Shown here: positions 1 to 64,000 of the stretch, piece by piece | How the letters are laid out: the number at the start of each line of letters is the position of its first letter | Position numbering within the stretch: position 1 is the stretch's first letter | Source of the DNA: Devosia sp. Root413D1 | GTDB taxonomy: Bacteria > Pseudomonadota > Alphaproteobacteria > Rhizobiales > Devosiaceae | Assembly (NCBI RefSeq): GCF_001425235.1 | Contig: NZ_LMEA01000012.1 | Span: 286,391-350,390 of the forward strand | Length of the DNA: 64,000 nucleotides | Direction: 5' to 3' | Program-made: the position numbers and the translations under genes | Notes under the pieces: generated by a model | The model's database searches: none | Seen by the model: only the letters and a program-made list of their open reading frames with translations | What the model was told of the DNA's origin: nothing

Positions 1-569
1 CCAGCCAGCAACGGCGTCAGGACATTGCCGATGAGGCCGTGGCCGAAGAACACCGGCAGCACGCAGAGCGTTTCGCGCAGCACCTTGGGGCCGATCTCGG
101 CGATGTTCAGCGCGGCGCGGGCGAACAGGCTCCGCACCGAATGCACGATGCCCTTGGGTCGGCCGGTGGTGCCCGAAGTCATCAGGATGAGCGCCGGATC
201 ATCGAGGCGCAGCGGCGCAGGTCGGGCGGCGCCCGATATTTCCACGCGCGGCCGCTGCGGCCCGAGCCATAGCGATGCACCGGTGGTCTCGAGCACGTTC
301 TCGCATTCTTCCGGCCGAAGGCCCGGATTGACCGCCACCGCGATGAGTCCGATCTCCCAGCAGGCAAAGATGGCGATCAGGTAATTGACCGGGTTGACCT
401 CGGCCACTACCGCCCGAGCGCCGGGCGCTACCCCGTGGTGCGAGAGCTCGGCAGACTTCTCCTTCACCCGCCCCCGGATACCCCCGGCGTCAAGCGCCAT
501 GCCGGTCCGGACGTCGACGAGGGCCGCGGTTGCCGGAAGCATGGCGGTGAAGGAGAGATTGCCGATCAT
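1..569 (-). CDS. AMP-forming acyl/aryl-CoA ligase-like enzyme, N-terminal part (runs off left edge)
   Basis: Member of the ANL superfamily, which activates a carboxylate as an acyl-adenylate. Only the first 189 codons are in the window, and the 3' part lies before base 1. The P-loop signature TSGTTGRPKG is at about residues 130-139, followed by a normal AMP-binding continuation (FFGHGLIGN). The ATG at 569 overlaps the stop of the nucleotidyltransferase gene (ATGA), so translation is probably coupled. It is the last visible gene of the RiPP-like operon. I infer that it activates a carboxyl group for attachment to, or release from, the peptide. Substrate class cannot be read from this fragment, and an unrelated fatty-acid or aromatic-acid ligase remains possible. 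Confidence 0.85.
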   Translation of the reverse strand, partial: MIGNLSFTAMLPATAALVDVRTGMALDAGGIRGRVKEKSAELSHHGVAPGARAVVAEVNPVNYLIAIFACWEIGLIAVAVNPGLRPEECENVLETTGASLWLGPQRPRVEISGAARPAPLRLDDPALILMTSGTTGRPKGIVHSVRSLFARAALNIAEIGPKVLRETLCVLPVFFGHGLIGNVLTPLLA

Positions 570-1537
570 CCAGCGCCTCGTGGCACGATGCGCTGCAGGC
601 CGCGGAAGCTGTGGCGGCGGACTTTCGAGAGGAAAGCCGTCGGCGCGGCCAGCACCGCCGCGCCATCGACAAGCCGCGTCGCGAGGCTGCTGGCGCTGCC
701 GCCGGCGATGCGACCGGCAGCGGCGCCGGCCCCGGGGACCTCGAACAGCGCGGCGACCAGCTCGAGGCAGAGGCGCGCCTCGAGGCCCAGACCCAGCCGG
801 CGCGCCATCTCCGGCAGGTCGGTCACCTCATCGGGCGTGAGATGGCGAAAGGCTTGCAGCACGTCGACCAGCAGGCGGAGCTGGTGGAACTTGTGGCCGA
901 GCGCGGCATGGACCACTGCCACGAAGAACTGCGGCAGACCGGCGCTCGCGTTGCCATGGCCACTGGCCATGAACTCGCCATAGCCGAAGCTGACGCGCCG
1001 GCGCAGCCCCTGATAGTGCACCAGGTTGCCGTGCACTTCGATCAGCAGTGCATCCATGTCGGGCTGGATCCACTTTTCTTCCTGGTTCTGCTCGGTGTGA
1101 TCGAGCAGCGGCTTGCGGAACAGCTGGTAGCCCAGCCCGGTCAGCAGCTCGCCGATCGGGGCGCGGGCCGAGGGCGCGACCATGATGTCGATATCGGTGA
1201 ACGGACGATCTGACGGCGTCGGGTAGAGCTGGCGCGCGAAGACCGGGCCTTTGACGATCACCGCCTCGAGCTGCCTCTCGGCAATGTAGCGGTCGACCTT
1301 GGCGGCGATGCCGCGTAGGTGCATCGACAGGCCGACGAGCACCGTCAACTCGCTCTGCGCCACCCTGAGGTCGCCACTGCTGTGCTGCGCCGCGAGCTTG
1401 CGGGTCACTACCGGCAGGACATTGTGATCGCGCGCCAGCTTGAGCAGCCGATCAACGGCGACGGCCGGCACGGCGGCAGCGGCCGCCTCAGGGTCGGCCA
1501 GCCGACATAACAGCTTGTCGAGCTCGGCCGCCATCAT
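566..1537 (-). CDS. nucleotidyltransferase family protein (NTP_transf_5 / PF14907 type) of RiPP cluster
   Basis: Protein of 323 residues. The diagnostic core is KGP at residues 96-98 and the metal-binding DIDIMV at 115-120, typical of the uncharacterised nucleotidyltransferase family found in lasso-peptide clusters that also carry a kinase. A His/Trp-rich middle (EEKWIQPDMD) and a helical C-terminal half follow. The start at 1537 overlaps the stop of the kinase gene (ATGA), and the stop overlaps the next start (ATGA). Family knowledge suggests transfer of a nucleotide or phosphate-containing group. The inferred target is the phosphorylated precursor peptide or a small ligand. Function is unproven. 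Confidence 0.85.
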   Translation of the reverse strand: MMAAELDKLLCRLADPEAAAAAVPAVAVDRLLKLARDHNVLPVVTRKLAAQHSSGDLRVAQSELTVLVGLSMHLRGIAAKVDRYIAERQLEAVIVKGPVFARQLYPTPSDRPFTDIDIMVAPSARAPIGELLTGLGYQLFRKPLLDHTEQNQEEKWIQPDMDALLIEVHGNLVHYQGLRRRVSFGYGEFMASGHGNASAGLPQFFVAVVHAALGHKFHQLRLLVDVLQAFRHLTPDEVTDLPEMARRLGLGLEARLCLELVAALFEVPGAGAAAGRIAGGSASSLATRLVDGAAVLAAPTAFLSKVRRHSFRGLQRIVPRGAG

Positions 1538-2529
1538 GCGGTGATCTTCTGGATATTGAGCGCTGCCAGCATGACGGATGCCAGGTCGGTCGGGTTGGAC
1601 CCGGCGGCCAGCCGATAAGTCGGCACGGCGCGCACCAACTCGCCGAGCCGCTTGAATAATTCGCGTTCGTCCTCGGACACGCCCGTGCGGGTGGAGCGCA
1701 GGTTGTCTGCAGCTGCGAGGGCAAGCACCTCGGCCTTGCTGGTTGGCGCGCAACGGCTCGCCGTCACGCCACTGCGTTCGAGCACGAAGACAGCGGCGAT
1801 CTCGCGGGCGGCGATGCTCTCGACACTGACGGTGGTGCGAAGCGCCGACAGGGTCACCGGCCGCTCGTCCTCGACGCTCCAATCGCCGCTCAGCAGCGGC
1901 TGCACCCAGGGCAGCATCTCGGCGGTGCGGCGATGGACCTTGAGGCTTCGAGGCATGCCCCAGGCGGTCGGGCGATCGCCACTGACGTTGCACGCCATCG
2001 CATCATCGGAGCAAAGGCCTAGCCCGCCCGCTGCAAGAGCGAGGGTCGAGGTGGTCTTGCCGGCGCCGCTCTTGCCGAAAATCAGCGCTACGCGGCCATC
2101 CGGCAGGGTCAATCCCGCGGCGTGCACCAGAAACTGCTTTGCGGCGATGAGCGCCGCCTGCAGCGCAAGCTGCCCGCAAGTCATGACGATGCGCTCTTCG
2201 GCGCCCGGCGCCACGGTGATGGTGGCCTCTCGCGCCTTGTCGGAGAGAGTCAGCGAGATGACGCCGGGGAACACCAGGGTGCGCCCTTCCGGGCCCTGCC
2301 AGAAGCAGGCCTCGCCCTCGTCGAGGATCGGCCCTTCGTAGAGCGGATCGGTTCCCTCGGGCATCGATAGCGGTTCGCCGGAGATGATGGTCAGGCCATA
2401 GGCCAGCGGTGCGGTCGGCAGCGGACGCGAGCGGCCGGCAAAGATGCGGCCGTAGCAGTCGACCAGCACCGGCGAAATCGCGGACACCCGCAGGGATGCG
2501 CCCTGCAGATCGAAGAATTTCTGAATCAT
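1534..2529 (-). CDS. HPr kinase-like peptide kinase (HprK-related)
   Basis: Protein of 331 residues with an HprK-type P-loop GKSGAGKTT at residues 152-160. It is preceded by the strand FLVHAAGLTL (133-142) and followed by LCSDDAMAC (172-180), the usual positions for this fold. It lacks any PTS-type partner gene nearby. In lasso clusters, HprK-like kinases (ThcoK, PadeK type) phosphorylate a Ser/Thr hydroxyl of the precursor, and the predicted cores upstream are Ser/Thr-rich. I infer a peptide kinase. The ATG at 2529 overlaps the stop of the B2 gene (ATGA). The N-terminal 130 residues are divergent and may bind substrate. Confidence 0.87.
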   Translation of the reverse strand: MIQKFFDLQGASLRVSAISPVLVDCYGRIFAGRSRPLPTAPLAYGLTIISGEPLSMPEGTDPLYEGPILDEGEACFWQGPEGRTLVFPGVISLTLSDKAREATITVAPGAEERIVMTCGQLALQAALIAAKQFLVHAAGLTLPDGRVALIFGKSGAGKTTSTLALAAGGLGLCSDDAMACNVSGDRPTAWGMPRSLKVHRRTAEMLPWVQPLLSGDWSVEDERPVTLSALRTTVSVESIAAREIAAVFVLERSGVTASRCAPTSKAEVLALAAADNLRSTRTGVSEDERELFKRLGELVRAVPTYRLAAGSNPTDLASVMLAALNIQKITA

Positions 2530-2999
2530 GCTCGGGCTCCCCGCGGGTCGTGATGGTCGAGCGCCGGAGCGGCGTGGACGTGGATCTGCACCTGGCCGGG
2601 AATGCTGGCGTTGATGACTTCGACACCGTCGAGCGTCACCCAGCAATGGGCGGAGAGGCGCGGCTTGCCGACCGATTTGGGGTCGACGGAGAAATGCAGT
2701 TTCGGATCATAGCCGCAGCGCCGGAGTGCGGCGAAGCCGACCAGCCCGGTCCGGAGGCAACGGTTGTTGCGCATCAGGATCGGCCATCGCGCCACACGGC
2801 CTACCCGTTTGGCAATATAGGGCACTGGAAATCGCGGCCAGGTATCGGGCTGAGCCGACGAAGCTTGTACCAGGATCCCGGAGAAGCTGCGGCCGGCGAT
2901 ACGAGCTGGAAGCGTCCGTGCGCTCAGCCACAGCCGCAGGCGAAACACCAGCCGATCGAGAGCTTGTGGAGCGGGCGCGTCGGCTGCCTCAGGCGGCAT
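2526..2999 (-). CDS. lasso-type B2 leader peptidase (transglutaminase-like fold)
   Basis: Protein of 157 residues resembling the lasso peptide biosynthesis B2 protein, a cysteine protease that removes the leader peptide. The Cys-His-Asp triad is visible: C81 in NRCLRTG, H118 in SAHCWV, D124 in LDGV. Length is normal for a stand-alone B2. The start at 2999 overlaps the end of the PqqD-like gene by 11 bases, and the stop overlaps the kinase start (ATGA). It should act with the PqqD-like protein as a split B1/B2 pair on the precursors encoded at 3319-4311. No B3/C asparagine-synthetase-like cyclase is seen in the window. Confidence 0.88.
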   Translation of the reverse strand: MPPEAADAPAPQALDRLVFRLRLWLSARTLPARIAGRSFSGILVQASSAQPDTWPRFPVPYIAKRVGRVARWPILMRNNRCLRTGLVGFAALRRCGYDPKLHFSVDPKSVGKPRLSAHCWVTLDGVEVINASIPGQVQIHVHAAPALDHHDPRGARA

Positions 3000-3258
3000 G
3001 CACGATGATGCCTTCTGAGATCAGTTCGGCAATCAGTTCGGGGAGGTCCTCAGCCAGCGTCGCCGGCTCGACTTCGAACTCGGCAGCCATGCGTTGGGCT
3101 ACGTCCTCGACGTTGCGGACGCCATCCAGGTTCCGCAGGAAGCAAAGCGACGACTCGTTGCAGGTATAGAGTTGGCCGCTGCCGAGCAGCAGAATCACAG
3201 CCCCCTCGCCCACTGGTTCGAACGACACTTCGTCACCAAGGCGATACACTGCATCCAT
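2989..3258 (-). CDS. PqqD-like RiPP recognition element (lasso B1-type)
   Basis: Protein of 89 residues with a PqqD-family winged-helix pattern: a beta hairpin with LGSGQLYTCNESS, a helix around LRNLDGVRNVEDVAQRMAAE and an acidic C-terminal helix. PqqD/RRE domains bind leader peptides and deliver them to the peptidase. The lasso B1 form recognises a Y-x-x-P-x-L leader motif, which is exactly what the adjacent small peptides carry. The gene is 60 bases downstream of the last precursor and overlaps the B2 gene, so it is the first enzyme gene of the operon. Confidence 0.87.
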   Translation of the reverse strand: MDAVYRLGDEVSFEPVGEGAVILLLGSGQLYTCNESSLCFLRNLDGVRNVEDVAQRMAAEFEVEPATLAEDLPELIAELISEGIIVHAA

Positions 3259-3318
3259 CTACGCACCACAGTCGAAAAACAGAACGGTCAGAGTCCGGAG
3301 AACCGGCCCCTGAACAGA

Positions 3319-3408
3319 TCACATAGCACTCTTGCTGCTAGTCGCAGCGACAACTGCGGTCAGCCGCTGTTGCTTGGTGAGGGTCGGCTTGGAATAGATC
3401 TTCTTCAT
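3319..3408 (-). CDS. RiPP precursor peptide copy 1 (29 aa)
   Basis: Peptide of 29 residues starting MKKIYSKPTLTK and ending TSSKSAM. It shares the family leader Y-x-K-P-x-L-x-K-x-Q-x-L. At the conserved Thr position it has Val (AVVA instead of xITA), the only intact copy to do so. After the presumed leader end (VVA) the core would be ATSSKSAM, 8 residues with no acidic residue. A GGGAG ribosome site lies 8 bases upstream of the ATG. It is the copy closest to the PqqD-like gene. Confidence 0.8.
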   Translation of the reverse strand: MKKIYSKPTLTKQQRLTAVVAATSSKSAM

Positions 3409-3453
3409 GGTCGTGCTCCCTGCCCGAAGGGCCTACCTCTCGCTCAGACCCAA

Positions 3454-3549
3454 TCAAGGCGGCGGCGAGTTGCTCGGGATCGAGGCAGTGATCAAGCTCA
3501 GCCTCTGCTCTTTGACCAGCGTCGGCTTGATGTAGGTCTTCTTTTTCAT
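3454..3549 (-). CDS. RiPP precursor peptide copy 2 (31 aa)
   Basis: Peptide of 31 residues beginning MKKKTYIKPTLVKEQRL, with one extra Lys before the Tyr motif compared with the other copies. Leader end is LITA, and the predicted core is SIPSNSPPP (9 residues, proline-rich, no Asp/Glu). GGGAG is 7 bases before the ATG. The gap to copy 1 is 45 bases. The homology to its neighbours is direct from the sequence. The cleavage point is inferred from the lasso rule that a conserved Thr sits at the penultimate leader position. Confidence 0.8.
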   Translation of the reverse strand: MKKKTYIKPTLVKEQRLSLITASIPSNSPPP

Positions 3550-3703
3550 ATTCGCTCCCAACGGCCTGCTTACGAGGGCCACCGGGTAACGCTAGCATGA
3601 CCGCGCCGAGGCCGAAACCCTCGTCACCGTGACATCCACCTATTGAGGCCGCGGAGATCAGGACTGTGTTCAGCCGCCAGCGATCGGGTCTTGCTGCCGG
3701 CGG

Positions 3704-3770
3704 CTAAGCCCGTGACCCGTTAAGCGTCTGCTGCCTGGCGAGCGCCGGCTTGGCATAGGTCTTCGTTCAT
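3704..3770 (-). pseudogene. Frameshifted RiPP precursor copy 3
   Basis: Read from the ATG at 3770, this gives a non-homologous 16-residue peptide. Shifting by one base from position 3763 restores the family sequence KTYAKPALARQQTL and ends at TAG (3704-3706) after NGSRA. The start region reads ATGAACGAAGACC where intact copies read ATGAAGAAGACC, i.e. one extra base. The core also lacks the xITA junction and is shortened. GGAGG stands 3 bases before the ATG. I call it a decayed copy. A sequencing error would fix the frame but not the missing junction. Confidence 0.7.
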
Positions 3771-3850
3771 GACCTCCAATGCCAGAAGCCAGTACAAATA
3801 GCAGAAGCCGCGGTGACGGAAGCCAGCGGTACAGCTGAGACGGATGGGCT

Positions 3851-3940
3851 TCAGCGCGACGTACTGGCGGCTGGCGCAGCAGTGACCAAAGTCAGCTTCT
3901 GCCCTTTGATGAGCGTCGGTTTGCTGTAGGTCGTCTTCAT
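3851..3940 (-). CDS. RiPP precursor peptide copy 4 (29 aa)
   Basis: Peptide of 29 residues beginning MKTTYSKPTLIKGQKL. Leader end is LVTA and the predicted core is APAASTSR. An alternative start two codons upstream (MTMK..., 3946) is possible. The open frame extends further up to 4042, but only the last 29-31 residues align with the family, so the short start is chosen. No acidic residue occurs anywhere in the peptide. Confidence 0.8.
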   Translation of the reverse strand: MKTTYSKPTLIKGQKLTLVTAAPAASTSR

Positions 3941-3998
3941 GGTCATCCCGAAATCCGAGTGCCGTGCGAACCCAGGCGATCTGGCCTGCCGGCTCGGA

Positions 3999-4091
3999 TC
4001 AGCCTGGCTTGCTATTGCTGCTGACCGCCGCAGTGATCGCACTCAGCTTCTGCACCTTGACGAGAGCCGGCTTCGCATAAGTCTTCTTCAT
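3999..4091 (-). CDS. RiPP precursor peptide copy 5 (30 aa)
   Basis: Peptide of 30 residues beginning MKKTYAKPALVKVQKL. Leader end is AITA and the predicted core is AVSSNSKPG. It is the copy closest to the family consensus, and its leader is also closest to the decayed copy 3 (both have YAKPAL), which suggests a recent duplication. A GGGGAC stretch precedes the ATG. The gap to copy 4 is 58 bases. Confidence 0.82.
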   Translation of the reverse strand: MKKTYAKPALVKVQKLSAITAAVSSNSKPG

Positions 4092-4215
4092 GTCACGTCC
4101 CCATCTACGCCCCAAGGCGGCAGCGTCAGGCTAACAGAACCAGCAAGACTTAGAAAACTTACTTCTTGCCTTTGTCACACGAAGGAAGGCCGGAGCGGGC
4201 CCCGGCCCCTCCAGA

Positions 4216-4311
4216 TCACGTGGGGTTGTGCTTGCTGGTGACCGGCTCGGCGGTAATGGCTGTGAGCTTCTGCTGCTTGACGAGCACAGGCCTAGAATAG
4301 GTCTTCTTCAT
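4216..4311 (-). CDS. RiPP precursor peptide copy 6 (31 aa), first in the array
   Basis: Peptide of 31 residues beginning MKKTYSRPVLVKQQKL. Leader end is AITA and the predicted core is EPVTSKHNPT (10 residues). It is the only copy with an acidic residue after the leader, at core position 1, which cannot serve as the lasso ring acceptor at 7-9. It ends in Thr, the type of C-terminal residue known to be phosphorylated in some kinase-containing lasso systems. GAGG lies about 7 bases upstream of the ATG, immediately after the hairpin at 4321-4348. Confidence 0.82.
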   Translation of the reverse strand: MKKTYSRPVLVKQQKLTAITAEPVTSKHNPT

Positions 4312-4320
4312 AATATGCCT

Positions 4321-4348
4321 CAAAAAATTCCCTGCTCGAACAGCAGGG
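4321..4348 (-). terminator. Hairpin plus T-tract just upstream of the first precursor gene
   Basis: On the minus strand CCCTGCT-GTTCG-AGCAGGG is followed by AATTTTTTG, a 7-bp GC-rich stem, 5-base loop and six consecutive T. It ends only 10 bases before the ATG of precursor copy 6. It could terminate the 76-residue gene at 4393-4623, or act as a leader attenuator for the precursor array. The structure is directly visible; its role is inferred. Confidence 0.65.
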
Positions 4349-4355
4349 TAGCGGC

Positions 4356-4383
4356 AAAATAGCAGAGTCGACGCAGCCCGCAA
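4356..4383 (-). promoter_or_regulatory. Candidate sigma70-type promoter for the precursor array
   Basis: TTGCGG (4383-4378) and TATTTT (4361-4356) are spaced by 16 bases on the minus strand. Transcription would start near 4349, just before the hairpin. The match to consensus is partial, so this is a weak prediction. Confidence 0.3.
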
Positions 4384-4392
4384 CCGTTCGAT

Positions 4393-4623
4393 CTAGGGTT
4401 TGCGGTAGAACATCACCCGTTGGGCGAGCTGGGTGCCGTCGAAGCGCGTTACTTCGGCGACCAGGTTGCCGAAATGGCCGTTCAGCATCAGGGGTTCGTC
4501 GGTCAGTTGACGCGCCGCCGACATCGGTTCAGGCGCCTCGACCGTCTGCGGCAGGCTGACGCTGGGTGGCTTGGCCCGGAAGTCGTAGAGCGTGACGGTA
4601 TATCTGGGCATCGTCATTTCCAT
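4393..4623 (-). CDS. Small hypothetical protein (76 aa)
   Basis: I do not recognise this protein. It begins MEMTMPRYTVTLYDF and ends VMFYRKP, with an alternating beta-strand-like N-terminus and no membrane segment or signal peptide. Internal starts at 4617 (MTMP) and 4611 (MPRY) are possible, and GGAA precedes the latter. It is followed by a hairpin/T-tract and then by the precursor array in the same direction, and it diverges from macA. Whether it belongs functionally to the RiPP system is unknown. Confidence 0.55.
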   Translation of the reverse strand: MEMTMPRYTVTLYDFRAKPPSVSLPQTVEAPEPMSAARQLTDEPLMLNGHFGNLVAEVTRFDGTQLAQRVMFYRKP

Positions 4624-4792
4624 CGCCTGAATTCAGATTGCGATAGCCGACGATAGCGAAGCCTAGCTGACAGTTGGCTGAACCGACCCGACCTTGCGAA
4701 GAATTCACCCACCTTACCAAGCTCTAATGCGACGTCTTGACCGGTGCGCTCTACTTTAAGCGCAATGGGTATTGGGCTTCGAAGGTGCGGCG

Positions 4793-6004
4793 ATGAAGCG
4801 GTGGTTGAAATGGATCGTCCTCGTGGTGCTGCTCGGCGCGGGCGGCGCCGGCTGGCTGGTGTTCAGTGTACCTGCCAAGGATGAGGTGCCACGCACAACG
4901 CCGGTGGCGCGCGGCACTATCGAGGAGACGGTGCTCGCGTCCGGGGTGATCCAGGCCAGTTCGCTGGTCAGCGTCGGCGCCGAAGTTTCGGGTCGGATCA
5001 AGACGCTCAATGTTCAGCTCGGCGACGACGTGAAGGCCGGCGACGTGATCGCCGAAATCGACTCGCTGAACCAGCAGAACGCGGTGAAGGCGGCGCAGGC
5101 CTCGCTCGCCAATACCGAGGCGCAGAAGACCATCCAGACCGCTAACCTCGGACAAGCCAAGACCGCCCTGGACCGGGCCGAGAAGCTCAGCCCGCAAAAG
5201 CTGATCTCGGACGCCGACCTGCAGACGGCGCAACTGGCGGTGCAGACGGCCGAAGGCCAGTTGCAGGCGATCGAGGCGCAGATCCAGCAGGCCCAGATCA
5301 ATGTCGAAGCGGCGGAGCTGAACCTCGACCGCACCAAGATCGTGGCCCCTTCCGACGGCACGGTGGTCGCCGTGTCGGTGGAGGTCGGGCAGTCGGTCAA
5401 CGCCAACAATTCGTCGCCGACCATCGTCAAGCTCGCCAACCTCGACAAGATGGTGGTGAAGGCCGAGATCTCGGAGGCAGACGTGCCGCGGGTTGAACCG
5501 GGACAGCTGGTCTATTTCACCATCCTCGGTGACCCGGATACCCGCATCAACGCAACGCTCCGCGCGGTCGAGCCGGCGCCGGATTCGATCGCCTCGGACG
5601 ACACCACATCGAGCTCATCGAGCACTGCAGTCTATTACAATGGTCTGTTCGACGTGGATAACCCCGGCCATAGGCTGCGCATCTCGATGACGGCACAGGT
5701 GACGATCGTGCTGAAATCGGCCGATGACGTGCTGACGGTTCCGGCCTCGGTGCTCGGCCGCAAGGGCCGCGACGGCAGCTACACGCTTCAGGTGTGGGAC
5801 CAGCAGAAGGAGGCGGCCGAGCCTAAGCAGGTCACCATCGGGCTCAACAACAACGTGACGGCGGAAGTGCTCTCGGGCCTCGACGAAGGCGATCTGGTGG
5901 TCAATTCCACGGCAGCCGCTCCGGCGGCCCGCAACGGTAACGGCCAGGGCGCCAACCGGAACATCCTCGCCGGCGGCGGCCCGCCGGGCGGGTTCGGGCG
6001 CTGA
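4793..6004 (+). CDS. macA: MacA-like periplasmic adaptor (HlyD/RND-type membrane fusion protein)
   Basis: Protein of 403 residues. An N-terminal membrane anchor (WIVLVVLLGAGGAGWLVF) is followed by a lipoyl/barrel-sandwich half, a long coiled-coil hairpin rich in Ala/Gln (about residues 90-175), the second lipoyl half with PSDGTVVAVSVEVGQSV, a beta-barrel and a Gly/Asn-rich C-terminus. The adaptor links MacB in the inner membrane to an outer-membrane channel. Start 4793 is chosen because GAAGG ends 7 bases upstream. It is 10 bases from macB. It lies divergent from the RiPP cluster, so export of that peptide is a reasonable but unproven inference. Confidence 0.88.
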   Translation: MKRWLKWIVLVVLLGAGGAGWLVFSVPAKDEVPRTTPVARGTIEETVLASGVIQASSLVSVGAEVSGRIKTLNVQLGDDVKAGDVIAEIDSLNQQNAVKAAQASLANTEAQKTIQTANLGQAKTALDRAEKLSPQKLISDADLQTAQLAVQTAEGQLQAIEAQIQQAQINVEAAELNLDRTKIVAPSDGTVVAVSVEVGQSVNANNSSPTIVKLANLDKMVVKAEISEADVPRVEPGQLVYFTILGDPDTRINATLRAVEPAPDSIASDDTTSSSSSTAVYYNGLFDVDNPGHRLRISMTAQVTIVLKSADDVLTVPASVLGRKGRDGSYTLQVWDQQKEAAEPKQVTIGLNNNVTAEVLSGLDEGDLVVNSTAAAPAARNGNGQGANRNILAGGGPPGGFGR

Positions 6005-6014
6005 GGCCGCGGCG

Positions 6015-7967
6015 ATGACCGAACCGCTGATTTCCATCCGGCAACTGCGCCGGGAGTATCCGATCGGGGCCGAGAGCATCACGGTGCTCAGGGATATCGA
6101 CCTCGACATCGCGGCCGGGGAGATGATCGCCATCATCGGCCAATCAGGCTCGGGCAAGTCGACGCTGATGAACGTGCTGGGCTGCCTCGACAATGGCTGG
6201 ACCGGCGAATATCGGCTGGCCGGACGCGACATCGCGCGGCTCCAGCCCGATGAGCTGGCCGAACTGCGCCGCGAGTATTTCGGCTTCATCTTCCAACGCT
6301 ACCAGCTGCTGGCCGATCTCGATGCGCTCGAGAATGTCGAGGTGCCGGCGATCTATGCGGGCGCCCGGAAACAAGCGCGGCGGGAGCGGGCCCACCAGCT
6401 GCTGGAACGGCTGGGGCTGGGTGAGCGCCTGACGCACCGGCCGAACGCGCTGTCCGGCGGCCAGCAGCAGCGCGTCAGCGTGGCCCGAGCGCTGATCAAT
6501 GGCGGCGAGATCATCCTCGCGGACGAGCCGACCGGAGCGCTCGATTCCAAAAGCGGCAAGGAGCTGATGGCGCTGCTCAAGGAGCTCAACGCCGAAGGCC
6601 ACACCATCATCATCGTTACCCACGATCCGACCGTCGCGGCTGAGGCCGACCGGGTGGTGGAGCTGAGCGACGGCGTGATCGTCGCCGACCGGCGCAAGGA
6701 TGAAACTGCCCCGCCGGTGCAGAAGGCCGCGGAGACGATCAGGCGGGTCCCGCGCTGGCGCGAGGCGCTGGACCGGGTCGGCGAGGCGTTCCAGATGGCG
6801 CTCAGGGCGCTGTCGAGCCATCGGCTGCGCACCTTCCTCACCATGCTCGGCATCATCATCGGCATCGCCTCGGTGGTGTCAGTGGTGGCGCTGGGGCAAG
6901 GCAGCCAGCAGACGGTACTCGACCGGATCAGCTCGATCGGCACCAACACCATCAACGTCATGCCCGGCACCAGCGCTGCGGACCGGCGGCGCGATGCGAT
7001 CCGCACGCTGGTGCCGGCGGATGCCGCGGCCATTGCGGCCGAGAAATTCGCCGACAGTGTGACGCCGCAGGTGTCGAGCAGCGGCCAGGCGCGCTATCGC
7101 AATGTCAGCGCCGCAGCGCAGATCCAGGGCGTCGGCGCCGACTACTTCCGGGTGAACAACCGCAGCTTCGTCGAAGGCGCAGCCTTCGATGCGGCCAGCA
7201 CCAGTGCGCTGGCGCAGGTGGCGGTGATCGACACCACGGCGCGCGACACGCTGTTCACCAATGGCGAAGATGCGGTCGGGCAAGTGGTGCTGGTCGGCAA
7301 CGTGCCGCTGAGGATCATCGGCGTAGTGGCGGCGAGCACCAACAATTTCGGCCCGCAGTCGAGTTCGATCAGCATCTGGATGCCCTACACCACGGCGATG
7401 TCGCGGATCCTGGGGCAGAGCTGGCTCTCGAGCATCACCGTCCGCATCGCCGACAGCGCCGATGTCACCGAGGCACAGGCGGAGATCCAGGCGCTGCTCG
7501 AGCAGCGGCACGGCACGGTGGATTTCAGCCTGCAGAACACCGACACGATCCGCGAGACCATCCAGTCGACCTCGCAGACCCTGACGCTGCTGATCTCGGC
7601 GATCGCGGTGATCTCACTGATCGTCGGCGGCATCGGCGTGATGAACATCATGCTGGTGTCGGTACGCGAGCGGACCCGGGAGATCGGGGTGCGCATGGCG
7701 GTCGGGGCACGGCAGGGCGATATCCTGCAGCAGTTCCTGATCGAGGCGGTGCTGGTCTGCCTGATCGGCGGCACGGTGGGCGTTCTGCTGTCACTGGGGA
7801 TCGGTTTCGGCGTCGAGAAACTGGTGAGCGGGCTCAGCTTCATCTACTCGCCGACGACAATCATCGCGGCGTTCGTCTCGTCGAGCCTGATCGGCGTGCT
7901 GTTCGGCTTCATGCCGGCGCGTTCGGCAGCGCGGCTCGATCCGGTGGTGGCGCTGGCCAGCGAGTGA
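6015..7967 (+). CDS. macB: MacB-like ABC exporter, fused ATPase-permease
   Basis: Protein of 650 residues with the usual MacB order. The N-terminal ATPase has Walker A GQSGSGKS (about residues 42-49), signature LSGGQQQR and Walker B ILADEPTGALD. Then comes a first membrane helix (LTMLGIIIGIASVVSVVALG), a large periplasmic domain (about 300-520) and three C-terminal helices with VRERTREIGVRMAVGA. It works with MacA by mechanotransmission to export peptides, macrolides or lipids. No outer-membrane TolC-like gene is adjacent. Start ATG at 6015, 10 bases after macA. Confidence 0.92.
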   Translation: MTEPLISIRQLRREYPIGAESITVLRDIDLDIAAGEMIAIIGQSGSGKSTLMNVLGCLDNGWTGEYRLAGRDIARLQPDELAELRREYFGFIFQRYQLLADLDALENVEVPAIYAGARKQARRERAHQLLERLGLGERLTHRPNALSGGQQQRVSVARALINGGEIILADEPTGALDSKSGKELMALLKELNAEGHTIIIVTHDPTVAAEADRVVELSDGVIVADRRKDETAPPVQKAAETIRRVPRWREALDRVGEAFQMALRALSSHRLRTFLTMLGIIIGIASVVSVVALGQGSQQTVLDRISSIGTNTINVMPGTSAADRRRDAIRTLVPADAAAIAAEKFADSVTPQVSSSGQARYRNVSAAAQIQGVGADYFRVNNRSFVEGAAFDAASTSALAQVAVIDTTARDTLFTNGEDAVGQVVLVGNVPLRIIGVVAASTNNFGPQSSSISIWMPYTTAMSRILGQSWLSSITVRIADSADVTEAQAEIQALLEQRHGTVDFSLQNTDTIRETIQSTSQTLTLLISAIAVISLIVGGIGVMNIMLVSVRERTREIGVRMAVGARQGDILQQFLIEAVLVCLIGGTVGVLLSLGIGFGVEKLVSGLSFIYSPTTIIAAFVSSSLIGVLFGFMPARSAARLDPVVALASE

Positions 7968-7982
7968 GGCGGTGGCCTGGAG

Positions 7983-8684
7983 TTACCAGACGCCCGGAAT
8001 CCAGCGGAAACGGACCCGCTGCATGTAGCCGGAGTAACCCTTTAGCTCCTCGCTGAGAGTTGCTTCCTCGGCGAGGGTGCGCAGCGCCAGGGCAACGGCA
8101 CAGATGGCGGCTGGGATGACCGCCACGAGCGAGGCCAGCGCCAGCGCCGTGCCGATGCCGAGCGCCACGCCGCCGATATAGCCGGGATGGCGGATCGTGG
8201 CGTAAGGGCCGGCGTCGATGACCTGGTGCCCCCGATCGGTCTGGATGCGCACCGTGAGTTCGAAGTGCCGGTTGACGCCCTGCGCCCAGGCGGTGAGGCA
8301 GAAGCCGGCGGCAAAGATCAGATAACCAAGCCAGACCACCCCATCTGGCAATTGCGACCAGCCGAAGCGATAGTCGAGCCCGGCCACCGGCAGGATGGCG
8401 GCCATCGAGGTGAGGGTCACGGCGACGAAGGCGAGGTCCCATGACTTGCTGCCAGCCTGAGGCTTGCGCCGGATGGCGAAGAGTTCGGGATCGACCCGCC
8501 AGATGTAGACGATCGCCACGAGGATCGCTGCGACGAAGATCGCGAGGTACCACCAGGCCCGAGGCCACTCGAGCGTGCCGGCGGGCAGGAACAGCAACAC
8601 GGCCATGACCAGCAGGGTCACCGCGAGCGAGCCAAGCGCGCGGTACTCGTCGGAGCCGAACCGGGGATGTGTGGCGTCGGACAT
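7983..8684 (-). CDS. Isoprenylcysteine carboxyl methyltransferase-like membrane protein
   Basis: Protein of 233 residues with about six hydrophobic segments and the family motif RHPGYIGG, followed by an EEATL..EL stretch and a C-terminal RVRFRWIPGVW, as in ICMT/PEMT-like SAM-dependent membrane methyltransferases. The substrate in bacteria of this type is usually unknown. Start 8684 (MSDATHPR) is supported by GGAGG 6 bases upstream; an earlier in-frame ATG would add an unconserved Arg/Ser-rich tail. It converges with macB across 15 bases. Confidence 0.75.
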   Translation of the reverse strand: MSDATHPRFGSDEYRALGSLAVTLLVMAVLLFLPAGTLEWPRAWWYLAIFVAAILVAIVYIWRVDPELFAIRRKPQAGSKSWDLAFVAVTLTSMAAILPVAGLDYRFGWSQLPDGVVWLGYLIFAAGFCLTAWAQGVNRHFELTVRIQTDRGHQVIDAGPYATIRHPGYIGGVALGIGTALALASLVAVIPAAICAVALALRTLAEEATLSEELKGYSGYMQRVRFRWIPGVW

Positions 8685-8854
8685 GGGAGGCCTCCGCTGA
8701 CAAGGGGATTTTACTCCCGTTGTGGAGGCGGAGTCACGTGCGCTTGTGGCCACTGGCTGGGGCACTTGAGTTCATCGCTAAAACCAGCAGTCGGCGTGCC
8801 CTCCCCCGTAAACGGGAGAGGGCCGCCGACTGCACGCTCAGGTAAGAGAGCCGC

Positions 8855-9868
8855 CTAATGCTGGTGCGGGTGCTGCTCGTCGAACTCGTGCGGCTTGAAG
8901 TGATAGTCGGCCGAGCAGAACTCGCAGACCACCTCGATCTCACCGTCGACCACCATCTCCTGGCGTTCCTCGGCCGAGAAATTGTCGCGCAGCATCGCCT
9001 CGATCCGTTCGGCCGAGCAGGTGCAGCGCTCCTCGAGCGCGATCGGCTCGAAGACGCGGACGCCGGTCTCGTGGAACAGCCGGAACAACAGCCGCTCGGC
9101 AGAGACGTCGGGGTCGGCCAGCTCGTCGTCGCCGACGGTCGACAGCAGCGCCCGGGTGGTCGTCCACTTGTCGTCTTCGACGAAATCCGGGTCGACCATC
9201 TCAGGGTTGTCGAAATCGCCGTCGCCCGGCAGGTCCGGCATCACCGACTGGCCGTGCGGCGGCAGGAACTGCACCAGCGCGCCACCGGCCCGCCATTGCG
9301 GGCCACCGGCGCCGCGCACCGAATGCTCGGCGACGGCGAGGCGCACCAGGGTCGGAATCTGCTCGGACTGCTGGAAGTAGGCATGCGCCACATCCTCGAG
9401 CGTACCGCCCTCGAGCGCCACGATACCCTGATAGCGCTCCATATGGACGCCCTGGTCGACGGTCATGGCAAGGTGACCCTTGCCGAGCAGTTGCCCCGGC
9501 TTGGTCTCGCCGCGCTCGATCGCCATCATCACCGCGTCGGCATCGAAGCGGGCATAGCCGCGCAGGCCATCCGGCGCATCGAGGTCGACGACGATCAGGT
9601 TCACCGGCCCATCGGTCTGGGTCTGCATGATGAAGCGGCCCTCGAACTTCAGCGAGGAGCCGATCAGCGAGGCCAGCACCACGGCTTCGCCGAGCAGGCG
9701 CGCCACCGGAGCGGGGTAGTTGTGGCGGGTGAGGATCGCATCGAGCGCCGGCCCAAGGCGAACCACACGGCCACGGCTGTCGAGCCCATCGAGGGTGAAG
9801 GGCACCACGACATCATCGCCCGACTCCGGGCGATCGAGGCCATAGGTGCTGAGCTCAGTCTGAGTCAT
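8855..9868 (-). CDS. hslO: Redox-regulated holdase chaperone Hsp33
   Basis: Protein of 337 residues. The N-terminal holdase domain has GLDGLDSRGRVVRLG and RALLSTVGDDEL. The C-terminal zinc centre is complete, with CTCS near residue 275 and CEFC near residue 315, the four cysteines whose oxidation activates the chaperone. An acidic His-rich tail ends the protein. The start at 9868 (MTQTELS) matches the usual N-terminus; a longer frame exists upstream without homology. It is 92 bases downstream of argF on the same strand, an arrangement common in alphaproteobacteria. Confidence 0.92.
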   Translation of the reverse strand: MTQTELSTYGLDRPESGDDVVVPFTLDGLDSRGRVVRLGPALDAILTRHNYPAPVARLLGEAVVLASLIGSSLKFEGRFIMQTQTDGPVNLIVVDLDAPDGLRGYARFDADAVMMAIERGETKPGQLLGKGHLAMTVDQGVHMERYQGIVALEGGTLEDVAHAYFQQSEQIPTLVRLAVAEHSVRGAGGPQWRAGGALVQFLPPHGQSVMPDLPGDGDFDNPEMVDPDFVEDDKWTTTRALLSTVGDDELADPDVSAERLLFRLFHETGVRVFEPIALEERCTCSAERIEAMLRDNFSAEERQEMVVDGEIEVVCEFCSADYHFKPHEFDEQHPHQH

Positions 9869-9960
9869 CCATAATCCAATCTCGCGGAAGCGACCCCGCT
9901 CCGCTATCGGATCGAGGTCCCGCGCTGGTTCGTGTCGCGCATAATAGTATCGCAGAACGA

Positions 9961-10896
9961 CTAGATGTTCTGCCGGTCTTGGCCCAGTGCCCAGCACAGG
10001 ATCGCCTTCTGGGCGTGAAGCCGGTTTTCGGCTTCATCAAAGACCACCGATTGCGGCCCGTCTATGACCTCGTCGGTCACCTCGTCGCCGCGATGGGCCG
10101 GAAGGCAGTGCATGAACAGCGCGTCCTTTTCGGCCAAGCCCATCAATTGGGTATTCACCTGGTAGGGTTTCAAGGCCCGGCGACGCTCGGCGGCATCGGT
10201 ATCGCCCATCGACACCCAGGTGTCGGTGATGACGAGGTCGGCGCCGCGCACCGCTTCCTCGGGATCCTCGATCAGCCGGACGGCCGGACCGGCCTTCTTG
10301 ATGTCGGCGAGCAGGTCCTTTTCCGGGGCATATTCCTCCGGAACCGCGATGGTGAGCTCGGCGCCGAACAGCTCGGCGGCGTTCACCCAGCTGGCCAGCA
10401 CGTTGTTGCTGTCGCCGACCCAGGCCACCTTGGCGCCCTTGATGTTCCCGCGGTGCTCTTCGAAGGTCATGACGTCGGCCATCACCTGGCAGGGATGAGC
10501 ACGGCGGGTCAGGCCGTTGATCACCGGCACGGTGGCGGCCTCGGCCAGGTCGAGCAGATCCTGATGGGTGAGGATGCGGATCATGATCGCATCGACATAG
10601 CGCGACATCACCTTGGCGGTGTCGGCGAGGGTTTCCTCACGGGACAGCTGCATTTCCTGGCCGGTGAGGAAGATGGTCTCGCCGCCGAGCTGGCGCATGC
10701 CGACATCGAAGCTGACGCGGGTGCGGGTGGATTGGCGCTCGAAGATCATCGCCAGCACCTTGTCCTTGAGGAGCAGCGGTCGATCGCCCTTTTTCAGTCG
10801 GTCCTTGAGTTCGACGGCCTGGTTGAGCATGCCGCGCAGCGTCGTGGCATCGAAATCGTCGAGATTGAGGAAGTGCCTAGGTGGGGTAGCGGTCAT
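9961..10896 (-). CDS. argF: Ornithine carbamoyltransferase (anabolic)
   Basis: Protein of 311 residues converting ornithine and carbamoyl phosphate to citrulline in arginine synthesis. The carbamoyl-phosphate loop STRTR is at residues 56-60, HPCQ is in the hinge region, and the catalytic Cys loop reads [11 protein letters not shown] near the C-terminus. AGGAG lies about 11 bases upstream of the ATG. It is 79 bases downstream of argD and precedes hslO, so argD-argF-hslO is a probable operon. Confidence 0.95.
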
Positions 10897-10975
10897 TTTG
10901 GGACCTCTCCTTTTCGGAACGCGCCGAGCGGGAGCTGCTGTCTCCCGCCCTTCAGATCGCGTGCCGTGAATGGGA

Positions 10976-12175
10976 TCAGGCAGTTGCCGCCTTGCTGGGG
11001 GCTTCGGCCTCGATGGCCTCGAAGACGGCCGCGAGCTTGCCTACGGCCTCCTCGATATCGGCTTCAGTCACCACCAGCGGCGGCAACAGGCGCAGCACGT
11101 TCTCATTGGCGGTCATGGCCAGCATGTGATGCTCGTCACGCAGCCGCGCTGCCACGTCGCGCACTGGCGAGGCGATGCGGATGCCGGCGAGCAGGCCCTT
11201 GCCGCGCAGCTCGAGCACCTGGCTCGGGAAGCGCTGCGCCAGCTGCTGCAGGTGCCAGTTGAGCCGCTGGCCCATCTTGTCGACATGATCGAAGAAGCCG
11301 GGCGCCAGCATGCGGTCGAGCACCGCATTGCCCATGGCCGAGGCCAGTGGGTTGCCGCCATAGGTCGAGCCATGCGTGCCGGGGATCATCGAGTTGGCCA
11401 CCTCGCCCTTGGCGAGGCAGGCGCCGAGCGGGAAGCCGGCGCCGATGCCCTTGGCGACGGCCATGATGTCGGGCTCGATGCCGCTCCACTCATAGGCAAA
11501 GAACTTGCCGGTGCGGCCGTAACCGCACTGCACTTCATCGAGGATCAGCAGCATGCCGTGCTTGTCGCAGAGGGCGCGCAGGCCCCGCATGTACTCGGCG
11601 GTCATGGCGGTGACGCCGCCCTCGCCCTGTACCGGTTCGATAAGGATGGCGCAGGTTTTGGGAGTAATCGCGGCCTCGACGGCCTTCAGGTCGCCGGGCG
11701 CCAGATGCTTGAAGCCTTCAAGCGCCGGGCCAAAACCTTCGAGATAGTGCTCGTTGCCGGAGGCGGCGATCATGCCCATGGTGCGGCCATGGAAGGAGCC
11801 GGTGAAGGCGATGATCTCGTAGCGGTCCGTCTCACCCTTGGCCCAGAAATAGTGCCGGGCGGTCTTGACCGCGCACTCCACCGCCTCGGTACCCGAGTTG
11901 GTGAAGAAGCACGCGTCGGCGAAGGTGTTCTCGACCAGCCGCTGGCCGAGCCGCTCCTGCTCGGGAATGGTGAAGGTGTTGGCCGTGTGCCAGACCTTCT
12001 CGGCCGCCGCCTTCAGCGCCGCCACCATGTGCGGGTCGCCGTGGCCCAGCGCATTGACCGCCACGCCGGCGTGGAAATCGAGGTAGGGCGTGCCGTCCTG
12101 CGCGAACAATCGCACGCCCTCGCCCCGCTCAAAAGCGAGGTCGGACCGGGCATACGTACCGTACAGCGCAGACAT
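10976..12175 (-). CDS. argD: Acetylornithine aminotransferase
   Basis: Protein of 399 residues, class-III PLP aminotransferase, transferring the amino group between glutamate and N-acetylglutamate semialdehyde (and often acting in lysine synthesis). The motif [14 protein letters not shown] and the PLP lysine in [15 protein letters not shown] are visible. Start 12175 ([10 protein letters not shown]) has AAGGGG 8 bases upstream. The frame stays open far upstream to about 13111, but that part is the antisense of gcrA and was not used. It diverges from gcrA. Confidence 0.93.
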
Positions 12176-12568
12176 CTTCGCACCCCTTTCATGGGCTCGT
12201 TCCGGGACTGTTGCAAAAGCCCCACAAAAACCAAAAACGCGCTGCGAAAATGCGGCGCGTTGCAGGCTCTCCATATGCCTTTGTGGAGTACTTAAGTCAA
12301 CGGAAACGGGGCTTGCCACCCTCAAGTGCCTGATTTGAAGCGGCTTCCGACGACGGCCAAATTGCAGACGCTTTTTCCCCGTGTAAAACGGCGGCGACTC
12401 TTGCACCGGATTCCGCGACCCGTGTAGTATCAAGGCATTGGGACACGATATCTCGTGTGGCGGACCCATCAGACCTACGATGCGTAGCGTATCGGGCTGT
12501 TGCTGAGGCAACGGCACGGCTGAGGAGTCTGTCAGAGTCCTGAATGGCGGTTTAGGAGCGGATAGTTG
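12176..12568. promoter_or_regulatory. argD/gcrA divergent intergenic region with four GANTC sites
   Basis: There is no gene in these 393 bases. GANTC (CcrM methylation) sites are at 12396-12400, 12409-12413, 12525-12529 and 12535-12539, the last two 30-44 bases before the gcrA start. An inverted repeat ACACGA-TATC-TCGTGT lies at 12443-12458. In Caulobacter several cell-cycle promoters are controlled by GANTC methylation together with GcrA, so autoregulation is likely here. The sites are seen directly; the control is inferred. Confidence 0.6.
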
Positions 12569-13135
12569 ATGGGCTGGACTGAAGAACGCGTCGAGCTGCT
12601 CAAGAAACTTTGGCTTGAGGGGCTGAGCGCCAGTCAGATCGCGGGCGTATTGGGCGAAGGCGTTACCCGTAATGCGGTGATCGGCAAGGTGCATCGGCTG
12701 AAGCTCTCGGGCCGTGCCAAACCGGCGACGTCGACCCCGCGGGTGCGCAGCGCACCGCGCCCGGCTGCCCGTCGCGTCTCGTCGCCTGCCAGCACCTCGC
12801 GTTCGAGCGGGCTGGGCACGGTGATGAAGACCCGCAACTCGATGAATGTCGGGGGCGGCGGCGGTGGCGGTGCCATTCACGGCGCGACGGCGCTGAAGAT
12901 GGAAGAGGAATTCGCGGTCGAGATGGAGATGGCGCCGCAGGCGGCCGAACTCTTCATTCCGGTGGAACAGCGGCTGACCCTGCTGCAGCTCAGCGAACAC
13001 ACCTGTAAGTGGCCGATCGGCGATCCGCTGACCCCGGACTTCTACTTCTGCGGCCAGCACTCGAACGAGGGCAAGCCTTACTGCGAGTTCCACTCGCGCC
13101 GGGCCTACCACCAGATCGACAAGAAGAAGCGCTGA
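12569..13135 (+). CDS. gcrA: GcrA cell-cycle regulator
   Basis: Protein of 188 residues. The N-terminal helix-turn-helix opens with GWTEERVELLKKLW and GVTRNAVIGKVHRL, the signature of GcrA, which binds sigma70-RNA polymerase at methylated GANTC promoters. A basic Ser/Arg/Pro linker with seven glycines follows. The C-terminal sigma-interaction domain has HTCKWPIGDP and YCEFHSRRAYH. AGGAG is 10 bases before the ATG at 12569. The gene is monocistronic and followed by a clear intrinsic terminator. Confidence 0.96.
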   Translation: MGWTEERVELLKKLWLEGLSASQIAGVLGEGVTRNAVIGKVHRLKLSGRAKPATSTPRVRSAPRPAARRVSSPASTSRSSGLGTVMKTRNSMNVGGGGGGGAIHGATALKMEEEFAVEMEMAPQAAELFIPVEQRLTLLQLSEHTCKWPIGDPLTPDFYFCGQHSNEGKPYCEFHSRRAYHQIDKKKR

Positions 13136-13156
13136 GCATCGCTTGAGGTTTCACCA

Positions 13157-13182
13157 AAAGGCCGGGAGCAATCCCGGCCTTT
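13157..13182 (+). terminator. Intrinsic terminator after gcrA
   Basis: AAAGGCCGGGA-GCAA-TCCCGGCCTTT, an 11-bp perfect stem with a 4-base loop ending in T residues, 21 bases past the gcrA stop. Confidence 0.85.
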
Positions 13183-13218
13183 GTCGTTTGTAGCGTCTGA
13201 GCGAAGCGGGAGGACAGC

Positions 13219-13779
13219 ATGGCGACAACGACGTACCTGGCGCTGCTGCGCGGCATCAATGTCGGCGGCAAGAACAAGGTGCCGATGGCGGGGTTGAAGA
13301 AACTGCTGGAGGAGATCGGGCTCGAGGATGTCTCGACCTACATCGCCTCAGGCAACGCCATGTTCCGCTCGCAACTCACGGCCTCGAGCATCGCCCGAAA
13401 GATCGAGGACGGGCTGACCTCGGCGTTCAAGCTGGATGACGAGCTGGTCAAAGTGCTGGTGCTCAGCCACGACCAGATAAAGGCGATTGTCGACAAACGC
13501 CCCAAAGGGTTCGGCGACACGCCCGACAAATATCACAGCGATGCGGTGTTCCTGATGGACATCGACCGCGACGAGGCCTTTGCTCTGTTCAAGCCGCGCG
13601 ATGGCGTCGACCAGGTGTGGCCCGGCGAGGGCATGATCTACTCGCAGCGGCTCAGCGCCGAGCGGACCAAGAGCCGGCTCAGCAAGATCATGGAGTCCCC
13701 GCTCTATAAATCGATGACCATCCGCAGCTGGCAGACGACGCAGAAACTGCTGGAGCTGCTGGAGGCGATGAAGCAGTAG
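13219..13779 (+). CDS. DUF1697 family protein
   Basis: Protein of 186 residues with the family opening YLALLRGINVGGKNKVPMAGL and the conserved YIASGNAMF segment. DUF1697 proteins have a ferredoxin-like fold and no established biochemical role. GGGAGGAC lies before the ATG. It stands alone between the gcrA terminator and a repeat element, and no neighbour suggests a function. Confidence 0.85.
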   Translation: MATTTYLALLRGINVGGKNKVPMAGLKKLLEEIGLEDVSTYIASGNAMFRSQLTASSIARKIEDGLTSAFKLDDELVKVLVLSHDQIKAIVDKRPKGFGDTPDKYHSDAVFLMDIDRDEAFALFKPRDGVDQVWPGEGMIYSQRLSAERTKSRLSKIMESPLYKSMTIRSWQTTQKLLELLEAMKQ

Positions 13780-13837
13780 TCGAGCCAGTCTGGAACCTCA
13801 ACCGCCCCACCCCGCCTGCCGCCCCACCCCCTCCCAT

Positions 13838-13926
13838 CCTCCCCCATCAAGGGGGAGGTGCCGTTCAGTGTGTGAGGCACGATCCAATCCACGCACCGGC
13901 CCCCACCTCCCCCTCGATGGGGGAGG
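13838..13926. repeat. Intergenic palindromic repeat (CCTCCCCC family)
   Basis: Arms CCTCCCCCATCAAGGGGGAG (from 13838) and its inverted counterpart (ending near 13926) form a long stem-loop between two genes. It belongs to a family also seen at 18459, 33990, 49741, 50931, 54385 and 55869. The rest of 13780-13991 is low-complexity C-rich sequence without a gene. Confidence 0.75.
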
Positions 13927-13991
13927 CAAGCGCAGCTTGTGAGCGCAAGCGAACTAGCGAAGCTCGGAGGGGGTGGTGCCACCCCCTCGAA

Positions 13992-14360
13992 CTAGCGCGC
14001 TGCCCCCTCACCTCCAAGGTAGGCCACCGCCGCCGCGAGCACCTCATGCACGTCCTGCCGGCTGCCATCCGGACCAATGATCCGCAGGCGCTGCACGGTG
14101 TGGCCGTTGTAGAGGCTGACCATGAAATCCTCGACGCCGAGCTTGCCGTAGTCGACAAGCGGCACTTCGACGGCTTCGGTGACGAGCTGGGCGCGGCCGG
14201 CGACCACCTCGAAGATGGTGGCGAGCGCCGGGTGGGCGCCGGCCAAGCCGGAGCGAAATTCCAGCACATCGGCCGCCGGCTCGGCGCGGGAGCTGAAGAC
14301 CCGGTCGGCGTAGGCATCGACGAGATGGGCCGCGAGCATCGCCTTCCGGCGCGACAGCAT
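13992..14360 (-). CDS. Hypothetical protein downstream of dienelactone hydrolase
   Basis: Predicted 122 residues from ATG 14360 (MLSRRKAML). The frame is open further upstream into the hydrolase gene, but no start with a ribosome site is seen there, so the N-terminus is uncertain. The protein looks like a small alpha+beta domain (VPLVDYGKLGVEDFMVSLYNGH, TVQRLRIIGPDGSRQD). I do not recognise a family. It lies 55 bases downstream of the dienelactone hydrolase gene and is probably cotranscribed. Confidence 0.5.
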   Translation of the reverse strand: MLSRRKAMLAAHLVDAYADRVFSSRAEPAADVLEFRSGLAGAHPALATIFEVVAGRAQLVTEAVEVPLVDYGKLGVEDFMVSLYNGHTVQRLRIIGPDGSRQDVHEVLAAAVAYLGGEGAAR

Positions 14361-14415
14361 GGCCTTCTTGGCGTCGGCCGCTGCCTCCTTGAGATAGGCG
14401 AGGTGACGGGCGAGG

Positions 14416-15087
14416 TCAGAGGTGCTTATGGAAGAACTCCAGCGAGCGCACCGAGGCCTTGGTGCACGAGGCTTCGTCGAACTTTTCCGGCCGGTCGCTG
14501 TTACAGAAGCCGTGGTCACCGCTGTAGACGTAGATGTCGGCTTCGGGGTGGCGGGCCTTCAACTGCTCGACCTGCTCGAGCGGGATGCCCTGGTCCTTGT
14601 CGCCGTAATGCATCTCGATCGGCACCTTGGGTGTCAGCTCGATATAGTTCGGCACGCCACCGCCATAGTAGCCGGAAGCAGCGCTGAGGCCCTCAAGCTT
14701 GCTGGCGGCGATCCAGCTGACGCGGCCGCCGAAGCAGTAGCCGGTGATGCCCACCTTGCCGGCTTCGGAAGCGGCCGCGATGGCGGCTTCGACGTCGGTC
14801 ATGGCACTATCCATCGAGAACTTCTTCATCAGCTCGCCGACCAGCGGAAAGTGGTCGGCGCCATAGTTCTCGCTCTCGAAGCCATACTCGGCGCGGTCGA
14901 ACATCGCCGGAGCGATGGTGAGGTAGCCGTGGCGGGCCCAGCGGTCGGCAACACTGCGGATCCAGTTGCTGAGGCCCCAGACCTCCTGGATCAGCACCAC
15001 GCCGCCACGCGGCTTGCCTTCCGGGGCGGCGCGGTAGGCGTTGAGGACGAAGCCATCGGCAGCGGTGAGTTTGATGCGTTCGCCCAT
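14416..15087 (-). CDS. Dienelactone hydrolase family protein
   Basis: Protein of 223 residues, alpha/beta hydrolase. The nucleophile elbow GYCFGG supplies Cys near residue 118, the acid is in HYGDKDQGI and the base is in SGDHGF, the Cys-Asp-His triad of the dienelactone hydrolase family. VVLIQEVWGL forms the oxyanion-side strand. True dienelactone hydrolases act in chlorocatechol or protoanemonin degradation; many homologues have other ester substrates, and no ring-cleavage pathway is adjacent. It follows the aldo-keto reductase gene by 33 bases. Confidence 0.87.
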   Translation of the reverse strand: MGERIKLTAADGFVLNAYRAAPEGKPRGGVVLIQEVWGLSNWIRSVADRWARHGYLTIAPAMFDRAEYGFESENYGADHFPLVGELMKKFSMDSAMTDVEAAIAAASEAGKVGITGYCFGGRVSWIAASKLEGLSAASGYYGGGVPNYIELTPKVPIEMHYGDKDQGIPLEQVEQLKARHPEADIYVYSGDHGFCNSDRPEKFDEASCTKASVRSLEFFHKHL

Positions 15088-15120
15088 GGGGCCTCCGGGG
15101 GTTGGACGTTGAAGCCTATC

Positions 15121-16161
15121 TTACGCCAGGACCGGGGTAACGGGGCCAGGCGCTTTCGGATGCAGCAGGCCCGCCTCGCGGAGCTCGGCCCAGAGCGCGT
15201 CGGGAATGGGCTTGCGGTAGCCGGCGAGATTGTCGTTGAACTCGGCAACATTGGAGAAGCCGGGGATGATGGCGGTGATCGCCTCATGGCCGAGCGGGAA
15301 GTTGAGGGCAGCGCGGATCAGCGTGGTGCCGTGCTTGCTGCACAACTCCTCGATGCGGCGGGTCTTCTCGATCATCTCGGGGCTCGCCTGCGCATAGTCA
15401 TAAATCGCGTTGGGAACCGGACCCGTGGCGAGGATACCGCTGTTGAGCGGGGCGCCGTCGACAATCGCCACGCCTTCGCGCTTCACCCGCGGCAGCAGGG
15501 TGTCGATCACCTGCTGGTCGAGCAGGGTGTAGCGATTGGCGAGCAGGAAGATATCGAAGCGGGCATGGTTCATCAGCTCATCGATGATCTGCCACTCGTT
15601 GACCCCCGCCCCGATGGCCTGCACCGCCCCCGAGGCCCGCAGCTCTTCGAGCGCACGGATACCGCCGCCTTCGAGTGCCTGCTTCATGGTCTCGGCATGG
15701 CGCTCGCGCTGGCTGAAGGCGCCGATATCGTGGAGGAACAGGATGTCGATGCTCTCGAGCCCCAGCCGCTGCAGCGAGTTGTCGTAGCTCCGCATCACCC
15801 CGTCATAGGTGAAATCGAACTTCGGCCGGAACGGCAGGGCGCGTGGATCGCCGTGACGCTCCATCGAAAAGGCGCGGTCGGGGACCAGCAACCGGCCGAC
15901 CTTGGTCGAAAGCACATAGCTATCCCGCGGCTTATCGCGCAGGAAATCGCCAATCCGACGCTCCGACAGGCCGGCGCCGTAGAACGGGGCGGTGTCGAAA
16001 TAGCGGATACCGGCATCCCAGGCGGCCTCAAGCACTTCGCGGGCCCCGGCATCGGTCGGTGCCCGCCGGAGGTCGCCGAGCGGCGCGCCGCCGAAGCCGA
16101 TGCGGCTGATCTCGGGGCCGGTCGCGCCGACCGGACGGGAGGGGATCAGCGGGCCGCCCAT
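15121..16161 (-). CDS. Aldo/keto reductase (D-threo-aldose/L-fucose dehydrogenase type)
   Basis: Protein of 346 residues, TIM-barrel NAD(P)H oxidoreductase. Visible are IGFGGAPLGDL at the N-terminus, the catalytic Asp/Tyr segment YFDTAPFYGAGLSE, the Lys in LSTKVGR and the His in LFLHDIG. This is the pattern of the aldose-dehydrogenase subfamily. The start overlaps the ThuA-like gene by 16 bases, so the two are coupled. Likely role: oxidation or reduction of a sugar or aldehyde in a small catabolic operon. Confidence 0.85.
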   Translation of the reverse strand: MGGPLIPSRPVGATGPEISRIGFGGAPLGDLRRAPTDAGAREVLEAAWDAGIRYFDTAPFYGAGLSERRIGDFLRDKPRDSYVLSTKVGRLLVPDRAFSMERHGDPRALPFRPKFDFTYDGVMRSYDNSLQRLGLESIDILFLHDIGAFSQRERHAETMKQALEGGGIRALEELRASGAVQAIGAGVNEWQIIDELMNHARFDIFLLANRYTLLDQQVIDTLLPRVKREGVAIVDGAPLNSGILATGPVPNAIYDYAQASPEMIEKTRRIEELCSKHGTTLIRAALNFPLGHEAITAIIPGFSNVAEFNDNLAGYRKPIPDALWAELREAGLLHPKAPGPVTPVLA

Positions 16162-16787
16162 AGCAGCCCCCGGTGCAGGATGGTCTTGATCTCGGGCTTG
16201 TCTAGCTCGGCCGGCTTGTGGCCGAGCGCCGTGTAAAAGACGCGACCGCGGCCATAAGCGGACTTGTAGACTACCGGCATCTCGGCGCCCTTCTTCCAGA
16301 AGGCGTGCTCGCCCGAGAAAGTGGTGGTGGCGAGCACCTCAACGGTGGGGTCGACATGCATGTAGTACTGCTCCGAGGTGTGCTCGAAGCTCTTGATGCC
16401 CGCCATGATCGGGTCGTCCGTCACCTTGGGGTCGACCTGGTAGCTGATGATATCGCCCGGGTGGGTGGCGAAGGTGCAGCCGCCGAGAAAGCGGATCCGT
16501 GCATTGCCCTGGAAGCTGGTGGCGAGGCCGTGGTGGAAAGCAGCAAGGCCGGTCCCGGCTTCGACGGCGGCGCAGAAGCGGATGGAGTTCTCGCGGTCGA
16601 GCTCGCCGCCGGTGATCTGCGGCACGATCAGGTCGTAGGAGCCGACACTTTCGCCACCGAGCGCCGTGTAGTCGCCGGTGACATCGACCTCAAAACCCTC
16701 GCCCTCGAGGATTTCGCGCACGATATGCGCGCCTTTTTCGGGCTCGTGCAGCTCGAGCCCGCCCCATACGACCAATGCTGTCTTCAT
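16146..16787 (-). CDS. ThuA-like (trehalose utilisation) domain protein
   Basis: Protein of 213 residues with a class-I glutamine amidotransferase-like fold: VVWGGLELHEPEKG at the N-terminus, GTGLAAFHHGLATSF in the middle and GRVFYTALGHKPAEL near the end. ThuA proteins take part in disaccharide (trehalose/sucrose, 3-keto-sugar) use in rhizobia, and the exact chemistry is uncertain. Start 16787 (MKTALVVW) has GAGGGAAG upstream. It overlaps the aldo-keto reductase and diverges from the amidase gene. Confidence 0.85.
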   Translation of the reverse strand: MKTALVVWGGLELHEPEKGAHIVREILEGEGFEVDVTGDYTALGGESVGSYDLIVPQITGGELDRENSIRFCAAVEAGTGLAAFHHGLATSFQGNARIRFLGGCTFATHPGDIISYQVDPKVTDDPIMAGIKSFEHTSEQYYMHVDPTVEVLATTTFSGEHAFWKKGAEMPVVYKSAYGRGRVFYTALGHKPAELDKPEIKTILHRGLLWAAR

Positions 16788-16951
16788 AGTCCGCTTCCCT
16801 CGCCGCTGACCGGCGGGAGACCTGAACAAAAGCAGCGGGTTAAGGCAAGCGGGAATTGGTATGGTAGGCGCCCGCTGCCCCGTCGAACGGTGCATTGTGC
16901 GGGGCGCGCTTCCTGTCGAGTATCCCCCTCAACAACAAGCGGGGGGCAAAC

Positions 16952-18433
16952 ATGCCGACAAGCGACTTTTCCTATCTGAGCGCCACCGAACTGGCGCGGC
17001 GGATTCGCCAGCGCGAAGTGTCGCCGGTCGAGCTCATGGAGGCGACCATCAGCCGGATCGAGGCGCGCAACCCGAGCCTCAATGCGCTGATCTATCTCGG
17101 CTTCGACGATGCGCGGCGCGAGGCGAAAACAGCCGAGGCGGCGGTGATGAGCGGTGCGACGTTGCCGCCGCTGCACGGGGTACCCGCAGCGATCAAGGAC
17201 CTGTTCGATTTCAAGCCCGGCTGGCCGACGACCTTTGGGGGGGTGCGGGCGCTCAAAGACAACATCGCGCAGTTCCACTGCCCGTTCGCCGAGCGGATCG
17301 AAAAGGGCGGCGCAATCCTCGTGGGCAAGACCAATGCCCCGGTGATGGGGTTGCGCGGGGTGACCGACAACTACCTGTTCGGGGCGACCAGTAACCCGTT
17401 CGATACGACACGCAACCCGGGCGGCTCCTCGGGCGGCAGCGCTGCGATCGTCGCCGACGGCTTGGTTTCCATCGCCGAGGGCACCGATGCCGGCGGCTCG
17501 ATCCGCATCCCGGCAGCCTGGTGCGGCGTCTATGGTTACAAGCCGGCTTTCGGGCGGGTGCCGGTGGTGATGCGACCCAATGCCTTTGCCGGCGACCTGC
17601 CCTCTGTGTTCGAGGGGCCGATCACCCGCACGGTCGAGGATGCGGCGCTGGCGATGAGCGTGCTCGGCGGCTATGACCCGCGCGATCCGCTGAGCCTTAG
17701 CGAGACGGTCGACTATCTCGGTGCGCTGAAGCAGTCGATCAAGGGGTTCCGGATCGGCTACAGCCCCAACCTCGATGTGTTCCCGGTCGATCCGCGGGTG
17801 GCGGAGACGGTGCAGCGGGCCGTCGCGGCGTTCAGCGAGGCGGGCGCGGAGGTCGAAGAGATCAAGCTCGGCATCCGCTACTCGCAGCGCGAGCTGAGCG
17901 AGCTCTGGCTACGGCTGATGATGCCGCTCAACATGGGGACGCTCGAGGCGGTGAAAGCCGGCGGGCTCGACCTCCTGGCAGACCACCGCGGCGATTTCCC
18001 GCCGGAGTACCTGCACTGGATCGAAAGCTACGGCCAGACGATGACTGCAGCCGACCTCCGCCGTGACCAGGCCATGCGGTCGGAAATCTACGACGCCTTC
18101 CAGGCCGCCTTCGCCACCTATGACCTGGTGATCACCCCCACGGTTGCCGCGCTGCCAGTGAAGAACGAGGTTGGCGGCAATACGCACGGGCCGCGCGAGG
18201 TGAACGGCGAGGCGGTCGACCAGGGGATCGGCTGGTGCCTCACCTACCCGCTCAACTTCACCGGGCATCCCGCCGCGTCGATCCCGGCCGGACTGGTGGA
18301 TGGGCTGCCGGTCGGCATGCAGATCATCGGCCGGCGCTATGCCGATGCCGATGTGCTGGCGGCCAGCGCGGCGTTCGAACAGCTGCGGCCGTGGGCGGAC
18401 AGTTATCGGATCTGCGCGGAGCGGGTGATTTAG
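16952..18433 (+). CDS. Amidase signature family hydrolase
   Basis: Protein of 493 residues. The Ser-cisSer-Lys triad is visible: Lys82 in AAIKDLFD, the serines of NPGGSSGGSAA at about 159-160, and the nucleophile Ser183 in GTDAGGSIRIPA. Family members cleave amides from small aromatic or aliphatic compounds, and GatA-type use is unlikely without gatB/gatC. Start 16952 (MPTSDFSYLS) follows a GGGGGG stretch. The neighbouring hydrolases and reductases suggest a catabolic role, but the substrate is unknown. Confidence 0.88.
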   Translation: MPTSDFSYLSATELARRIRQREVSPVELMEATISRIEARNPSLNALIYLGFDDARREAKTAEAAVMSGATLPPLHGVPAAIKDLFDFKPGWPTTFGGVRALKDNIAQFHCPFAERIEKGGAILVGKTNAPVMGLRGVTDNYLFGATSNPFDTTRNPGGSSGGSAAIVADGLVSIAEGTDAGGSIRIPAAWCGVYGYKPAFGRVPVVMRPNAFAGDLPSVFEGPITRTVEDAALAMSVLGGYDPRDPLSLSETVDYLGALKQSIKGFRIGYSPNLDVFPVDPRVAETVQRAVAAFSEAGAEVEEIKLGIRYSQRELSELWLRLMMPLNMGTLEAVKAGGLDLLADHRGDFPPEYLHWIESYGQTMTAADLRRDQAMRSEIYDAFQAAFATYDLVITPTVAALPVKNEVGGNTHGPREVNGEAVDQGIGWCLTYPLNFTGHPAASIPAGLVDGLPVGMQIIGRRYADADVLAASAAFEQLRPWADSYRICAERVI

Positions 18434-18458
18434 GGGGCTCCACATCAGAGCGTAGGGC

Positions 18459-18564
18459 ACCCCCACCCTCATTCCCTCCCCACAAGGGGGAGGGAGGCGA
18501 TTGCTTCACGGTCTCGGTTCCATCGTCTCCCTCCCCCTTGTGGGGAGGGATCAAGGGTGGGGGT
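18459..18564. repeat. Intergenic palindromic repeat (CCTCCCCC family), long copy
   Basis: Two arms of about 37 bases (18459-18495 and 18527-18564) are near-perfect inverted copies, the inner part being CCCTCCCCACAAGGGGGAGG. It sits between the convergent amidase and phoB genes and could fold as a bidirectional transcription stop. Confidence 0.8.
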
Positions 18565-18587
18565 GGCCCCACGCTCGACGTTGGCGC

Positions 18588-19289
18588 TCAGCTGACCGCC
18601 GCAAACCGCTCGTCAAACGCATAGCCGGCGCCGCGGACGGTGCGGATCGGGTCGGCGTCGCGGTGGCGGTTGATCGCCTTGCGCAGGCGCCCGACATGCA
18701 CGTCGACGGTGCGCTCGTCGACATAGACGTCGTTGCCCCAGACCCCGTCGAGCAGTTGCTCGCGGGAGTAGACGCGGCCGGGGTGGCGCATCAGGTATTC
18801 GAGCAGGCGGTATTCGGTGGGACCGAGATGCACCTCGCGGCCGCCGCGCCGGACGCGGTGGCTGGTGCGATCGAGCTCGAGGTCGCCGGCCTTCAGCACC
18901 GCGGTGACGAGCTGCGGGCTCGAACGGCGGAGCAGCGCGTTGATGCGGGCCAGCAGCTCGGGGATCGAGAACGGCTTCACCACATAATCGTCGGCGCCGG
19001 TGGCAAGGCCACGGACGCGTTCTTCTTCCTCGCCGCGGGCGGTGATCATGATGATCGGGGTGCGCGCGGTTTCCTCGCGTGAGCGCCAGCGGCGGCAGAG
19101 TTCGATGCCGGAAAGGCCCGGCAACATCCAGTCGAGCAGGATGAGGTCCGGAACGCCGTCACGGATGCGCTCCACCGCCTCGTCGCCCGAGGCGGCAGTG
19201 GCGACCCGGAAGCCTTCGGCTTCGAGGTTGTAGCGCAGCAGGACGGCCAGATCGGCTTCGTCTTCGACGATCAGGATGGTGGCTGACAT
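18588..19289 (-). CDS. phoB: Phosphate regulon response regulator PhoB
   Basis: Protein of 233 residues. The receiver domain has the acidic pair VEDEAD, the phosphoacceptor Asp in LILLDWMLPG (about residue 53) and Lys in VVKPFS. The C-terminal winged helix has GPTEYRLLEYLMRHPGRVYSREQLLD and RTVDVHVGRLRKAI. It activates Pho-box promoters when phosphorylated by PhoR. It is the last gene of the phoR-pst-phoU-phoB set, about 100 bases after phoU. Confidence 0.96.
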   Translation of the reverse strand: MSATILIVEDEADLAVLLRYNLEAEGFRVATAASGDEAVERIRDGVPDLILLDWMLPGLSGIELCRRWRSREETARTPIIMITARGEEEERVRGLATGADDYVVKPFSIPELLARINALLRRSSPQLVTAVLKAGDLELDRTSHRVRRGGREVHLGPTEYRLLEYLMRHPGRVYSREQLLDGVWGNDVYVDERTVDVHVGRLRKAINRHRDADPIRTVRGAGYAFDERFAAVS

Positions 19290-19388
19290 CGGATCACCCC
19301 TAGAGCGCTTTCAGGAAAGCTACGGACCTGAAAGCTCTGTAAATCAAAGGCTTAGACCTTCGCCGTCGCAATGAGACGGCGAAGGGAC

Positions 19389-20084
19389 TTAGCGCGGCTG
19401 GCGCTGCTGTTCCTCGGCGCCGAGGTGGCGACCGGTTTCGAGGTAGTAGGCAGCTTCGGCGATGTTGGTCGCATGGTCGCCGACGCGCTCGAGGCTCTTG
19501 GTGCAGAACAGCAGGTGCGTGCACTGCGTGATGTTGCGCGGATCTTCCATCATATAGGTGAGGAGTTCGCGGAACAGCGAGTTGTACATCGCGTCGACTT
19601 CGTCATCGCGGCTGCAGACCTCGACGGCCGCAGCAGAGTCGCGGTTGAGGTAGGCATCGATGGCACTCTTCAGCTGCCGCGCCACCAGTTCCTTCATGTG
19701 CTTGACGCCATTGTAGAATTTTGGCGCGAGACCGAGGGACTCGATCTGCATGGCGCGCTTGGCCAACTGCTTGGCCATATCACCGGTGCGCTCGAGGTCA
19801 TTGGCGACCTGGATCGAGGTCACCACCATGCGCAGGTCCGCCGCCATCGGCTGGCGGCGCGCAATGATCGACACCGCCGCGTCATTGATGCGCTGCTGCA
19901 TCTCGTCGATCTTCTTGTCGAACAGGCGCACGTCCTGGGCCTGCTTGTGATCGAGCTTGAGCAAGGCGACGGCCGACTCGGTGATGGCCTGTTCGACCAT
20001 GCCACCCATCTCGGAAATTGCCTTGTTGAGGTTGGTGAGTTCGTCCTCGTAAGAGGAAACGATGTGCTCGTTGAGCGATGCCAT
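19389..20084 (-). CDS. phoU: Phosphate signalling complex protein PhoU
   Basis: Protein of 231 residues composed of two repeated three-helix bundles, each with the metal/partner-binding pattern (VANDLERTGDMAKQLAKR and KSLERVGDHATNIAEA). PhoU links the Pst transporter state to PhoR and lowers signalling when phosphate is plentiful. It lies 18 bases after pstB. Confidence 0.96.
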   Translation of the reverse strand: MASLNEHIVSSYEDELTNLNKAISEMGGMVEQAITESAVALLKLDHKQAQDVRLFDKKIDEMQQRINDAAVSIIARRQPMAADLRMVVTSIQVANDLERTGDMAKQLAKRAMQIESLGLAPKFYNGVKHMKELVARQLKSAIDAYLNRDSAAAVEVCSRDDEVDAMYNSLFRELLTYMMEDPRNITQCTHLLFCTKSLERVGDHATNIAEAAYYLETGRHLGAEEQQRQPR

Positions 20085-20102
20085 TCTCGAGTTCCTCTCG
20101 GG

Positions 20103-20921
20103 TCAGCCGATACGGCCGGTAATATAGTCCTGCGTCTGCTTGTTCTTGGGATTGGTGAAGATGTCCTCGGTCTTGCCTTCCTCGATGAGCTTACCGAGGT
20201 GGAAGAACGCGGTCTTCTGGCTGACGCGGGCGGCCTGCTGCATGGAGTGGGTGACGATGACGATGGTGAAGTTCTCACGCAGCTCGTCGATCAGTTCCTC
20301 GATGACGGCGGTGGCGATCGGATCGAGCGCCGAGCAGGGCTCGTCCATCAGCAGCACTTCGGGCTTGGTGGCGATGGCGCGAGCGATGCAGAGGCGCTGC
20401 TGCTGACCACCGGAAAGGCCGGTGCCCGGCTCCTGCAGGCGGTCCTTCACTTCGTTCCACAGGCCGGCGCGGCGCAGCGAGGAATGCACGATCTCATCGA
20501 GGTCGGCCTTGTTGCGGGCGATGCCGTGGATCTTGGGGCCGTAGGCGACGTTCTCGTAGATCGACTTGGGGAACGGATTGGGCTTCTGGAACACCATGCC
20601 GACGCGGGCACGCAGTTCCACCACGTCGATCGACGGGTCGTAGATATCGTCCTCGTCGAGGTTGATCTTGCCGGTGACGCGGCAGCCGTCGATGGTGTCG
20701 TTCATGCGGTTGAGCGAACGGAGAAATGTCGACTTGCCGCAGCCCGAAGGGCCGATCAGCGAGGTGACGTTGAACTGTTCGATCTTCAGGTTGACGTCGA
20801 ACAGCGCCTGTTTGGCTCCATAGAACACCCCGACATTCTCGCCGGTCATCTTCGGCAGGGCGTTAGGACGCGAGACGGGAGCGGCAAGGGTCGCAGCAGA
20901 TTCGAGGGACATGTCGGTCAT
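20103..20921 (-). CDS. pstB: Phosphate ABC transporter ATPase PstB
   Basis: Protein of 272 residues. Walker [11 protein letters not shown]-loop [19 protein letters not shown] (the PstB-specific NPFP), signature LSGGQQQR and Walker [14 protein letters not shown] are all intact. It energises high-affinity phosphate import with PstA and PstC. It lies 12 bases after pstA. Confidence 0.97.
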
Positions 20922-20933
20922 CCAGGTCAGGGG

Positions 20934-22253
20934 TTACCAGCGGCGCTCGAAGCGGCGGCGGAGGAGAATGGCGGCGAGGTTCATCAGGGCGAGGAACAGC
21001 AGCAGCACGATGATGGCGCCCGAGGTGCGCTCGACGAAGGCGCGCTCGGCCTCGTTGGCCCACATGTAGATCTGCACGGGCAAAGCGGTCGCCGGATCGA
21101 GCGGCGTCGTCGGGCGGTCGGCGACGAAGGCCACCATGCCGATGAGCAGCAGCGGCGCGGTTTCACCCAGGGCACGGGCGAGGCCGATAATGGTGCCGGT
21201 AAGGATGCCCGGGGTGGCGAGCGGCAGCACGTGATCGAACACCATCTGCATCTTCGAGGCACCGATGCCCAGCGCAGCCGAACGGATCGAGGGCGGCACC
21301 GAGCGCAGCGCGGCGCGGGTGGCGATGATGATGGTGGGCAGGGTCATCAGCGTGAGGACCAGGCCGCCGACGATCGGCGCCGAACGCGGCATACCGAAGA
21401 AGTTGATGAACACCGCCAGCCCGAGCAGGCCGAAGACGATCGAGGGCACCGCCGCGAGGTTGTTGATGTTCACCTCGATGAAGTCGGTGAAGCGGTTCTT
21501 CTTGGCGAACTCCTCGAGATAGATCGAGGCGGCAACGCCGATGGGGAGCGCGCAGAGCAGCACGATTGCCATCATGTAGAGCGAGCCGACGAGCGCCACG
21601 CCGAGCCCGGCGGTCTCGGGGCGGCTGGAGGCGCCGAAAGTGAGCAGGCCCCAGTTGAACGGCGTCGAGATGGCGCCTTCCTGTTTCAGCTGATCGAGCC
21701 AGGCGACCTGCTGGTCGGAGACCTTGCGCTTATCCTGGGGCACCGTGAGATCGATCTGGCCCTTGTTGGCGCTGTCGATATCGGCGGCGGCGAGCAGGGT
21801 GACGTTGCGGGTGGTGCCGATCACCGAGGGGTCGGCGACGACGATCTCGCGCAGCGTCGAGCGCGAACCATCGGAGACGAACTTGGCGATGTCGCGCATT
21901 GCCGCCTTGTCGTCGGTCGAGACGCCGAGCGCCTTGGCCACGGCGTTGCGGGCGATGATCGGGTAGTTGGCGGAGACGAGGACGCGCGGGTTGGTGGCGC
22001 GCTCGTTGTCCTTGTCGATGATCGAGGCAGAGAACTCGACCGGCACGGTGATCGCGGTCTGGACGAAGGCGGTGTAACCTTTCGAAAAGATCGAAACCAG
22101 CAGGATGGCAAGGAAGCCGAGGCCGATGATGATGGCCACGATGCCATAGAGGCGGAAACGGAACTCGGCGGCGTGGCGGCGCCTCAGGCCGAAATCACGA
22201 CGGGCCGAAGCCGCGGTGGCCACAGTGGCGTGGGGCAAGGCTGCGTCGGTCAT
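20934..22253 (-). CDS. pstA: Phosphate ABC transporter permease PstA
   Basis: Protein of 439 residues, longer than the E. coli protein (about 296) because of an N-terminal extension and a periplasmic insertion between the first helix and the permease core, as usual in alphaproteobacteria. The core has PIGVAASIYLEEFAKK, AALGIGASKMQMVFDHVLPLATPGI (the EAA-like loop) and ALGETAPLLLIG. The start overlaps pstC (ATGA). Confidence 0.95.
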   Translation of the reverse strand: MTDAALPHATVATAASARRDFGLRRRHAAEFRFRLYGIVAIIIGLGFLAILLVSIFSKGYTAFVQTAITVPVEFSASIIDKDNERATNPRVLVSANYPIIARNAVAKALGVSTDDKAAMRDIAKFVSDGSRSTLREIVVADPSVIGTTRNVTLLAAADIDSANKGQIDLTVPQDKRKVSDQQVAWLDQLKQEGAISTPFNWGLLTFGASSRPETAGLGVALVGSLYMMAIVLLCALPIGVAASIYLEEFAKKNRFTDFIEVNINNLAAVPSIVFGLLGLAVFINFFGMPRSAPIVGGLVLTLMTLPTIIIATRAALRSVPPSIRSAALGIGASKMQMVFDHVLPLATPGILTGTIIGLARALGETAPLLLIGMVAFVADRPTTPLDPATALPVQIYMWANEAERAFVERTSGAIIVLLLFLALMNLAAILLRRRFERRW

Positions 22254-23719
22254 TCATACTGCTCCCGATACTTGCGCACGATGTAGAGCGCGTAGACGTT
22301 CATGCCGAGCGTCAGCGTGAAGAGGGTGAGGCCGAGGGCGAAGGCAACCAGGGTCTGCGGCGAGTTGAACTCGAGGTCGCCGGTGAGCTGGTTGACGATC
22401 TTGACCGTGATGGTGGTCATCGCCTCGAACGGGTTGAAGTTGATGCGGGCGGCGACACCCGCGGCGAGCACCACGATCATGGTTTCGCCGATGGCGCGCG
22501 AGGCGGTGAGCAGCAGCGCGCCGACGATGCCGGGGAGCGCGGCCGGCAGGATCACCTTGCGGATGGTCTCCGACCGGGTGGCGCCAAGCGCCAGCGAGCC
22601 GTCACGCATGGCGCGGGGCACGGCGGTGATCACGTCATCGGAGAGCGAGGAGACCACCGGGATCAGCATCACGCCCATGACGATGCCGGCGGTGAACACC
22701 GACTGCGCCTGGATGAAGGAGAAGCCACCGGCGAGCGCGGCCGAAAGATCGCGGAAGAACGGCCCGAGCGTCACCACGGCGAAGATGCCGTAGACGATGG
22801 TGGGGATGCCCGCGAGCAGTTCGAGCAGCGGCTTGACCGTCGAGCGCACCCGGTTCGAGGCGTATTCGCCCATATAGACGGCGGCCATCAGACCGACCGG
22901 CACGGCGAACAGCATCGAGACCAGGGCGATGTAGAGCGTACCCATGAGCAGCGGGATCAGGCCGAACTGGCCCTCGCTGCCGCTGGAGCCGGCTGCGGCG
23001 AAACGCGGATCCCAGACGGTGCCGAAGAAGAAGGTCAGCGGGTTGACGTCGGAGAAGAAGTGGATGGTCTCGCCCAGCATCGACAGGATAATGCCGACAG
23101 TGGTGAGGACGGCGACCGTCGAGGCAGCCAGCAGCGACCACAGCACCACCCGTTCGACCTGGTTGCGGGCCCTGAGGCGCAGCCGGATGCGGGAATAGGC
23201 GAGGGCAGCGCCGGCGAGCGCCAGCAGCAGTGTCAGGCCCTGGCCGATCAGCTTGTGGACGCCGGCATCGGCATTCACGCCGGCGGCGAGCGGCACCATG
23301 TAGTCCTCGCCGCTCTCGGCAAGGCTGATGCCCGCGGACGTCGCCATGTCGCGGAGCGCCGCATAGGAGGTCGGGACATTGGCGCCCGACAGATCAAGCT
23401 GGGTCAGTGCGTTCGACGCATTGCGGACAATGCCGATGGAAAGGCTGGCGGCTGCCGGGTCGGCGATGTGGGCCGTGACCTCTGAGCGGATGCGGCTATC
23501 GAGCAGGCCGGCCGAGATGGAGCTGACAACGAGAAAGACCAGCAGCGCCGGGACGGTGGCGAAGATGAAGGCGAGCCAGCCGTGATAGGTCGGCAGCGAG
23601 TGCGCGACTTCCTTGGACCGGTCAGTGCCGTCGCGCTGCACGCGGGCGCGCTGGGCGGCGAAGAAATAGGCCAAGGCACCAATGGCCAGAACGATTGCAA
23701 CTACCCAGCCTGCTGACAT
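22250..23719 (-). CDS. pstC: Phosphate ABC transporter permease PstC
   Basis: Protein of 489 residues, also of the long alphaproteobacterial type with extra N-terminal helices. The permease core has VPVGLMAAVYMGEYAS, ELLAGIPTIVYGIFA, SLALGATRSETIRKVILPAALPGI and SRAIGETMIVVLAAG. It pairs with PstA to form the channel. A strong hairpin separates it from pstS. Confidence 0.95.
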   Translation of the reverse strand: MSAGWVVAIVLAIGALAYFFAAQRARVQRDGTDRSKEVAHSLPTYHGWLAFIFATVPALLVFLVVSSISAGLLDSRIRSEVTAHIADPAAASLSIGIVRNASNALTQLDLSGANVPTSYAALRDMATSAGISLAESGEDYMVPLAAGVNADAGVHKLIGQGLTLLLALAGAALAYSRIRLRLRARNQVERVVLWSLLAASTVAVLTTVGIILSMLGETIHFFSDVNPLTFFFGTVWDPRFAAAGSSGSEGQFGLIPLLMGTLYIALVSMLFAVPVGLMAAVYMGEYASNRVRSTVKPLLELLAGIPTIVYGIFAVVTLGPFFRDLSAALAGGFSFIQAQSVFTAGIVMGVMLIPVVSSLSDDVITAVPRAMRDGSLALGATRSETIRKVILPAALPGIVGALLLTASRAIGETMIVVLAAGVAARINFNPFEAMTTITVKIVNQLTGDLEFNSPQTLVAFALGLTLFTLTLGMNVYALYIVRKYREQYE

Positions 23720-23782
23720 GACGCCTCACTTGCCCCGGTTAGACCGCCACTACGGGCGGGTAGACCCGCTATGCGGGGAGAC

Positions 23783-23807
23783 GGCGCGGGCCCATGGAGC
23801 CCGCGCC
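23783..23807 (-). promoter_or_regulatory. Intercistronic hairpin between pstS and pstC
   Basis: Perfect 9-bp inverted repeat GGCGCGGGC-7 bases-GCCCGCGCC without a T-tract. In transporter operons such structures commonly protect the binding-protein mRNA end or reduce read-through, giving more PstS than membrane subunits. The role is inferred from position. Confidence 0.6.
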
Positions 23808-23818
23808 GAGACGTCGTA

Positions 23819-24841
23819 TCAGAGAGCCGTACCGGCTTCGAACTTGGCGCGGATCTCTTCGCGCTCCGCATCGGGAGCCGCCACGAGGCCATACTGAGCG
23901 AGCGGCGAGTCCGGCCCGATCATGTCGTCCGAGATGAAGAAGTCGACATATTCCTTGAGGCCCGGGATGACGCCGATGTGCGCCTTCTTGACGTAGAAGA
24001 ACAGCGGACGGCTGACCGGGTATTCACCCGACGAGATGGTCTCGGTCGAGGGGACGACGCCACCGACGGTCGCAACCTTCAGCTTGTCGGCATTGTTCTC
24101 GTAGAAGGCGAGGCCGAAGACGCCGACGCCGGTCTTGTTGCTGTCGATGCGCGCCAGGGTCTCGGTGTAGTCGCCATCGATGTCGACGGCCTTGCCGTCC
24201 TTGCGGATGGCGATGCAGGCCTTGGCAACGGCATCGTCAGCCACGCCAGCGGCCTTCAGGGCGTCCTTGTCGCAGCCGGCGTCGAGGAGCTTGGTCTCGA
24301 ACACTTCGCGGGTGCCGTGCTTCTCGCCCGGGATGTAGGCAGCGATATCCCACTCTGGGAACGCCGCGTTCACTTCGTTCCACTTGGTGTAGGGGTTGTC
24401 GACGAGCTTGCCGTCAACCACGACCTGGGCGGCGAGAGCCTTGTAGATGTCGGCGGGCTGGATGGCGAAATCCGGGCCGGCGGTGTCGGTGGCGAAGACG
24501 ATGCCGTCATAGCCGATCTTGACTTCCTCGACGTCGGCGACGCCGTTGGTCTTGCAGGTCTCGAGCTCTTCGGCCTTCATCGGACGCGAGGAGTTCGCGA
24601 TGTCGATCTTGTCTTCGCCGACGCCTTCACAGAACTGCTTGATGCCAGCGCCCGAACCACCGGACTCGACGACCGGGGTCTTGAAGTCCGGGAAGGCCTC
24701 GCCGAACGACTCGGCGACGATCTTGGCATAGGGGAGAACGGTGGACGAACCGGCGACCTGGACCTGGTCGCGCGCCGCGGCGGCACCAAGGCCAGCGGCA
24801 AGCGCGATAACCGCGGCGCTCGCGAAAACTGCAATCTTCAT
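23819..24841 (-). CDS. pstS: Phosphate-binding protein PstS
   Basis: Protein of 340 residues with a Sec signal peptide (MKIAVFASAAVIALAAGLGAAAA). Phosphate ligand segments are visible: VAGSSTVLPY near the mature N-terminus, ESGGSGAGIKQFC, IANSSRPM, and PGEKHGTREVFE. It delivers periplasmic phosphate to PstCA. Start 24841 has AGGGAAC upstream; a longer open frame lacks a signal peptide. A Pho-box-like element lies about 100 bases upstream. Confidence 0.96.
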   Translation of the reverse strand: MKIAVFASAAVIALAAGLGAAAARDQVQVAGSSTVLPYAKIVAESFGEAFPDFKTPVVESGGSGAGIKQFCEGVGEDKIDIANSSRPMKAEELETCKTNGVADVEEVKIGYDGIVFATDTAGPDFAIQPADIYKALAAQVVVDGKLVDNPYTKWNEVNAAFPEWDIAAYIPGEKHGTREVFETKLLDAGCDKDALKAAGVADDAVAKACIAIRKDGKAVDIDGDYTETLARIDSNKTGVGVFGLAFYENNADKLKVATVGGVVPSTETISSGEYPVSRPLFFYVKKAHIGVIPGLKEYVDFFISDDMIGPDSPLAQYGLVAAPDAEREEIRAKFEAGTAL

Positions 24842-24936
24842 GATGATGTTCCCTTTCGGAAGGATCGGCCCTTTCAGGCCAGTCGACGGTCCCGGTTCCT
24901 CCGGCCGCCCTGTCTGCAAGGCGGAACCTAGGGGCG

Positions 24937-24980
24937 TTGTCACAAGGTTTTATGACACTGGGATTGCATTTCTGTGACAG
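24937..24980 (-). promoter_or_regulatory. Candidate Pho box upstream of pstS
   Basis: On the minus strand CTGTCACAGAA (24980-24970) and GTGTCATAAAA (24958-24948) are repeated at a 22-base period, followed by CTTGTGAC. They match the 11-base periodic PhoB half-sites (CTGTCAT-N4), but the second member of each pair is weak. The position fits activation of pstS. Confidence 0.5.
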
Positions 24981-25050
24981 CCTAGATCTTTGATCTATAA
25001 GCGCTATTCTCTGGAACCGAGATTGCGGCCTGTGGAAAGCCGGGCAACTG

Positions 25051-26331
25051 TCATTTTCTGAGCAGCACGTCGACGCGAGTGCCCTGCCCCGGCTGGCTCT
25101 TGATGGTCAGTACGCCGTGATGGCGGGTAACGATGTGCTTGACGATGGCGAGGCCGAGGCCGGTGCCCTTCTTCTTGCGGCTGGTATCGGCATCGACGCG
25201 ATAGAAGCGTTCGGTGAGGCGCGGCACGTGCTCGGCGGCGACCCCAACGCCGTGATCGACTACCGAGACGATGGCATCGAAACCGCGACGACCGGCATCG
25301 GGCGACAGCGTAATGTCGATGGTATCCCCGTCGGCACCGTACTTGATGGCGTTGTCGATGAGGTTCTCGAACACCTCGTAGAGCTCGTCGCGATCGCCGC
25401 TGACGGTGACCGGTTCATCCGGCGCCTGCACCCTGAGCTTGGTGTCGGTATCTTCGGCGAGCTTGTTGAGGCCCTCGGCCACTTCGCGCAGCAACGCGCC
25501 CAGTTCGACCGGAGCGGTGGGCCGCATGTGCTGGCGCATCTCGATGCGGCTCAGCGACAGGAGATCCTCGATCAGCTTGGCCATACGGGCGGCCTGGCCG
25601 CGCATCAGCCCGAGGAAGCGCTCGCGGGCCTCCTTGTCGTTGGCGGCGGGGCCGAGCAGCGTATCGATGAAACCGACCAACGACGTCAGCGGGGTGCGGA
25701 GCTCATGGCTGGCATTGGCGATGAAATCGGTGCGCAGCATCTCGAGGCGCTTTTCCTCGGTCTGGCTCTGCAGCGTGATGACCAACACGCCATCATTGAG
25801 CGGATCGCCGGCGGCGAGCGGCGCCACGGTGGCCTTGTACCAGGTCTCGGTGGGGACAGTCTGGTGCAGCTCGATGGTCTGCGACGCGCCGAGCCGGGCG
25901 GCCTCGATGGCGGCGAGCAGTTGCGGAAAACGCATGGTGAAGGCGATCGGGCTGCCGGCGACGACACCGGGGAAGTGCCGCGCCGCGTGCCCGTTGAGAT
26001 GGACAATCACGCTGCGCCGGTCGATGACGATCGAGGGGTCGGGCAGCGCATCGGCAAAGTGCCGGACGGCATCGGCAAAGGCGAGCTCGGTGGTGCTGGC
26101 GCCGGGCGCCACGCCACTCGCCGACTCGCTAGTCTCCGGCACCACCGCGGCGATGGCGACGATGACGGCGTAGGCGAGGATGTCGAGCCAGGGATCGATG
26201 AGGTTGAGCCCGGCCAGGGTCATGAACACCAGGCCCATGGCGAGCAGCATCAGCAGCCGGCCGTAAAGCCGGGCCCTGACCGTATCGAGCCACGTGATCC
26301 CCGTCGCCGAGCGCTGCGCTTCTTCCGCCAT
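25051..26331 (-). CDS. phoR: Phosphate regulon sensor kinase PhoR
   Basis: Protein of 426 residues. Two N-terminal membrane helices (LLMLLAMGLVFMTLAGL and ILAYAVIVAIAAVV) and a PAS-like domain are followed by the H-box NASHELRTPLTSLVGF, an N-box ENLIDNAIKYG and G-boxes DHGVGV and GTGLGLAIVKHI. Start 26331 (MAEEAQ) has GGAAGG 5 bases upstream. It phosphorylates PhoB at low phosphate. It is first in the minus-strand pst set, with 209 bases before pstS. Confidence 0.95.
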   Translation of the reverse strand: MAEEAQRSATGITWLDTVRARLYGRLLMLLAMGLVFMTLAGLNLIDPWLDILAYAVIVAIAAVVPETSESASGVAPGASTTELAFADAVRHFADALPDPSIVIDRRSVIVHLNGHAARHFPGVVAGSPIAFTMRFPQLLAAIEAARLGASQTIELHQTVPTETWYKATVAPLAAGDPLNDGVLVITLQSQTEEKRLEMLRTDFIANASHELRTPLTSLVGFIDTLLGPAANDKEARERFLGLMRGQAARMAKLIEDLLSLSRIEMRQHMRPTAPVELGALLREVAEGLNKLAEDTDTKLRVQAPDEPVTVSGDRDELYEVFENLIDNAIKYGADGDTIDITLSPDAGRRGFDAIVSVVDHGVGVAAEHVPRLTERFYRVDADTSRKKKGTGLGLAIVKHIVTRHHGVLTIKSQPGQGTRVDVLLRK

Positions 26332-26400
26332 CGAGCCTTCCTTGGAGCCCACGGGGCGATTCACCCCGGCTTGCCAGACGGGGGTGTTCATAGCACGGTT

Positions 26401-26418
26401 GTGACACCGTCATGACAG
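26401..26418 (-). promoter_or_regulatory. Pho box between phoR and ppk2
   Basis: The minus strand reads CTGTCAT-GACG-GTGTCAC, two 7-base half-sites with a 4-base spacer, an almost exact PhoB box. It lies 69 bases before the phoR start and 16 bases before the divergent polyphosphate kinase gene, so PhoB could affect both. Confidence 0.75.
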
Positions 26419-26434
26419 GCCACGGAGTTCGTTC

Positions 26435-27292
26435 ATGTCCGACGCATTGGAGGGCTTCGACCTCGAAGACCCGGTGCTGCCCCGCTCGATCAAAAAGAAG
26501 GCGCTCGAAAGCGGGGGCTTTCCCTATGACGAGAAGCTGGATTCGGACGTCTACGAGGCCGAGATGCTGCAGGTGCAGCGGCAGCTGGCGCTGCTGCAGC
26601 ACGATCAGCAGAAGACCGGCAAGCGGATCGTCATCGTGTTCGAGGGGCGCGACGCGGCCGGCAAGGGTGGCTCGATCGCCAGCTATCTCGAGAACCTCAA
26701 CCCCCGCTTCAACATGTCGGTCGCCCTGCCCAAGCCATCGGATCGCGAACGCACGCAATGGTACTTCCAGCGCTATGTCGACTGGATGCCGGCGGCGGGC
26801 GAGCAGGTGCTGTTCGACCGCTCCTGGTACAACCGGGCGGGCGTCGAGCCGGTGATGGGGTTCTGCACACCGGAGGAGACCACGCGCTTCCTCGGGGCGG
26901 TGCCGGATTTCGAGAAGATGCTGGTGGAGGACGGCATCCACCTGTTCAAATTCTGGCTGACCATCGGCCGTGAGATGCAGCTGAAGCGCTTTCACGACCG
27001 GCGGCATGATCCGCTGAAGGTGTGGAAACTGTCGCCGATCGACCTCGAGGCGCTGAAGCGCTTCGACGATTACACCAAAGCGCGCAACCGCATGCTGGAG
27101 GCGAGCCACACCGAGCATGCGCCGTGGCGGATCGTGTTCAACAACGACAAGAAGCGCGGGCGGCTGGGGATCATCCGTTCCGTGCTGCAGGCGCTCAGTT
27201 ATGAGGGCAAGGACGACAAGCTGATCGGCGCGGTGGACGGCAAGATTGTCGTCGCGCCGCAGGCCTTCATGAAGTCCCACAGCGAGATGTAG
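26435..27292 (+). CDS. ppk2: Polyphosphate kinase 2 family protein (class I type)
   Basis: Protein of 285 residues, single PPK2 domain. Walker A FEGRDAAGKGG, Walker B-like VLFDRSWYNRAGVE and the lid arginines (KRFHDRRHDPLKVWKLSPID) are all present. PPK2 enzymes use polyphosphate to phosphorylate nucleoside di- or monophosphates. GGAG is about 9 bases upstream. The position next to phoR with a shared Pho box ties it to phosphate limitation. Confidence 0.93.
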   Translation: MSDALEGFDLEDPVLPRSIKKKALESGGFPYDEKLDSDVYEAEMLQVQRQLALLQHDQQKTGKRIVIVFEGRDAAGKGGSIASYLENLNPRFNMSVALPKPSDRERTQWYFQRYVDWMPAAGEQVLFDRSWYNRAGVEPVMGFCTPEETTRFLGAVPDFEKMLVEDGIHLFKFWLTIGREMQLKRFHDRRHDPLKVWKLSPIDLEALKRFDDYTKARNRMLEASHTEHAPWRIVFNNDKKRGRLGIIRSVLQALSYEGKDDKLIGAVDGKIVVAPQAFMKSHSEM

Positions 27293-27417
27293 CGGGTGGA
27301 TTGACCAGACGGTCAAAAACCCGTCAACTGCTCGTTAACGAACCGTACGGAAGCCTCGTACGGCGCGAACAGCAGGGGCGAAGGCTTTGGGGGCCGGCAC
27401 GTCCCACAGGGGTCAGT

Positions 27418-28254
27418 ATGGTGGGCCACGAGGCCGGCGCGAACCACGAGGCGAGCGTCATTCCGCCAGTGCTGGTGTTCAACACCGAGGGGCGATCGCC
27501 TTTCGTGCTGGCCTGCGACCATGCCTCGAACCGCTTCCCCGACCACTATGGTGACCTTGGCCTGACGCCGCACCAGCGGCTGATGCATGTCGCCTGGGAC
27601 CCGGGCGCGATGGCGGTGGCGCTCGGGCTCAGCGAGTTGCTCGACGCGCCATTGGTGGCCTCGACGGTCAGCCGGCTGGTGATCGACTGCAACCGCGACC
27701 ATGACGCGCCGGACCTGATCCCGGTGGTGTCGGAGCGAACCGACATCCCCGGCAACAAGGGGATCGGCGACAACGAGCGGGCGGAGCGGATCGGGGCGTA
27801 CCACGCGCCGTTTCATAGGGCGCTGCAGGATGTGCTCGACCGACGCAAGGCCGCGGGGATCGAGACGGTGCTGGTGACGGTGCATTCGTTCACCCCGGTC
27901 TACAAGGATGTGCCGCGGCCATGGCCGATCGGGCTGATCCACGGACGGGACGATCGGTTCACCGCGGCGCTGCGCGAGGCGCTGGCGGCCGACGAGGCGA
28001 GCCTCGATATCGGCTGGAACCAGCCCTACTCGGCGCTCAACGGCGTCACCTACACCCTTGAGCATCACGGCGACGGGCGAGGACTCGAATCGTCGATGAT
28101 CGAGATCCGGCACAACGAAATTCTCGAACCAGAAGGGGTGAGCCTGTGGGCCGCCCGGCTGGCCCGCTGCCTCACTGCCGCGCTTGGGTCGCGCGGCGGG
28201 GCAGCGGCTACATCGCCGACCGACCAGAACACGTCAGTTCACAGGAGGGTTTGA
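27418..28254 (+). CDS. N-formylglutamate amidohydrolase family protein
   Basis: Protein of 278 residues with the family pattern FVLACDHASNRFP, SRLVIDCNRDHDAPDLIP, TVHSFTPVYK and LEHHGDGRGLESSMIEIRHN, which carry the zinc ligands and substrate Arg. The classical reaction is N-formylglutamate to glutamate and formate, but no hut genes are near. It starts an operon with a permease, a glutamine-synthetase-like ligase and two dehydrogenases, so hydrolysis of a gamma-glutamyl amide is a plausible alternative. Start 27418 has AGGGG 5 bases upstream. The stop overlaps the permease start (TGATG). Confidence 0.85.
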   Translation: MVGHEAGANHEASVIPPVLVFNTEGRSPFVLACDHASNRFPDHYGDLGLTPHQRLMHVAWDPGAMAVALGLSELLDAPLVASTVSRLVIDCNRDHDAPDLIPVVSERTDIPGNKGIGDNERAERIGAYHAPFHRALQDVLDRRKAAGIETVLVTVHSFTPVYKDVPRPWPIGLIHGRDDRFTAALREALAADEASLDIGWNQPYSALNGVTYTLEHHGDGRGLESSMIEIRHNEILEPEGVSLWAARLARCLTAALGSRGGAAATSPTDQNTSVHRRV

Positions 28255-29777
28255 TGGCTGACATTCCGTCTAGTGCCACGGGCACGCAGGCGGGTGGTGT
28301 GAAATACGCCAGCCGCGACAAGACCTATTTCGAAAAGCGCGGCCTGCAGCGCTATGCCGGCATCTGGTCACTCTGGGCGCTGGGCGTCGGCGCGGTGATC
28401 TCGGGCCACTTTTCGGGCTGGAATTTCGGCTTCGCCACCGGCGGCTGGGGCGGCATGCTGGTGGCCGGCATCATCATTGCCATCATGTATCTGGGCCTGA
28501 CCTTCTCGATCGCCGAGATGAGCCCGGCGCTGCCCCATACCGGCGCCGCCTACTCGTTCGCTCGCAGTTCGATGGGGCCCTGGGGTGGGTTCGTCACCGG
28601 GCTGTTCGAGAACGTCGAGTACGTGCTGACGCCGGCGGTGATCTGCACGTTCATCTCGGCGTATTTCGGCTCGATCACCGGGCTCGATACATCGCTCTAC
28701 CCGGTCTTATGGATCGTGTTCTACGCCATCTTCCTCGCGCTCAACATTTTCGGGGTGGCGCTGAGCTACAAGGTGACGCTGGCGGTGACGCTGATCTCCT
28801 TGGCGGGGCTGGCGTTCTTCTACATCAGCGCCTTCGGACATATCGACTTCTCACGCTGGGCGCTGAACATCGCGCCTGATGGCTCCGAGCTGCCGGAAGG
28901 CGGTGGCGATTGGTTCCCCAAGGGCTTTGGCGGCGTGCTCGCCACCCTGCCCTTCGCGGTCTGGCTGTTCCTCGCCATCGAGCAGGTGCCGCTGGCAGCC
29001 GAGGAATCGGTCGATCCGAAGCGCGATATGCCGCGTGGCATCATGCTGGGCTTTGCGACGCTGGCGCTCTCGGCCTTCCTCGTGGTGCTGCTCAACCCCT
29101 CGATCGCAGGGGTCGGTTCGTTCGCGCTGGGCTCGTCGCTGGAGCCGGCGCTCGACGGTATCCGCGCCATGTTCCCGGATGTGGGCTGGGCCGCTTCGGC
29201 CTTCGGCGTCGTGGCGCTGATCGGCCTCGTCGCCTCGTTCCACACCATCCTCTACGCCCAGGGCCGGCAGGTCTATTCGCTGAGCCGCGCCGGCTACTTC
29301 CCGTCGGCGCTGTCGGAGACGCATGCCAAGTACAAGACCCCGCATTTCGCCATGATCGCGGGCGCGGCGCTGGGTCTCGGCGTGATGCTGGTGATCTGGT
29401 ACGCCAATGGCGGCGGCGGCGGTGGCGAAACGCAGCTGGGTGACGACATCATCGGTTCGGTGCTGCTCAACATGGCGGTGTTCGGTGCGATGCTGAGCTA
29501 TATCGCGCAGGCGCTGAGCTTCATCATCCTCAGGCGCAAGCTGCCCAACATCGAGCGGCCGTTCAAAAGCCCGGTGGGCGTTCCCGGTGCGGTGGTGACC
29601 ATCATCATCGCCGCCGTGACGCTGGGCTACCAGATCCAGGATCCGAACTTCTTCAAGGGCGTGATCTGGGTGATCGTCTGGTGCGCCGTCGGCATCGTCT
29701 ATTTCGCGCTGGTCGGCCGACACAAGCTCATCCTCTCGCCCGAGGAAGAGTTCGCGCTCGAACACGCCAAGAAATAG
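28254..29777 (+). CDS. APC family amine/amino acid permease (ethanolamine permease-like)
   Basis: Protein of 507 residues with about 12 membrane helices. The conserved first segment is LWALGVGAVISGHFSGWNFGFA, with SIAEMSPALPHTGAAYSFAR and AIEQVPLAAEESVDPKRDMPRG, typical of the ethanolamine permease branch of the amino acid-polyamine-organocation family. GGAGG precedes the ATG at 28254, one base into the upstream stop. Inferred substrate is ethanolamine or a related amino alcohol, consistent with the downstream dehydrogenases. Confidence 0.85.
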   Translation: MADIPSSATGTQAGGVKYASRDKTYFEKRGLQRYAGIWSLWALGVGAVISGHFSGWNFGFATGGWGGMLVAGIIIAIMYLGLTFSIAEMSPALPHTGAAYSFARSSMGPWGGFVTGLFENVEYVLTPAVICTFISAYFGSITGLDTSLYPVLWIVFYAIFLALNIFGVALSYKVTLAVTLISLAGLAFFYISAFGHIDFSRWALNIAPDGSELPEGGGDWFPKGFGGVLATLPFAVWLFLAIEQVPLAAEESVDPKRDMPRGIMLGFATLALSAFLVVLLNPSIAGVGSFALGSSLEPALDGIRAMFPDVGWAASAFGVVALIGLVASFHTILYAQGRQVYSLSRAGYFPSALSETHAKYKTPHFAMIAGAALGLGVMLVIWYANGGGGGGETQLGDDIIGSVLLNMAVFGAMLSYIAQALSFIILRRKLPNIERPFKSPVGVPGAVVTIIIAAVTLGYQIQDPNFFKGVIWVIVWCAVGIVYFALVGRHKLILSPEEEFALEHAKK

Positions 29778-29782
29778 CGACC

Positions 29783-29815
29783 AAGGGGGCCGCGGCCCGG
29801 CGCTGCGGCCCCCTT
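29783..29815 (+). promoter_or_regulatory. Strong intercistronic hairpin between permease and ligase genes
   Basis: AAGGGGGCCGC-11 bases-GCGGCCCCCTT, an 11-bp perfect stem 6 bases after the permease stop, without a following T-tract. It may stabilise the upstream mRNA or reduce read-through. Confidence 0.6.
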
Positions 29816-29852
29816 ACCAACAACAAGACCAGCGTTCTGAGGGAGTTCTGCC

Positions 29853-31220
29853 ATGGCGCAAGCCGCCTATACGCTCGATCAACTGAAGGCCGACGTGAAA
29901 GCCGGCACCATCGACACCGTGCTGGTGGCGTTTCCCGACATGCAGGGCCGGCTGATCGGCAAGCGCTTCCAGGCCGAGTTCTTCCTCGACGGGGCGATCG
30001 ACGAGACGCATGGCTGCGACTACCTGCTCGCCAACGATATCGACATGGAGCCGGTGCCCGGCTACGAGGCGGCCAACTGGGCCAAGGGCTATGGCGATTT
30101 CGTCATGAAGCCCGACCTCGGGACACTGATGAAGGCGGCCTGGCTGGATGGCACGGCGATCATCCTCGCCGACCTCGTCGACCACCACCATCACGAGCCG
30201 ATCCCGCATAGCCCGCGCGCCATCCTCAAGGCGCAGCTGAAGCGGCTGGAAAAGCTCGGCCTGACGGCAAATTTCGCCTCGGAGCTGGAGTTCTACCTGT
30301 TCGACGAGAGCTTCCGCTCGGCCTGGGACAAGGGTTATCGGAACCTCACCACCGCCGGTTACTACATCCAGGATTACCACATCTTCCAGACCACCAAGGA
30401 AGAAGGGGTGCTGCGCGACATGCGGCGGCAGTTGCAGGCATCGGGCATTCCGGTGGAGAACTCGAAGGGCGAATGGGGCCCCGGCCAGGAAGAGCTAAAC
30501 GTGCGCTATGCGGATGCGCTGACCATGGCGGACCGGCATGTGGTGATGAAGAACGCGATGAAGGAAATCGCGCATAACCACGGCAAAGCCATCACCTTCA
30601 TGGCCAAGTGGGATTTCGGCCTCGCCGGCTCATCGAGCCACATCCACATGAGCCTCGCCAAAGCCGGCAAGAACGCCTTCATCGACAGCAAGGACAAGCT
30701 CGGCATGTCCGACCTGATGAAGCATTTCATGCAGGGGCTGCTGACCTATGCCGGCGACATCACCTATTTCCTCGCGCCATTCATAAACTCCTACAAGCGC
30801 TTCCAGGCCGGAACCTTCGCGCCGACCAAGGCGATCTGGTCGTCGGACAACCGCACGGCGGGGTTTCGCCTCTGCGGCGAAAACACCAAGGGGGTGCGCG
30901 TCGAGTGCCGGATCGGCGGGGCGGACCTCAACCCCTATCTCGCCTACGCGGCGCTGATCGCGGCCGGGCTGAAAGGGGTCGAGGACAAGCTGCCGCTGGA
31001 GCCGGCCTTCACCGGCGACGCCTATGTCGGCGAGAAGCTGCGGGAAGTGCACAAGACGCTGCGCGACGCGATCGCCGCGATGCAGAACTCGAGCATGCTG
31101 CGCGAGGCGTTCGGCGAGCCGGTGATCGGGCATTACGTGCATACCGGCAACTGGGAGCAGTTCGAATACGACCGGCGAGTCACCGATTGGGAGTTGAAGC
31201 GCGGGTTCGAGCGCAGCTAG
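29853..31220 (+). CDS. Glutamine synthetase-like gamma-glutamylamide synthetase
   Basis: Protein of 455 residues, glutamine synthetase catalytic fold with the short N-terminal beta-grasp part. Metal and ATP motifs are present: SELEFYLF, GPGQEELN, GSSSHIHMSL, NSYKRFQAGTFAP and NRTAGFRL. It lacks the adenylylation-loop context of housekeeping GlnA and stands in an amine-catabolic operon, so it should ligate glutamate to an amine (GlnT/PuuA/IpuC-type reaction) rather than ammonia. GAGGGAG lies before the ATG. Confidence 0.87.
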   Translation: MAQAAYTLDQLKADVKAGTIDTVLVAFPDMQGRLIGKRFQAEFFLDGAIDETHGCDYLLANDIDMEPVPGYEAANWAKGYGDFVMKPDLGTLMKAAWLDGTAIILADLVDHHHHEPIPHSPRAILKAQLKRLEKLGLTANFASELEFYLFDESFRSAWDKGYRNLTTAGYYIQDYHIFQTTKEEGVLRDMRRQLQASGIPVENSKGEWGPGQEELNVRYADALTMADRHVVMKNAMKEIAHNHGKAITFMAKWDFGLAGSSSHIHMSLAKAGKNAFIDSKDKLGMSDLMKHFMQGLLTYAGDITYFLAPFINSYKRFQAGTFAPTKAIWSSDNRTAGFRLCGENTKGVRVECRIGGADLNPYLAYAALIAAGLKGVEDKLPLEPAFTGDAYVGEKLREVHKTLRDAIAAMQNSSMLREAFGEPVIGHYVHTGNWEQFEYDRRVTDWELKRGFERS

Positions 31221-31249
31221 AACTCCGGGCACAACGACATAGGTGACAG

Positions 31250-32632
31250 ATGACCGACAGGGTCCAGATCGTCTCGCCCATCGATGGGCGCGTGTATGCC
31301 GAGCGCAAGGTCGCAACGGGCGCTGAGATCGACGCAGCGGTGGCCAAGACCCGGCGGGCCCGCGAGGTGTGGGCCGAGGTGACGGTCAAGGAGCGGGTGA
31401 AGTTCCTCGAGCACTTCCTCGATGCGCTGCTCGCCAGAAACGACGAGATCGTACCGGAGCTGGCCTGGCAGATGGGCCGGCCGGTGCGCTATGGCGGGGA
31501 GAAGCGCGGCGTCGAAGAACGCTCGCGCCATATGATCGGCATTGCCGAGGAGAGCCTCAAACCCTCGATGCGGCCGGACAAGCCCGGCTTCACGCGCTGG
31601 ATCGCGCGCGAGCCGCTGGGCACGGTGATGGTGATCGCACCGTGGAACTACCCCTATCTGACGGCGATCAACACGATCGTGCCGGCGCTGATGGCGGGCA
31701 ACGCGGTGCTCCTGAAGCATGCGTCGCAGACGCTGCTGGTGGGCGAGCGCTTCGCCGAGGCGTTCCAGGCGGCCGGAATGCCGGACGGGCTGTTCCAGAA
31801 CCTGGTGCTGAACCACGGCGATACCGAAAAGCTGATCGGCTCGGGCAAGATCGACCACATCAATTTCACCGGCTCGGTGGAAGGCGGGCGGCGGATCGAG
31901 CGCGCTGCAGCGGGGACCTTTGCAACGCTGGGGCTGGAGCTCGGCGGCAAGGACCCGGCCTATGTGCGCGAAGATGCGAACCTGACGCACGCGGTGGAGA
32001 ACCTGGTCGACGGCTCGTTCTTCAATTCCGGGCAGAGCTGCTGCGGGGTGGAGCGCATCTACGTGCACGCCTCGGTCTATGACCGCTTCGTCAAGGATTT
32101 TGTCGAGAACGCCCGGAGCTGGACGCTGGGTAACCCGCTCGACGCCGACACCATGGTCGGGCCGATGGCGACGCCTCGCTTTGCCGACCTGGTGCGCGGG
32201 CAGACGCTGGAAGCGCTGCGGAAGGGCGCCAAGGCGCATCTCAATACGAAGCACGACCTCGACGAGGAGAGCTCGCCTTACTTGGCGCCGGAAGTGCTGA
32301 CCAACGTCAACCACCAGATGGCGGTGATGCGCGAGGAGAGTTTTGGGCCGGTGGTCGGCATCATGAAAGTGCGCGACGACGCCGAGGCGATCGAGCTGAT
32401 GAATGACAGCCCGTATGGGTTGACCGCCTCGATCTGGACCGAAGATCTCGAGGCGGCGGCCAAGCTCGGTGCGAAAGTCGAGACCGGCACGGTGTTCGCC
32501 AACCGCTGCGACTATCTCGATCCGGCGCTGGTGTGGACCGGGGTCAAGGAAACCGGCAAAGGCGGCGCGCTGAGCGAGATCGGCTATGCCAACCTGACGC
32601 AGCCCAAGAGCTATCATTTGAAGAAGGTGTGA
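31250..32632 (+). CDS. NAD(P)-dependent aldehyde dehydrogenase
   Basis: Protein of 460 residues. Visible are APWNYPYLTAIN (cofactor and catalytic Asn), FTGSVEGGRRI, the general base Glu in LELGGKDPAYV and the nucleophile Cys in NSGQSCCGVERIYV. It lies 29 bases after the glutamine-synthetase-like gene with AGGTGAC before the ATG. I infer that it oxidises the gamma-glutamylated amino aldehyde made by the iron alcohol dehydrogenase downstream. Confidence 0.9.
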   Translation: MTDRVQIVSPIDGRVYAERKVATGAEIDAAVAKTRRAREVWAEVTVKERVKFLEHFLDALLARNDEIVPELAWQMGRPVRYGGEKRGVEERSRHMIGIAEESLKPSMRPDKPGFTRWIAREPLGTVMVIAPWNYPYLTAINTIVPALMAGNAVLLKHASQTLLVGERFAEAFQAAGMPDGLFQNLVLNHGDTEKLIGSGKIDHINFTGSVEGGRRIERAAAGTFATLGLELGGKDPAYVREDANLTHAVENLVDGSFFNSGQSCCGVERIYVHASVYDRFVKDFVENARSWTLGNPLDADTMVGPMATPRFADLVRGQTLEALRKGAKAHLNTKHDLDEESSPYLAPEVLTNVNHQMAVMREESFGPVVGIMKVRDDAEAIELMNDSPYGLTASIWTEDLEAAAKLGAKVETGTVFANRCDYLDPALVWTGVKETGKGGALSEIGYANLTQPKSYHLKKV

Positions 32633-32670
32633 GGCATCGCCTCATCGTTGGGCCACGGTTGGTGCCACCC

Positions 32671-32759
32671 CCACCGGGTCATTCCCGCGAAAGCGGGAAA
32701 CCCCGTTGGGGGGTGAGACGTAAACAGAGATCCCCGCTTTCGCGGGAATGACCCGGTGG
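32671..32759. repeat. Intergenic palindromic repeat (GTCATTCCCGCGAAAGCGGG family)
   Basis: Inverted arms at 32671-32699 and 32731-32759, each containing ATTCCCGCGAAAGCGGG or its complement. A second copy is at 59441-59523. It lies inside the presumed amine operon, between the aldehyde and alcohol dehydrogenase genes. Confidence 0.8.
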
Positions 32760-32785
32760 AGAACTGGGCTATCGGGAGAGCGGGA

Positions 32786-33943
32786 ATGACGACCAAGGCC
32801 AACTGGAATTACCCCACCGCCGTGAAGTTCGGCGCCGGCCGCATTGCGGAACTACCGGAGGCGTTGAAGGCGGCGGGGATTGCGCGGCCGCTGCTGGTGA
32901 CCGATGCCGGGCTAGCGAGTTTGCCGGTGACACAGAACACGCTGAAGCTGCTGCGCGATGCCGGCTTCGAGGTCGGCGTGTTCGCCGATGTGAAGCCCAA
33001 CCCGATCTCGGCCAACGTCAATGCCGGCATCGAGGTGCTGCGCAAAGGCGGGCATGACGGGGTGATCGCCTTCGGCGGCGGTTCCGGGCTCGACACCGGC
33101 AAGGTGATCGCCTTCATGGCCGGACAGACCCGGCCGATGTGGGATTTCGAGGATATCGGCGACTGGTGGACCCGCGCCGACCCCAAGGGGATTTTCCCGA
33201 TCGTCGCGGTGCCGACCACCGCCGGGACCGGCTCGGAGGTCGGCCGCGCCGGGGTGATCACCGACGAGACGACGCACACCAAGAAGGTGATCTTCCACCC
33301 GCTGATGATGCCCAGGGTGGTGATCGCCGATCCCGAACTGACGGTCGGCATGCCGACTTTCATTACCGTGGGTACCGGGTTCGATGCGCTGGCGCATTGC
33401 CTCGAGGCCTATTGCGCCAAGGGCTATCACCCGCTGGCTGACGGCATCGCCGTGGAAGGGGTGCGGCTGGCACTCGAGAACCTGCCCAAGGTGGTGGAGA
33501 ACCCCAACGATATCGAAGCGCGTGGTCACCTGATGAGTGCGGCAGCGATGGGGGCGGCGGCGTTCCAGAAGGGGCTGGGCGCCATCCATTCGCTGAGCCA
33601 CCCGGTGGGCTCGCTCTACGACACGCATCACGGCATGACCAATGCGGTGTTCATGCCCTATGTGCTGGTGGCCAACCGCGATGCGATCGAAGCCAAGATC
33701 GCCCGGCTCGCTGCCTATTGCGGGCTCTCGCCCAACTTCGACGCGTTCCTCCGCGCCATCAACGGGTTGCGCGCCCGGCTCAACGTTCCCAACACGTTGA
33801 AGGACTTCAAGGTGAGCGGCGAGAAGCGCGAGCTGATCGGCGACATGGCGATCGTCGATCCGACGGCGGGCGGCAACCCGGTGGAACTGACCAAGAAGCT
33901 GGCACTGGAGATTTTTGACCGGGCGATGGAGGGGCGGCTTTAG
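32786..33943 (+). CDS. Iron-containing alcohol dehydrogenase
   Basis: Protein of 385 residues, group III alcohol dehydrogenase. The NAD-binding motif GGGSGLDTGKV and the metal-site segments GTGFDALAHCLEAYCAKGYHP and HSLSHPVGSLYDTHHG are intact. Start 32786 has GGAGAG 5 bases upstream. It follows the aldehyde dehydrogenase after a palindromic repeat. Likely oxidises the hydroxyl of an amino-alcohol conjugate. Confidence 0.9.
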   Translation: MTTKANWNYPTAVKFGAGRIAELPEALKAAGIARPLLVTDAGLASLPVTQNTLKLLRDAGFEVGVFADVKPNPISANVNAGIEVLRKGGHDGVIAFGGGSGLDTGKVIAFMAGQTRPMWDFEDIGDWWTRADPKGIFPIVAVPTTAGTGSEVGRAGVITDETTHTKKVIFHPLMMPRVVIADPELTVGMPTFITVGTGFDALAHCLEAYCAKGYHPLADGIAVEGVRLALENLPKVVENPNDIEARGHLMSAAAMGAAAFQKGLGAIHSLSHPVGSLYDTHHGMTNAVFMPYVLVANRDAIEAKIARLAAYCGLSPNFDAFLRAINGLRARLNVPNTLKDFKVSGEKRELIGDMAIVDPTAGGNPVELTKKLALEIFDRAMEGRL

Positions 33944-33989
33944 TCGCTCCTCGCTGACGCTCGGATCGCGCATCGCAAGCGATGCGATA

Positions 33990-34117
33990 CCCCTCATCCG
34001 GCGCTGCGCGCCACCTTCTCCCTCAAGGGGAGAAGGTCGCAGCGGCGCGATCTAGCCCTTCTGCCCTCTCCCCTTGAGGGAGAGGGTGGCTCGGCGAAGC
34101 CGAGACGGGTGAGGGGC
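33990..34117. repeat. Intergenic palindromic repeat (CTCCCTCAAGGGGAG variant)
   Basis: CCTTCTCCCTCAAGGGGAGA and the counterpart CTCTCCCCTTGAGGGAGAGG, with outer arms CCCCTCATCCGGC and GCCGAGACGGGTGAGGGG. It lies between the convergent iron alcohol dehydrogenase and mannitol dehydrogenase genes and fills most of that gap. Confidence 0.75.
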
Positions 34118-34120
34118 AGG

Positions 34121-35584
34121 TCAGCCTAGCCTCTGCACCGCTTCCTTCGCGCCGTTCTCCAGCAGCGATTTCAGGTGGTTGGTGACTGTATCGCGGAACA
34201 CCGCAACCTGCGGCAGGTCAGTGCCGAAGACTTCCGTCACGGCGAGGAGGCCGTTCGCCAGTTTCTCGGGATCGCGCCCTGCCTCGTCGGCAATCTGACG
34301 TAGCCGCGTGGCCATGGGGTCTTTGACATCGATGGGCTGGCCGGCTTCGTCGATGCCGGTGACGTACCGCATCCAGGCAGCGACACCCAACGCCAGGCGC
34401 GGGAATGGCTGCGTCGCCTTGAGCCGATCGCGAATGGTGCCGAGCAGGCGCTGCGGCAGTTTCTGTGTGCCGTCCATGGCGATCTGCCAGGTGCGGTGCT
34501 TGAGCGCGGGGTTGGCGAAGCGCGCCAGCAGCTGGTCGCGATAGGCCTCGAGCGTCGTACGCGACATCGGCAGGGTCGGCATTGCTTCTTCGGTCATCAG
34601 CCCATGGACCAGCCGGTGAATTGCAGCATCGGAGATGACTTCGTTGACGTATTGATAGCCCGAGAGATAGCCGAGATAGGCCATGGTCGAATGGCTGCCA
34701 TTGAGCATCCTCAGCTTCATCAGCTCGAACGGCTCGACATCTTCGACCAGTTCGGCGCCGACGGTTTCGAAAGGCGGCCGGCCGGCGGGAAAATCGTCCT
34801 CGATCACCCACTGGGTGAAGGGCTCGGTCATGATCGGCCAGGCGTCGTCGAGACCGGTGATCTCGGCGACGACGCTGCGGTCGGCGTCGGTGGTGGCTGG
34901 CACGATCCGATCGATCATGGTCGAGGGAAAGCTCACGTTCTGAACGTAGTCCGCAAGACTCGCCCCGGCTCCGCGCAGCTCGGCGAAGCGGCGCACGATG
35001 CGGCCGGCGGTTTTGCCGTTCGACGGGAGGTTGTCGCAGCTCATCACCGTGAAGGGGGCCAGCCCGCGCTGCCGGCGGCGTTCGAGTGCGGCGACGATAA
35101 TGCCGGGCGCGCTGATCGGCGTCTCCGGATGCGCCAGGTCGTGGACGATATCGGGATGCTTTTCGTCGAGCTCGCCGGTCGAGGGATCGTGGCAATAGCC
35201 CTTTTCGGTGACGGTCAGCGAGACGATGCGGATCGCCGGATCGGCCATGGTTTCAATCAGTTGGGCGCGCTGGGTGTTGGCATCGAGCACATCGAGGATG
35301 GAGCCGATAATGCGTGGTTTGGTGCCCGAGGCATCGCGGATGGCGAGGGTATAGAGGAAATCCTGCGGCTCGAGCGCGTCACGGGTATCGGGCCGCCGCA
35401 GCGAGGCGCCGATAATGCCCCAGCTGGGGTTTTTGGCCAGCAGGCTGTCGACATAGGCAGCCATGTGGGCCCTATGGAAAGCGCCGATCCCGAGGTGAAC
35501 GATGCCTGGGGTGACCGTCGATCGGTCGTAATCCATGACGTCAACGCCACGTGTACGAAGGGTGTCTGATTGGATTTCGGACAT
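34121..35584 (-). CDS. Mannitol dehydrogenase family protein (fructuronate reductase UxuB-like)
   Basis: Protein of 487 residues of the polyol-specific long-chain dehydrogenase family. The N-terminal Rossmann segment IVHLGIGAFHRAH, DNLPSNGKTAGRIV and the catalytic Lys region MKLRMLNGSHSTMAYLGYL are visible. It reduces D-fructuronate to D-mannonate or D-fructose to mannitol. The divergent KDG kinase favours the hexuronate route. Start 35584 (MSEIQSD) is chosen; MPGLSM at 35599 is an alternative. Confidence 0.87.
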   Translation of the reverse strand: MSEIQSDTLRTRGVDVMDYDRSTVTPGIVHLGIGAFHRAHMAAYVDSLLAKNPSWGIIGASLRRPDTRDALEPQDFLYTLAIRDASGTKPRIIGSILDVLDANTQRAQLIETMADPAIRIVSLTVTEKGYCHDPSTGELDEKHPDIVHDLAHPETPISAPGIIVAALERRRQRGLAPFTVMSCDNLPSNGKTAGRIVRRFAELRGAGASLADYVQNVSFPSTMIDRIVPATTDADRSVVAEITGLDDAWPIMTEPFTQWVIEDDFPAGRPPFETVGAELVEDVEPFELMKLRMLNGSHSTMAYLGYLSGYQYVNEVISDAAIHRLVHGLMTEEAMPTLPMSRTTLEAYRDQLLARFANPALKHRTWQIAMDGTQKLPQRLLGTIRDRLKATQPFPRLALGVAAWMRYVTGIDEAGQPIDVKDPMATRLRQIADEAGRDPEKLANGLLAVTEVFGTDLPQVAVFRDTVTNHLKSLLENGAKEAVQRLG

Positions 35585-35790
35585 GGACAGGCCTGGCATT
35601 TGTCGGTGTTCCCTCTGATAGACGGCGTGCCTCTCCACCACCCCTGGGGCGGCCCCTCCCCCGCCGCGCGGGAGAGGATCATGAAACGCACGTGCATCAA
35701 TAACGGAGCATCTCGGGGACTGCCATACCAGGCGGTTGCGTGGGCAAAATATCCCCGGCATAAGCATTGGGCAGTTGAGGGGAAGACGGC

Positions 35791-36708
35791 GTGACCAAAC
35801 GGTTTGTGAGTATCGGCGAAGCCATGATCGAAATGTCTGGCGGCGAAGGTGGGATGTACCGCCTCGGCTATGCCGGCGATACGCTGAACACCGCATGGTA
35901 CGCACGGGCTCTGCTGCCGGAAGGCTGGGATGTCGATTATGTGACGGCGCTCGGCGACGACATGTATTCGGGCGAGATGCGGGCGTTCATCAAGAAGGCC
36001 GGGATCGGCACCGAGCGGATCCAGACCATCGCCAACCGCCGGCCCGGCCTCTACATGATCCACCAGGAAAAGGGCGACCGGCACTTCACCTACTGGCGCG
36101 GGCAATCGGCGGCGAAACTCCTTGCCGACGATGTCGAGGCGCTGGAGGCGGCGGTGGTAGGCGCCGACACGGTGTATTTCTCAGGCATCTCGATGGCGAT
36201 CCTGGCGCCGCGAGCCCGCGGCAAGCTGATGCGCACCATCGTCAAGGCGCGCGATGCCGGCGCGACCGTGGTGTTCGACACCAATCTGAGGCCGGCGCTG
36301 TGGACCAGCCCCAAGATCATGGCCTCGACGCTGACGGCAGCCGCAGCGATTGCCGATATCGTGCTGCCGACCCACACCGACGAAGCGCCACTGTTCGGCG
36401 ATGCCTCGCCCGAGGCGACGGCGGAGCGCTACCTGAAGCTCGGAGCGCAGGAAGTGGTGGCCAAGGACGGCTCGAAACCGGCTTTCGTCGCCACGGCAGA
36501 CGGCGTGCGCCAGTACGTGCCGGCGCCTGAGGCCGACAAGGTCGTCGATGCAACCGGCGCCGGAGACTCGTTCAACGGCGGCTACCTCAGCGGCCGAGCC
36601 CGCGGCCTGTCGCCGGTGGAGGCCGCCGAACGGGCGCACCGGGTGGCCGGCGTGGTGATCGGCCACAAGGGCGCGCTGGTTGATCCGGCGCTGGTGCGGG
36701 GGGTTTAG
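35791..36708 (+). CDS. kdgK: PfkB-type sugar kinase, 2-dehydro-3-deoxygluconate kinase-like
   Basis: Protein of 305 residues with a GTG start preceded by GAGGGGAAG. The ribokinase fold is clear: GEAMIEMSG, GYAGDTLNTAWY (substrate-binding GG-like motif), FDTNLRPALW and the catalytic DATGAGDSFNGGYL. The sequence resembles KDG kinase, which makes KDPG for the Entner-Doudoroff pathway. It is divergent from the UxuB-like gene by 206 bases. The mannonate dehydratase expected between the two steps is not in the window. Confidence 0.85.
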   Translation: MTKRFVSIGEAMIEMSGGEGGMYRLGYAGDTLNTAWYARALLPEGWDVDYVTALGDDMYSGEMRAFIKKAGIGTERIQTIANRRPGLYMIHQEKGDRHFTYWRGQSAAKLLADDVEALEAAVVGADTVYFSGISMAILAPRARGKLMRTIVKARDAGATVVFDTNLRPALWTSPKIMASTLTAAAAIADIVLPTHTDEAPLFGDASPEATAERYLKLGAQEVVAKDGSKPAFVATADGVRQYVPAPEADKVVDATGAGDSFNGGYLSGRARGLSPVEAAERAHRVAGVVIGHKGALVDPALVRGV

Positions 36709-36742
36709 GGCCGCGGCACCTACTGCCGCGCTCCGGCGTTAC

Positions 36743-37075
36743 CTATTCCTGCGATTCTTTGCCGATGAGTTCCTGTTCGCAGGCATCGTAGTAGAGGTGC
36801 CAGACGACGACGTGGCCGTCGCGCTTCGGCTTCAGAGCCACGAACATGTAGACGTAGCCCTTCGAGTACTCAGGGTAGTGCTGCACTTCCGTGTATTTCT
36901 TGCGCTTCAGGATTTTGGCAACCCGTTCAGGGCCGAGGCACTCGTTGAGGTGCTCGCCGCCGAGGTCGAAGCCTCCCTTGGCGCCGGCGGCGATGGCCGC
37001 AGGCGCAGCCAGGGCGCTGACGACGATTGCCGCCGCGAGGCAGGATTTAAGGATCGAGACACTGGGTGAGGACAT
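36743..37075 (-). CDS. Small secreted protein, member 1 of a paralogous pair (110 aa)
   Basis: Protein of 110 residues with a signal peptide (about residues 1-29, ending AAPAAIAAG). The mature part is basic and has one Cys near its start (NECLGP) and one in YYDACEQELI. The segment KILKRKKYTEV...VYMFVALKPKRDG aligns with the protein at 43599-43958, so they are paralogues. I do not recognise a named family. GGAG is 6 bases before the ATG. It converges with the KDG kinase gene. Confidence 0.7.
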   Translation of the reverse strand: MSSPSVSILKSCLAAAIVVSALAAPAAIAAGAKGGFDLGGEHLNECLGPERVAKILKRKKYTEVQHYPEYSKGYVYMFVALKPKRDGHVVVWHLYYDACEQELIGKESQE

Positions 37076-37193
37076 CGCTTGCTCCGCAACTGGCGGGCAG
37101 TGATTTGCCCGCCGATTGAGGGGACGCTAGGTCGCCCGAAATGAACGCCGACCGACAGTAACGGTCACCGCATATTCATCAGTCGTATTATGA

Positions 37194-38105
37194 TTATCCC
37201 AACTTGCCGCTTGACTGATTGTCGAGGGCACTCTCGGCCAGCAGCCAGTCGCGGAAGGCCCTGACCCGACGCTCGCGGAGAGCGCTCTGCAGGTAGACGA
37301 CATAGTATTTTGAGCTCGCCTTGAGCTCGAGGCCGAACGGCCGGACCAGGCGCCCCGCGGCGAGATCGGCAGAGACCAGGGTGCTGCGGCCGAGCAATAC
37401 GCCCTCGCCATGCACCGCGGCCTCGGTGGCATAGGTAGCGGAATCGAAGCGCACGCCGCTGTTGGGGTTGATGTCGGTGACGCCGGCGCGCTCCAGCCAG
37501 GTCTTCCAGTCGATCGGGAAGCCGTCATGGATCAGCGTGTGATGCCTCAGGTCAGCCGGTTCGCGGAGCGGGTGTTCGCCGCCCAGCAGTTCGGGGCTGC
37601 AGACCGGGAACACGTCCACCTCGGAAAGCAACTCCGACACCGCGCCCTCGTAATCGCCGGCGCCGTAGCGGATGGCGATATCGACGCCGTCGCGGACGAA
37701 ATCGGCGAGCAGGCCCGAGGTCGAGATCCGCACATCGATATCGCGGTGGGCGCGATGGAAGCGGTAGAGCCGCGGCACCAGCCAGCGGCCGGCAAAACCA
37801 TCTGAGGTGCTGACATTGAGCACCCCGGCCGGGCGCGGCGCCGCCACCGCCATGGTGGCGGTGCTGATCTGGTCGAGCGCCGCGGCGACCTCGGCGGCAT
37901 AGGCGGCGCCCTCGGGCGTGAGACTCACCGAACGGGTGCCGCGTTCGAACAATTGCACGCCAAGCCGGTCCTCGATGTTGCGGACGGCGCGGCTGATAGC
38001 GCCGTGCGTGAGGTTGAGCTCGGCGGCCGCGTTGGTGAAGCTCAGGTGTCGCGCCGCCGCGTCGAAAGCGGGCAGCGCGGAGAGCGGTGGGAGTTTGCGA
38101 GGCAT
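37194..38105 (-). CDS. LysR-type transcriptional regulator (GcvA-like)
   Basis: Protein of 303 residues. The winged helix-turn-helix reads LPAFDAAARHLSFTNAAAEL and LTHGAISRAVRNIEDRLG, close to GcvA/AmpR-type regulators, followed by an effector domain with STSDGFAGRWLVPRL and DVDIAIRYG-like segments. Start 38105 (MPRKLPPL) or 38126 (MKTHRWR). It is divergent from the DUF1127 gene at 38247, the most likely target. Confidence 0.87.
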   Translation of the reverse strand: MPRKLPPLSALPAFDAAARHLSFTNAAAELNLTHGAISRAVRNIEDRLGVQLFERGTRSVSLTPEGAAYAAEVAAALDQISTATMAVAAPRPAGVLNVSTSDGFAGRWLVPRLYRFHRAHRDIDVRISTSGLLADFVRDGVDIAIRYGAGDYEGAVSELLSEVDVFPVCSPELLGGEHPLREPADLRHHTLIHDGFPIDWKTWLERAGVTDINPNSGVRFDSATYATEAAVHGEGVLLGRSTLVSADLAAGRLVRPFGLELKASSKYYVVYLQSALRERRVRAFRDWLLAESALDNQSSGKLG

Positions 38106-38246
38106 GCGCCACCTGTGAGTTTTCATCACAGATCGTGCAGCAATTCTCGTTTGTTGTCTATGCGGTGATCGCCCAGATTGTGGCCATGGAAACAGCGGTT
38201 TCCGGCCGATCTCAAACGATCCGGCAGCAAACGAAAGGAACATCCT

Positions 38247-38495
38247 GTGAGCAACTATCACACTTATGCCGATGACTGCCGCGCTCCGGCTCCCTCCGTC
38301 CAGCAGGTTGCCGGCGACGCCATATCGCTGGTGCGGAGCGCGATCCACGCCGTGGTGTCGGCCTTGCGCCATGCCAGGGCGCGCCGCGCCACCGAGGATC
38401 GGGTCACGGGCTTTCCGGCGCATCTGCTGGCCGACCTCGGCTACGAGCGCGACTGGGATGGCTCGATCCACCCGGTCCGCAACGAAGACGCCTGA
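38247..38495 (+). CDS. DUF1127-like small protein (82 aa)
   Basis: Protein of 82 residues from a GTG start with AAAGGAA about 8 bases upstream. The C-terminal half RVTGFPAHLLADLGYERDWDG matches the short DUF1127 pattern (Leu-rich then D-[IL]-G-x-x-R). Such proteins in alphaproteobacteria are linked with RNA/phosphate or carbon metabolism regulation, without a general function. It lies 28 bases upstream of the VOC gene and divergent from the LysR regulator. Confidence 0.6.
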   Translation: MSNYHTYADDCRAPAPSVQQVAGDAISLVRSAIHAVVSALRHARARRATEDRVTGFPAHLLADLGYERDWDGSIHPVRNEDA

Positions 38496-38523
38496 TCCGT
38501 TAAGCGACGAAAGGAGAAGAGCA

Positions 38524-38979
38524 ATGGCAAAGGTATTTCCCCATCTCTGGTTCAAGAACCAGGCCGACGAGGCGATGGCGTTCTACACCTCGATCTTCAG
38601 GGATTCCCAAGTTCTCGGGCGCAGCGTCATGCCCGACCCGGAACTGTCGGTGGTGCGCTTCGCGCTCGCCGGCCAACCGGTGGTGGCGCTCAACGCCAAC
38701 TCGCCGGCGCACTACAACGAATCCTTCTCGTTCCTCATCGAGACCGAAGACCAGGAGGAGACCGATTACTACTGGAATGCACTGATCGCCGATGGCGGCA
38801 AGGAACAGCCCTGCGGCTGGCTCACCGACAAGTTCGGCGTCTACTGGCAGGTGTCGCCCACCCGGCTATCGCAGCTGCTGGCGGACCCGGACCGCGAGAA
38901 GGCCGGGCGCGTGCTGCGGGCCATGTACCAGATGAAGAAGATCGTCATCGCCGACCTCGAGCGCGCCTATCGCGGCTGA
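38524..38979 (+). CDS. VOC family protein (PhnB-like)
   Basis: Protein of 151 residues, single vicinal-oxygen-chelate domain of the PhnB/3-demethylubiquinone-methyltransferase-like type: HLWFKNQADEAMAFYTSIF at the start, SFLIETEDQEETDYYWNAL in the middle and GWLTDKFGVYWQVSPTRL near the end. The substrate is unknown. It follows the DUF1127 gene and precedes an SDR gene, so the three may form a LysR-controlled unit. Confidence 0.85.
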   Translation: MAKVFPHLWFKNQADEAMAFYTSIFRDSQVLGRSVMPDPELSVVRFALAGQPVVALNANSPAHYNESFSFLIETEDQEETDYYWNALIADGGKEQPCGWLTDKFGVYWQVSPTRLSQLLADPDREKAGRVLRAMYQMKKIVIADLERAYRG

Positions 38980-39029
38980 GCCCGCGTCGCGCTCCTCCCC
39001 TTCCAACATCATCACAACGGAGAAATCCC

Positions 39030-39761
39030 ATGGCACAGCTTATGGGCAGGAAAGTCGTCGTCGTCGGAGGCAGCTCCGGCATTGGCCTTGGTGTCGCTGC
39101 GGCGGCGCTGGAACGCGGCGCCGAACTGGTGCTGGTCGGCCGCTCGCAGGACAAGCTGCTGCAAGCGCAGCGGAGCCTCGGCGGCAATGGCCGGGTGAAG
39201 ACGGTAACCGCCGACATGACGCGGGAAGCCGAGATTGCCGCAGCCTTTGCCGGCATCGGCGCCTTCGACCACCTGGTGTCGACCGCCGGCACGCCGCCGC
39301 CGGGTGACCCGATCGGCGAGACCGACGCCGAAATGGTGCGGCGGTTTGTCGACGACAAGCTGATCGGCGCCGTGCTGGTCGCCAAGCACGCCGTGCGGAC
39401 GCTCACGGCCGGTGGGTCGATGACCTTCACCTCGGGCATCAACAAGGACCGGCCGCCGGTGCCGGGCGGCGCCGTGGTCTCGGCGATCGCCGGCGCGTTC
39501 AGCTACTTCGCCCGGGCGCTGGCGCTGGAACTGGCGCCGAGCCGGGTGAACATCGTCTCGCCCGGCTGGGTCGATACGCCGATGTTCGACGAACTCGTCG
39601 GCGAAGCCAAGGCGGGCTATTTCGCGGAAATGGCAGCCCGCCTTCCAATCGGCCGGATCGCCGCACCGCGCGATGTGGCGCCCGCCTATCTCTACGCCAT
39701 GGAAAGCGAGTTCATGACCGGCGAGACGATCCACATCGATGGCGGGCAACGGCTTATCTGA
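39030..39761 (+). CDS. Short-chain dehydrogenase family protein with altered active site
   Basis: Protein of 243 residues. The NAD(P)-binding motif VVVGGSSGIGLG and the C-terminal IHIDGG are normal. In place of the catalytic Y-x-x-x-K, the segment reads GGAVVSAIAGAFSYFA, so both Tyr (now Val) and Lys (now Ala) are missing. The Ser in FTSGINKD remains. A non-oxidoreductase role or substrate-assisted chemistry is possible. It overlaps the convergent MFS gene by 8 bases. Confidence 0.8.
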   Translation: MAQLMGRKVVVVGGSSGIGLGVAAAALERGAELVLVGRSQDKLLQAQRSLGGNGRVKTVTADMTREAEIAAAFAGIGAFDHLVSTAGTPPPGDPIGETDAEMVRRFVDDKLIGAVLVAKHAVRTLTAGGSMTFTSGINKDRPPVPGGAVVSAIAGAFSYFARALALELAPSRVNIVSPGWVDTPMFDELVGEAKAGYFAEMAARLPIGRIAAPRDVAPAYLYAMESEFMTGETIHIDGGQRLI

Positions 39762-40950
39762 GGTCGGAAGGAGCGGCTGGTCCCCCAAGCCGGAGGCTCA
39801 GGACGAGGGGGACCAGCAGCCCATAGAGCGCGACGACGGAAAGCCAGATGGCGCCGGGCCAGTGGTCGCGGAAGACGAAATAGAGGCTCGAGAACAGCAG
39901 TGGCGCGGCGATCGAAGCAAGGCTGACGGCCGAGGCGAGGACGCCCTGGAACTGGCCCTGCTGACTCTCATCGACCTGCCGCGTGGCGAGCGATTGCAGC
40001 GCCGGGGCGCCGATGCCGCCGAGCGCGAAGACCGGCATGATGGCGAAGATCAGCCAGCTCTGGGTGGCAAAGGCCATGACGACGAGTGCGATCGATGCGC
40101 CGGCGATGCCGGTGAGGATAGCGCCGCGCTCGCCGAGCAGCTTTGCCGCGGGACCGGGAAGGAAGGCCTGCGCCAGCGTCTGGCAAACGCCGAAGGCGCC
40201 GAGCGACAGGCCGATCCACAGGCCATTCCACTGGAAGGTGTCGCTGCCCCAAAGCGCCCAGCAGGTGCCGTAGACCTCGCCGGTGGCGGCGAAAGCGAAG
40301 AAGATGAAGATCATCGGCCGCAGGCCTTTGACCGAGAGGGCCCAGCGCAGCGAGCGGAGCGGATTGAGCGCGGCCAGATCGAGCTTTTCGCGGCTCGGAG
40401 TGCGTGACTCGGGCAACACGAGGAAAGCCAGCAGCAGGTTTCCGGCGTTCAGCACGGCCGCGGCGATGAAGGGCAGCCGCAACCAGTAATCCCCCAGCGC
40501 ACCGCCGAGCACCGGCCCAATGATGAAGCCGATGCCGAACATGGCATTGAGGAGGCCAAAGCGGCGGGCCCGCGTCGCCTCGGGCGAGATATCGGTGACA
40601 TAGGCGGTGGCGACCGAGACATTGGCGCTGGTGAGGCCGGCAATGGCCCGGCCGAGCAGCAGCAGCCAGAGGTTCGGCGCGAAGGCAAGGAAGAGGTAGT
40701 TGACCGCTGCGCCACCGAGCGAGATCAGCAGCACCGGACGGCGGCCGAGCCGATCGCTGAGGGCGCCGAGGATCGGCGCGAAGACGAACTGCATGACGGC
40801 GTAGAGCGCGGTCATGATGCCGATATAGGCGGCGACATTCTCGGCGCCGGTCACCTCGGCGAGCAGCGAGGGAAGGATGGGAAAGATGAGGCCGATGCCG
40901 ACGGCATCGAGAACAATGGCGGTGTAGATGACGGTGAGTGATCTCTGCAT
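39754..40950 (-). CDS. MFS exporter, TetA-like (TCR family)
   Basis: Protein of 398 residues with 12 predicted helices. The motif GALSDRLGRRPVLL after helix 2 and RAIAGLTSANVSVATAYVTDI with GFIIGPVLGG in helices 4-5 are those of the tetracycline-resistance/drug:H+ antiporter group. The drug is unknown. Start 40950 (MQRSLTVIY) is used. A longer open frame upstream is not conserved-looking. An inverted repeat lies 147 bases upstream. Confidence 0.87.
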   Translation of the reverse strand: MQRSLTVIYTAIVLDAVGIGLIFPILPSLLAEVTGAENVAAYIGIMTALYAVMQFVFAPILGALSDRLGRRPVLLISLGGAAVNYLFLAFAPNLWLLLLGRAIAGLTSANVSVATAYVTDISPEATRARRFGLLNAMFGIGFIIGPVLGGALGDYWLRLPFIAAAVLNAGNLLLAFLVLPESRTPSREKLDLAALNPLRSLRWALSVKGLRPMIFIFFAFAATGEVYGTCWALWGSDTFQWNGLWIGLSLGAFGVCQTLAQAFLPGPAAKLLGERGAILTGIAGASIALVVMAFATQSWLIFAIMPVFALGGIGAPALQSLATRQVDESQQGQFQGVLASAVSLASIAAPLLFSSLYFVFRDHWPGAIWLSVVALYGLLVPLVLSLRLGGPAAPSDLR

Positions 40951-41275
40951 GGCAAGCTTGCTCCACGCGAAGCAGGCGGACGCCACAGAGGCGACGACAG
41001 CTTCGCGATCATGCCCGACACGGCGGGCGACTGGGGTTCTGGGAGACGCTGACCAGGCCATGCGCAAGGCATGAGCTGGCGTGTGCTTGACCACCTGGAC
41101 GACTATTCGTCCACCTGTTTACTCCGCCACTGAGCGGATCAAGGGAGGCGGTCGCTTTTCGCGACGTCTGGGAGATACGCCCGACGCGGCGGAGGGGCAA
41201 GTGGCGAATTCCGGAAGGGGCCGATGCGACGGTGGCATGGCTGGGCCCTGACCTCAGCGGATGGACGTAAGGGCG
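40951..41275. promoter_or_regulatory. Non-coding gap with a 16-base palindrome upstream of the MFS exporter
   Basis: These 325 bases hold no convincing gene. GGACGA-CTAT-TCGTCC at 41097-41112 is flanked on both sides by CCACCT/CACCTG-type sequence and could be an operator for the MFS gene. The only open frame (41009-41200, minus) has no family resemblance. No regulator gene is adjacent. Confidence 0.35.
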
Positions 41276-42433
41276 CTAGGCGCTGGCGCGGACCGCAAGC
41301 GCCGCGGTCGCGACCTCGCGTTCCAGCTCCGGCGGATAGGCGTGGAGGCCGGGCGGAATGCCGGCGGCGCCGGCGGTGAGCAGCCAGAGCAGGCCACGGA
41401 TCATCACGCCGGAGAAGGGATCGAAACTCGCCGAACCCGCCAGGTTGCCGGTGAAGGCGATGTTGATCAGGCTGCCGCGGTTGAGCAGGAACAGCGAGCG
41501 TCCGCCGATGGTATAGCGTTCGATATGAGCCTTCATGGTCCGGCGCTCATGCCGATCGAGCCAATCGACATCGATCTCACGATTGGAGTGGCCGACATTG
41601 AAGAGCACCGCACCATCGCGGCAAAGGCCCAGTTCAGCTTCGCCAAGCACGCCGTCGCGGCCGGTGGCGGTGACGATGACGGCTGCCCCCGCCAGCGCTT
41701 CGGCGAGTGGCAGGGTGCGGCAGCCGAAATGCACCGCTTCGAGCTGGCGGACCGGATCGCGCTCGGCGACGGTGACTACGGCGCCGAGGGCGCGGGCCCG
41801 CTCGGCGACGCCACGGCCGACCGGCCCGAAGCCGACGACCAGCACCCGGCAACCGAACAGTGACAGGCCGGTGATGCTGCCGAAGGCCGGCCAGGTTTCT
41901 TCGCCGACATGGAAGCGGTTATGGATGGCGTCCTTGAGGACAATGCCGTTCCAGTCGAACACCGGAAAGGCGAGGTGCAGCGGGCGGATCCGATGGAGGC
42001 CCGTCGTGGTCGCCTCGAGTGCACCGGCGATCGGCGTGCCCGCAAGGGTGGCGGCCTCGATGAGTTCGCCGCCCATGTCGCAGATGGCATCGAGCGGGCC
42101 GGTCGCAAAGCGGCGAAGCGTTTCGTCATAGAGCGCGCGCGGCTCGCGCCGACCATCGAACACCTCAACGCCATGCCGAGTAAGGTACTCCACCACGCGG
42201 GGGTCGGTACTATCGGGGTTGCACCCGCCAACGCGGACCGACACGCCAGCCTCGACGAACGGCATCAGGGTCAGGATGGTATCGGGGAGCAGGTGCATCC
42301 AGCCGGCGAGCCGCTTGCCGGAAAGGTCGGTGCGGCGCACCGCGGCGCCGAAATGCGTGCTGATCGGGTGGGTGAAGCGGAGCCATTCGAGGGCCGTTTC
42401 GATCTCGGCAATCGCATTTGGGTCCGCAGCCAT
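41276..42433 (-). CDS. S-adenosylhomocysteinase-like NAD-binding protein
   Basis: Protein of 385 residues, shorter than normal S-adenosylhomocysteine hydrolases (about 430-470). The NAD fold GFGPVGRGVAERARALGA and VIVTATGRDGVLG match, as does a degenerate substrate segment (VFDWNGIVLKDAIHNRFHVG). The usual C-terminal Lys-Tyr tail that closes the NAD site is absent. It may be an adenosylhomocysteinase paralogue with another substrate. GGAGGTGAC lies before the ATG. Confidence 0.75.
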   Translation of the reverse strand: MAADPNAIAEIETALEWLRFTHPISTHFGAAVRRTDLSGKRLAGWMHLLPDTILTLMPFVEAGVSVRVGGCNPDSTDPRVVEYLTRHGVEVFDGRREPRALYDETLRRFATGPLDAICDMGGELIEAATLAGTPIAGALEATTTGLHRIRPLHLAFPVFDWNGIVLKDAIHNRFHVGEETWPAFGSITGLSLFGCRVLVVGFGPVGRGVAERARALGAVVTVAERDPVRQLEAVHFGCRTLPLAEALAGAAVIVTATGRDGVLGEAELGLCRDGAVLFNVGHSNREIDVDWLDRHERRTMKAHIERYTIGGRSLFLLNRGSLINIAFTGNLAGSASFDPFSGVMIRGLLWLLTAGAAGIPPGLHAYPPELEREVATAALAVRASA

Positions 42434-42449
42434 GATGTCACCTCCGTGG

Positions 42450-42830
42450 TCAGCCGGGCGTTGGGGTCCTCAGGATTTTCGCCATGGCCTTGCCTTTGGC
42501 GAGTTCGTCGATGAGTTTGTCCAGGTAGCGGATCTCGCGCATCATCGGTTCTTCGATGTTCTCGACGCGGACGCCGCAGACGACGCCGGTGATCAGCGAC
42601 CGCGCCGGGTTGAGCGCCGGCGCGGAGGTGAAGAAGGCTTCGAGGGTGGCGCCCTTCGTCAGCTGATCGTCGAGCGTCTGCTGGGAGTGGCCGGTCAGCC
42701 AGCGAAGGATCTCATCGACCTCGGCCTTGCTGCGCCCCTTGTTCTCCGCCTTGGCGATGTAGAGCGGATAGACCTTGGCGATGTTGTACGAATAAACGCG
42801 GTCCTTGACTTTCTCCGTCGTCTCCTGCAT
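42450..42830 (-). CDS. DUF2200 family protein
   Basis: Protein of 126 residues with the family pattern [28 protein letters not shown] at mid-length and [29 protein letters not shown]. The role is unknown. Start 42830 has GGAGAG upstream. It lies 16 bases before the adenosylhomocysteinase-like gene and 11 bases after the LysE-type gene on the same strand. Confidence 0.85.
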
Positions 42831-42841
42831 GTCGGCTCTCC

Positions 42842-43465
42842 TTATCTGGCCTCGATGATCAGGCGGATGCCGAGGATGCCGATGAAGGCGGCGGCGGCGC
42901 GATCGACCCAGAGCTTGGCGCTCAGATAGATGGCGCGGGGTTTTGTCGCCGAGAAGGCGATGGCGACGATGCTGTACCAAAGGGTTTCCTGCAGGAAGAT
43001 CAGCGGCGGCAGGGCCCAGTAGAGCCAAGGCTCGGGATTGGCCGGCAGGAGCGCGGCGAACACCGCGCCGAACACCGCAACGATCTTGGGATTGGAAAGC
43101 TGGGTGAGGAGGCCGAAGGTGAAGGCCTTCTGCGGATTGGCGGCGGGAGCGGCGCCGGCCTCGACCGTGATGGGGTCGGCGGCGTGGCTCCAGATCTTCC
43201 AGGCGAGATAGACGAGGTAAAGCCCGCCAGCGACCTTCAGGGCGGTGAACAGCAGCCCACCATCCTGCATCAGGGTGCGCAGCCCGAGCACGGCGAGCGC
43301 CCCGTACACCATGGCCCCTACTCCCATGCCGAGCGCTGCGGCGAGCCCTTCGGCGCGCGATTGGGCGACGGCGGTCCGGACCACGAAGACGAAGCTCGGG
43401 CCTGGGCTGATGGCGCCGAGCAAGAGGGCGCCGAGAATGGCAAAAAGCGGCAGAAAATGGTCCAT
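42842..43465 (-). CDS. LysE family translocator
   Basis: Protein of 207 residues with about six membrane helices. The family signature [31 protein letters not shown] is at residues 18-48. LysE/RhtB proteins export amino acids or related metabolites. It leads a short minus-strand set with the DUF2200 gene and the adenosylhomocysteinase-like gene. The exported substrate is not evident. Confidence 0.88.
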
Positions 43466-43598
43466 GGGAGCCTCCGGAACAGCGGGAGGCTAGCGCATCA
43501 GCGGCCGGTGCTGGAAGCGATATCGCAGCGCCGGCGATCGACGGAGGCAGCTCTCACCCGAACCCCGACGTCCGGGTGAGAGCTCGCGTGCAGAGCCG

Positions 43599-43958
43599 TT
43601 ACAGCATCTTTTCTTCCTTCACCGGGGTGCGGCTGACGATCTCGCGGTCGCAGGCGTCGTAGGTGATGTAGTAGGGGACGAAGACGTGCTCGGAGTTCTT
43701 CTTCTTGGCAGAGAACAGGTAGATGCCCTCCTCGGCTTCCTTCTCGAGCTTCTCGATCATCTTGTAGTTGCGCTTCTTGAGATAGCGGATCGCCTGCTTG
43801 ACGCTCTGGCAATCGTAGTCGTCGTAGTCGTCGTGGTTCTCAAAGATCGGTTTCTCCTGCAGGCCGCCGGCGAGGACCGGCGGAGCCGAGACGGCGACGA
43901 GCGACAGGGCGAGGGCAGCGAAAGTCGGCCGGGCGAAACGATTGAGACGTGCGAACAT
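43599..43958 (-). CDS. Small secreted protein, member 2 of a paralogous pair (119 aa)
   Basis: Protein of 119 residues from ATG 43958 (GGAG 8 bases upstream); a GTG at 43967 is the alternative. A signal peptide ending around APPVLAG is followed by an acidic DDYDDYD stretch and the segment YLKKRNYKMIEKL...IYLFSAKKKN...YYITYDACDREIV, which lines up with the protein at 36743-37075, including the terminal DAC Cys and one earlier Cys. The pair probably forms a disulphide-bonded periplasmic domain. Function unknown. Confidence 0.7.
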   Translation of the reverse strand: MFARLNRFARPTFAALALSLVAVSAPPVLAGGLQEKPIFENHDDYDDYDCQSVKQAIRYLKKRNYKMIEKLEKEAEEGIYLFSAKKKNSEHVFVPYYITYDACDREIVSRTPVKEEKML

Positions 43959-44068
43959 TTGGTCCACTCCATGAAAGCAGGCTCGGTTGCCTGCGGGTGA
44001 GAGAGGACTAAGGGGGTTCGGCTGAACCGATGCAGAGCCGGAAGTTCATTGGTCATTCATAAGTCGTC

Positions 44069-45049
44069 TTATGACTTTGAGTCACCTGATTGAGCCGGAC
44101 GGAAGGCGTCGACGCCGGTGAGATCGGCCGAGAGAGCCCAGAGGCGGGCCGCCTCATCGGGGTCGACAGCGTAGGGGCGCACGCCGGTGAAGCCATCTTG
44201 GCTGAGCGGGGCGACGTCGCAGTCTTCGCAATAGAGCCCGCCCAGACCAGCGAGTTGCGGGGAGGTAGCGGCCCAGACCTGGGTTGCCGCACCCTGCTGC
44301 GGGGTCTTGAAGCTCGGATCGGCGAGATCGCCATTCTCATCGATCCAGCCGGCTGCGACCTTTTCGGCCTTGGCCAGATGGCGCTGCAGCGGAGTGAGGA
44401 TACTGCCCGGATGGAGCGAAAAAGCGCGCACGCCGGCGTCGCGACCGAGCGCATCGAGATGGACGGCGAACAGGGCGTTGGCGGTCTTGCTCTGACCATA
44501 GGCCTGCCAGCGGTCATAGCCGTGGGTGAACTGCACATCGTCCCAGCGGATGCCGGTGATGCCGTGGGCGCCGGAGGAAACGGCGACGACGCGGGCTCCG
44601 GCGCCGCCGGAAAGGGCCGGCCACAGCCGGTTGACGAGGGCATAATGGCCGAGATGGTTGGTGGCGAACTGGGCTTCCCAGCCAGGACCGACGCGGGTCT
44701 CGGGGCAGGCCATGATGCCGGCGCTGTTGATGAGGATATCGACGTGGCCGCGTGAGGCCACGACGCGGGCGGCGAACGCACTGACGCTGGCGAGGTCGGT
44801 AAGATCGAGGGCTTCGATCTCGACGCCGGGAAGGTCGCCCACGGCGGCAAAAGCTGCGTCGGGCTGACGGGCGGGGACGATGACGTGGGCGCCTGCCGCG
44901 GCCAAGGCCCTGGTAGTCTCCAGCCCGAGACCGGAATGCCCGCCGGTGACGATCGCCAGCTTGCCGTTCAGATCCTGTCCATGCAGCACCTCGGTGGCTG
45001 TGGTACGGGCTCCGAAGCCGGAGACGATCGGGGTTTGCGGGTTGGCCAT
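44069..45049 (-). CDS. Short-chain dehydrogenase/reductase
   Basis: Protein of 326 residues, classical/extended SDR of the retinol-dehydrogenase-like type. Visible are IVTGGHSGLGLE, NSAGIMACPE, the catalytic Ser in VVAVSSGAHG and YGQSK (Y-x-x-x-K) about residues 184-188. The substrate is unknown. It is divergent from the AraC-type regulator by 114 bases, a common arrangement for a regulator and its target oxidoreductase. Confidence 0.88.
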   Translation of the reverse strand: MANPQTPIVSGFGARTTATEVLHGQDLNGKLAIVTGGHSGLGLETTRALAAAGAHVIVPARQPDAAFAAVGDLPGVEIEALDLTDLASVSAFAARVVASRGHVDILINSAGIMACPETRVGPGWEAQFATNHLGHYALVNRLWPALSGGAGARVVAVSSGAHGITGIRWDDVQFTHGYDRWQAYGQSKTANALFAVHLDALGRDAGVRAFSLHPGSILTPLQRHLAKAEKVAAGWIDENGDLADPSFKTPQQGAATQVWAATSPQLAGLGGLYCEDCDVAPLSQDGFTGVRPYAVDPDEAARLWALSADLTGVDAFRPAQSGDSKS

Positions 45050-45163
45050 GGCTTAAGAACTCCGGCTGCTGGGGTGAATTGCTGCAGCAGAGTTACCCGG
45101 GTTGGAAGCGTACGATCTATGCGCTATTGTCCGCCATTCTTTCGTGATCGTCCGGAACTGTGC

Positions 45164-46066
45164 ATGGATCCGCTCTCCGACGTCCTCTCACTGCTGAAGC
45201 CACAGAGCTCGATCAGCGTCGGCCTCGACGCTGGCGGGGACTGGGCGATCCGCTTTCCGGCCCATGAGGGGATCAAGTTCAACGCGGTGATGCGCGGCAG
45301 CTGCTGGGTCTGGGTGGAGGGCGAAGGCGAGCCGCTGCGGATGGAAGAAGGCGACTGCTTCCTGTTGACCAAGGGACGGCCATTCGGCCTCGCCACCGAC
45401 CCAGCGTTGCCACCGATCGCGGCGAACGCCATTTACGACCACGCCCGGGATGGGATCGCGACCTGCAATGGCGGCGGCGACTTTTTCCTGATCGGCGGCC
45501 GCTTCACTTTCGCCGCACCGCATGTGGAAGTGTTGTCGGGCGCCCTGCCCGCCATCGTGCGGGTACGCGAAGCCTCGAGCCAGGCCTCCGTGCTGCGCTG
45601 GGGGCTCGACCAGCTGGCGGCGGAGCTGCGCGAGCGGCGGCCGGGCGGTTTCCTGGTCTCCGAGCACCTCGCCCACATCATGCTGGTGCACGTGCTGCGG
45701 ATTTATCTCGGCGGGCCGCAATGCGCCGGGGCCGGCTGGCTGCAGGCGCTGGCCGACCGGCAGATGAGCAAGGTGGTCGGCGCGATCCATGCCGACCCGG
45801 CGCGACGCTGGACCCTCGAGGGGCTCGCCGGGGTGGCCGGCATGTCGCGCTCGAGCTTTGCCCAGCGGTTCAAGCAGGTGGTGGGGACGTCGCCGATCGA
45901 GTACCTGACGCGCTGGCGGATGCTGGTGGCATCGGACCGGTTGCGCAACTCGCGCCAGAGCGTTGCGGCGATCGCGCTGTCGATCGGCTATGAATCCGAA
46001 AGCGCGTTCAGCACGGCGTTCAAGCGGACGATGGCGTACTCGCCGCGACAGTATCAGCGGCAGTAG
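45164..46066 (+). CDS. AraC family transcriptional regulator with cupin-like sensor
   Basis: Protein of 300 residues. The N-terminal cupin-type domain (IKFNAVMRGSCWVWVEGEG, EEGDCFLLTKGRPF) matches the AraC_binding_2-like sensor. The C-terminal double helix-turn-helix has LAGVAGMSRSSFAQRFKQVVG and SIGYESESAFSTAFKR. Start 45164 (MDPLSDVL) with GGAA upstream; ATG 45119 is possible. Likely controls the divergent SDR gene. Confidence 0.88.
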   Translation: MDPLSDVLSLLKPQSSISVGLDAGGDWAIRFPAHEGIKFNAVMRGSCWVWVEGEGEPLRMEEGDCFLLTKGRPFGLATDPALPPIAANAIYDHARDGIATCNGGGDFFLIGGRFTFAAPHVEVLSGALPAIVRVREASSQASVLRWGLDQLAAELRERRPGGFLVSEHLAHIMLVHVLRIYLGGPQCAGAGWLQALADRQMSKVVGAIHADPARRWTLEGLAGVAGMSRSSFAQRFKQVVGTSPIEYLTRWRMLVASDRLRNSRQSVAAIALSIGYESESAFSTAFKRTMAYSPRQYQRQ

Positions 46067-46082
46067 GGCCCGGGGGGCAGCT

Positions 46083-46625
46083 TCAGAACATGCCGTCGCC
46101 GGAGTTGATGTAGGCGATCTCCTCGGGAGTGGAGACGCGACCGAGGGCGGCGTTGCGGCGGGGGTAGCGGCCGAAACGGGCGATGCAATCGCGGTGCATG
46201 ATCTCGTATTTGAGCGTGTCCTCGTCGCCGAGCGCGGTGAACAGCCGAATGGCCTCGTCGTGCACCGCGAGATCCTCCGAATGCATGTAGGGCATATAGA
46301 AGAACGTCCGGCGCCGGGGTTCGACCCGCATGTCGTCGCCGAGCGCGACCGCCTCCTGCGCGAGACGCAGCGCCATGGCATCGGAGGCGAAGGCCTCGGG
46401 GCGCTTGCGATGCAACTGGCGGCAGAACTGATCGAGTACGATGATCTCGGCGAGCCGACCCGATGGGCTGGCGCGCCACCAGGCCGCCTCGCCACGGGCG
46501 ACGGCGGCATAGGTTTCGCCGAAGCGCTCGGCGAGCAGCGCATCGAACTCGGGCTTGCCGCCGAACCAGTCCGGCTCGCCGTGCTCGACGAACCAGAAGT
46601 TCAGGATGTCATCGGGGGAGGTCAT
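46083..46625 (-). CDS. DUF924 family protein
   Basis: Protein of 180 residues with the family pattern ILNFWFVEHGEPDWFGGKPEFD, RLAEIIVLDQFCRQLHR and FFYMPYMHSEDLAVHDEAI, ending INSGDGMF. DUF924 proteins have a TPR-like helical fold and no assigned activity. Start 46625 (MTSPDD) is preferred over an upstream ATG at 46667. Convergent with the AraC-type gene. Confidence 0.87.
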   Translation of the reverse strand: MTSPDDILNFWFVEHGEPDWFGGKPEFDALLAERFGETYAAVARGEAAWWRASPSGRLAEIIVLDQFCRQLHRKRPEAFASDAMALRLAQEAVALGDDMRVEPRRRTFFYMPYMHSEDLAVHDEAIRLFTALGDEDTLKYEIMHRDCIARFGRYPRRNAALGRVSTPEEIAYINSGDGMF

Positions 46626-46749
46626 GGCAGCGGTCCGTCTGGTGGTGGTTGGGCGAGCGCCCTTCACTGTTCATTGTCCATGGGCCGGGCATGATGTCAC
46701 CGGCCGCACGGCGCTGGGTTATGTGGGGCGACTACCCAAGGAGAATTCT

Positions 46750-46959
46750 ATGCGGCTCGTGAAGCTCGATACGCCCGATGGCATCATCTACGTCAACCCC
46801 GAGCATGTGGTCGCGGTGGTCAAGGGCCTGCGCGACACCAAGATCGACACGGTGTCGGGCGTGCATGTGGTGAAGGACCCGCCCGAAGTGGTGGCGCGAC
46901 TGCTCGGCATGGAAGAGATCGAGCTCGATGTGACGCCGCGGATGATCAACCGGGGTTGA
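46750..46959 (+). CDS. Small hypothetical protein (69 aa), FlbD-like pattern
   Basis: Protein of 69 residues with AGGAG 7 bases before the ATG. The order of strands (MRLVKLDTPDGIIYVNPEHVVAV then DTVSGVHVV) loosely resembles the short FlbD-type proteins, but no flagellar genes are present, so this is only a fold-level hint. The stop codon abuts the stop of the convergent gene. Confidence 0.6.
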   Translation: MRLVKLDTPDGIIYVNPEHVVAVVKGLRDTKIDTVSGVHVVKDPPEVVARLLGMEEIELDVTPRMINRG

Positions 46960-47457
46960 TCACTGCCCGAGCAGCGTAGGGCGCTTGCTTGCGTTGCGGG
47001 CGCGGCGGTCCATGGTCCAGCCGACCTTCAGGCCACGTCCGACTAACAGTCCCCCCAAGCCGACGATCGAGAACAGCTCGATCTCGAGGTCCCCCGGTTC
47101 GAGCGGGACGCGATAAGTGCTGCGTGCAGCATTCGACCTGGCGGGTCGCACATGCAGGGCATCGATGACATTCTGACCGTGGTTGTAGCCATCGAGCTCG
47201 ACATCGATGAGGTGAGCAATCTCAATCGTGACGAAGACCCGCCCGTCGTCGACAGCCGTCGGGTAGAGGTTGCACAGACGGATCGAACTGCCGCCGGCCT
47301 GCCGCAGGTTGAGATCGGTGATCTCGGCATCGTGAAACGAAGGCACCCCTTCGTAGAGACGAACGAGCGAAGCTCCTCCCTCAAGTTGGGGGAACGTTGT
47401 CTGGTGCAGCCGGTAGCTCTCCTTGAACTCTTCGCGGGGGGTGTTGTCGCTGCTCAC
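46960..47457 (-). CDS. Hypothetical protein (165 aa)
   Basis: I do not recognise the family with certainty. The segment PSFHDAEITDLNLRQ followed by beta-rich sequence (RVFVTIEIAHLIDVELDGYN) is reminiscent of small beta-rich immunity or Imm50-like proteins. No toxin gene is adjacent. The C-terminus is basic (DRRARNASKR). It follows the alcohol dehydrogenase gene by only 7 bases on the same strand. Confidence 0.5.
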   Translation of the reverse strand: MSSDNTPREEFKESYRLHQTTFPQLEGGASLVRLYEGVPSFHDAEITDLNLRQAGGSSIRLCNLYPTAVDDGRVFVTIEIAHLIDVELDGYNHGQNVIDALHVRPARSNAARSTYRVPLEPGDLEIELFSIVGLGGLLVGRGLKVGWTMDRRARNASKRPTLLGQ

Positions 47458-47464
47458 GATTGCC

Positions 47465-48466
47465 CTAAACCGTCACGATCGCCTTGATGACACCGGTGCG
47501 ATCGTGGGCCCAGATCGGCATATCCTCGGGCACCCGGTCCATGGTGGTGGCGTGGGTGGCAAGCTTGTCGGTGGGGACCTTGCCGAGGCGGATCGACTCC
47601 ATGACGTGCTCGAAATCGGCGCGTATGGCGTTGCGCGAAGCGCGGATGGTGAGTTCGCGCCGGTGCACTTCTGAATCGGGGAACACCAGGTCGCCCTTGA
47701 TGACGCCGACCAGGGTGTAGCTGCCGCCATTGCGGGTATGGAACAGCGAGGCGTTCATCGCCTTGATCGAGCCGGTGGAATCGAACACCGCGTCGAAGCC
47801 GGTCGACTTGATGCGCGCGAACTCGCTGCCTTCGAGCTCGGCCGGCGAGAAGGTGGTAAAGCCGAGGGCGCGCGTGGCGGCGATCTTGTCAGGTGCGGCA
47901 TCGATGACGGTGACGTCGGCGCCGGCGATTTTTGCAAAGAAGGCGACACCCAAGCCGATCGGACCGGACCCGACCACCAGGGCGCGCGAGCCGGGCTTGA
48001 GCTCGGCGGTGCGGCGGATGGCGTGGGCGCCGATGGCGAGGAACTCGACCATGGCCGCATCGCGGAGGCTCAGGCCCTCGGCCTTGTAGAGGTTGCCAGC
48101 GGGCATGACGATCTCTTCGGCCATGCCGCCCGGCGCGTGCACGCCGATGACCTTGAGGGTCTCGCAGCAATTGGCGCGGCCTTCGAGGCAGGCCGGGCAA
48201 TGGCCGCAGTTGAGATAGGGGTTGATCACGACGGGATCGCCGGCGGCGAAGGCTTCGCCATTCGGGTCAACCACGATGCCGCTCAGTTCGTGGCCGATGA
48301 CGCGCGGGTATTCGAAGTAGGGAAAATTGCCCTCGAAGATGTGGTAGTCGGTACCGCAGATGCCGATGTGGCGAATGGCGACGCGGACCCAGCCGGGCTT
48401 CAGCTCGGGGCGGTCGATGTCGATCAGCGCCAGCTGCTCGGGCGCGGTGCAGGATATGGCTCGCAT
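47465..48466 (-). CDS. Zinc-dependent alcohol dehydrogenase (sugar/polyol dehydrogenase type)
   Basis: Protein of 333 residues, medium-chain dehydrogenase. The catalytic zinc ligands are in GICGTDYH and IGHELSG, the structural zinc cysteines in NCGHCPACLEGRANCC, and the NAD motif in VVGSGPIGLGVA. Resembles L-galactonate/L-idonate-type enzymes; exact substrate not decided. It ends 8 bases before the hypothetical gene at 46960-47457. Confidence 0.88.
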   Translation of the reverse strand: MRAISCTAPEQLALIDIDRPELKPGWVRVAIRHIGICGTDYHIFEGNFPYFEYPRVIGHELSGIVVDPNGEAFAAGDPVVINPYLNCGHCPACLEGRANCCETLKVIGVHAPGGMAEEIVMPAGNLYKAEGLSLRDAAMVEFLAIGAHAIRRTAELKPGSRALVVGSGPIGLGVAFFAKIAGADVTVIDAAPDKIAATRALGFTTFSPAELEGSEFARIKSTGFDAVFDSTGSIKAMNASLFHTRNGGSYTLVGVIKGDLVFPDSEVHRRELTIRASRNAIRADFEHVMESIRLGKVPTDKLATHATTMDRVPEDMPIWAHDRTGVIKAIVTV

Positions 48467-48548
48467 GGGGTCTCCTATTGCCGGCGATCATAGCGGGGCG
48501 TGCGCCGGATGCCAGTGGCCAAAGGTCCATTGCCGCCCAGCCACCAGC

Positions 48549-48628
48549 TGTCATCCCAGCGAAAGCTGCGACCCATCTCTCAGCCCGAGCCAGCGGATAG
48601 TTGGGTCCCAACTTTCGCTGGGATGACA
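48549..48628. repeat. Inverted repeat TGTCATCCCAGCGAAAG
   Basis: Arms 48549-48565 and 48612-48628 are perfect inverted copies, 46 bases apart. Related in layout to the GTCATTCCCGCGAAAGCGGG family. It lies in the 218-base gap before the threonine aldolase-like gene. Confidence 0.75.
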
Positions 48629-48684
48629 CCGAGTGGGTGGGGCGTGCTAGGAGCGTAGCTCCAATTTCGACGGGGTATTTCAGC

Positions 48685-49716
48685 GTGAATTTTGCGAGCG
48701 ATAACTGGGCCGGGGCGACGCCTGAGGTGATGGCGGCGCTGGTGCGGCACAATGGCGGCTATTCGCCGGCCTATGGCGGGGATCCGCTGAGCCTCAGCGT
48801 AGCGCAGCGGTTCTCGGAGTTGTTCGAACGTCAGGTGGAGGTGTGGTTCACGGCGACCGGAACGGCATCGAACTCGCTGGGGCTCGCGGCACTGAGCCGG
48901 CCGGGCGGCGTGGTGTTCTGCGGCGAGGACGCGCATGTGCATACCGACGAAAGCGGCGCGACGGAGTTCCAGTCGGGCGGCATGAAGCTGGTACCGGTGC
49001 AGAGCCCGCTCGGGCTGATCGATGCAGGCGCCTTGGCAACGGCGCTCGGCAAGCACCCGGTGGGCGGGCGCAGCGTGCCGGTGGCGCTGAGCCTCACCAA
49101 TGCGACGGAATGGGGCACCGTGTACTCGGTGGCGCAGGTGGCCGAGCTGGCGACAATCGCGCGTGACGGCGGGCTGAAGGTGCACATGGATGGAGCGCGG
49201 TTCGGCAATGCTGTGGCGGCGCTGGGCGTGGCGCCGGCCGAGCTGACCTGGAAGGCCGGCGTGGACTTCCTGTCGTTCGGGGCAACCAAGAACGGCTGCT
49301 GGGCGGCCGAGGCGATCGTGGTGTTTACCCCGGGGCTGCTCGGGGACTTCGAAGCACGGCGGCAGCGGGCCGGACACACGTTCTCCAAGGCGCGGTTTGT
49401 CGCGGCGCAGTTCGAGGGCTATCTCGAGGACGGCAACTGGTTGCGTCGGGCCGGGCACGCCAACGCCATGTCGGACCGGCTGCGCGCCGGGATCCGGGCC
49501 AGCAGCATGGCGCGGCTCGGCTGGGAGAACACGGCGAACGAGGTGTTCGCGGTGATCCCCAGGGCGGCGCTGGCGCGGCTGCGGGCCGCCGGCGGCGCAG
49601 CGCATGAGTGGCCGGCCGACGGGCTCGCGGCAGACGAAACGCTGGTGCGGCTGGTGACCAGCTGGGCAACGACCGAGGCCGATGTGGCGGGGTTTTTGGG
49701 GGTGCTCAAGGGTTGA
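48685..49716 (+). CDS. Threonine aldolase family PLP enzyme
   Basis: Protein of 343 residues from a GTG start; the ribosome site is weak (GGGG). Fold-type-I PLP lyase: NFASDNWAGATPEV, TGTASNSLGLAAL, VHMDGARFGNA and the PLP lysine in SFGATKNGCW. The low-specificity threonine aldolase splits L-threonine/allo-threonine to glycine and acetaldehyde. Glycine metabolism may be the role, but no neighbour supports a pathway. Confidence 0.87.
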   Translation: MNFASDNWAGATPEVMAALVRHNGGYSPAYGGDPLSLSVAQRFSELFERQVEVWFTATGTASNSLGLAALSRPGGVVFCGEDAHVHTDESGATEFQSGGMKLVPVQSPLGLIDAGALATALGKHPVGGRSVPVALSLTNATEWGTVYSVAQVAELATIARDGGLKVHMDGARFGNAVAALGVAPAELTWKAGVDFLSFGATKNGCWAAEAIVVFTPGLLGDFEARRQRAGHTFSKARFVAAQFEGYLEDGNWLRRAGHANAMSDRLRAGIRASSMARLGWENTANEVFAVIPRAALARLRAAGGAAHEWPADGLAADETLVRLVTSWATTEADVAGFLGVLKG

Positions 49717-49740
49717 CTGTTGCGGGGCCGGTGCGTGCCG

Positions 49741-49844
49741 ACCCCCACCCCTGTCCCCTCCCCGCAAGGGGGAGGGAGACCCTCTCACTAGCACCTCAGT
49801 CTGCGTCTCCCTCCCCCTTGCGGGGAGGGATCAAGGGTGGGGGG
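49741..49844. repeat. Intergenic palindromic repeat (CCTCCCCC family)
   Basis: Arms CCCTCCCCGCAAGGGGGAGG and its inverse with outer arms ACCCCCACCC/GGGTGGGGG; between convergent threonine-aldolase and VOC genes. Confidence 0.8.
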
Positions 49845-49864
49845 CAGGTTGCGCCGGCGGAGGA

Positions 49865-50782
49865 TCAGCCCACCACCACCTTCACCAGATTGCCGGCCGG
49901 GTCCCTGCTCTCGATCCCCTCGTTGGTCTCCGCATAGCCCGCGTCGATTGCCGCGAGCCGAGCCTTCACTGCATCGAGCGCCGCCTGATCCGGCACTGCG
50001 ACGTGGAACCAGCGGAGGCCTGCCGCACCCTTCGGCGCCTGGGCGGCGTTCGGGCCGGACCAGATGTTGAAGGCGATGGTGTGCGGCGGGTAGTCGAGGC
50101 CGAGATCGCCCATGCCGAAGCGGCGCATGATGAACAGGCCGCCGAAGCCGAGGCCGTCGCGGTAGTAGCGCATGGCCTGTTCGAGATCGTGCACATGCAG
50201 GTGGATGTGGCCGATACGCGTGCCCGCGGGCATCAGCGCCGGCACGGCGTTGACGTCGTCGAGCTCGGCGAGGAGGTCATCGACATCGATGGCCTCGCGG
50301 CCCGAGTGGGGCGAACCATCGACGGTCTTGACGTAGAAGCCGTCCTCGCCGTCGCCGACGGTACCGCGCCACGGCGTTTCGAAGGTGATCTCGATGCCAT
50401 TATTGTCGTCGTCCCACAGGTAGATCGCCTCGGAGACGAGGTGATCGGTGGGCGAAATGCGCACGCGGCGCATCAGGGCCCGCACCACCATTTCGGCCAG
50501 CGCCTTGCGGGTCGGGACATGCACGGCGACATGGTAGAGGCCGAGCGAGCGATCGGGGAACGGGCCCGTGGCGCCAAGTTCGAGGGTGATCAGCTCGCGG
50601 CCGCCGGCGCCCAGATGCAGCGCTTCGGCATCCTCGGAGATGAGCTCGAGGCCGACGACATCGCGCCAGACGGCGAGCGCCTTATCTCGATCGGTGACGC
50701 CGATGCGAACGGCGCCGAGATGGGTGGTGAGCGGCAGTGTCGGGGCGGAGCGGACCGCGGCCTGGGATTCGACAGTGATCAT
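49865..50782 (-). CDS. Two-domain VOC family protein (catechol 2,3-dioxygenase-like)
   Basis: Protein of 305 residues with two vicinal-oxygen-chelate modules. Metal ligands of the second module are visible: His in IGHIHLHVHD, His in RWFHVAVP and Glu in GIESRDPAGN. The first module has LYHVAVHVP and NNGIEITFE. CatE/glyoxalase-like. The ring-cleavage substrate is not known and no aromatic pathway is adjacent. Confidence 0.83.
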   Translation of the reverse strand: MITVESQAAVRSAPTLPLTTHLGAVRIGVTDRDKALAVWRDVVGLELISEDAEALHLGAGGRELITLELGATGPFPDRSLGLYHVAVHVPTRKALAEMVVRALMRRVRISPTDHLVSEAIYLWDDDNNGIEITFETPWRGTVGDGEDGFYVKTVDGSPHSGREAIDVDDLLAELDDVNAVPALMPAGTRIGHIHLHVHDLEQAMRYYRDGLGFGGLFIMRRFGMGDLGLDYPPHTIAFNIWSGPNAAQAPKGAAGLRWFHVAVPDQAALDAVKARLAAIDAGYAETNEGIESRDPAGNLVKVVVG

Positions 50783-50930
50783 GATGGGGTCTCGCGACGG
50801 GCGTTAGGTTGACCCTGATATGGCGGAGGCCGAGGGGCAAGCCAATGGTGTCGCGCGGGCGGACAGTCGATACAGATATGCGTGAATGGATGTCGAGGAC
50901 AGTAGATTAGGTACAACTGAGGGTTGGGTT

Positions 50931-51034
50931 GCCCCCTCCACCACCCTACGGGTGGTCCCCCTCCCCCGCCCCGCGGGGGAGGATAAGAAAACGACCACCA
51001 CCCCCATCCCCGTTTGGGGATGGATGGTGGGGAG
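50931..51034. repeat. Intergenic palindromic repeat (CCTCCCCC family), composite
   Basis: Contains the unit CCACCCTACGGGTGG followed by CCTCCCCCGCCCCGCGGGGGAGG and a second palindrome ACCCCCATCCCCG/TGGGGATGG. Located between the VOC gene and the ABC permease gene; the 288-base gap holds no gene. Confidence 0.7.
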
Positions 51035-51070
51035 GGAGTGGTGGCCGTACTGCTGCCGACGGCGCCGAGG

Positions 51071-51955
51071 TCAGGTGGCGACGATGCGGCGGCGGTATTC
51101 GCTGGCGGCGTAGACGAGCAGGGCGGCGACGATCAGGCCGCCGACAAGTTGCGCCCAGTCGACCGTGGCAAGGAAGCGCGGGATCATCGCCATGGCGTTG
51201 AACTGGGCATCGGCGAAGATCTCGCGTTCGAGGTGCAGGTTGTCGGCGCCGAACTTCAGCCGCTCGTTGAGGTAGTTGAGGACGTAGCCGGCGCGCGGCC
51301 CGGTGTCGTTGAAGATCAGGTTCTCGGCGAGCCCGACCAGCCCCGGGATGAGGAAGGCGAGCGGTATCGACCAGCGACGGAACACGGTCGAGAGCGCGCC
51401 AACCCAGGCGAAGAACGGCGCGTACCAGAGCAACGCCGTCACGAGGCAGACGAACGCGAAGGCGGCGATCTGGAAGCCCGAGGAGAGAAACTCGAAGATC
51501 CCGGGCACGCCGAGGCGCGGCAGCATCATCGCGGTGATCATGGTGACCACGTAGATGAGAACGCCGGTGATGAGGTAGGCGGCGAAGATCAGCGCCGGCA
51601 GGATGGTCATGCCGGCGAGGGACTTGGAGGCCAGCACCTTGAAATCGCTGACCGGCATCGACTTCCAGAACAACATGGCGTTGTTGCGCCGATCGGCACT
51701 GAAGGCATCGGCATAGTAGAAGAACAGCGCCGCCAGCAGGTACATGCTCCACAGGGCGGCCACCGCGAGGAAGCCGAACTCGAAGAATTTCAGCGCCGAG
51801 GGGACGCCGATTTCCTGGTGCATCTGGAAACGGTTCGAGGCGATGCCGAACACCAGCACCAGCGTCATGATGCCGAGGATCACGCCGGGGGCGTAGAGGA
51901 ACGCTCCCCGATGCTCGAGATACTCGCGCTTGATAAGGGCAACGAGAGACTTCAT
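51071..51955 (-). CDS. ABC transporter permease of a GntR-linked module
   Basis: Protein of 294 residues with about six helices and an N-terminal LIKREYLEHRGAFLYAPGVILGIM typical of ABC-2-type permeases. The start overlaps the ATPase stop (ATGA). Together with the ATPase and the GntR-like repressor it forms a three-gene unit like YtrABC in Gram-positive bacteria, usually induced by cell-envelope stress. The cargo is unknown. Confidence 0.83.
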   Translation of the reverse strand: MKSLVALIKREYLEHRGAFLYAPGVILGIMTLVLVFGIASNRFQMHQEIGVPSALKFFEFGFLAVAALWSMYLLAALFFYYADAFSADRRNNAMLFWKSMPVSDFKVLASKSLAGMTILPALIFAAYLITGVLIYVVTMITAMMLPRLGVPGIFEFLSSGFQIAAFAFVCLVTALLWYAPFFAWVGALSTVFRRWSIPLAFLIPGLVGLAENLIFNDTGPRAGYVLNYLNERLKFGADNLHLEREIFADAQFNAMAMIPRFLATVDWAQLVGGLIVAALLVYAASEYRRRIVAT

Positions 51956-52836
51956 TTGGCGGGACCGCGCTGCATGAGGGCGACGAACAGGTCGCTGAGA
52001 GTGGGAGTGGTGACCTCGCCGAACGGGGCGAGGCGATCGCGATCGACGCCATCGAAGACCATGGCGGTCTGGCCGAAGCGGGTCTCGCTGTAGATCGGGC
52101 CGAGCGCGGTGGCAGCGGCGACCTGATCGGGGCGAACCAGCACCTGGCTGAACTTCGAGGAGACCGTCTCCATCTGCATGTGGAGGATCAGCTCACCATC
52201 GCGGATGAACATGATGTCAGAGAGCATGAACTCTATCTCATCCACCTGGTGGGTGGTGATCAGCAGCGTGCGCTCCTCGGTCATGTAATCCTCGAGCAGG
52301 CGCCGGTAGAAGCGCTTGCGATAGGTGATGTCGAGGCCGAGGGTCGGCTCGTCGAGGACCAGGAGCTTGGCATCGATCGCCATCACCACCGCGAGGTGGA
52401 GCTGGGCGATCATGCCCTTACTCAGGTTCTTGATCCGGGCGTCCATCTTGACGTCGGTGCCCTCGAGGAAGCCGCGGGCCTTCGCCTGATCGAAGTTGGG
52501 GTGGATGTTGGTGAGCAGCGCGAACAGCTCACGCACCCGCAGAAACCGCGGCAGGCTCGCGACATCGGAGATGAAGGCGACGTTCTGCATCAGCGAAGCG
52601 CGCTTCTGGTACGGATCCTCGCCGAGGACGCGCACGGTGCCCTCGTAAGAGGTGAGACCGAGCAGCGCGTTCAGCGTGGTGGTCTTGCCAGCGCCATTGT
52701 GGCCGACAAGGCCGTAGATGCGGCCGGCGGGGATGTCGAAATCGAGCCCGTGGAGGATTTCGGTGCGACCGAAGTGCTTCTTGAGGCCACGCGCCGAGAC
52801 GATCGGAGCAGCTGTGGTTTGAGCCAGATCATTCAT
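51952..52836 (-). CDS. ABC transporter ATPase of a GntR-linked module
   Basis: Protein of 294 residues. Walker A GHNGAGKTT, an atypical signature region NLSKGMIAQLHLA in place of LSGGQ, Walker B LLVLDEPTLGLD and switch His ITTHQVDE are visible. The LSKGM signature is common in ABC-2 ATPases of the YtrB type. It overlaps the GntR-like gene by 8 bases at its start and the permease at its stop. Confidence 0.87.
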   Translation of the reverse strand: MNDLAQTTAAPIVSARGLKKHFGRTEILHGLDFDIPAGRIYGLVGHNGAGKTTTLNALLGLTSYEGTVRVLGEDPYQKRASLMQNVAFISDVASLPRFLRVRELFALLTNIHPNFDQAKARGFLEGTDVKMDARIKNLSKGMIAQLHLAVVMAIDAKLLVLDEPTLGLDITYRKRFYRRLLEDYMTEERTLLITTHQVDEIEFMLSDIMFIRDGELILHMQMETVSSKFSQVLVRPDQVAAATALGPIYSETRFGQTAMVFDGVDRDRLAPFGEVTTPTLSDLFVALMQRGPAK

Positions 52837-53188
52837 CTTTACCGCCTTGCTTCAACAACTGTGTGGGATCGAGATCGAGGGCAGCGAGGCGCGCCATGAC
52901 GCGCGGCCACTCCTCGGTCAGAAATTTCTGGCGCTCGTGAGCGAGCAGCCGCTGGTGGCCGCCTTCGGCCACGAACATGCCCATGCCGCGGCGCGACTCG
53001 ACGACACCGATATCGACGAGCGACTGGTAGGCACGGGTAACGGTCAACGGATTGACCGAGAGGTCGGCGGAGATCTGGCGCACTGAAGGCAGCGCCTCGC
53101 CCTCCTTGGTGGTCCTGCTCAGGATCATGTCGGCAATCCTTTCGCCAATCTGTACGAAGATCGGCTGGCTGTCGTTGAACTGGCTCAT
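52829..53188 (-). CDS. GntR family regulator, YtrA subfamily
   Basis: Protein of 119 residues. It has the GntR winged helix (IFVQIGERIADMIL, LPSVRQISADLSVNPLTVTRAYQSL, VESRRGMGMFVAEGG) and a short helical tail but no ligand domain, the mark of the YtrA subfamily. It heads the ABC operon and has a perfect palindrome 17 bases upstream, so it most likely represses its own operon. Confidence 0.9.
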   Translation of the reverse strand: MSQFNDSQPIFVQIGERIADMILSRTTKEGEALPSVRQISADLSVNPLTVTRAYQSLVDIGVVESRRGMGMFVAEGGHQRLLAHERQKFLTEEWPRVMARLAALDLDPTQLLKQGGKDE

Positions 53189-53204
53189 GCGTCATGCCTT
53201 GGTA

Positions 53205-53226
53205 GTGTGCTAGTTATGTAGCACAC
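53205..53226 (-). promoter_or_regulatory. Probable GntR/YtrA operator
   Basis: GTGTGCTA-GTTATG-TAGCACAC, perfect 8-base arms around a 6-base spacer, 17 bases upstream of the GntR-like start. It overlaps the expected promoter position, so a bound repressor would block transcription. Confidence 0.75.
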
Positions 53227-53380
53227 CAAATCGGAGGCGCAAGCAGAATCTTCAAGAGGGCGCATTCGGAGGGGCCGGTCGGGGCGTCAAACGGTTCTTG
53301 GCATTGTCGTTCGAGGACGCGTAGATTCGACCGTGCGGTAGCTAAAAAGCGTTGTGCCGCAGACGGTTTGGGGGGACGGG

Positions 53381-54379
53381 GTGCGCGTTCTGGTTACCGG
53401 CAGCGCCGGATTTATCGGCTATCACCTGAGTCAGCGGCTGCTCGCCGAGGGGCACGAAGTGATCGGGCTCGACGCGCTGACGCCCTATTACGACGTGCGA
53501 CTCAAACAGCAGCGGCAGGCAATGCTGGAGGCCAACGGGCGGTTTCTGGGGGTGACCGGGCGGCTGGAGGACGAGGCGGCGATCGATGCGGCGTTCTCCG
53601 AGGCGCCGGAGGTGGTGGTGCATCTCGCGGCGCAGGCCGGGGTGCGCTACAGCCTCGAGGCGCCGTTCAGCTATACCGACAGCAACGTGACGGGAACGCT
53701 CGCCATCCTCGAAGCGGCGCGCCGAACGCCGCCGAAGCACCTGCTGATCGCCTCATCGAGCTCGGTTTACGGCATGGCAAAGGGCCAGCAGTCGCGCGAG
53801 ACGGACATGACCGACCGGCCGGTATCGCTCTACGCAGCGACCAAGAAGGCGACGGAGGCGATGAGCCATTCCTACGCCCACCTGTTCGGCGTGCCGATCA
53901 CCTGCCTCAGGTTCTTCACCGTCTACGGGCCGTGGGGCCGGCCGGACATGGCGCTGTTCAGGTTCGCCGAGGCGATCGCGGCAGGCGAGCCGATCAGCAT
54001 TTTCGGCGAAGGCCGGATGCGGCGGGACTTCACCTATGTCGACGATGTGGTCGCGGCGATCGACCGGCTGATCGGCAAGGCGCCGGTGCAGGGGGAGCCG
54101 GTGTCGCCGGCGGACTCCCTGTCGCCGGTGGCACCCTGGCGGGTGGTGAACATTGCCGGCGGACGACCGGTGGAACTCATGCGGTTCGTCACGGCGATCG
54201 AGACAGCCATGGGGCGTGAGGCGAAGAAAGAGCTGCTGCCGATGCAGCCCGGGGATGTGACCGAGACGGCGGCAGACGTGATGCTGCTGCGAGCACTGGT
54301 GGGTGCGGTGCCGCAGACACCGGTGGAGGATGGCGTGCGGGCGTTCTGCGAGTGGTTCAGGGGGTGGCGGCCTGACTGA
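53381..54379 (+). CDS. NAD-dependent epimerase (UDP-glucuronate 4-epimerase-like)
   Basis: Protein of 332 residues from a GTG start following GGGGGGACGGG. Extended SDR: GSAGFIGYHLSQRLL at the N-terminus, HLAAQAGVRYSLE, the catalytic Ser in IASSSSVYG and YAATKKA (Y-x-x-x-K). Length and motifs fit UDP-glucuronate 4-epimerase/capsule-type nucleotide sugar epimerases. No polysaccharide genes are adjacent. It stands alone before a palindromic repeat. Confidence 0.88.
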   Translation: MRVLVTGSAGFIGYHLSQRLLAEGHEVIGLDALTPYYDVRLKQQRQAMLEANGRFLGVTGRLEDEAAIDAAFSEAPEVVVHLAAQAGVRYSLEAPFSYTDSNVTGTLAILEAARRTPPKHLLIASSSSVYGMAKGQQSRETDMTDRPVSLYAATKKATEAMSHSYAHLFGVPITCLRFFTVYGPWGRPDMALFRFAEAIAAGEPISIFGEGRMRRDFTYVDDVVAAIDRLIGKAPVQGEPVSPADSLSPVAPWRVVNIAGGRPVELMRFVTAIETAMGREAKKELLPMQPGDVTETAADVMLLRALVGAVPQTPVEDGVRAFCEWFRGWRPD

Positions 54380-54384
54380 TAGAG

Positions 54385-54506
54385 ACGGCCCCCTCCCGGC
54401 CTCCCCCATGAAGGGGGAGGTGAAGAGTCGAGGCTCTGTCTTCGATCGTGCCCCATGAACCGGCGGGGCACCTCCCCCTTCATGGGGGAGGATGGGAGGG
54501 GGCCGT
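54385..54506. repeat. Intergenic palindromic repeat (CCTCCCCC family), 38-base arms
   Basis: Arms at 54385-54422 and 54469-54506 are near-perfect inverted copies (outer ACGGCCCCCTCC, inner CCTCCCCCATGAAGGGGGAG). The rest of 54380-54643 has no gene and no recognised element. Confidence 0.8.
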
Positions 54507-54643
54507 CTGCTTCCGTTGTTCGCTATCCAACCGAACGGAAAATCGCTTGAGTGCTAACGACTCGGGGCATCTGACATGTTAGGGACAAGTATTCGTTTCT
54601 GATCGGCACCCGCTGATCCCTCCAGCATTCCCGGATTCCCAAA

Positions 54644-55849
54644 TTGACGGCCACAGCTTCGGCACCGGCGACTTCCGTCGCCAGCAAGACCACGCTCTCG
54701 ATCATCATCGCAGTGTCGGTCTGCCACCTGATCAACGACACCATGCAATCGCTGCTGTCGGCGATCTATCCGATCCTCAAGGAGAGCTATGGGCTCGACT
54801 ATGTGCAGATCGGGCTGCTGACGCTGACCTTCCAGTGCACGGCGTCGCTGCTGCAGCCGGCGATCGGCATGTATACCGATAAGCGCCCCCTGCCCTTCTC
54901 GCTGCCGGTCGGCATGGCCTCGAGCCTGATCGGGCTGCTGATCCTGGGCTTTGCGCAGAGCTACTGGCTGCTGCTGGTCGGCTCGGCTTTTGTCGGGCTG
55001 GGCTCGGCGATCTTCCATCCTGAGAGTTCGCGGGTAGCGCGGCTGGCCTCGGGCGGAAGGCATGGCCTCGCACAATCGCTGTTCCAGGTGGGCGGCAATG
55101 TCGGCTCGGCGATCGGGCCATTGCTGGCGGCATTCATCGTCTTGCCGCGCGGCCAATCGAGCGTTGCCTGGTTCGCGGCTGGCTCGCTGGTCGGCATCTT
55201 CATCCTGACCCGGGTCGGCATGTGGTACGCGGCGCATCGCAAGGCCAATGCCGGCAAGGCGCCGGTGAGCACGGCGCTGCTGTTCGACAAGCGCACCACC
55301 GCGATTGCGCTCACCGTGCTGACGGTGCTGACACTGACCAAGAACGCCTACATGGCGGGGCTCTCGAGCTATTACACGTTCTTCCTGATCGACAAGTTCC
55401 AGGTCGGCGTGCAGGACGCGCAGCTGCTGCTGTTCGTCTATCTCGGCGCTTCGGCGGTCGGGGTGTTCCTCGGTGGGCCGATCGGCGACCGCTTCGGCGC
55501 CAAGTTCGTGATCTGGTTCTCGATCCTCGGCGTGCTGCCGTTCACCCTGGCCCTGCCCTATGCCGACCTCACCTGGACGGTGATCCTGACGGTGCTGATC
55601 GGGCTGATCTTCTCGTCGGCGTTCTCGGCCATCGTGGTGTTCGCGCAGGAGCTGCTGCCAGGCCGGGTCGGAATGATCGCCGGGATCTTCTTCGGCTTCG
55701 CCTTCGGCGCCGGCGGCATCGCCGCCGCGGCGCTCGGTGCCTTGGCCGACGTGACCGGCATCCAGTACGTGTTCTGGCTCTGCTCGTTCATGCCACTGGC
55801 CGGGCTGCTGACGGTGTTCTTGCCCGAGATGCAGCACAAGGTGCGGTAG
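54644..55849 (+). CDS. MFS transporter, fosmidomycin-resistance (Fsr) type
   Basis: Protein of 401 residues with 12 helices. Markers are CHLINDTMQSLLSAIYPILK, AIFHPESSRVARLASGG and SLFQVGGNVGSAIGPLLAA, which are typical of the Fsr family of drug exporters. The start is TTG at 54644 and has no clear ribosome site; no other in-frame start precedes the first helix. Substrate unknown. Confidence 0.83.
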   Translation: MTATASAPATSVASKTTLSIIIAVSVCHLINDTMQSLLSAIYPILKESYGLDYVQIGLLTLTFQCTASLLQPAIGMYTDKRPLPFSLPVGMASSLIGLLILGFAQSYWLLLVGSAFVGLGSAIFHPESSRVARLASGGRHGLAQSLFQVGGNVGSAIGPLLAAFIVLPRGQSSVAWFAAGSLVGIFILTRVGMWYAAHRKANAGKAPVSTALLFDKRTTAIALTVLTVLTLTKNAYMAGLSSYYTFFLIDKFQVGVQDAQLLLFVYLGASAVGVFLGGPIGDRFGAKFVIWFSILGVLPFTLALPYADLTWTVILTVLIGLIFSSAFSAIVVFAQELLPGRVGMIAGIFFGFAFGAGGIAAAALGALADVTGIQYVFWLCSFMPLAGLLTVFLPEMQHKVR

Positions 55850-55868
55850 CCGATGGTCCGCTGAAGCA

Positions 55869-55925
55869 GACGGCCCCCTCCACCACGCTACGCGTGTTCC
55901 CCCTCCCCCGCCACGCGGGGGAGGA
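55869..55925. repeat. Intergenic palindromic repeat (CCTCCCCC family), short copy
   Basis: The unit CCACGCTACGCGTG followed by CCTCCCCCGCCACGCGGGGGAGG, between convergent MFS and lactonase genes; likely a bidirectional stop. Confidence 0.7.
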
Positions 55926-55944
55926 TCACCGAGAGGCCGGCGGC

Positions 55945-56958
55945 TTAGATCTGCAGCAGGGCGACTGGCTTCTGCAGTTTGAACAGCTTGCCGGTAGCGC
56001 TCAGGGTGCCGTCGGCGGCGACGTCGAAGACCACCAGGTCTTCGCTCTCCTGGTTGGCGACGATCAGGTGCTTGTCGAGCAGCAGGAAGAAACGGGGCCA
56101 GTTGCCGCCGCACGAAATGTTCTGCTTCAAGCTGATCCGGCCATCGGCGGCGATGGCGAAGGCGGTGATCGAGTTGTGGCCGCGGTTCGAAACATAGAGC
56201 ACGGTGCCGGCGGCGTTGATCTGGATGTGGGCGCCGGTCGAGGTGCCCTTGAAGTCGGCGGGAAGCGCCGAGAGGGTGTTGAGCTCGGCGAGCTTGCCGC
56301 CCGGTTCGCGGGCGAGCGCGGTGACCGTCTCGGCATATTCGGTGAACAGGTAGGCGAACTTGCCGTTGGGGTGGAACGCCAGGTGGCGCGGACCGGCGCC
56401 CTTGGGCGTTGCGAACGCCGTCTCGGGGCCGCCGACGAAACTGCCGGCTTCGTAGCGAACGCTGCGCACTTCGTCATGGCCGAGATCGACCATGTAGAGC
56501 CGGTCGGCCTCGGGGGACCACTGGGTCCAATGGGAGTGGCCCTTGTCATGGGCGTGGGCGCTGCGCAGTACGGTGGGGTCGGATTTCAGCGCACCGGTCG
56601 CCGCATCGATCGAGAACACCGGAGTGGAGTCATCGCCATAGTTGGCGACGGCGAGCTTGGTGCCCTTGGGGCTGATGCGGAGGTAGCAGGGGTATTTGGC
56701 GCCGGTCGACTGGTAGCCGAGCGCGGTGACGCTGCTGTTGTCGTCGGCCAGTGTGAAGGCGCCGGCCTTCTCGGCCATTTCGTCGGTGACGTAGACGGTG
56801 CGCGTCGTCGGCGCGAAGGCAATCCACGAGACGTCTGGCGTGCCGGGGAAGCTGCGAACCAGCTCGATATCGCCGCTGGTGGTGTCGAAGCTCAGCAGCT
56901 TCAGGCCTTCGCCGTTGGGACCGGTATAGGATCCGGACAGCAGCACAATCTTGGTCAC
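55945..56958 (-). CDS. Lactonase family beta-propeller protein (YbhE/Pgl-like)
   Basis: Protein of 337 residues with the seven-bladed propeller pattern of the 6-phosphogluconolactonase/cycloisomerase-2 family: YTVYV-like blades and ends such as GPRHLAFHPNGKFAYLFTEY, LYVSNRGHNSITAFAI and WPRFFLLLDKHLIVANQESED. The reaction is 6-phosphogluconolactone or a related lactone hydrolysis. It has no signal peptide. No pentose-phosphate or Entner-Doudoroff gene is adjacent. Confidence 0.85.
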   Translation of the reverse strand: MTKIVLLSGSYTGPNGEGLKLLSFDTTSGDIELVRSFPGTPDVSWIAFAPTTRTVYVTDEMAEKAGAFTLADDNSSVTALGYQSTGAKYPCYLRISPKGTKLAVANYGDDSTPVFSIDAATGALKSDPTVLRSAHAHDKGHSHWTQWSPEADRLYMVDLGHDEVRSVRYEAGSFVGGPETAFATPKGAGPRHLAFHPNGKFAYLFTEYAETVTALAREPGGKLAELNTLSALPADFKGTSTGAHIQINAAGTVLYVSNRGHNSITAFAIAADGRISLKQNISCGGNWPRFFLLLDKHLIVANQESEDLVVFDVAADGTLSATGKLFKLQKPVALLQI

Positions 56959-57039
56959 GCGGCACTCCTCCTCGCGCTCGACGCGGGACGGGGAGCGCCG
57001 CGTTCACGCAAGCTTCTTACGAGACTCGCCGGCCGAAAT

Positions 57040-57303
57040 CTATTGCGGCGCCTTGGGTCGCTTCGGGTCGTAGCCGACGCAGGTGGTGATGCCTTCGTCG
57101 CGCGAGCAGGTGACGTTGTAACCGCCCGATTTCGAGCAGGTCCCGGTATTGTCGTCGTGCGACTCGTAGGTGCCGCCCATGCTGGCGCAGTTGGCGCCGT
57201 ATTGGCCCAGACTCAGGGTTTTCGAGGTCTGGTAGACATTGTCGGCAGCACCGACTGCCGTGGTGAGCCCAAGTACAGCAACAAGAACAAGAAGCGTTTT
57301 CAT
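57040..57303 (-). CDS. Small secreted cysteine-containing protein (87 aa)
   Basis: Protein of 87 residues with a signal peptide (MKTLLVLVAVLGLTTAVGAA). The mature part has four cysteines (NCASMGG, GTCSKSGG, VTCSRD, TTCVGY), which could form two disulphides. GAGGGAC precedes the ATG. I do not recognise the family. It lies between the lactonase and the sugar isomerase genes and is transcribed with them in direction, but its link is unclear. Confidence 0.7.
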   Translation of the reverse strand: MKTLLVLVAVLGLTTAVGAADNVYQTSKTLSLGQYGANCASMGGTYESHDDNTGTCSKSGGYNVTCSRDEGITTCVGYDPKRPKAPQ

Positions 57304-57399
57304 GATCGATGTCCCTCATTGGAGCCCGCGCGGGTTGCGCGTCGGGCTTGAGGGTGCGCCGCGGCCGATGTCGTGGCGCTGAACGGCGCGTTCAGGCGA

Positions 57400-58251
57400 T
57401 CAGCGCGCCCGGTCCCAGCCGTCCCGCATCAGCTTGTAACCCTGCTCGTAGACCTCGGCTTCCGAGGTGAACAGCGGACGCCAGATCTTGGTGGCGGCGG
57501 CGAGGTCCGGCAGGGCCGAACCGAAGGCTTCGATAGTGAGCCAGCCGTCGTAACCGGCCCGCTTCAGGGCGTTGAACACCGACTGGAAATCGATGTGCCC
57601 GGCGCCGGGGACGCCGCGGTTATTCTCCGAAATGTGGACGTGGTTGATTTGCTTGATGGTGGCCGGGATCACTGATGTGATCGAGTTCTCTTCGATGTTG
57701 AAGTGGAAGGTGTCGTAGAGATAGCCGTAGTTCGGTTCGTCGACGGCCTGCACCAGTTCGGCGGCCTGGGTGGCCGAGTTGAGGAAATAGCACTCGAAGC
57801 GGTTGAGCGGCTCGACCGAGAGGGCGACGCCCTGTTTCGCCGCATATTGCGCCGCCTGTTTGTGGATGTCGCGGACCCGGGATTTCTCGTCAGCTGTCGC
57901 GCCGCGGCCGGTGAACTCACCGAGCGGCTGGTGGAACGGGCCGGCGGCAAGGGTGCCGCCGAGCGCCGCGGTGCAATCGGTCAGCCATTGCAGGTGGCTG
58001 AGGGCGGCGGCGCGTTCCCTCAGTTCGGGGGAGACGGCAGACTTGCCGCCGCCGGGCATGACGCCGATGCCGGTGGCGCCCAGCCCGATATCGCGCAAGC
58101 GGCGACCAAGCTTTTCGTAATGATCGGGCGTCCCCTCGAACATCGGGACCTCGACGCCGTCATAGCCCACGGCCTTGAGGCGCTCGATGATCGGCCAGTG
58201 TTCGTCGGTGACGTGGGTGGTCCAGAGCAGGAGATTGAAGCCGAGTTTCAT
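57400..58251 (-). CDS. Sugar isomerase/epimerase TIM-barrel protein (tagatose 3-epimerase-like)
   Basis: Protein of 283 residues of the xylose-isomerase-like TIM-barrel group (AP_endonuc_2 fold). The metal ligands are carried by VEPLNRFECYFLN, LYDTFHFNIEE, HVHISENNRG and TIEAFG. The pattern EPLNRFE resembles D-tagatose/D-psicose 3-epimerases. It is the last gene of the sugar transporter operon, 23 bases after the Gfo/Idh/MocA gene. Confidence 0.87.
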   Translation of the reverse strand: MKLGFNLLLWTTHVTDEHWPIIERLKAVGYDGVEVPMFEGTPDHYEKLGRRLRDIGLGATGIGVMPGGGKSAVSPELRERAAALSHLQWLTDCTAALGGTLAAGPFHQPLGEFTGRGATADEKSRVRDIHKQAAQYAAKQGVALSVEPLNRFECYFLNSATQAAELVQAVDEPNYGYLYDTFHFNIEENSITSVIPATIKQINHVHISENNRGVPGAGHIDFQSVFNALKRAGYDGWLTIEAFGSALPDLAAATKIWRPLFTSEAEVYEQGYKLMRDGWDRAR

Positions 58252-58274
58252 TGGTTAGTTCCGTTTGCTTGGCG

Positions 58275-59408
58275 CTACAAGTTGACCCAGCTGCCCGACT
58301 TACCCGAGCTGATGATCGCGTCGCAGAGCTTGTTGGTCGCCAGCGCGTCACGGAACGTCGGGGCGGCCGGTTTGCCGGTTTTGAGGCCCTCGAGGAAATC
58401 GGCAGCGGTGTGGGTGAAGCTGTGCTCGAAGCCGATGACCAGGCCGGGCACCCACCACTTGCCGAGATAAGGGTGGTCGCCGTCGGTGACGAGGATGTTG
58501 GTCCAGCCGCGCAGCCGGCCCTCGGTGGAATGATCGAACCACTGCACCCGGTTCATGTCGTGCAGGTCCCAGGCGAGCGAGCCCTTCTCGCCGTTGATCT
58601 CGAGTGTATAGGCGGCCTTGTGGCCACGGGCGTAGCGGGTCGACTCGAACGTGCCGAGCGCACCATTGCTGAAGCGGGTCAGCACCGCCGCCGCGTCATC
58701 GATGCCGACGGTCTGCTTCTTGCCGGTTTCGGCGTGGGTGCGCTCCTTGACGAAGGTCTCGGTCATGGCGGTGAGCGAGGAGATATCGCCGTTGATCCAC
58801 AGCGCGCTGTCGAGGCAATGCGCCAGGAGGTCGCCGGTGACGCCGGAGCCGGCGGCATCGACATCGAGGCGCCAGGTGCCCTGCCCGCCCTGCGGCACAT
58901 CGGGCGAAATGGTCCAATCCTGCAGGAACTTGGCGCGGTAGTGGAAGATGCGGCCGAGCTTGCCCTCGTCGACCAGCTGCTTGATCAGCGTGACGGCCGG
59001 GACGCGGCGATAATTGTACCAGACGAGGTTGGGAACGCCGGCCTTCTCGACCGCATCGACCATCGGCTGGCCCTCGGCCGCGGTGCGGGCCAGCGGCTTT
59101 TCGGTCAGCACCATCTTGCCGGCCTGAGCCGCGGCGATGGCGATTTCGGCGTGAAGGTCGTTGGGCACGCAGATATCGATGGCGTCGATATCCTTGCGCT
59201 CGATCAGGGCGCGCCAATCATGCTCGATACTCTCATAGCCCCACTGCTCGGCGAAGCGGCGCACCTTGCTGTCATTGCGCGCCGCCACCGCCTTCAGTAC
59301 CGGATGATAGCCGGTATCGAAGAAATGGCTGACGGAGGCCCAGGCGTGCGAATGGCAGCGGGCCATGAAGCCGTAGCCGACCATGCCGACATTGAGTTGT
59401 TTGGTCAT
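58275..59408 (-). CDS. Gfo/Idh/MocA family oxidoreductase
   Basis: Protein of 377 residues. The N-terminal Rossmann fold starts [17 protein letters not shown], with EKPLARTA carrying the catalytic Lys-Pro pair, and a C-terminal alpha/beta domain with [13 protein letters not shown]. Members oxidise sugars or inositols with NAD. AGGAAC lies before the ATG. The context with two TIM-barrel isomerases and a sugar ABC transporter supports a sugar or polyol catabolic role. Confidence 0.9.
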
Positions 59409-59440
59409 TGGAGTGTTCCTAGTTCGCGGCTACCCACGGA

Positions 59441-59523
59441 GTCATTCCCGCGAAAGCGGGAACCTCCGTTTGGGCGCACGCCGAGAGATCGCAAACGGAG
59501 ATCCCCGCTTTCGCGGGGATGAC
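59441..59523. repeat. Intergenic palindromic repeat (GTCATTCCCGCGAAAGCGGG family)
   Basis: Arms 59441-59471 and 59493-59523, near-perfect inverted; sister of the element at 32671-32759. It sits within the sugar operon between the two TIM-barrel/oxidoreductase genes. Confidence 0.8.
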
Positions 59524-59564
59524 CCGGTAGGTGGGGAAAGTGCAACGCCTCTTCCCCATGACGC

Positions 59565-60614
59565 CTATTCCCGCCAGCCGTGGGCTTCGCGGACTTTGAG
59601 CATGGCGCCGAGGACCTTGTTCCAGGTTTCCTGCTGCTCCATGACGGCGTTGGGGAACATGCAGCCGTCCCAGCAGATGTGACGCATTTTCCTGGTCAGC
59701 TCGCCCTTGTCGTCGCGCAGCCAGTAGCCGGCGTGCTTCACCACATCGAGCCGGCCATTGGGGTCGTCGATCTGGCAGTGGCGCCCGGTCTTTTCGTGGT
59801 CGCCGGAACCGAAAGTGGTGCCGTCATTCTGGGCGACGTGGAAATCCAGCGTCCAGGGGCGGAGTGCGTCGGCGACCTTATGATAGGCGGCATCGAGCGC
59901 CGCCTTGTCGCTCCACTCGAAATCCTTGGGCAGGATACGGTCTTTCTCGGCATTGGCGCCGAGGACGAACAGCATCGAGTGCGCCATGTCGGCCTGGTAG
60001 CCAACGACGCCGGGCATGTTGACCAGCTCGAGCAGCTTTACGTTCTCACGCCAGGAATGCATGCCGCCCCAGCAGATCTCGCCTTCGGCGACGATGTACT
60101 CGCCATAGTGCTGGGCGATGCGGCCGGCCTCGCGGAAGGTATCGGCGATCTTCCTGGTGTTCCCCGTGGGGTCGGTGTCCCAGGCCTCGACGCCGGTGGA
60201 GCTGTCGATGCGGACGCCGCCGGTAGGGCGGATGCCGAGCTCGCGCATCTGCTGGCCGATGCGACAGGCCTTCTCGACCTGGGTGAGGAAGCGCTTGACC
60301 TCATCGGCGTCGCCCATGGCGGAGCCGCCACCGGCGCCACCCCAGATTGGGGCAACGAAGCTACCGACCTTGAGGCCGAAGCTCGCGATGTGGTCGGCCA
60401 TGCGTTTCACATCGTCCTTCGAGCTATCGATGGAAATGTGGGGATCGGCGAGCCACAGATCGACGCCGTCAAACTTCTGGCCATCGACCTCGGCATTGGC
60501 CGTGAGCTGCAGCAGCGTATCGAGGGAGATAATCGGCTCGGCGCCGGGAGCGCCCTTGCCGACCACGCCGGGCCAGGTGGCGTTGTGGAGCTTCGGGTAG
60601 TTGTTGGATGCCAT
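59565..60614 (-). CDS. Sugar phosphate isomerase/epimerase-like TIM-barrel protein
   Basis: Protein of 349 residues, AP_endonuc_2-type barrel. Ligand-bearing segments are DGVDLWLADPHIS, YIVAEGEICWGGMHSW, GYQADMAHSM and LDFHVAQNDGT. It is longer than typical epimerases and of a subfamily often found beside Gfo/Idh/MocA genes. It follows the first ATPase gene by 37 bases. The sugar is unknown. Confidence 0.83.
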   Translation of the reverse strand: MASNNYPKLHNATWPGVVGKGAPGAEPIISLDTLLQLTANAEVDGQKFDGVDLWLADPHISIDSSKDDVKRMADHIASFGLKVGSFVAPIWGGAGGGSAMGDADEVKRFLTQVEKACRIGQQMRELGIRPTGGVRIDSSTGVEAWDTDPTGNTRKIADTFREAGRIAQHYGEYIVAEGEICWGGMHSWRENVKLLELVNMPGVVGYQADMAHSMLFVLGANAEKDRILPKDFEWSDKAALDAAYHKVADALRPWTLDFHVAQNDGTTFGSGDHEKTGRHCQIDDPNGRLDVVKHAGYWLRDDKGELTRKMRHICWDGCMFPNAVMEQQETWNKVLGAMLKVREAHGWRE

Positions 60615-60651
60615 GGTCCCCCTCCCCTGGGGTCTAAAGTCTCAAAACAAA

Positions 60652-61722
60652 TCAGGCCGCCTGCCCCCTGAGGTTCAGGCCGGTTTTGGCGTCGAACAGC
60701 ATCACCTTGTCGGGGTTCCAGCTGAAGCGCACGGCTTCCTCGACCTTGACCTCGACACGGGCCGGCACGGCTGCGCGCATCAGGTTTTCGCCGACGCGCA
60801 AGGTGACGATCTTTTCGATGCCATGGTTTTCGACGTCGTGGATGCGCGCCTCGTTCGGGGCGCCGGCGGTGACCTCGACGTCTTCCGGCCGGATGCCGAA
60901 GGTCACCGGCCCCTCAACCGCGGCGCTGCGGGTGATCGGCATCTCAAAAGCCTGGGCGACGCTTGCCACGTCACCGGCAAGGCTGCCGGGCAACAGGTTG
61001 ATGGCGGGCGAGCCGACGAAGCTCGCAACGAACGTGTCGCGCGGGTTGGTGTAGACGTCGCGTGGCGTACCGACCTGGACGATCCTGCCCTTGTTGAGCA
61101 CTGCGATGCGGTCGCCCATGGTCATCGCCTCGACCTGGTCGTGGGTGACGAAGATGAACGTGGCGCCGAGCCGCATCTGCAGGTCCTTGAGCTCGGAGCG
61201 CAGGGCCTCGCGCAGCTTGGCGTCGAGCGCCGAGAGCGGCTCGTCCATCAGGAAGACCTTGGGTTCGCGCACGATGGCGCGGCCGATGGAGACGCGCTGC
61301 ATTTCACCGCCACTCAGACGGTCCGTCTTACGATCGAGCAGGTGCGTGATACGCAGCGTCTTCGAGGCATAGTCGATGCGCTTGTCGATGTCGGGCTGGC
61401 TCATCTTGCGCACGTTCGAGCGCAGCGGGAAGGCCAGGTTTTCGCGTACGGAGAGACGCGGATAGAGCGAGTATTGCTGCAGGACGAGGGCGACGTCGCG
61501 CTCGGCGGGGCCCCAGGCATCGACGTTCTCGTCGTCGATGTAGATGCTGCCGGCACTGGGCTTCTCGAGCCCGGCGATCATGCGCAGGGTCGTGGTCTTG
61601 CCGGCGCCGGTGGGGCCGAGCAGGACGAAGAATTCACCATCGGCCACATCGATGCTGAGGTCCGAGACGGCAGTATGCACGCCGAACCGCTTGGAGACTT
61701 TGTCGAGACGGATACGGGCCAT
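60652..61722 (-). CDS. Sugar ABC transporter ATPase 1 (UgpC/MalK-like)
   Basis: Protein of 356 residues. Walker A GPTGAGKTT, signature LSGGEMQRVSIGRA, Walker B VFLMDEPLSALDAK and switch His FVTHDQVEAM are intact; a C-terminal OB/TOBE domain follows (FGIRPEDVEV). It is the second of two ATPase genes, 9 bases after the other. Two functional ATPases imply a heterodimer. Confidence 0.93.
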   Translation of the reverse strand: MARIRLDKVSKRFGVHTAVSDLSIDVADGEFFVLLGPTGAGKTTTLRMIAGLEKPSAGSIYIDDENVDAWGPAERDVALVLQQYSLYPRLSVRENLAFPLRSNVRKMSQPDIDKRIDYASKTLRITHLLDRKTDRLSGGEMQRVSIGRAIVREPKVFLMDEPLSALDAKLREALRSELKDLQMRLGATFIFVTHDQVEAMTMGDRIAVLNKGRIVQVGTPRDVYTNPRDTFVASFVGSPAINLLPGSLAGDVASVAQAFEMPITRSAAVEGPVTFGIRPEDVEVTAGAPNEARIHDVENHGIEKIVTLRVGENLMRAAVPARVEVKVEEAVRFSWNPDKVMLFDAKTGLNLRGQAA

Positions 61723-61731
61723 GTCGGTCGC

Positions 61732-62887
<1,156 letters not shown>

Positions 62888-62895
<8 letters not shown>

Positions 62896-63178
62896 GTGGG
62901 TGCCCCTTGACCGCGGCCGAGATGGAGACCGGGCCCGTATCGTCCGCGTCAGGCTCGGGACCGTCCGGGGGCGGGATATGTACGGCGACGTTGAAGCCGA
63001 TGAGGCCGATCAGCATGACGAGGACGGAGTACTGGTGGAGGAATTCGACCCAGGGCTGGCACAGGAACAGTATCCCCAGCAGCATGAAGGCCATCGAACC
63101 GGGTTCAAGGATACGGGCGTTGAAGCGTCGAAACGCCTGCTTCTTGTCGCGCTCAGCCTTGGTTTCTTCAGGCGTCAT
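62888..63178 (-). CDS. Small two-helix membrane protein of the ABC operon (96 aa)
   Basis: Protein of 96 residues with two hydrophobic segments (GSMAFMLLGILFLCQPWVEF and VLVMLIGLIGFNVAVHI) and a charged N-terminus. It overlaps the permease stop (ATGA) and the ATPase start, so it belongs to the transporter. A comparable small protein occurs in the glycerol ABC (glpSTPQUV) operon type of rhizobia; I infer an analogous accessory subunit. Confidence 0.7.
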
Positions 63179-64000
63179 TTGCGGATCGCTCCGAAGCTCA
63201 TGCCGCGCAGCAAGTGGTTGCGCAGGAGGAAGGTGAAGATCGCGACCGGGATCAGGAACAGCACCGTACCGGCAGCGATGACGGTCCAGTCCTGCAGACC
63301 CGTGCCGATCTGGCTGGGAATGAAGGGAGGCGCCGTCTGCGCCCGGCGATTGGTGAGGATGAGCGCGAAAGCGTACTCGTTCCAGGCCGTGATGAAGCAG
63401 AATACTGCGGTGGCAGCGATGCCCGTGGCGGCCTCGGGCAGGACGATCTTGAAGAAAGCCTGCATGCGCGTGTAGCCGTCGACCAGAGCAGCCTCTTCAT
63501 ACTCCTTGGGGATCTCGTCCATGAACCCCTTCATCAGCCAGACCGCAAACGACACGTTGAACGCGGTATAGAGAATGATCAGTCCGACATGGGTGTCGTT
63601 GAGACCGACCGCTCGATACATCAGGAACATCGGGATAGCGACCACGATGGGTGGCAGCATGCGCGTCGAGAGGATGAAGAACAGGAGGTCGGCCTCGCCC
63701 TTCACCCGGAAGCGCGAGAAGCCATAGGCGGTGATCGTGCCCATCGACACCGCAAGGATGGTCGAGGTTATGGCGATGATCAGCGAGTTGATGAATCGAT
63801 CCGGATAGGCGGAAAAGACGACGTCGCCCTTACCGTCGCGGGCGAGACGTTCGCCGCCGTCGAGAACCAGCCGCTCCCACCAGGGCGCCGCCTCATAGAC
63901 CTCGGGTGCGACGGGCGCGGTCAATTGGGCCCGCTTGGTGAAGAGCTTCACGAAAGGCGTGATCTGGGGCTCGAAGAGCACCGAGGGCGGCACCGACGTG
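63175..64000 (-). CDS. Carbohydrate ABC transporter permease (MalG-like), 5' end outside window
   Basis: At least 275 residues; the N-terminus lies beyond base 64000. The cytoplasmic EAA loop is EYEEAALVDGYTRMQAFFKIVLPEA with G and LP conserved. Helices ILAVSMGTITAYGFS and FFILSTRMLPPIVVAIPMFL are typical of MalG/UgpE. The usual order is binding protein and a second permease upstream, which is where the window ends. Confidence 0.88.
   Translation of the reverse strand, partial: TSVPPSVLFEPQITPFVKLFTKRAQLTAPVAPEVYEAAPWWERLVLDGGERLARDGKGDVVFSAYPDRFINSLIIAITSTILAVSMGTITAYGFSRFRVKGEADLLFFILSTRMLPPIVVAIPMFLMYRAVGLNDTHVGLIILYTAFNVSFAVWLMKGFMDEIPKEYEEAALVDGYTRMQAFFKIVLPEAATGIAATAVFCFITAWNEYAFALILTNRRAQTAPPFIPSQIGTGLQDWTVIAAGTVLFLIPVAIFTFLLRNHLLRGMSFGAIRK

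Follow-up and report, generated by a model that had tools for sequence, protein, structure and literature searches.

The 64-kb stretch of DNA analysed here (the window) holds, near its first base, an array of tiny precursor genes upstream of five biosynthetic genes, all on the minus strand. The operon continues left of base 1, and two exporter genes adjoin the array on its other side. From right to left the features are:

4772..7967, plus strand: MacA-like and MacB-like exporter genes (Pfam HlyD_D23, MacB_PCD), divergent, adjoining the array
4216..4311, minus strand: precursor copy with leader MKKTYSRPVLVKQQKLTAITA, predicted core EPVTSKHNPT; ORF, profile match, Shine-Dalgarno-like GAGG
3999..4091, minus strand: precursor copy, predicted core AVSSNSKPG; ORF, profile match, Shine-Dalgarno-like run
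3851..3940, minus strand: precursor copy, predicted core APAASTSR; ORF, profile match, Shine-Dalgarno-like run
about 3719..3770, minus strand: broken precursor copy, leader frame-shifted and core absent; tblastn and DNA reading
3454..3549, minus strand: precursor copy, predicted core SIPSNSPPP; ORF, profile match, Shine-Dalgarno-like run
3319..3408, minus strand: precursor copy, predicted core ATSSKSAM; ORF, profile match, Shine-Dalgarno-like run
2989..3258, minus strand: PqqD-like discrete RRE (B1-like); Pfam PqqD 50.2 bits, 3.2e-13; aligned with 19 relatives
2526..2999, minus strand: B2-type leader peptidase (Transglut_core3, 1.7e-11)
1534..2529, minus strand: HprK-like peptide kinase; weak matches to HprK models, conserved residues in the alignment
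566..1537 (start 1534 or 1537), minus strand: PF14907 nucleotidyltransferase-like protein (NTP_transf_5, 1.4e-22)
1..569, minus strand: N-terminal part of an AMP-forming acyl ligase (AMP-binding, 3.6e-27), extending left of base 1
L003:12603-13181, after the ligase: GNAT (Acetyltransf_3, 35.7 bits)
L003:12392-12613, after the GNAT: acyl carrier protein, ACP (PP-binding, 19.7 bits, just below the cut-off of 20.8)

Precursor array and operon genes

The initial annotation had described five intact precursors (29-31 residues) and one broken copy upstream of five genes, and ORFs, profile matches and tblastn all confirm this array. The leader piece KTYAKPALARQQTLN of the broken copy is the tblastn match at 3719-3763. 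A Shine-Dalgarno-like run stands at -15 to -4 of all five intact precursors (DNA read by eye); the pattern is found at 110 of the 898 ATGs on the same strand of the whole window. Because three further species of the genus also carry the array and the operon, with conserved leaders, we judge the array to be more than chance. Chance open reading frames are ruled out by this recurrence together with the profile matches, the Shine-Dalgarno-like runs and the core statistics given below. The overlaps between the genes were likewise recovered: 11 bases between PqqD and B2, ATGA between B2 and HprK and between the nucleotidyltransferase (NTase) and the AMP ligase, and a third ATGA between HprK and NTase if the latter begins one codon earlier, at 1537 (GCATGATGG).

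By analogy with other systems, the PqqD-like RRE is predicted to bind the YxxPxL leaders. The window B2 scores 44.3 bits against the lasso B2 model NF033537 (cut-off 33), which 20 of 20 relatives also match with E no higher than 0.01; a comparison with PDB sequences gave no match for B2. The kinase is more distant from its family models. It reaches 22.5 bits against TIGR04352, far under the cut-off of 200, as with the other HprK models, although each of the 20 kinases matches TIGR04352 (E at most 0.01) and the kinase profile finds HPr kinases among PDB sequences (best E 1.8e-4). An HPr-rel-A system (NCBIfam TIGR04352/TIGR04353) is not indicated, with the window kinase under its cut-off and the window PqqD without a TIGR04353 match; only one of the 20 PqqD-like relatives matches TIGR04353 (E 0.0016). 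For the NTase, the PDB comparison returned two chance-level matches only. Invariant residues are C81 and H118 in B2, H136, S154, G157, K158, T160, D175 and D176 in the kinase (both 20-row alignments), and K95, G96, D114 and D116 in the NTase (19 rows; the L058 NTase, truncated where its contig ends, is not included in this alignment or in the NTase tree). These residues are likely to be catalytic. The same genome carries, at L004, an HprK-like/NTP_transf_5 pair among genes that by eye resemble glycosyltransferases.

Left of base 1, the ligase gene continues to L003:13178 (G000:C12:285568) and is followed by the GNAT and ACP genes. The initial annotation had the AMP ligase perhaps capping the peptide directly. 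The ligase stands, but not as a lone cap: because GNAT and ACP follow it, acyl transfer is likelier. Among PDB sequences the ligase (L024 copy) resembles oxalyl-CoA and fatty acyl ligases, and the GNAT has no match. Exporter genes similar to the MacAB-like pair adjoin the array in L025 and, by protein similarity, in L024. This neighbour is a putative export route for the peptide.

Recurrence and core motif in Hyphomicrobiales

The set of PqqD, B2, HprK and NTase is complete in 20 of 20 loci from 20 Hyphomicrobiales genomes, after removal of L066-L068, where the kinase alone of the four had a match. In trees, a single branch sets the cluster copies of each of the four proteins apart from 7-11 further homologues of the order (support of the separating branches: 100/100, 99/99, 99/98 and 100/100). 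A scan of named genomes gave at least five loci. Among the best 5-7 candidates scored per genome, a kinase search of 385 genomes of the class returned only the window's own, and a second one, of 299 genomes of the phylum, no match above 53 bits outside the order; because only so many candidates were scored, both searches may have missed distant family members beyond the order. The window kinase has no match in a plasmid collection.

We found 44 precursors in 16 of the 20 loci; none were found in L050, L051 and L054, L055 has only one odd precursor, and the precursor reading in L063 is doubtful. The cores, whose borders were placed by hand, have a median length of 9 residues. All 44 contain Ser, and 40 contain Ser-Gly/Lys/Asn, against a mean of 13.3 and a maximum of 24 in 2000 shuffles. 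When each of the 8 genera contributes a single drawn core, the mean is 6.64 against 1.88 expected by shuffling. APAASTSR is the sole window core without the motif. No core ends in Ser, unlike the substrates of the paeninodin type. The leaders are less uniform at position -2, where Thr is absent from 13 of 44; the copy at 3319..3408 has Val there.

As Ser and the residue after it are the best-kept feature of the core while the remaining residues vary, the peptide might be a mere scaffold. As in PQQ-like RiPPs, the product would then be a small molecule containing the modified Ser (or Ser-Lys), excised from the peptide at a later stage. This would call for an additional peptidase, and a domain scan recognised no further one among the operon genes. 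We regard such excision as unlikely, and favour a product that keeps its core as a linear peptide.

The ligase, GNAT and ACP are complete in five of the 20 loci, from three genera, and in 14 loci the ligase and GNAT were not found. Where ligase and GNAT are both found (six genomes), 20 of 22 cores contain Lys, against 8 of 21 in the other genomes (G509 excluded), a difference confounded by kinship; G263 has Lys in four of four cores although ligase and GNAT were not found there.

Search for a cyclase

A lasso cluster combines a discrete RRE and a B2 protein, both present here, with a macrolactam cyclase (Asn_synthase-like C protein) and a core that offers a ring acceptor Asp/Glu at positions 7-9 and room for a tail. 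Asp/Glu is absent from these positions in all five window cores, as the initial annotation had pointed out, and only five of the 44 cores overall have it there. A cyclase was looked for left of base 1, as the initial annotation had advised; it was not found there, and the window genome has a single Asn-synthase match, MnmA. We reject a lasso cluster with its cyclase outside the window for this genome, which has no candidate cyclase. The four-gene set without a cyclase, for which the initial annotation proposed to search other genomes, is borne out by 10 of the 20 cluster-bearing Hyphomicrobiales genomes, in which genome-wide searches returned no full-length Asn-synthase match.

The RRE, B2, kinase and NTase each have homologues in lasso clusters, and in five of the 20 genomes, probably Mesorhizobium, a cyclase-like gene lies about 10-30 kb from the cluster. 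This could speak for a lasso cluster that has lost its cyclase or is served by one encoded elsewhere in the genome. The data on the window genome and on the ten genomes above argue against it, as do the scarcity of ring acceptors, the short cores (12 residues or fewer in 39 of 43, G509 excluded) and the trees, which set the cluster proteins apart from other homologues. In G267, moreover, the lasso cluster encodes a separate precursor, whose core runs to 24 residues and has Asp9 and a C-terminal Ser. We therefore consider a lost or distant cyclase very improbable. The lack of a cyclase and the recurring four-gene set instead support the original proposal of a non-lasso RiPP built from lasso-type parts and yielding short linear peptides.

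Proposed pathway and known systems

Together, our data make a cyclase-free RiPP cluster the probable reading of the locus. It would yield linear Ser-phosphorylated peptides, released by B2, perhaps decorated by the NTase and, in three genera, acylated. Several tiny precursors with a common YxxPxL leader would be bound and presented by the PqqD-like protein, as inferred from lasso and LPP RREs (LPP, Linear Polyphosphorylated Peptides, is the product class of the lpp cluster of Paenibacillus alginolyticus, reported in May 2026; PMC13381572). The HprK-like kinase would then phosphorylate the conserved Ser of the short core, perhaps repeatedly. We propose this step because the Ser is conserved and because both LppK (PMC13381572) and BsfK (PMC10368454) phosphorylate core Ser3; sequence and analogy support it. 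More tentatively, the PF14907 protein may add a nucleotide or sugar onto the phosphate, by analogy with PsmN, which has been linked to hexoses on phosphorylated Ser (PMC8498205, PMC9266682); this step is uncertain because LppN was inactive in the study that described it (PMC13381572). Cleavage by B2, probably C-terminal to the Ala of ITA/VTA, would remove the leader and give a linear peptide of mostly 6-12 residues. A ring is not expected, since no cyclase was found and the cores are too short for one. In the window genus and two others, the AMP-forming ligase would load an acyl group onto the ACP, and the GNAT would pass it from there to the peptide; a core Lys or the N-terminus freed by cleavage may be the acceptor. 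With several core sequences, each strain may make a small product family.

It is also conceivable, if unlikely, that the phosphopeptide is not secreted but acts at the cell surface or in regulation, the NTase linking it to a glycan via phosphate. The gene pair at L004 would fit such a role, as would the capsule loci that house LPP clusters (PMC13381572), but by eye no glycosyltransferase adjoins the window cluster. Returning to the linear RiPP product, we suggest, as a possibility that we hold with considerable doubt, a Hyphomicrobiales family of short acyl-phospho(nucleotidyl)peptides with Ser-linked (poly)phosphate and nucleotide or sugar, acylated in some lineages. Such chemistry is absent from the available portions of the literature that we compared.

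If the cyclase-free pathway proposed above is true, cyclase-free phosphopeptide RiPPs are no peculiarity of Bacillota, and Hyphomicrobiales have a separate, coherent group of them in which a lasso B2 peptidase works on minimal substrates. With their cores of about nine residues, these clusters would offer a natural test set of very small size in which to study HprK-like peptide kinases and PF14907 proteins, which are poorly understood. The ligase-ACP-GNAT module predicts phosphopeptides that bear an acyl group. In the five probable Mesorhizobium relatives, with a lasso-type cluster 10-30 kb away, the avoidance of pathway crosstalk is directly testable.

The idea is not wholly new: a cyclase-free class of phosphopeptide RiPPs that combines an RRE, an HprK-like kinase and an NTP transferase was already described in May 2026 (PMC13381572). 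In the accessible parts of the literature on acylated RiPPs, on phosphopeptide RiPPs of Rhizobiales, on lasso kinases and NTases and on lasso-type systems without a cyclase, this is the only comparable cyclase-free system; an earlier notice elsewhere, for example in supplements, preprints or subscription papers, is possible. Selidamides and albusnodin resemble the present system in that GNAT-type or acetyltransferase enzymes acylate Lys or ornithine side chains of RiPPs, but their scaffolds differ, and the available text names no dedicated AMP ligase and ACP (PMC9505594, PMC9266682). Paeninodin and pseudomycoidin share the HprK-like kinase and the nucleotidyltransferase, but are lasso peptides modified at a C-terminal Ser and made with a cyclase (PMC8498205, PMC9266682). 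The Bsf lasso peptides of Bradymonas share B1, B2, NTase and an HprK-like kinase that acts on core Ser3 with the RRE; the Bsf leader has Ile at -2, where some leaders here have Val, but a cyclase and an ABC transporter are part of that system (PMC10368454).

LPP clusters (PMC13381572) share with ours a discrete RRE, a YxxP leader, an HprK-like kinase (weakly assigned here by family models), an NTP transferase and the lack of a cyclase. The kinase site is a Ser near the core N-terminus, as predicted here, and genomes with an LPP cluster often have lasso clusters too, as do at least five of the 20 here. LPP clusters differ in that they encode the SipW-like signal peptidase LppS and an MsbA-like transporter; no SpI/SipW-like leader peptidase and no MsbA-like transporter were found among the operon genes scanned here, where B2 takes the place of the former and the neighbouring exporter genes are MacAB-like. 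LPP precursors have 35-200 residues, with a 45-residue core in the one studied, against a median core of 9 residues here, often in arrays. Finally, LPP have been called restricted to Bacillota, whereas the present clusters belong to Hyphomicrobiales and, in some genomes, bring an acylation module of their own.

The precursor array and its operon

The window spans G000:C12:286391-350390. Its minus strand carries five intact small ORFs, each 29-31 residues long, with the common leader Y-x-[KR]-P-x-L-x-K-x-Q-[KR]-L, in which one of the precursor copies has a G before the Q; a sixth copy is broken. A Shine-Dalgarno-like run, read by eye in the DNA, precedes each of the five intact copies; the same pattern occurs at 110 of the 898 ATGs on this strand. 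Downstream of the array follow mutually overlapping genes for a PqqD-like RRE, a B2 peptidase, an HprK-like kinase, an NTP_transf_5 protein (nucleotidyltransferase, NTase) and an AMP-binding ligase. The ORFs and the DNA thus bear out the initial annotation both for the array with its common leader and for the overlapping genes behind it. It had also claimed that the window holds no cyclase; a cyclase was looked for in the stretch left of window base 1 (L003) and not found, and this stretch holds other genes instead. The ligase gene runs on to L003:13178, where a GNAT gene (Acetyltransf_3, 35.7 bits) overlaps it. Next come a gene for an ACP bearing a WDSL motif (PP-binding 19.7 bits, slightly below the cut-off of 20.8) and, beyond it, a convergent gene for a Cys/Met metabolism enzyme. 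The stretch carries a single N within the ligase gene, at L003:14000, the base left of window base 1. Between the array and MacAB-like genes lies a 76-residue ORF without Pfam match (window 4393-4623, minus strand); a similar start is visible in locus L025.

One family of clusters without a cyclase

Strong kinase matches (at least 291.6 bits) were found in 4 of 136 genomes of the family, the window genome included, and each of these carries the array together with PqqD, B2, HprK, NTase, ligase, GNAT and ACP, the ACP of G088 being without its middle part. A search of the order with the kinase profile (397 genomes) gave 19 further genomes at 1e-10; PqqD, B2 and NTase are present in 16 of them and missing in three, which makes 20 loci, four from the family and 16 from elsewhere in the order. 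Kinase searches, of limited sensitivity, did not find the cluster outside the order. Among the matches listed, the search of named genomes returned a Rhizobiales metagenome bin, a Hyphomicrobiales bin and three Mesorhizobium records, names from which we take the order to be Hyphomicrobiales and genus g76, a cluster carrier, to be probably Mesorhizobium. An apparent operon remnant, with GNAT and ACP pieces and the kinase start only, lies at L027:9771-10720 in another species of the genus (G097), and the window genome has a second NTP_transf_5 and HprK-like pair amid genes that by eye are glycosyltransferase-like (L004, G000:C9:50001-69000).

In all four trees, the members from the 20 loci stand on one side of a branch (members plus comparison rows, support: HprK 20 + 11, 100/100; B2 20 + 9, 99/99; PqqD 20 + 9, 99/98; NTase 19 + 7, 100/100). 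Selection accounts for part of the separation in the kinase tree, because the loci were gathered by kinase similarity; B2, PqqD and NTase were outside that selection. Long branches were flagged by the tree program. The comparison rows are labelled lasso; those whose stretch also holds a PF00733 (Asn_synthase) match are L110 and L115-L120 alone, with L112-L114 outside that check. For the B2 at L111:8398-8892 (G210:C3), which falls among the lasso-side B2s, the contig gave no PF00733 match and the neighbourhood gave none to kinase, PqqD or NTase; therefore some cyclase-less B2s lie outside the cyclase-free family.

The window genome has a single PF00733 match (E limit 0.001), in a protein that is presumably MnmA. 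No PF00733 match above 37 bits occurs in ten of the 20 cluster genomes (G000, G086, G088, G101, G291, G406, G499, G370, G509 and G263); their matches are short, with an identity assigned for that of G000 alone. The other ten have full-length matches. In five of them (G267, G202, G237, G356, G337) one lies some 10-30 kb away from the kinase gene, and in the remaining five it sits on a different contig or, for G177, at a distance of about 685 kb. In G267 the PF00733 gene is part of a separate cluster that also encodes a PqqD, a B2, an NTP_transf_5 protein and an ABC transporter of its own (by Pfam) and has a kinase match. The core of that cluster's precursor, GGGGNTATDVSFPAHTPIGDLTFS, carries Asp9 and ends in Ser, and shows what a true lasso substrate of the same genome looks like, an internal control; no precursor was found for the cyclase-free cluster of G267 itself. 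In all five genomes a lasso-type cluster that has a kinase and an NTase of its own stands about 10-30 kb away from the cyclase-free one (L110, L115, L116, L119 and L120, of G267, G237, G202, G356 and G337); the Pfam scan covered that of G267.

Core peptides and proposed chemistry

By leader pattern, profile and looser searches, 44 precursors were collected from 16 of the 20 loci, their leader/core borders being set by hand; the same searches found none in L050, L051 and L054. L055 offered a single candidate, in which a leader is joined to a Peptidase_S74 domain; it may be a precursor of quite another kind. This 131-residue fusion (L055:4857-5252, minus strand), some 1.4 kb away from a cyclase-free cluster, has a KPYHKPTL-type leader, then DVTA, then the Peptidase_S74 (chaperone of endosialidase) domain. 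At leader position -2, Thr stands in 31 of the 44, and Val (9), Ala (3) or Ser (1) in the remaining 13, recalling the Ile/Val(-2) leaders reported for phosphorylated Bsf-type precursors (PMC10368454).

All 44 cores contain Ser, and in 40 a Ser is followed by Gly, Lys or Asn (shuffled mean 13.3, maximum 24 in 2000 shuffles), in a sample slightly biased towards the motif because the pattern that found the L052 precursor required Ser and because whole precursors went into the profile. Without the doubtful L063 precursor, whose open reading continues for 83 core residues, the motif is present in 39 of 43 cores, the median length is 9 and 39 cores have at most 12 residues. With one core drawn for each of eight genera, the mean was 6.64 against 1.88, and shuffles reached the observed value in 0.3% of draws. 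None of the 44 cores ends in Ser, and the paeninodin site is therefore absent.

Among relatives, H136, S154, G157, K158, T160, D175 and D176 of the kinase, C81 and H118 of B2, and K95, G96, D114 and D116 of the NTase are invariant in the alignments. We take their catalytic roles to be those of their families, and such conservation is consistent with a working kinase, peptidase and NTase. By analogy, phosphorylation of a core Ser appears fairly well founded. LppK of the Linear Polyphosphorylated Peptides (LPPs) is reported to phosphorylate core Ser3, an activity lost in S3A, S3T and S3Y (PMC13381572), and BsfK with its RRE phosphorylates Ser3 of a lasso precursor (PMC10368454). A subsequent NTase step is less well founded, since hexoses on phosphoserine are described as needing PsmN, acting directly or via prior nucleotide addition (PMC9266682), whereas the lppN deletion is reported to cause no visible change (PMC13381572).

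The full set of ligase, GNAT and ACP occurs in G000, G086, G101, G177 and G290 (ACP of G290 read by eye); in 14 of the 20 loci neither ligase nor GNAT was found, among them L058, which stops at a contig end. Of the 22 cores from the six genomes that have both ligase and GNAT, 20 contain Lys, against 8 of 21 in the remainder (G509 excluded), a link confounded by kinship, as G263, without the module, has Lys in 4 of 4 cores. This enrichment suggests Lys as a candidate acyl acceptor. Side-chain acylation of Lys or ornithine is on record for selidamides (by GNATs) and albusnodin (PMC9505594, PMC9266682).

Export neighbours and relation to known systems

In the window and in L025 the array has divergent MacAB-like exporter genes as neighbours, and similarity points to the same arrangement in L024. 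These genes are weak evidence for an export route of the product, because the gene order around the array is conserved there anyway and because L026 has a different gene in this place, on a contig that extends only about 1.5 kb before that gene.

The cyclase-free cluster lacks the defining features of a lasso peptide system. Its likeness to the LPPs lies in the proposed way of working, and the lasso-type cluster near it in five genomes echoes the pairing of LPP and lasso clusters in Bacillota. The operon is without the SipW-like peptidase and MsbA-like transporter that are features of LPP clusters (PMC13381572). We file the cluster as a variant form of the cyclase-free phosphopeptide RiPPs, new as a variant.
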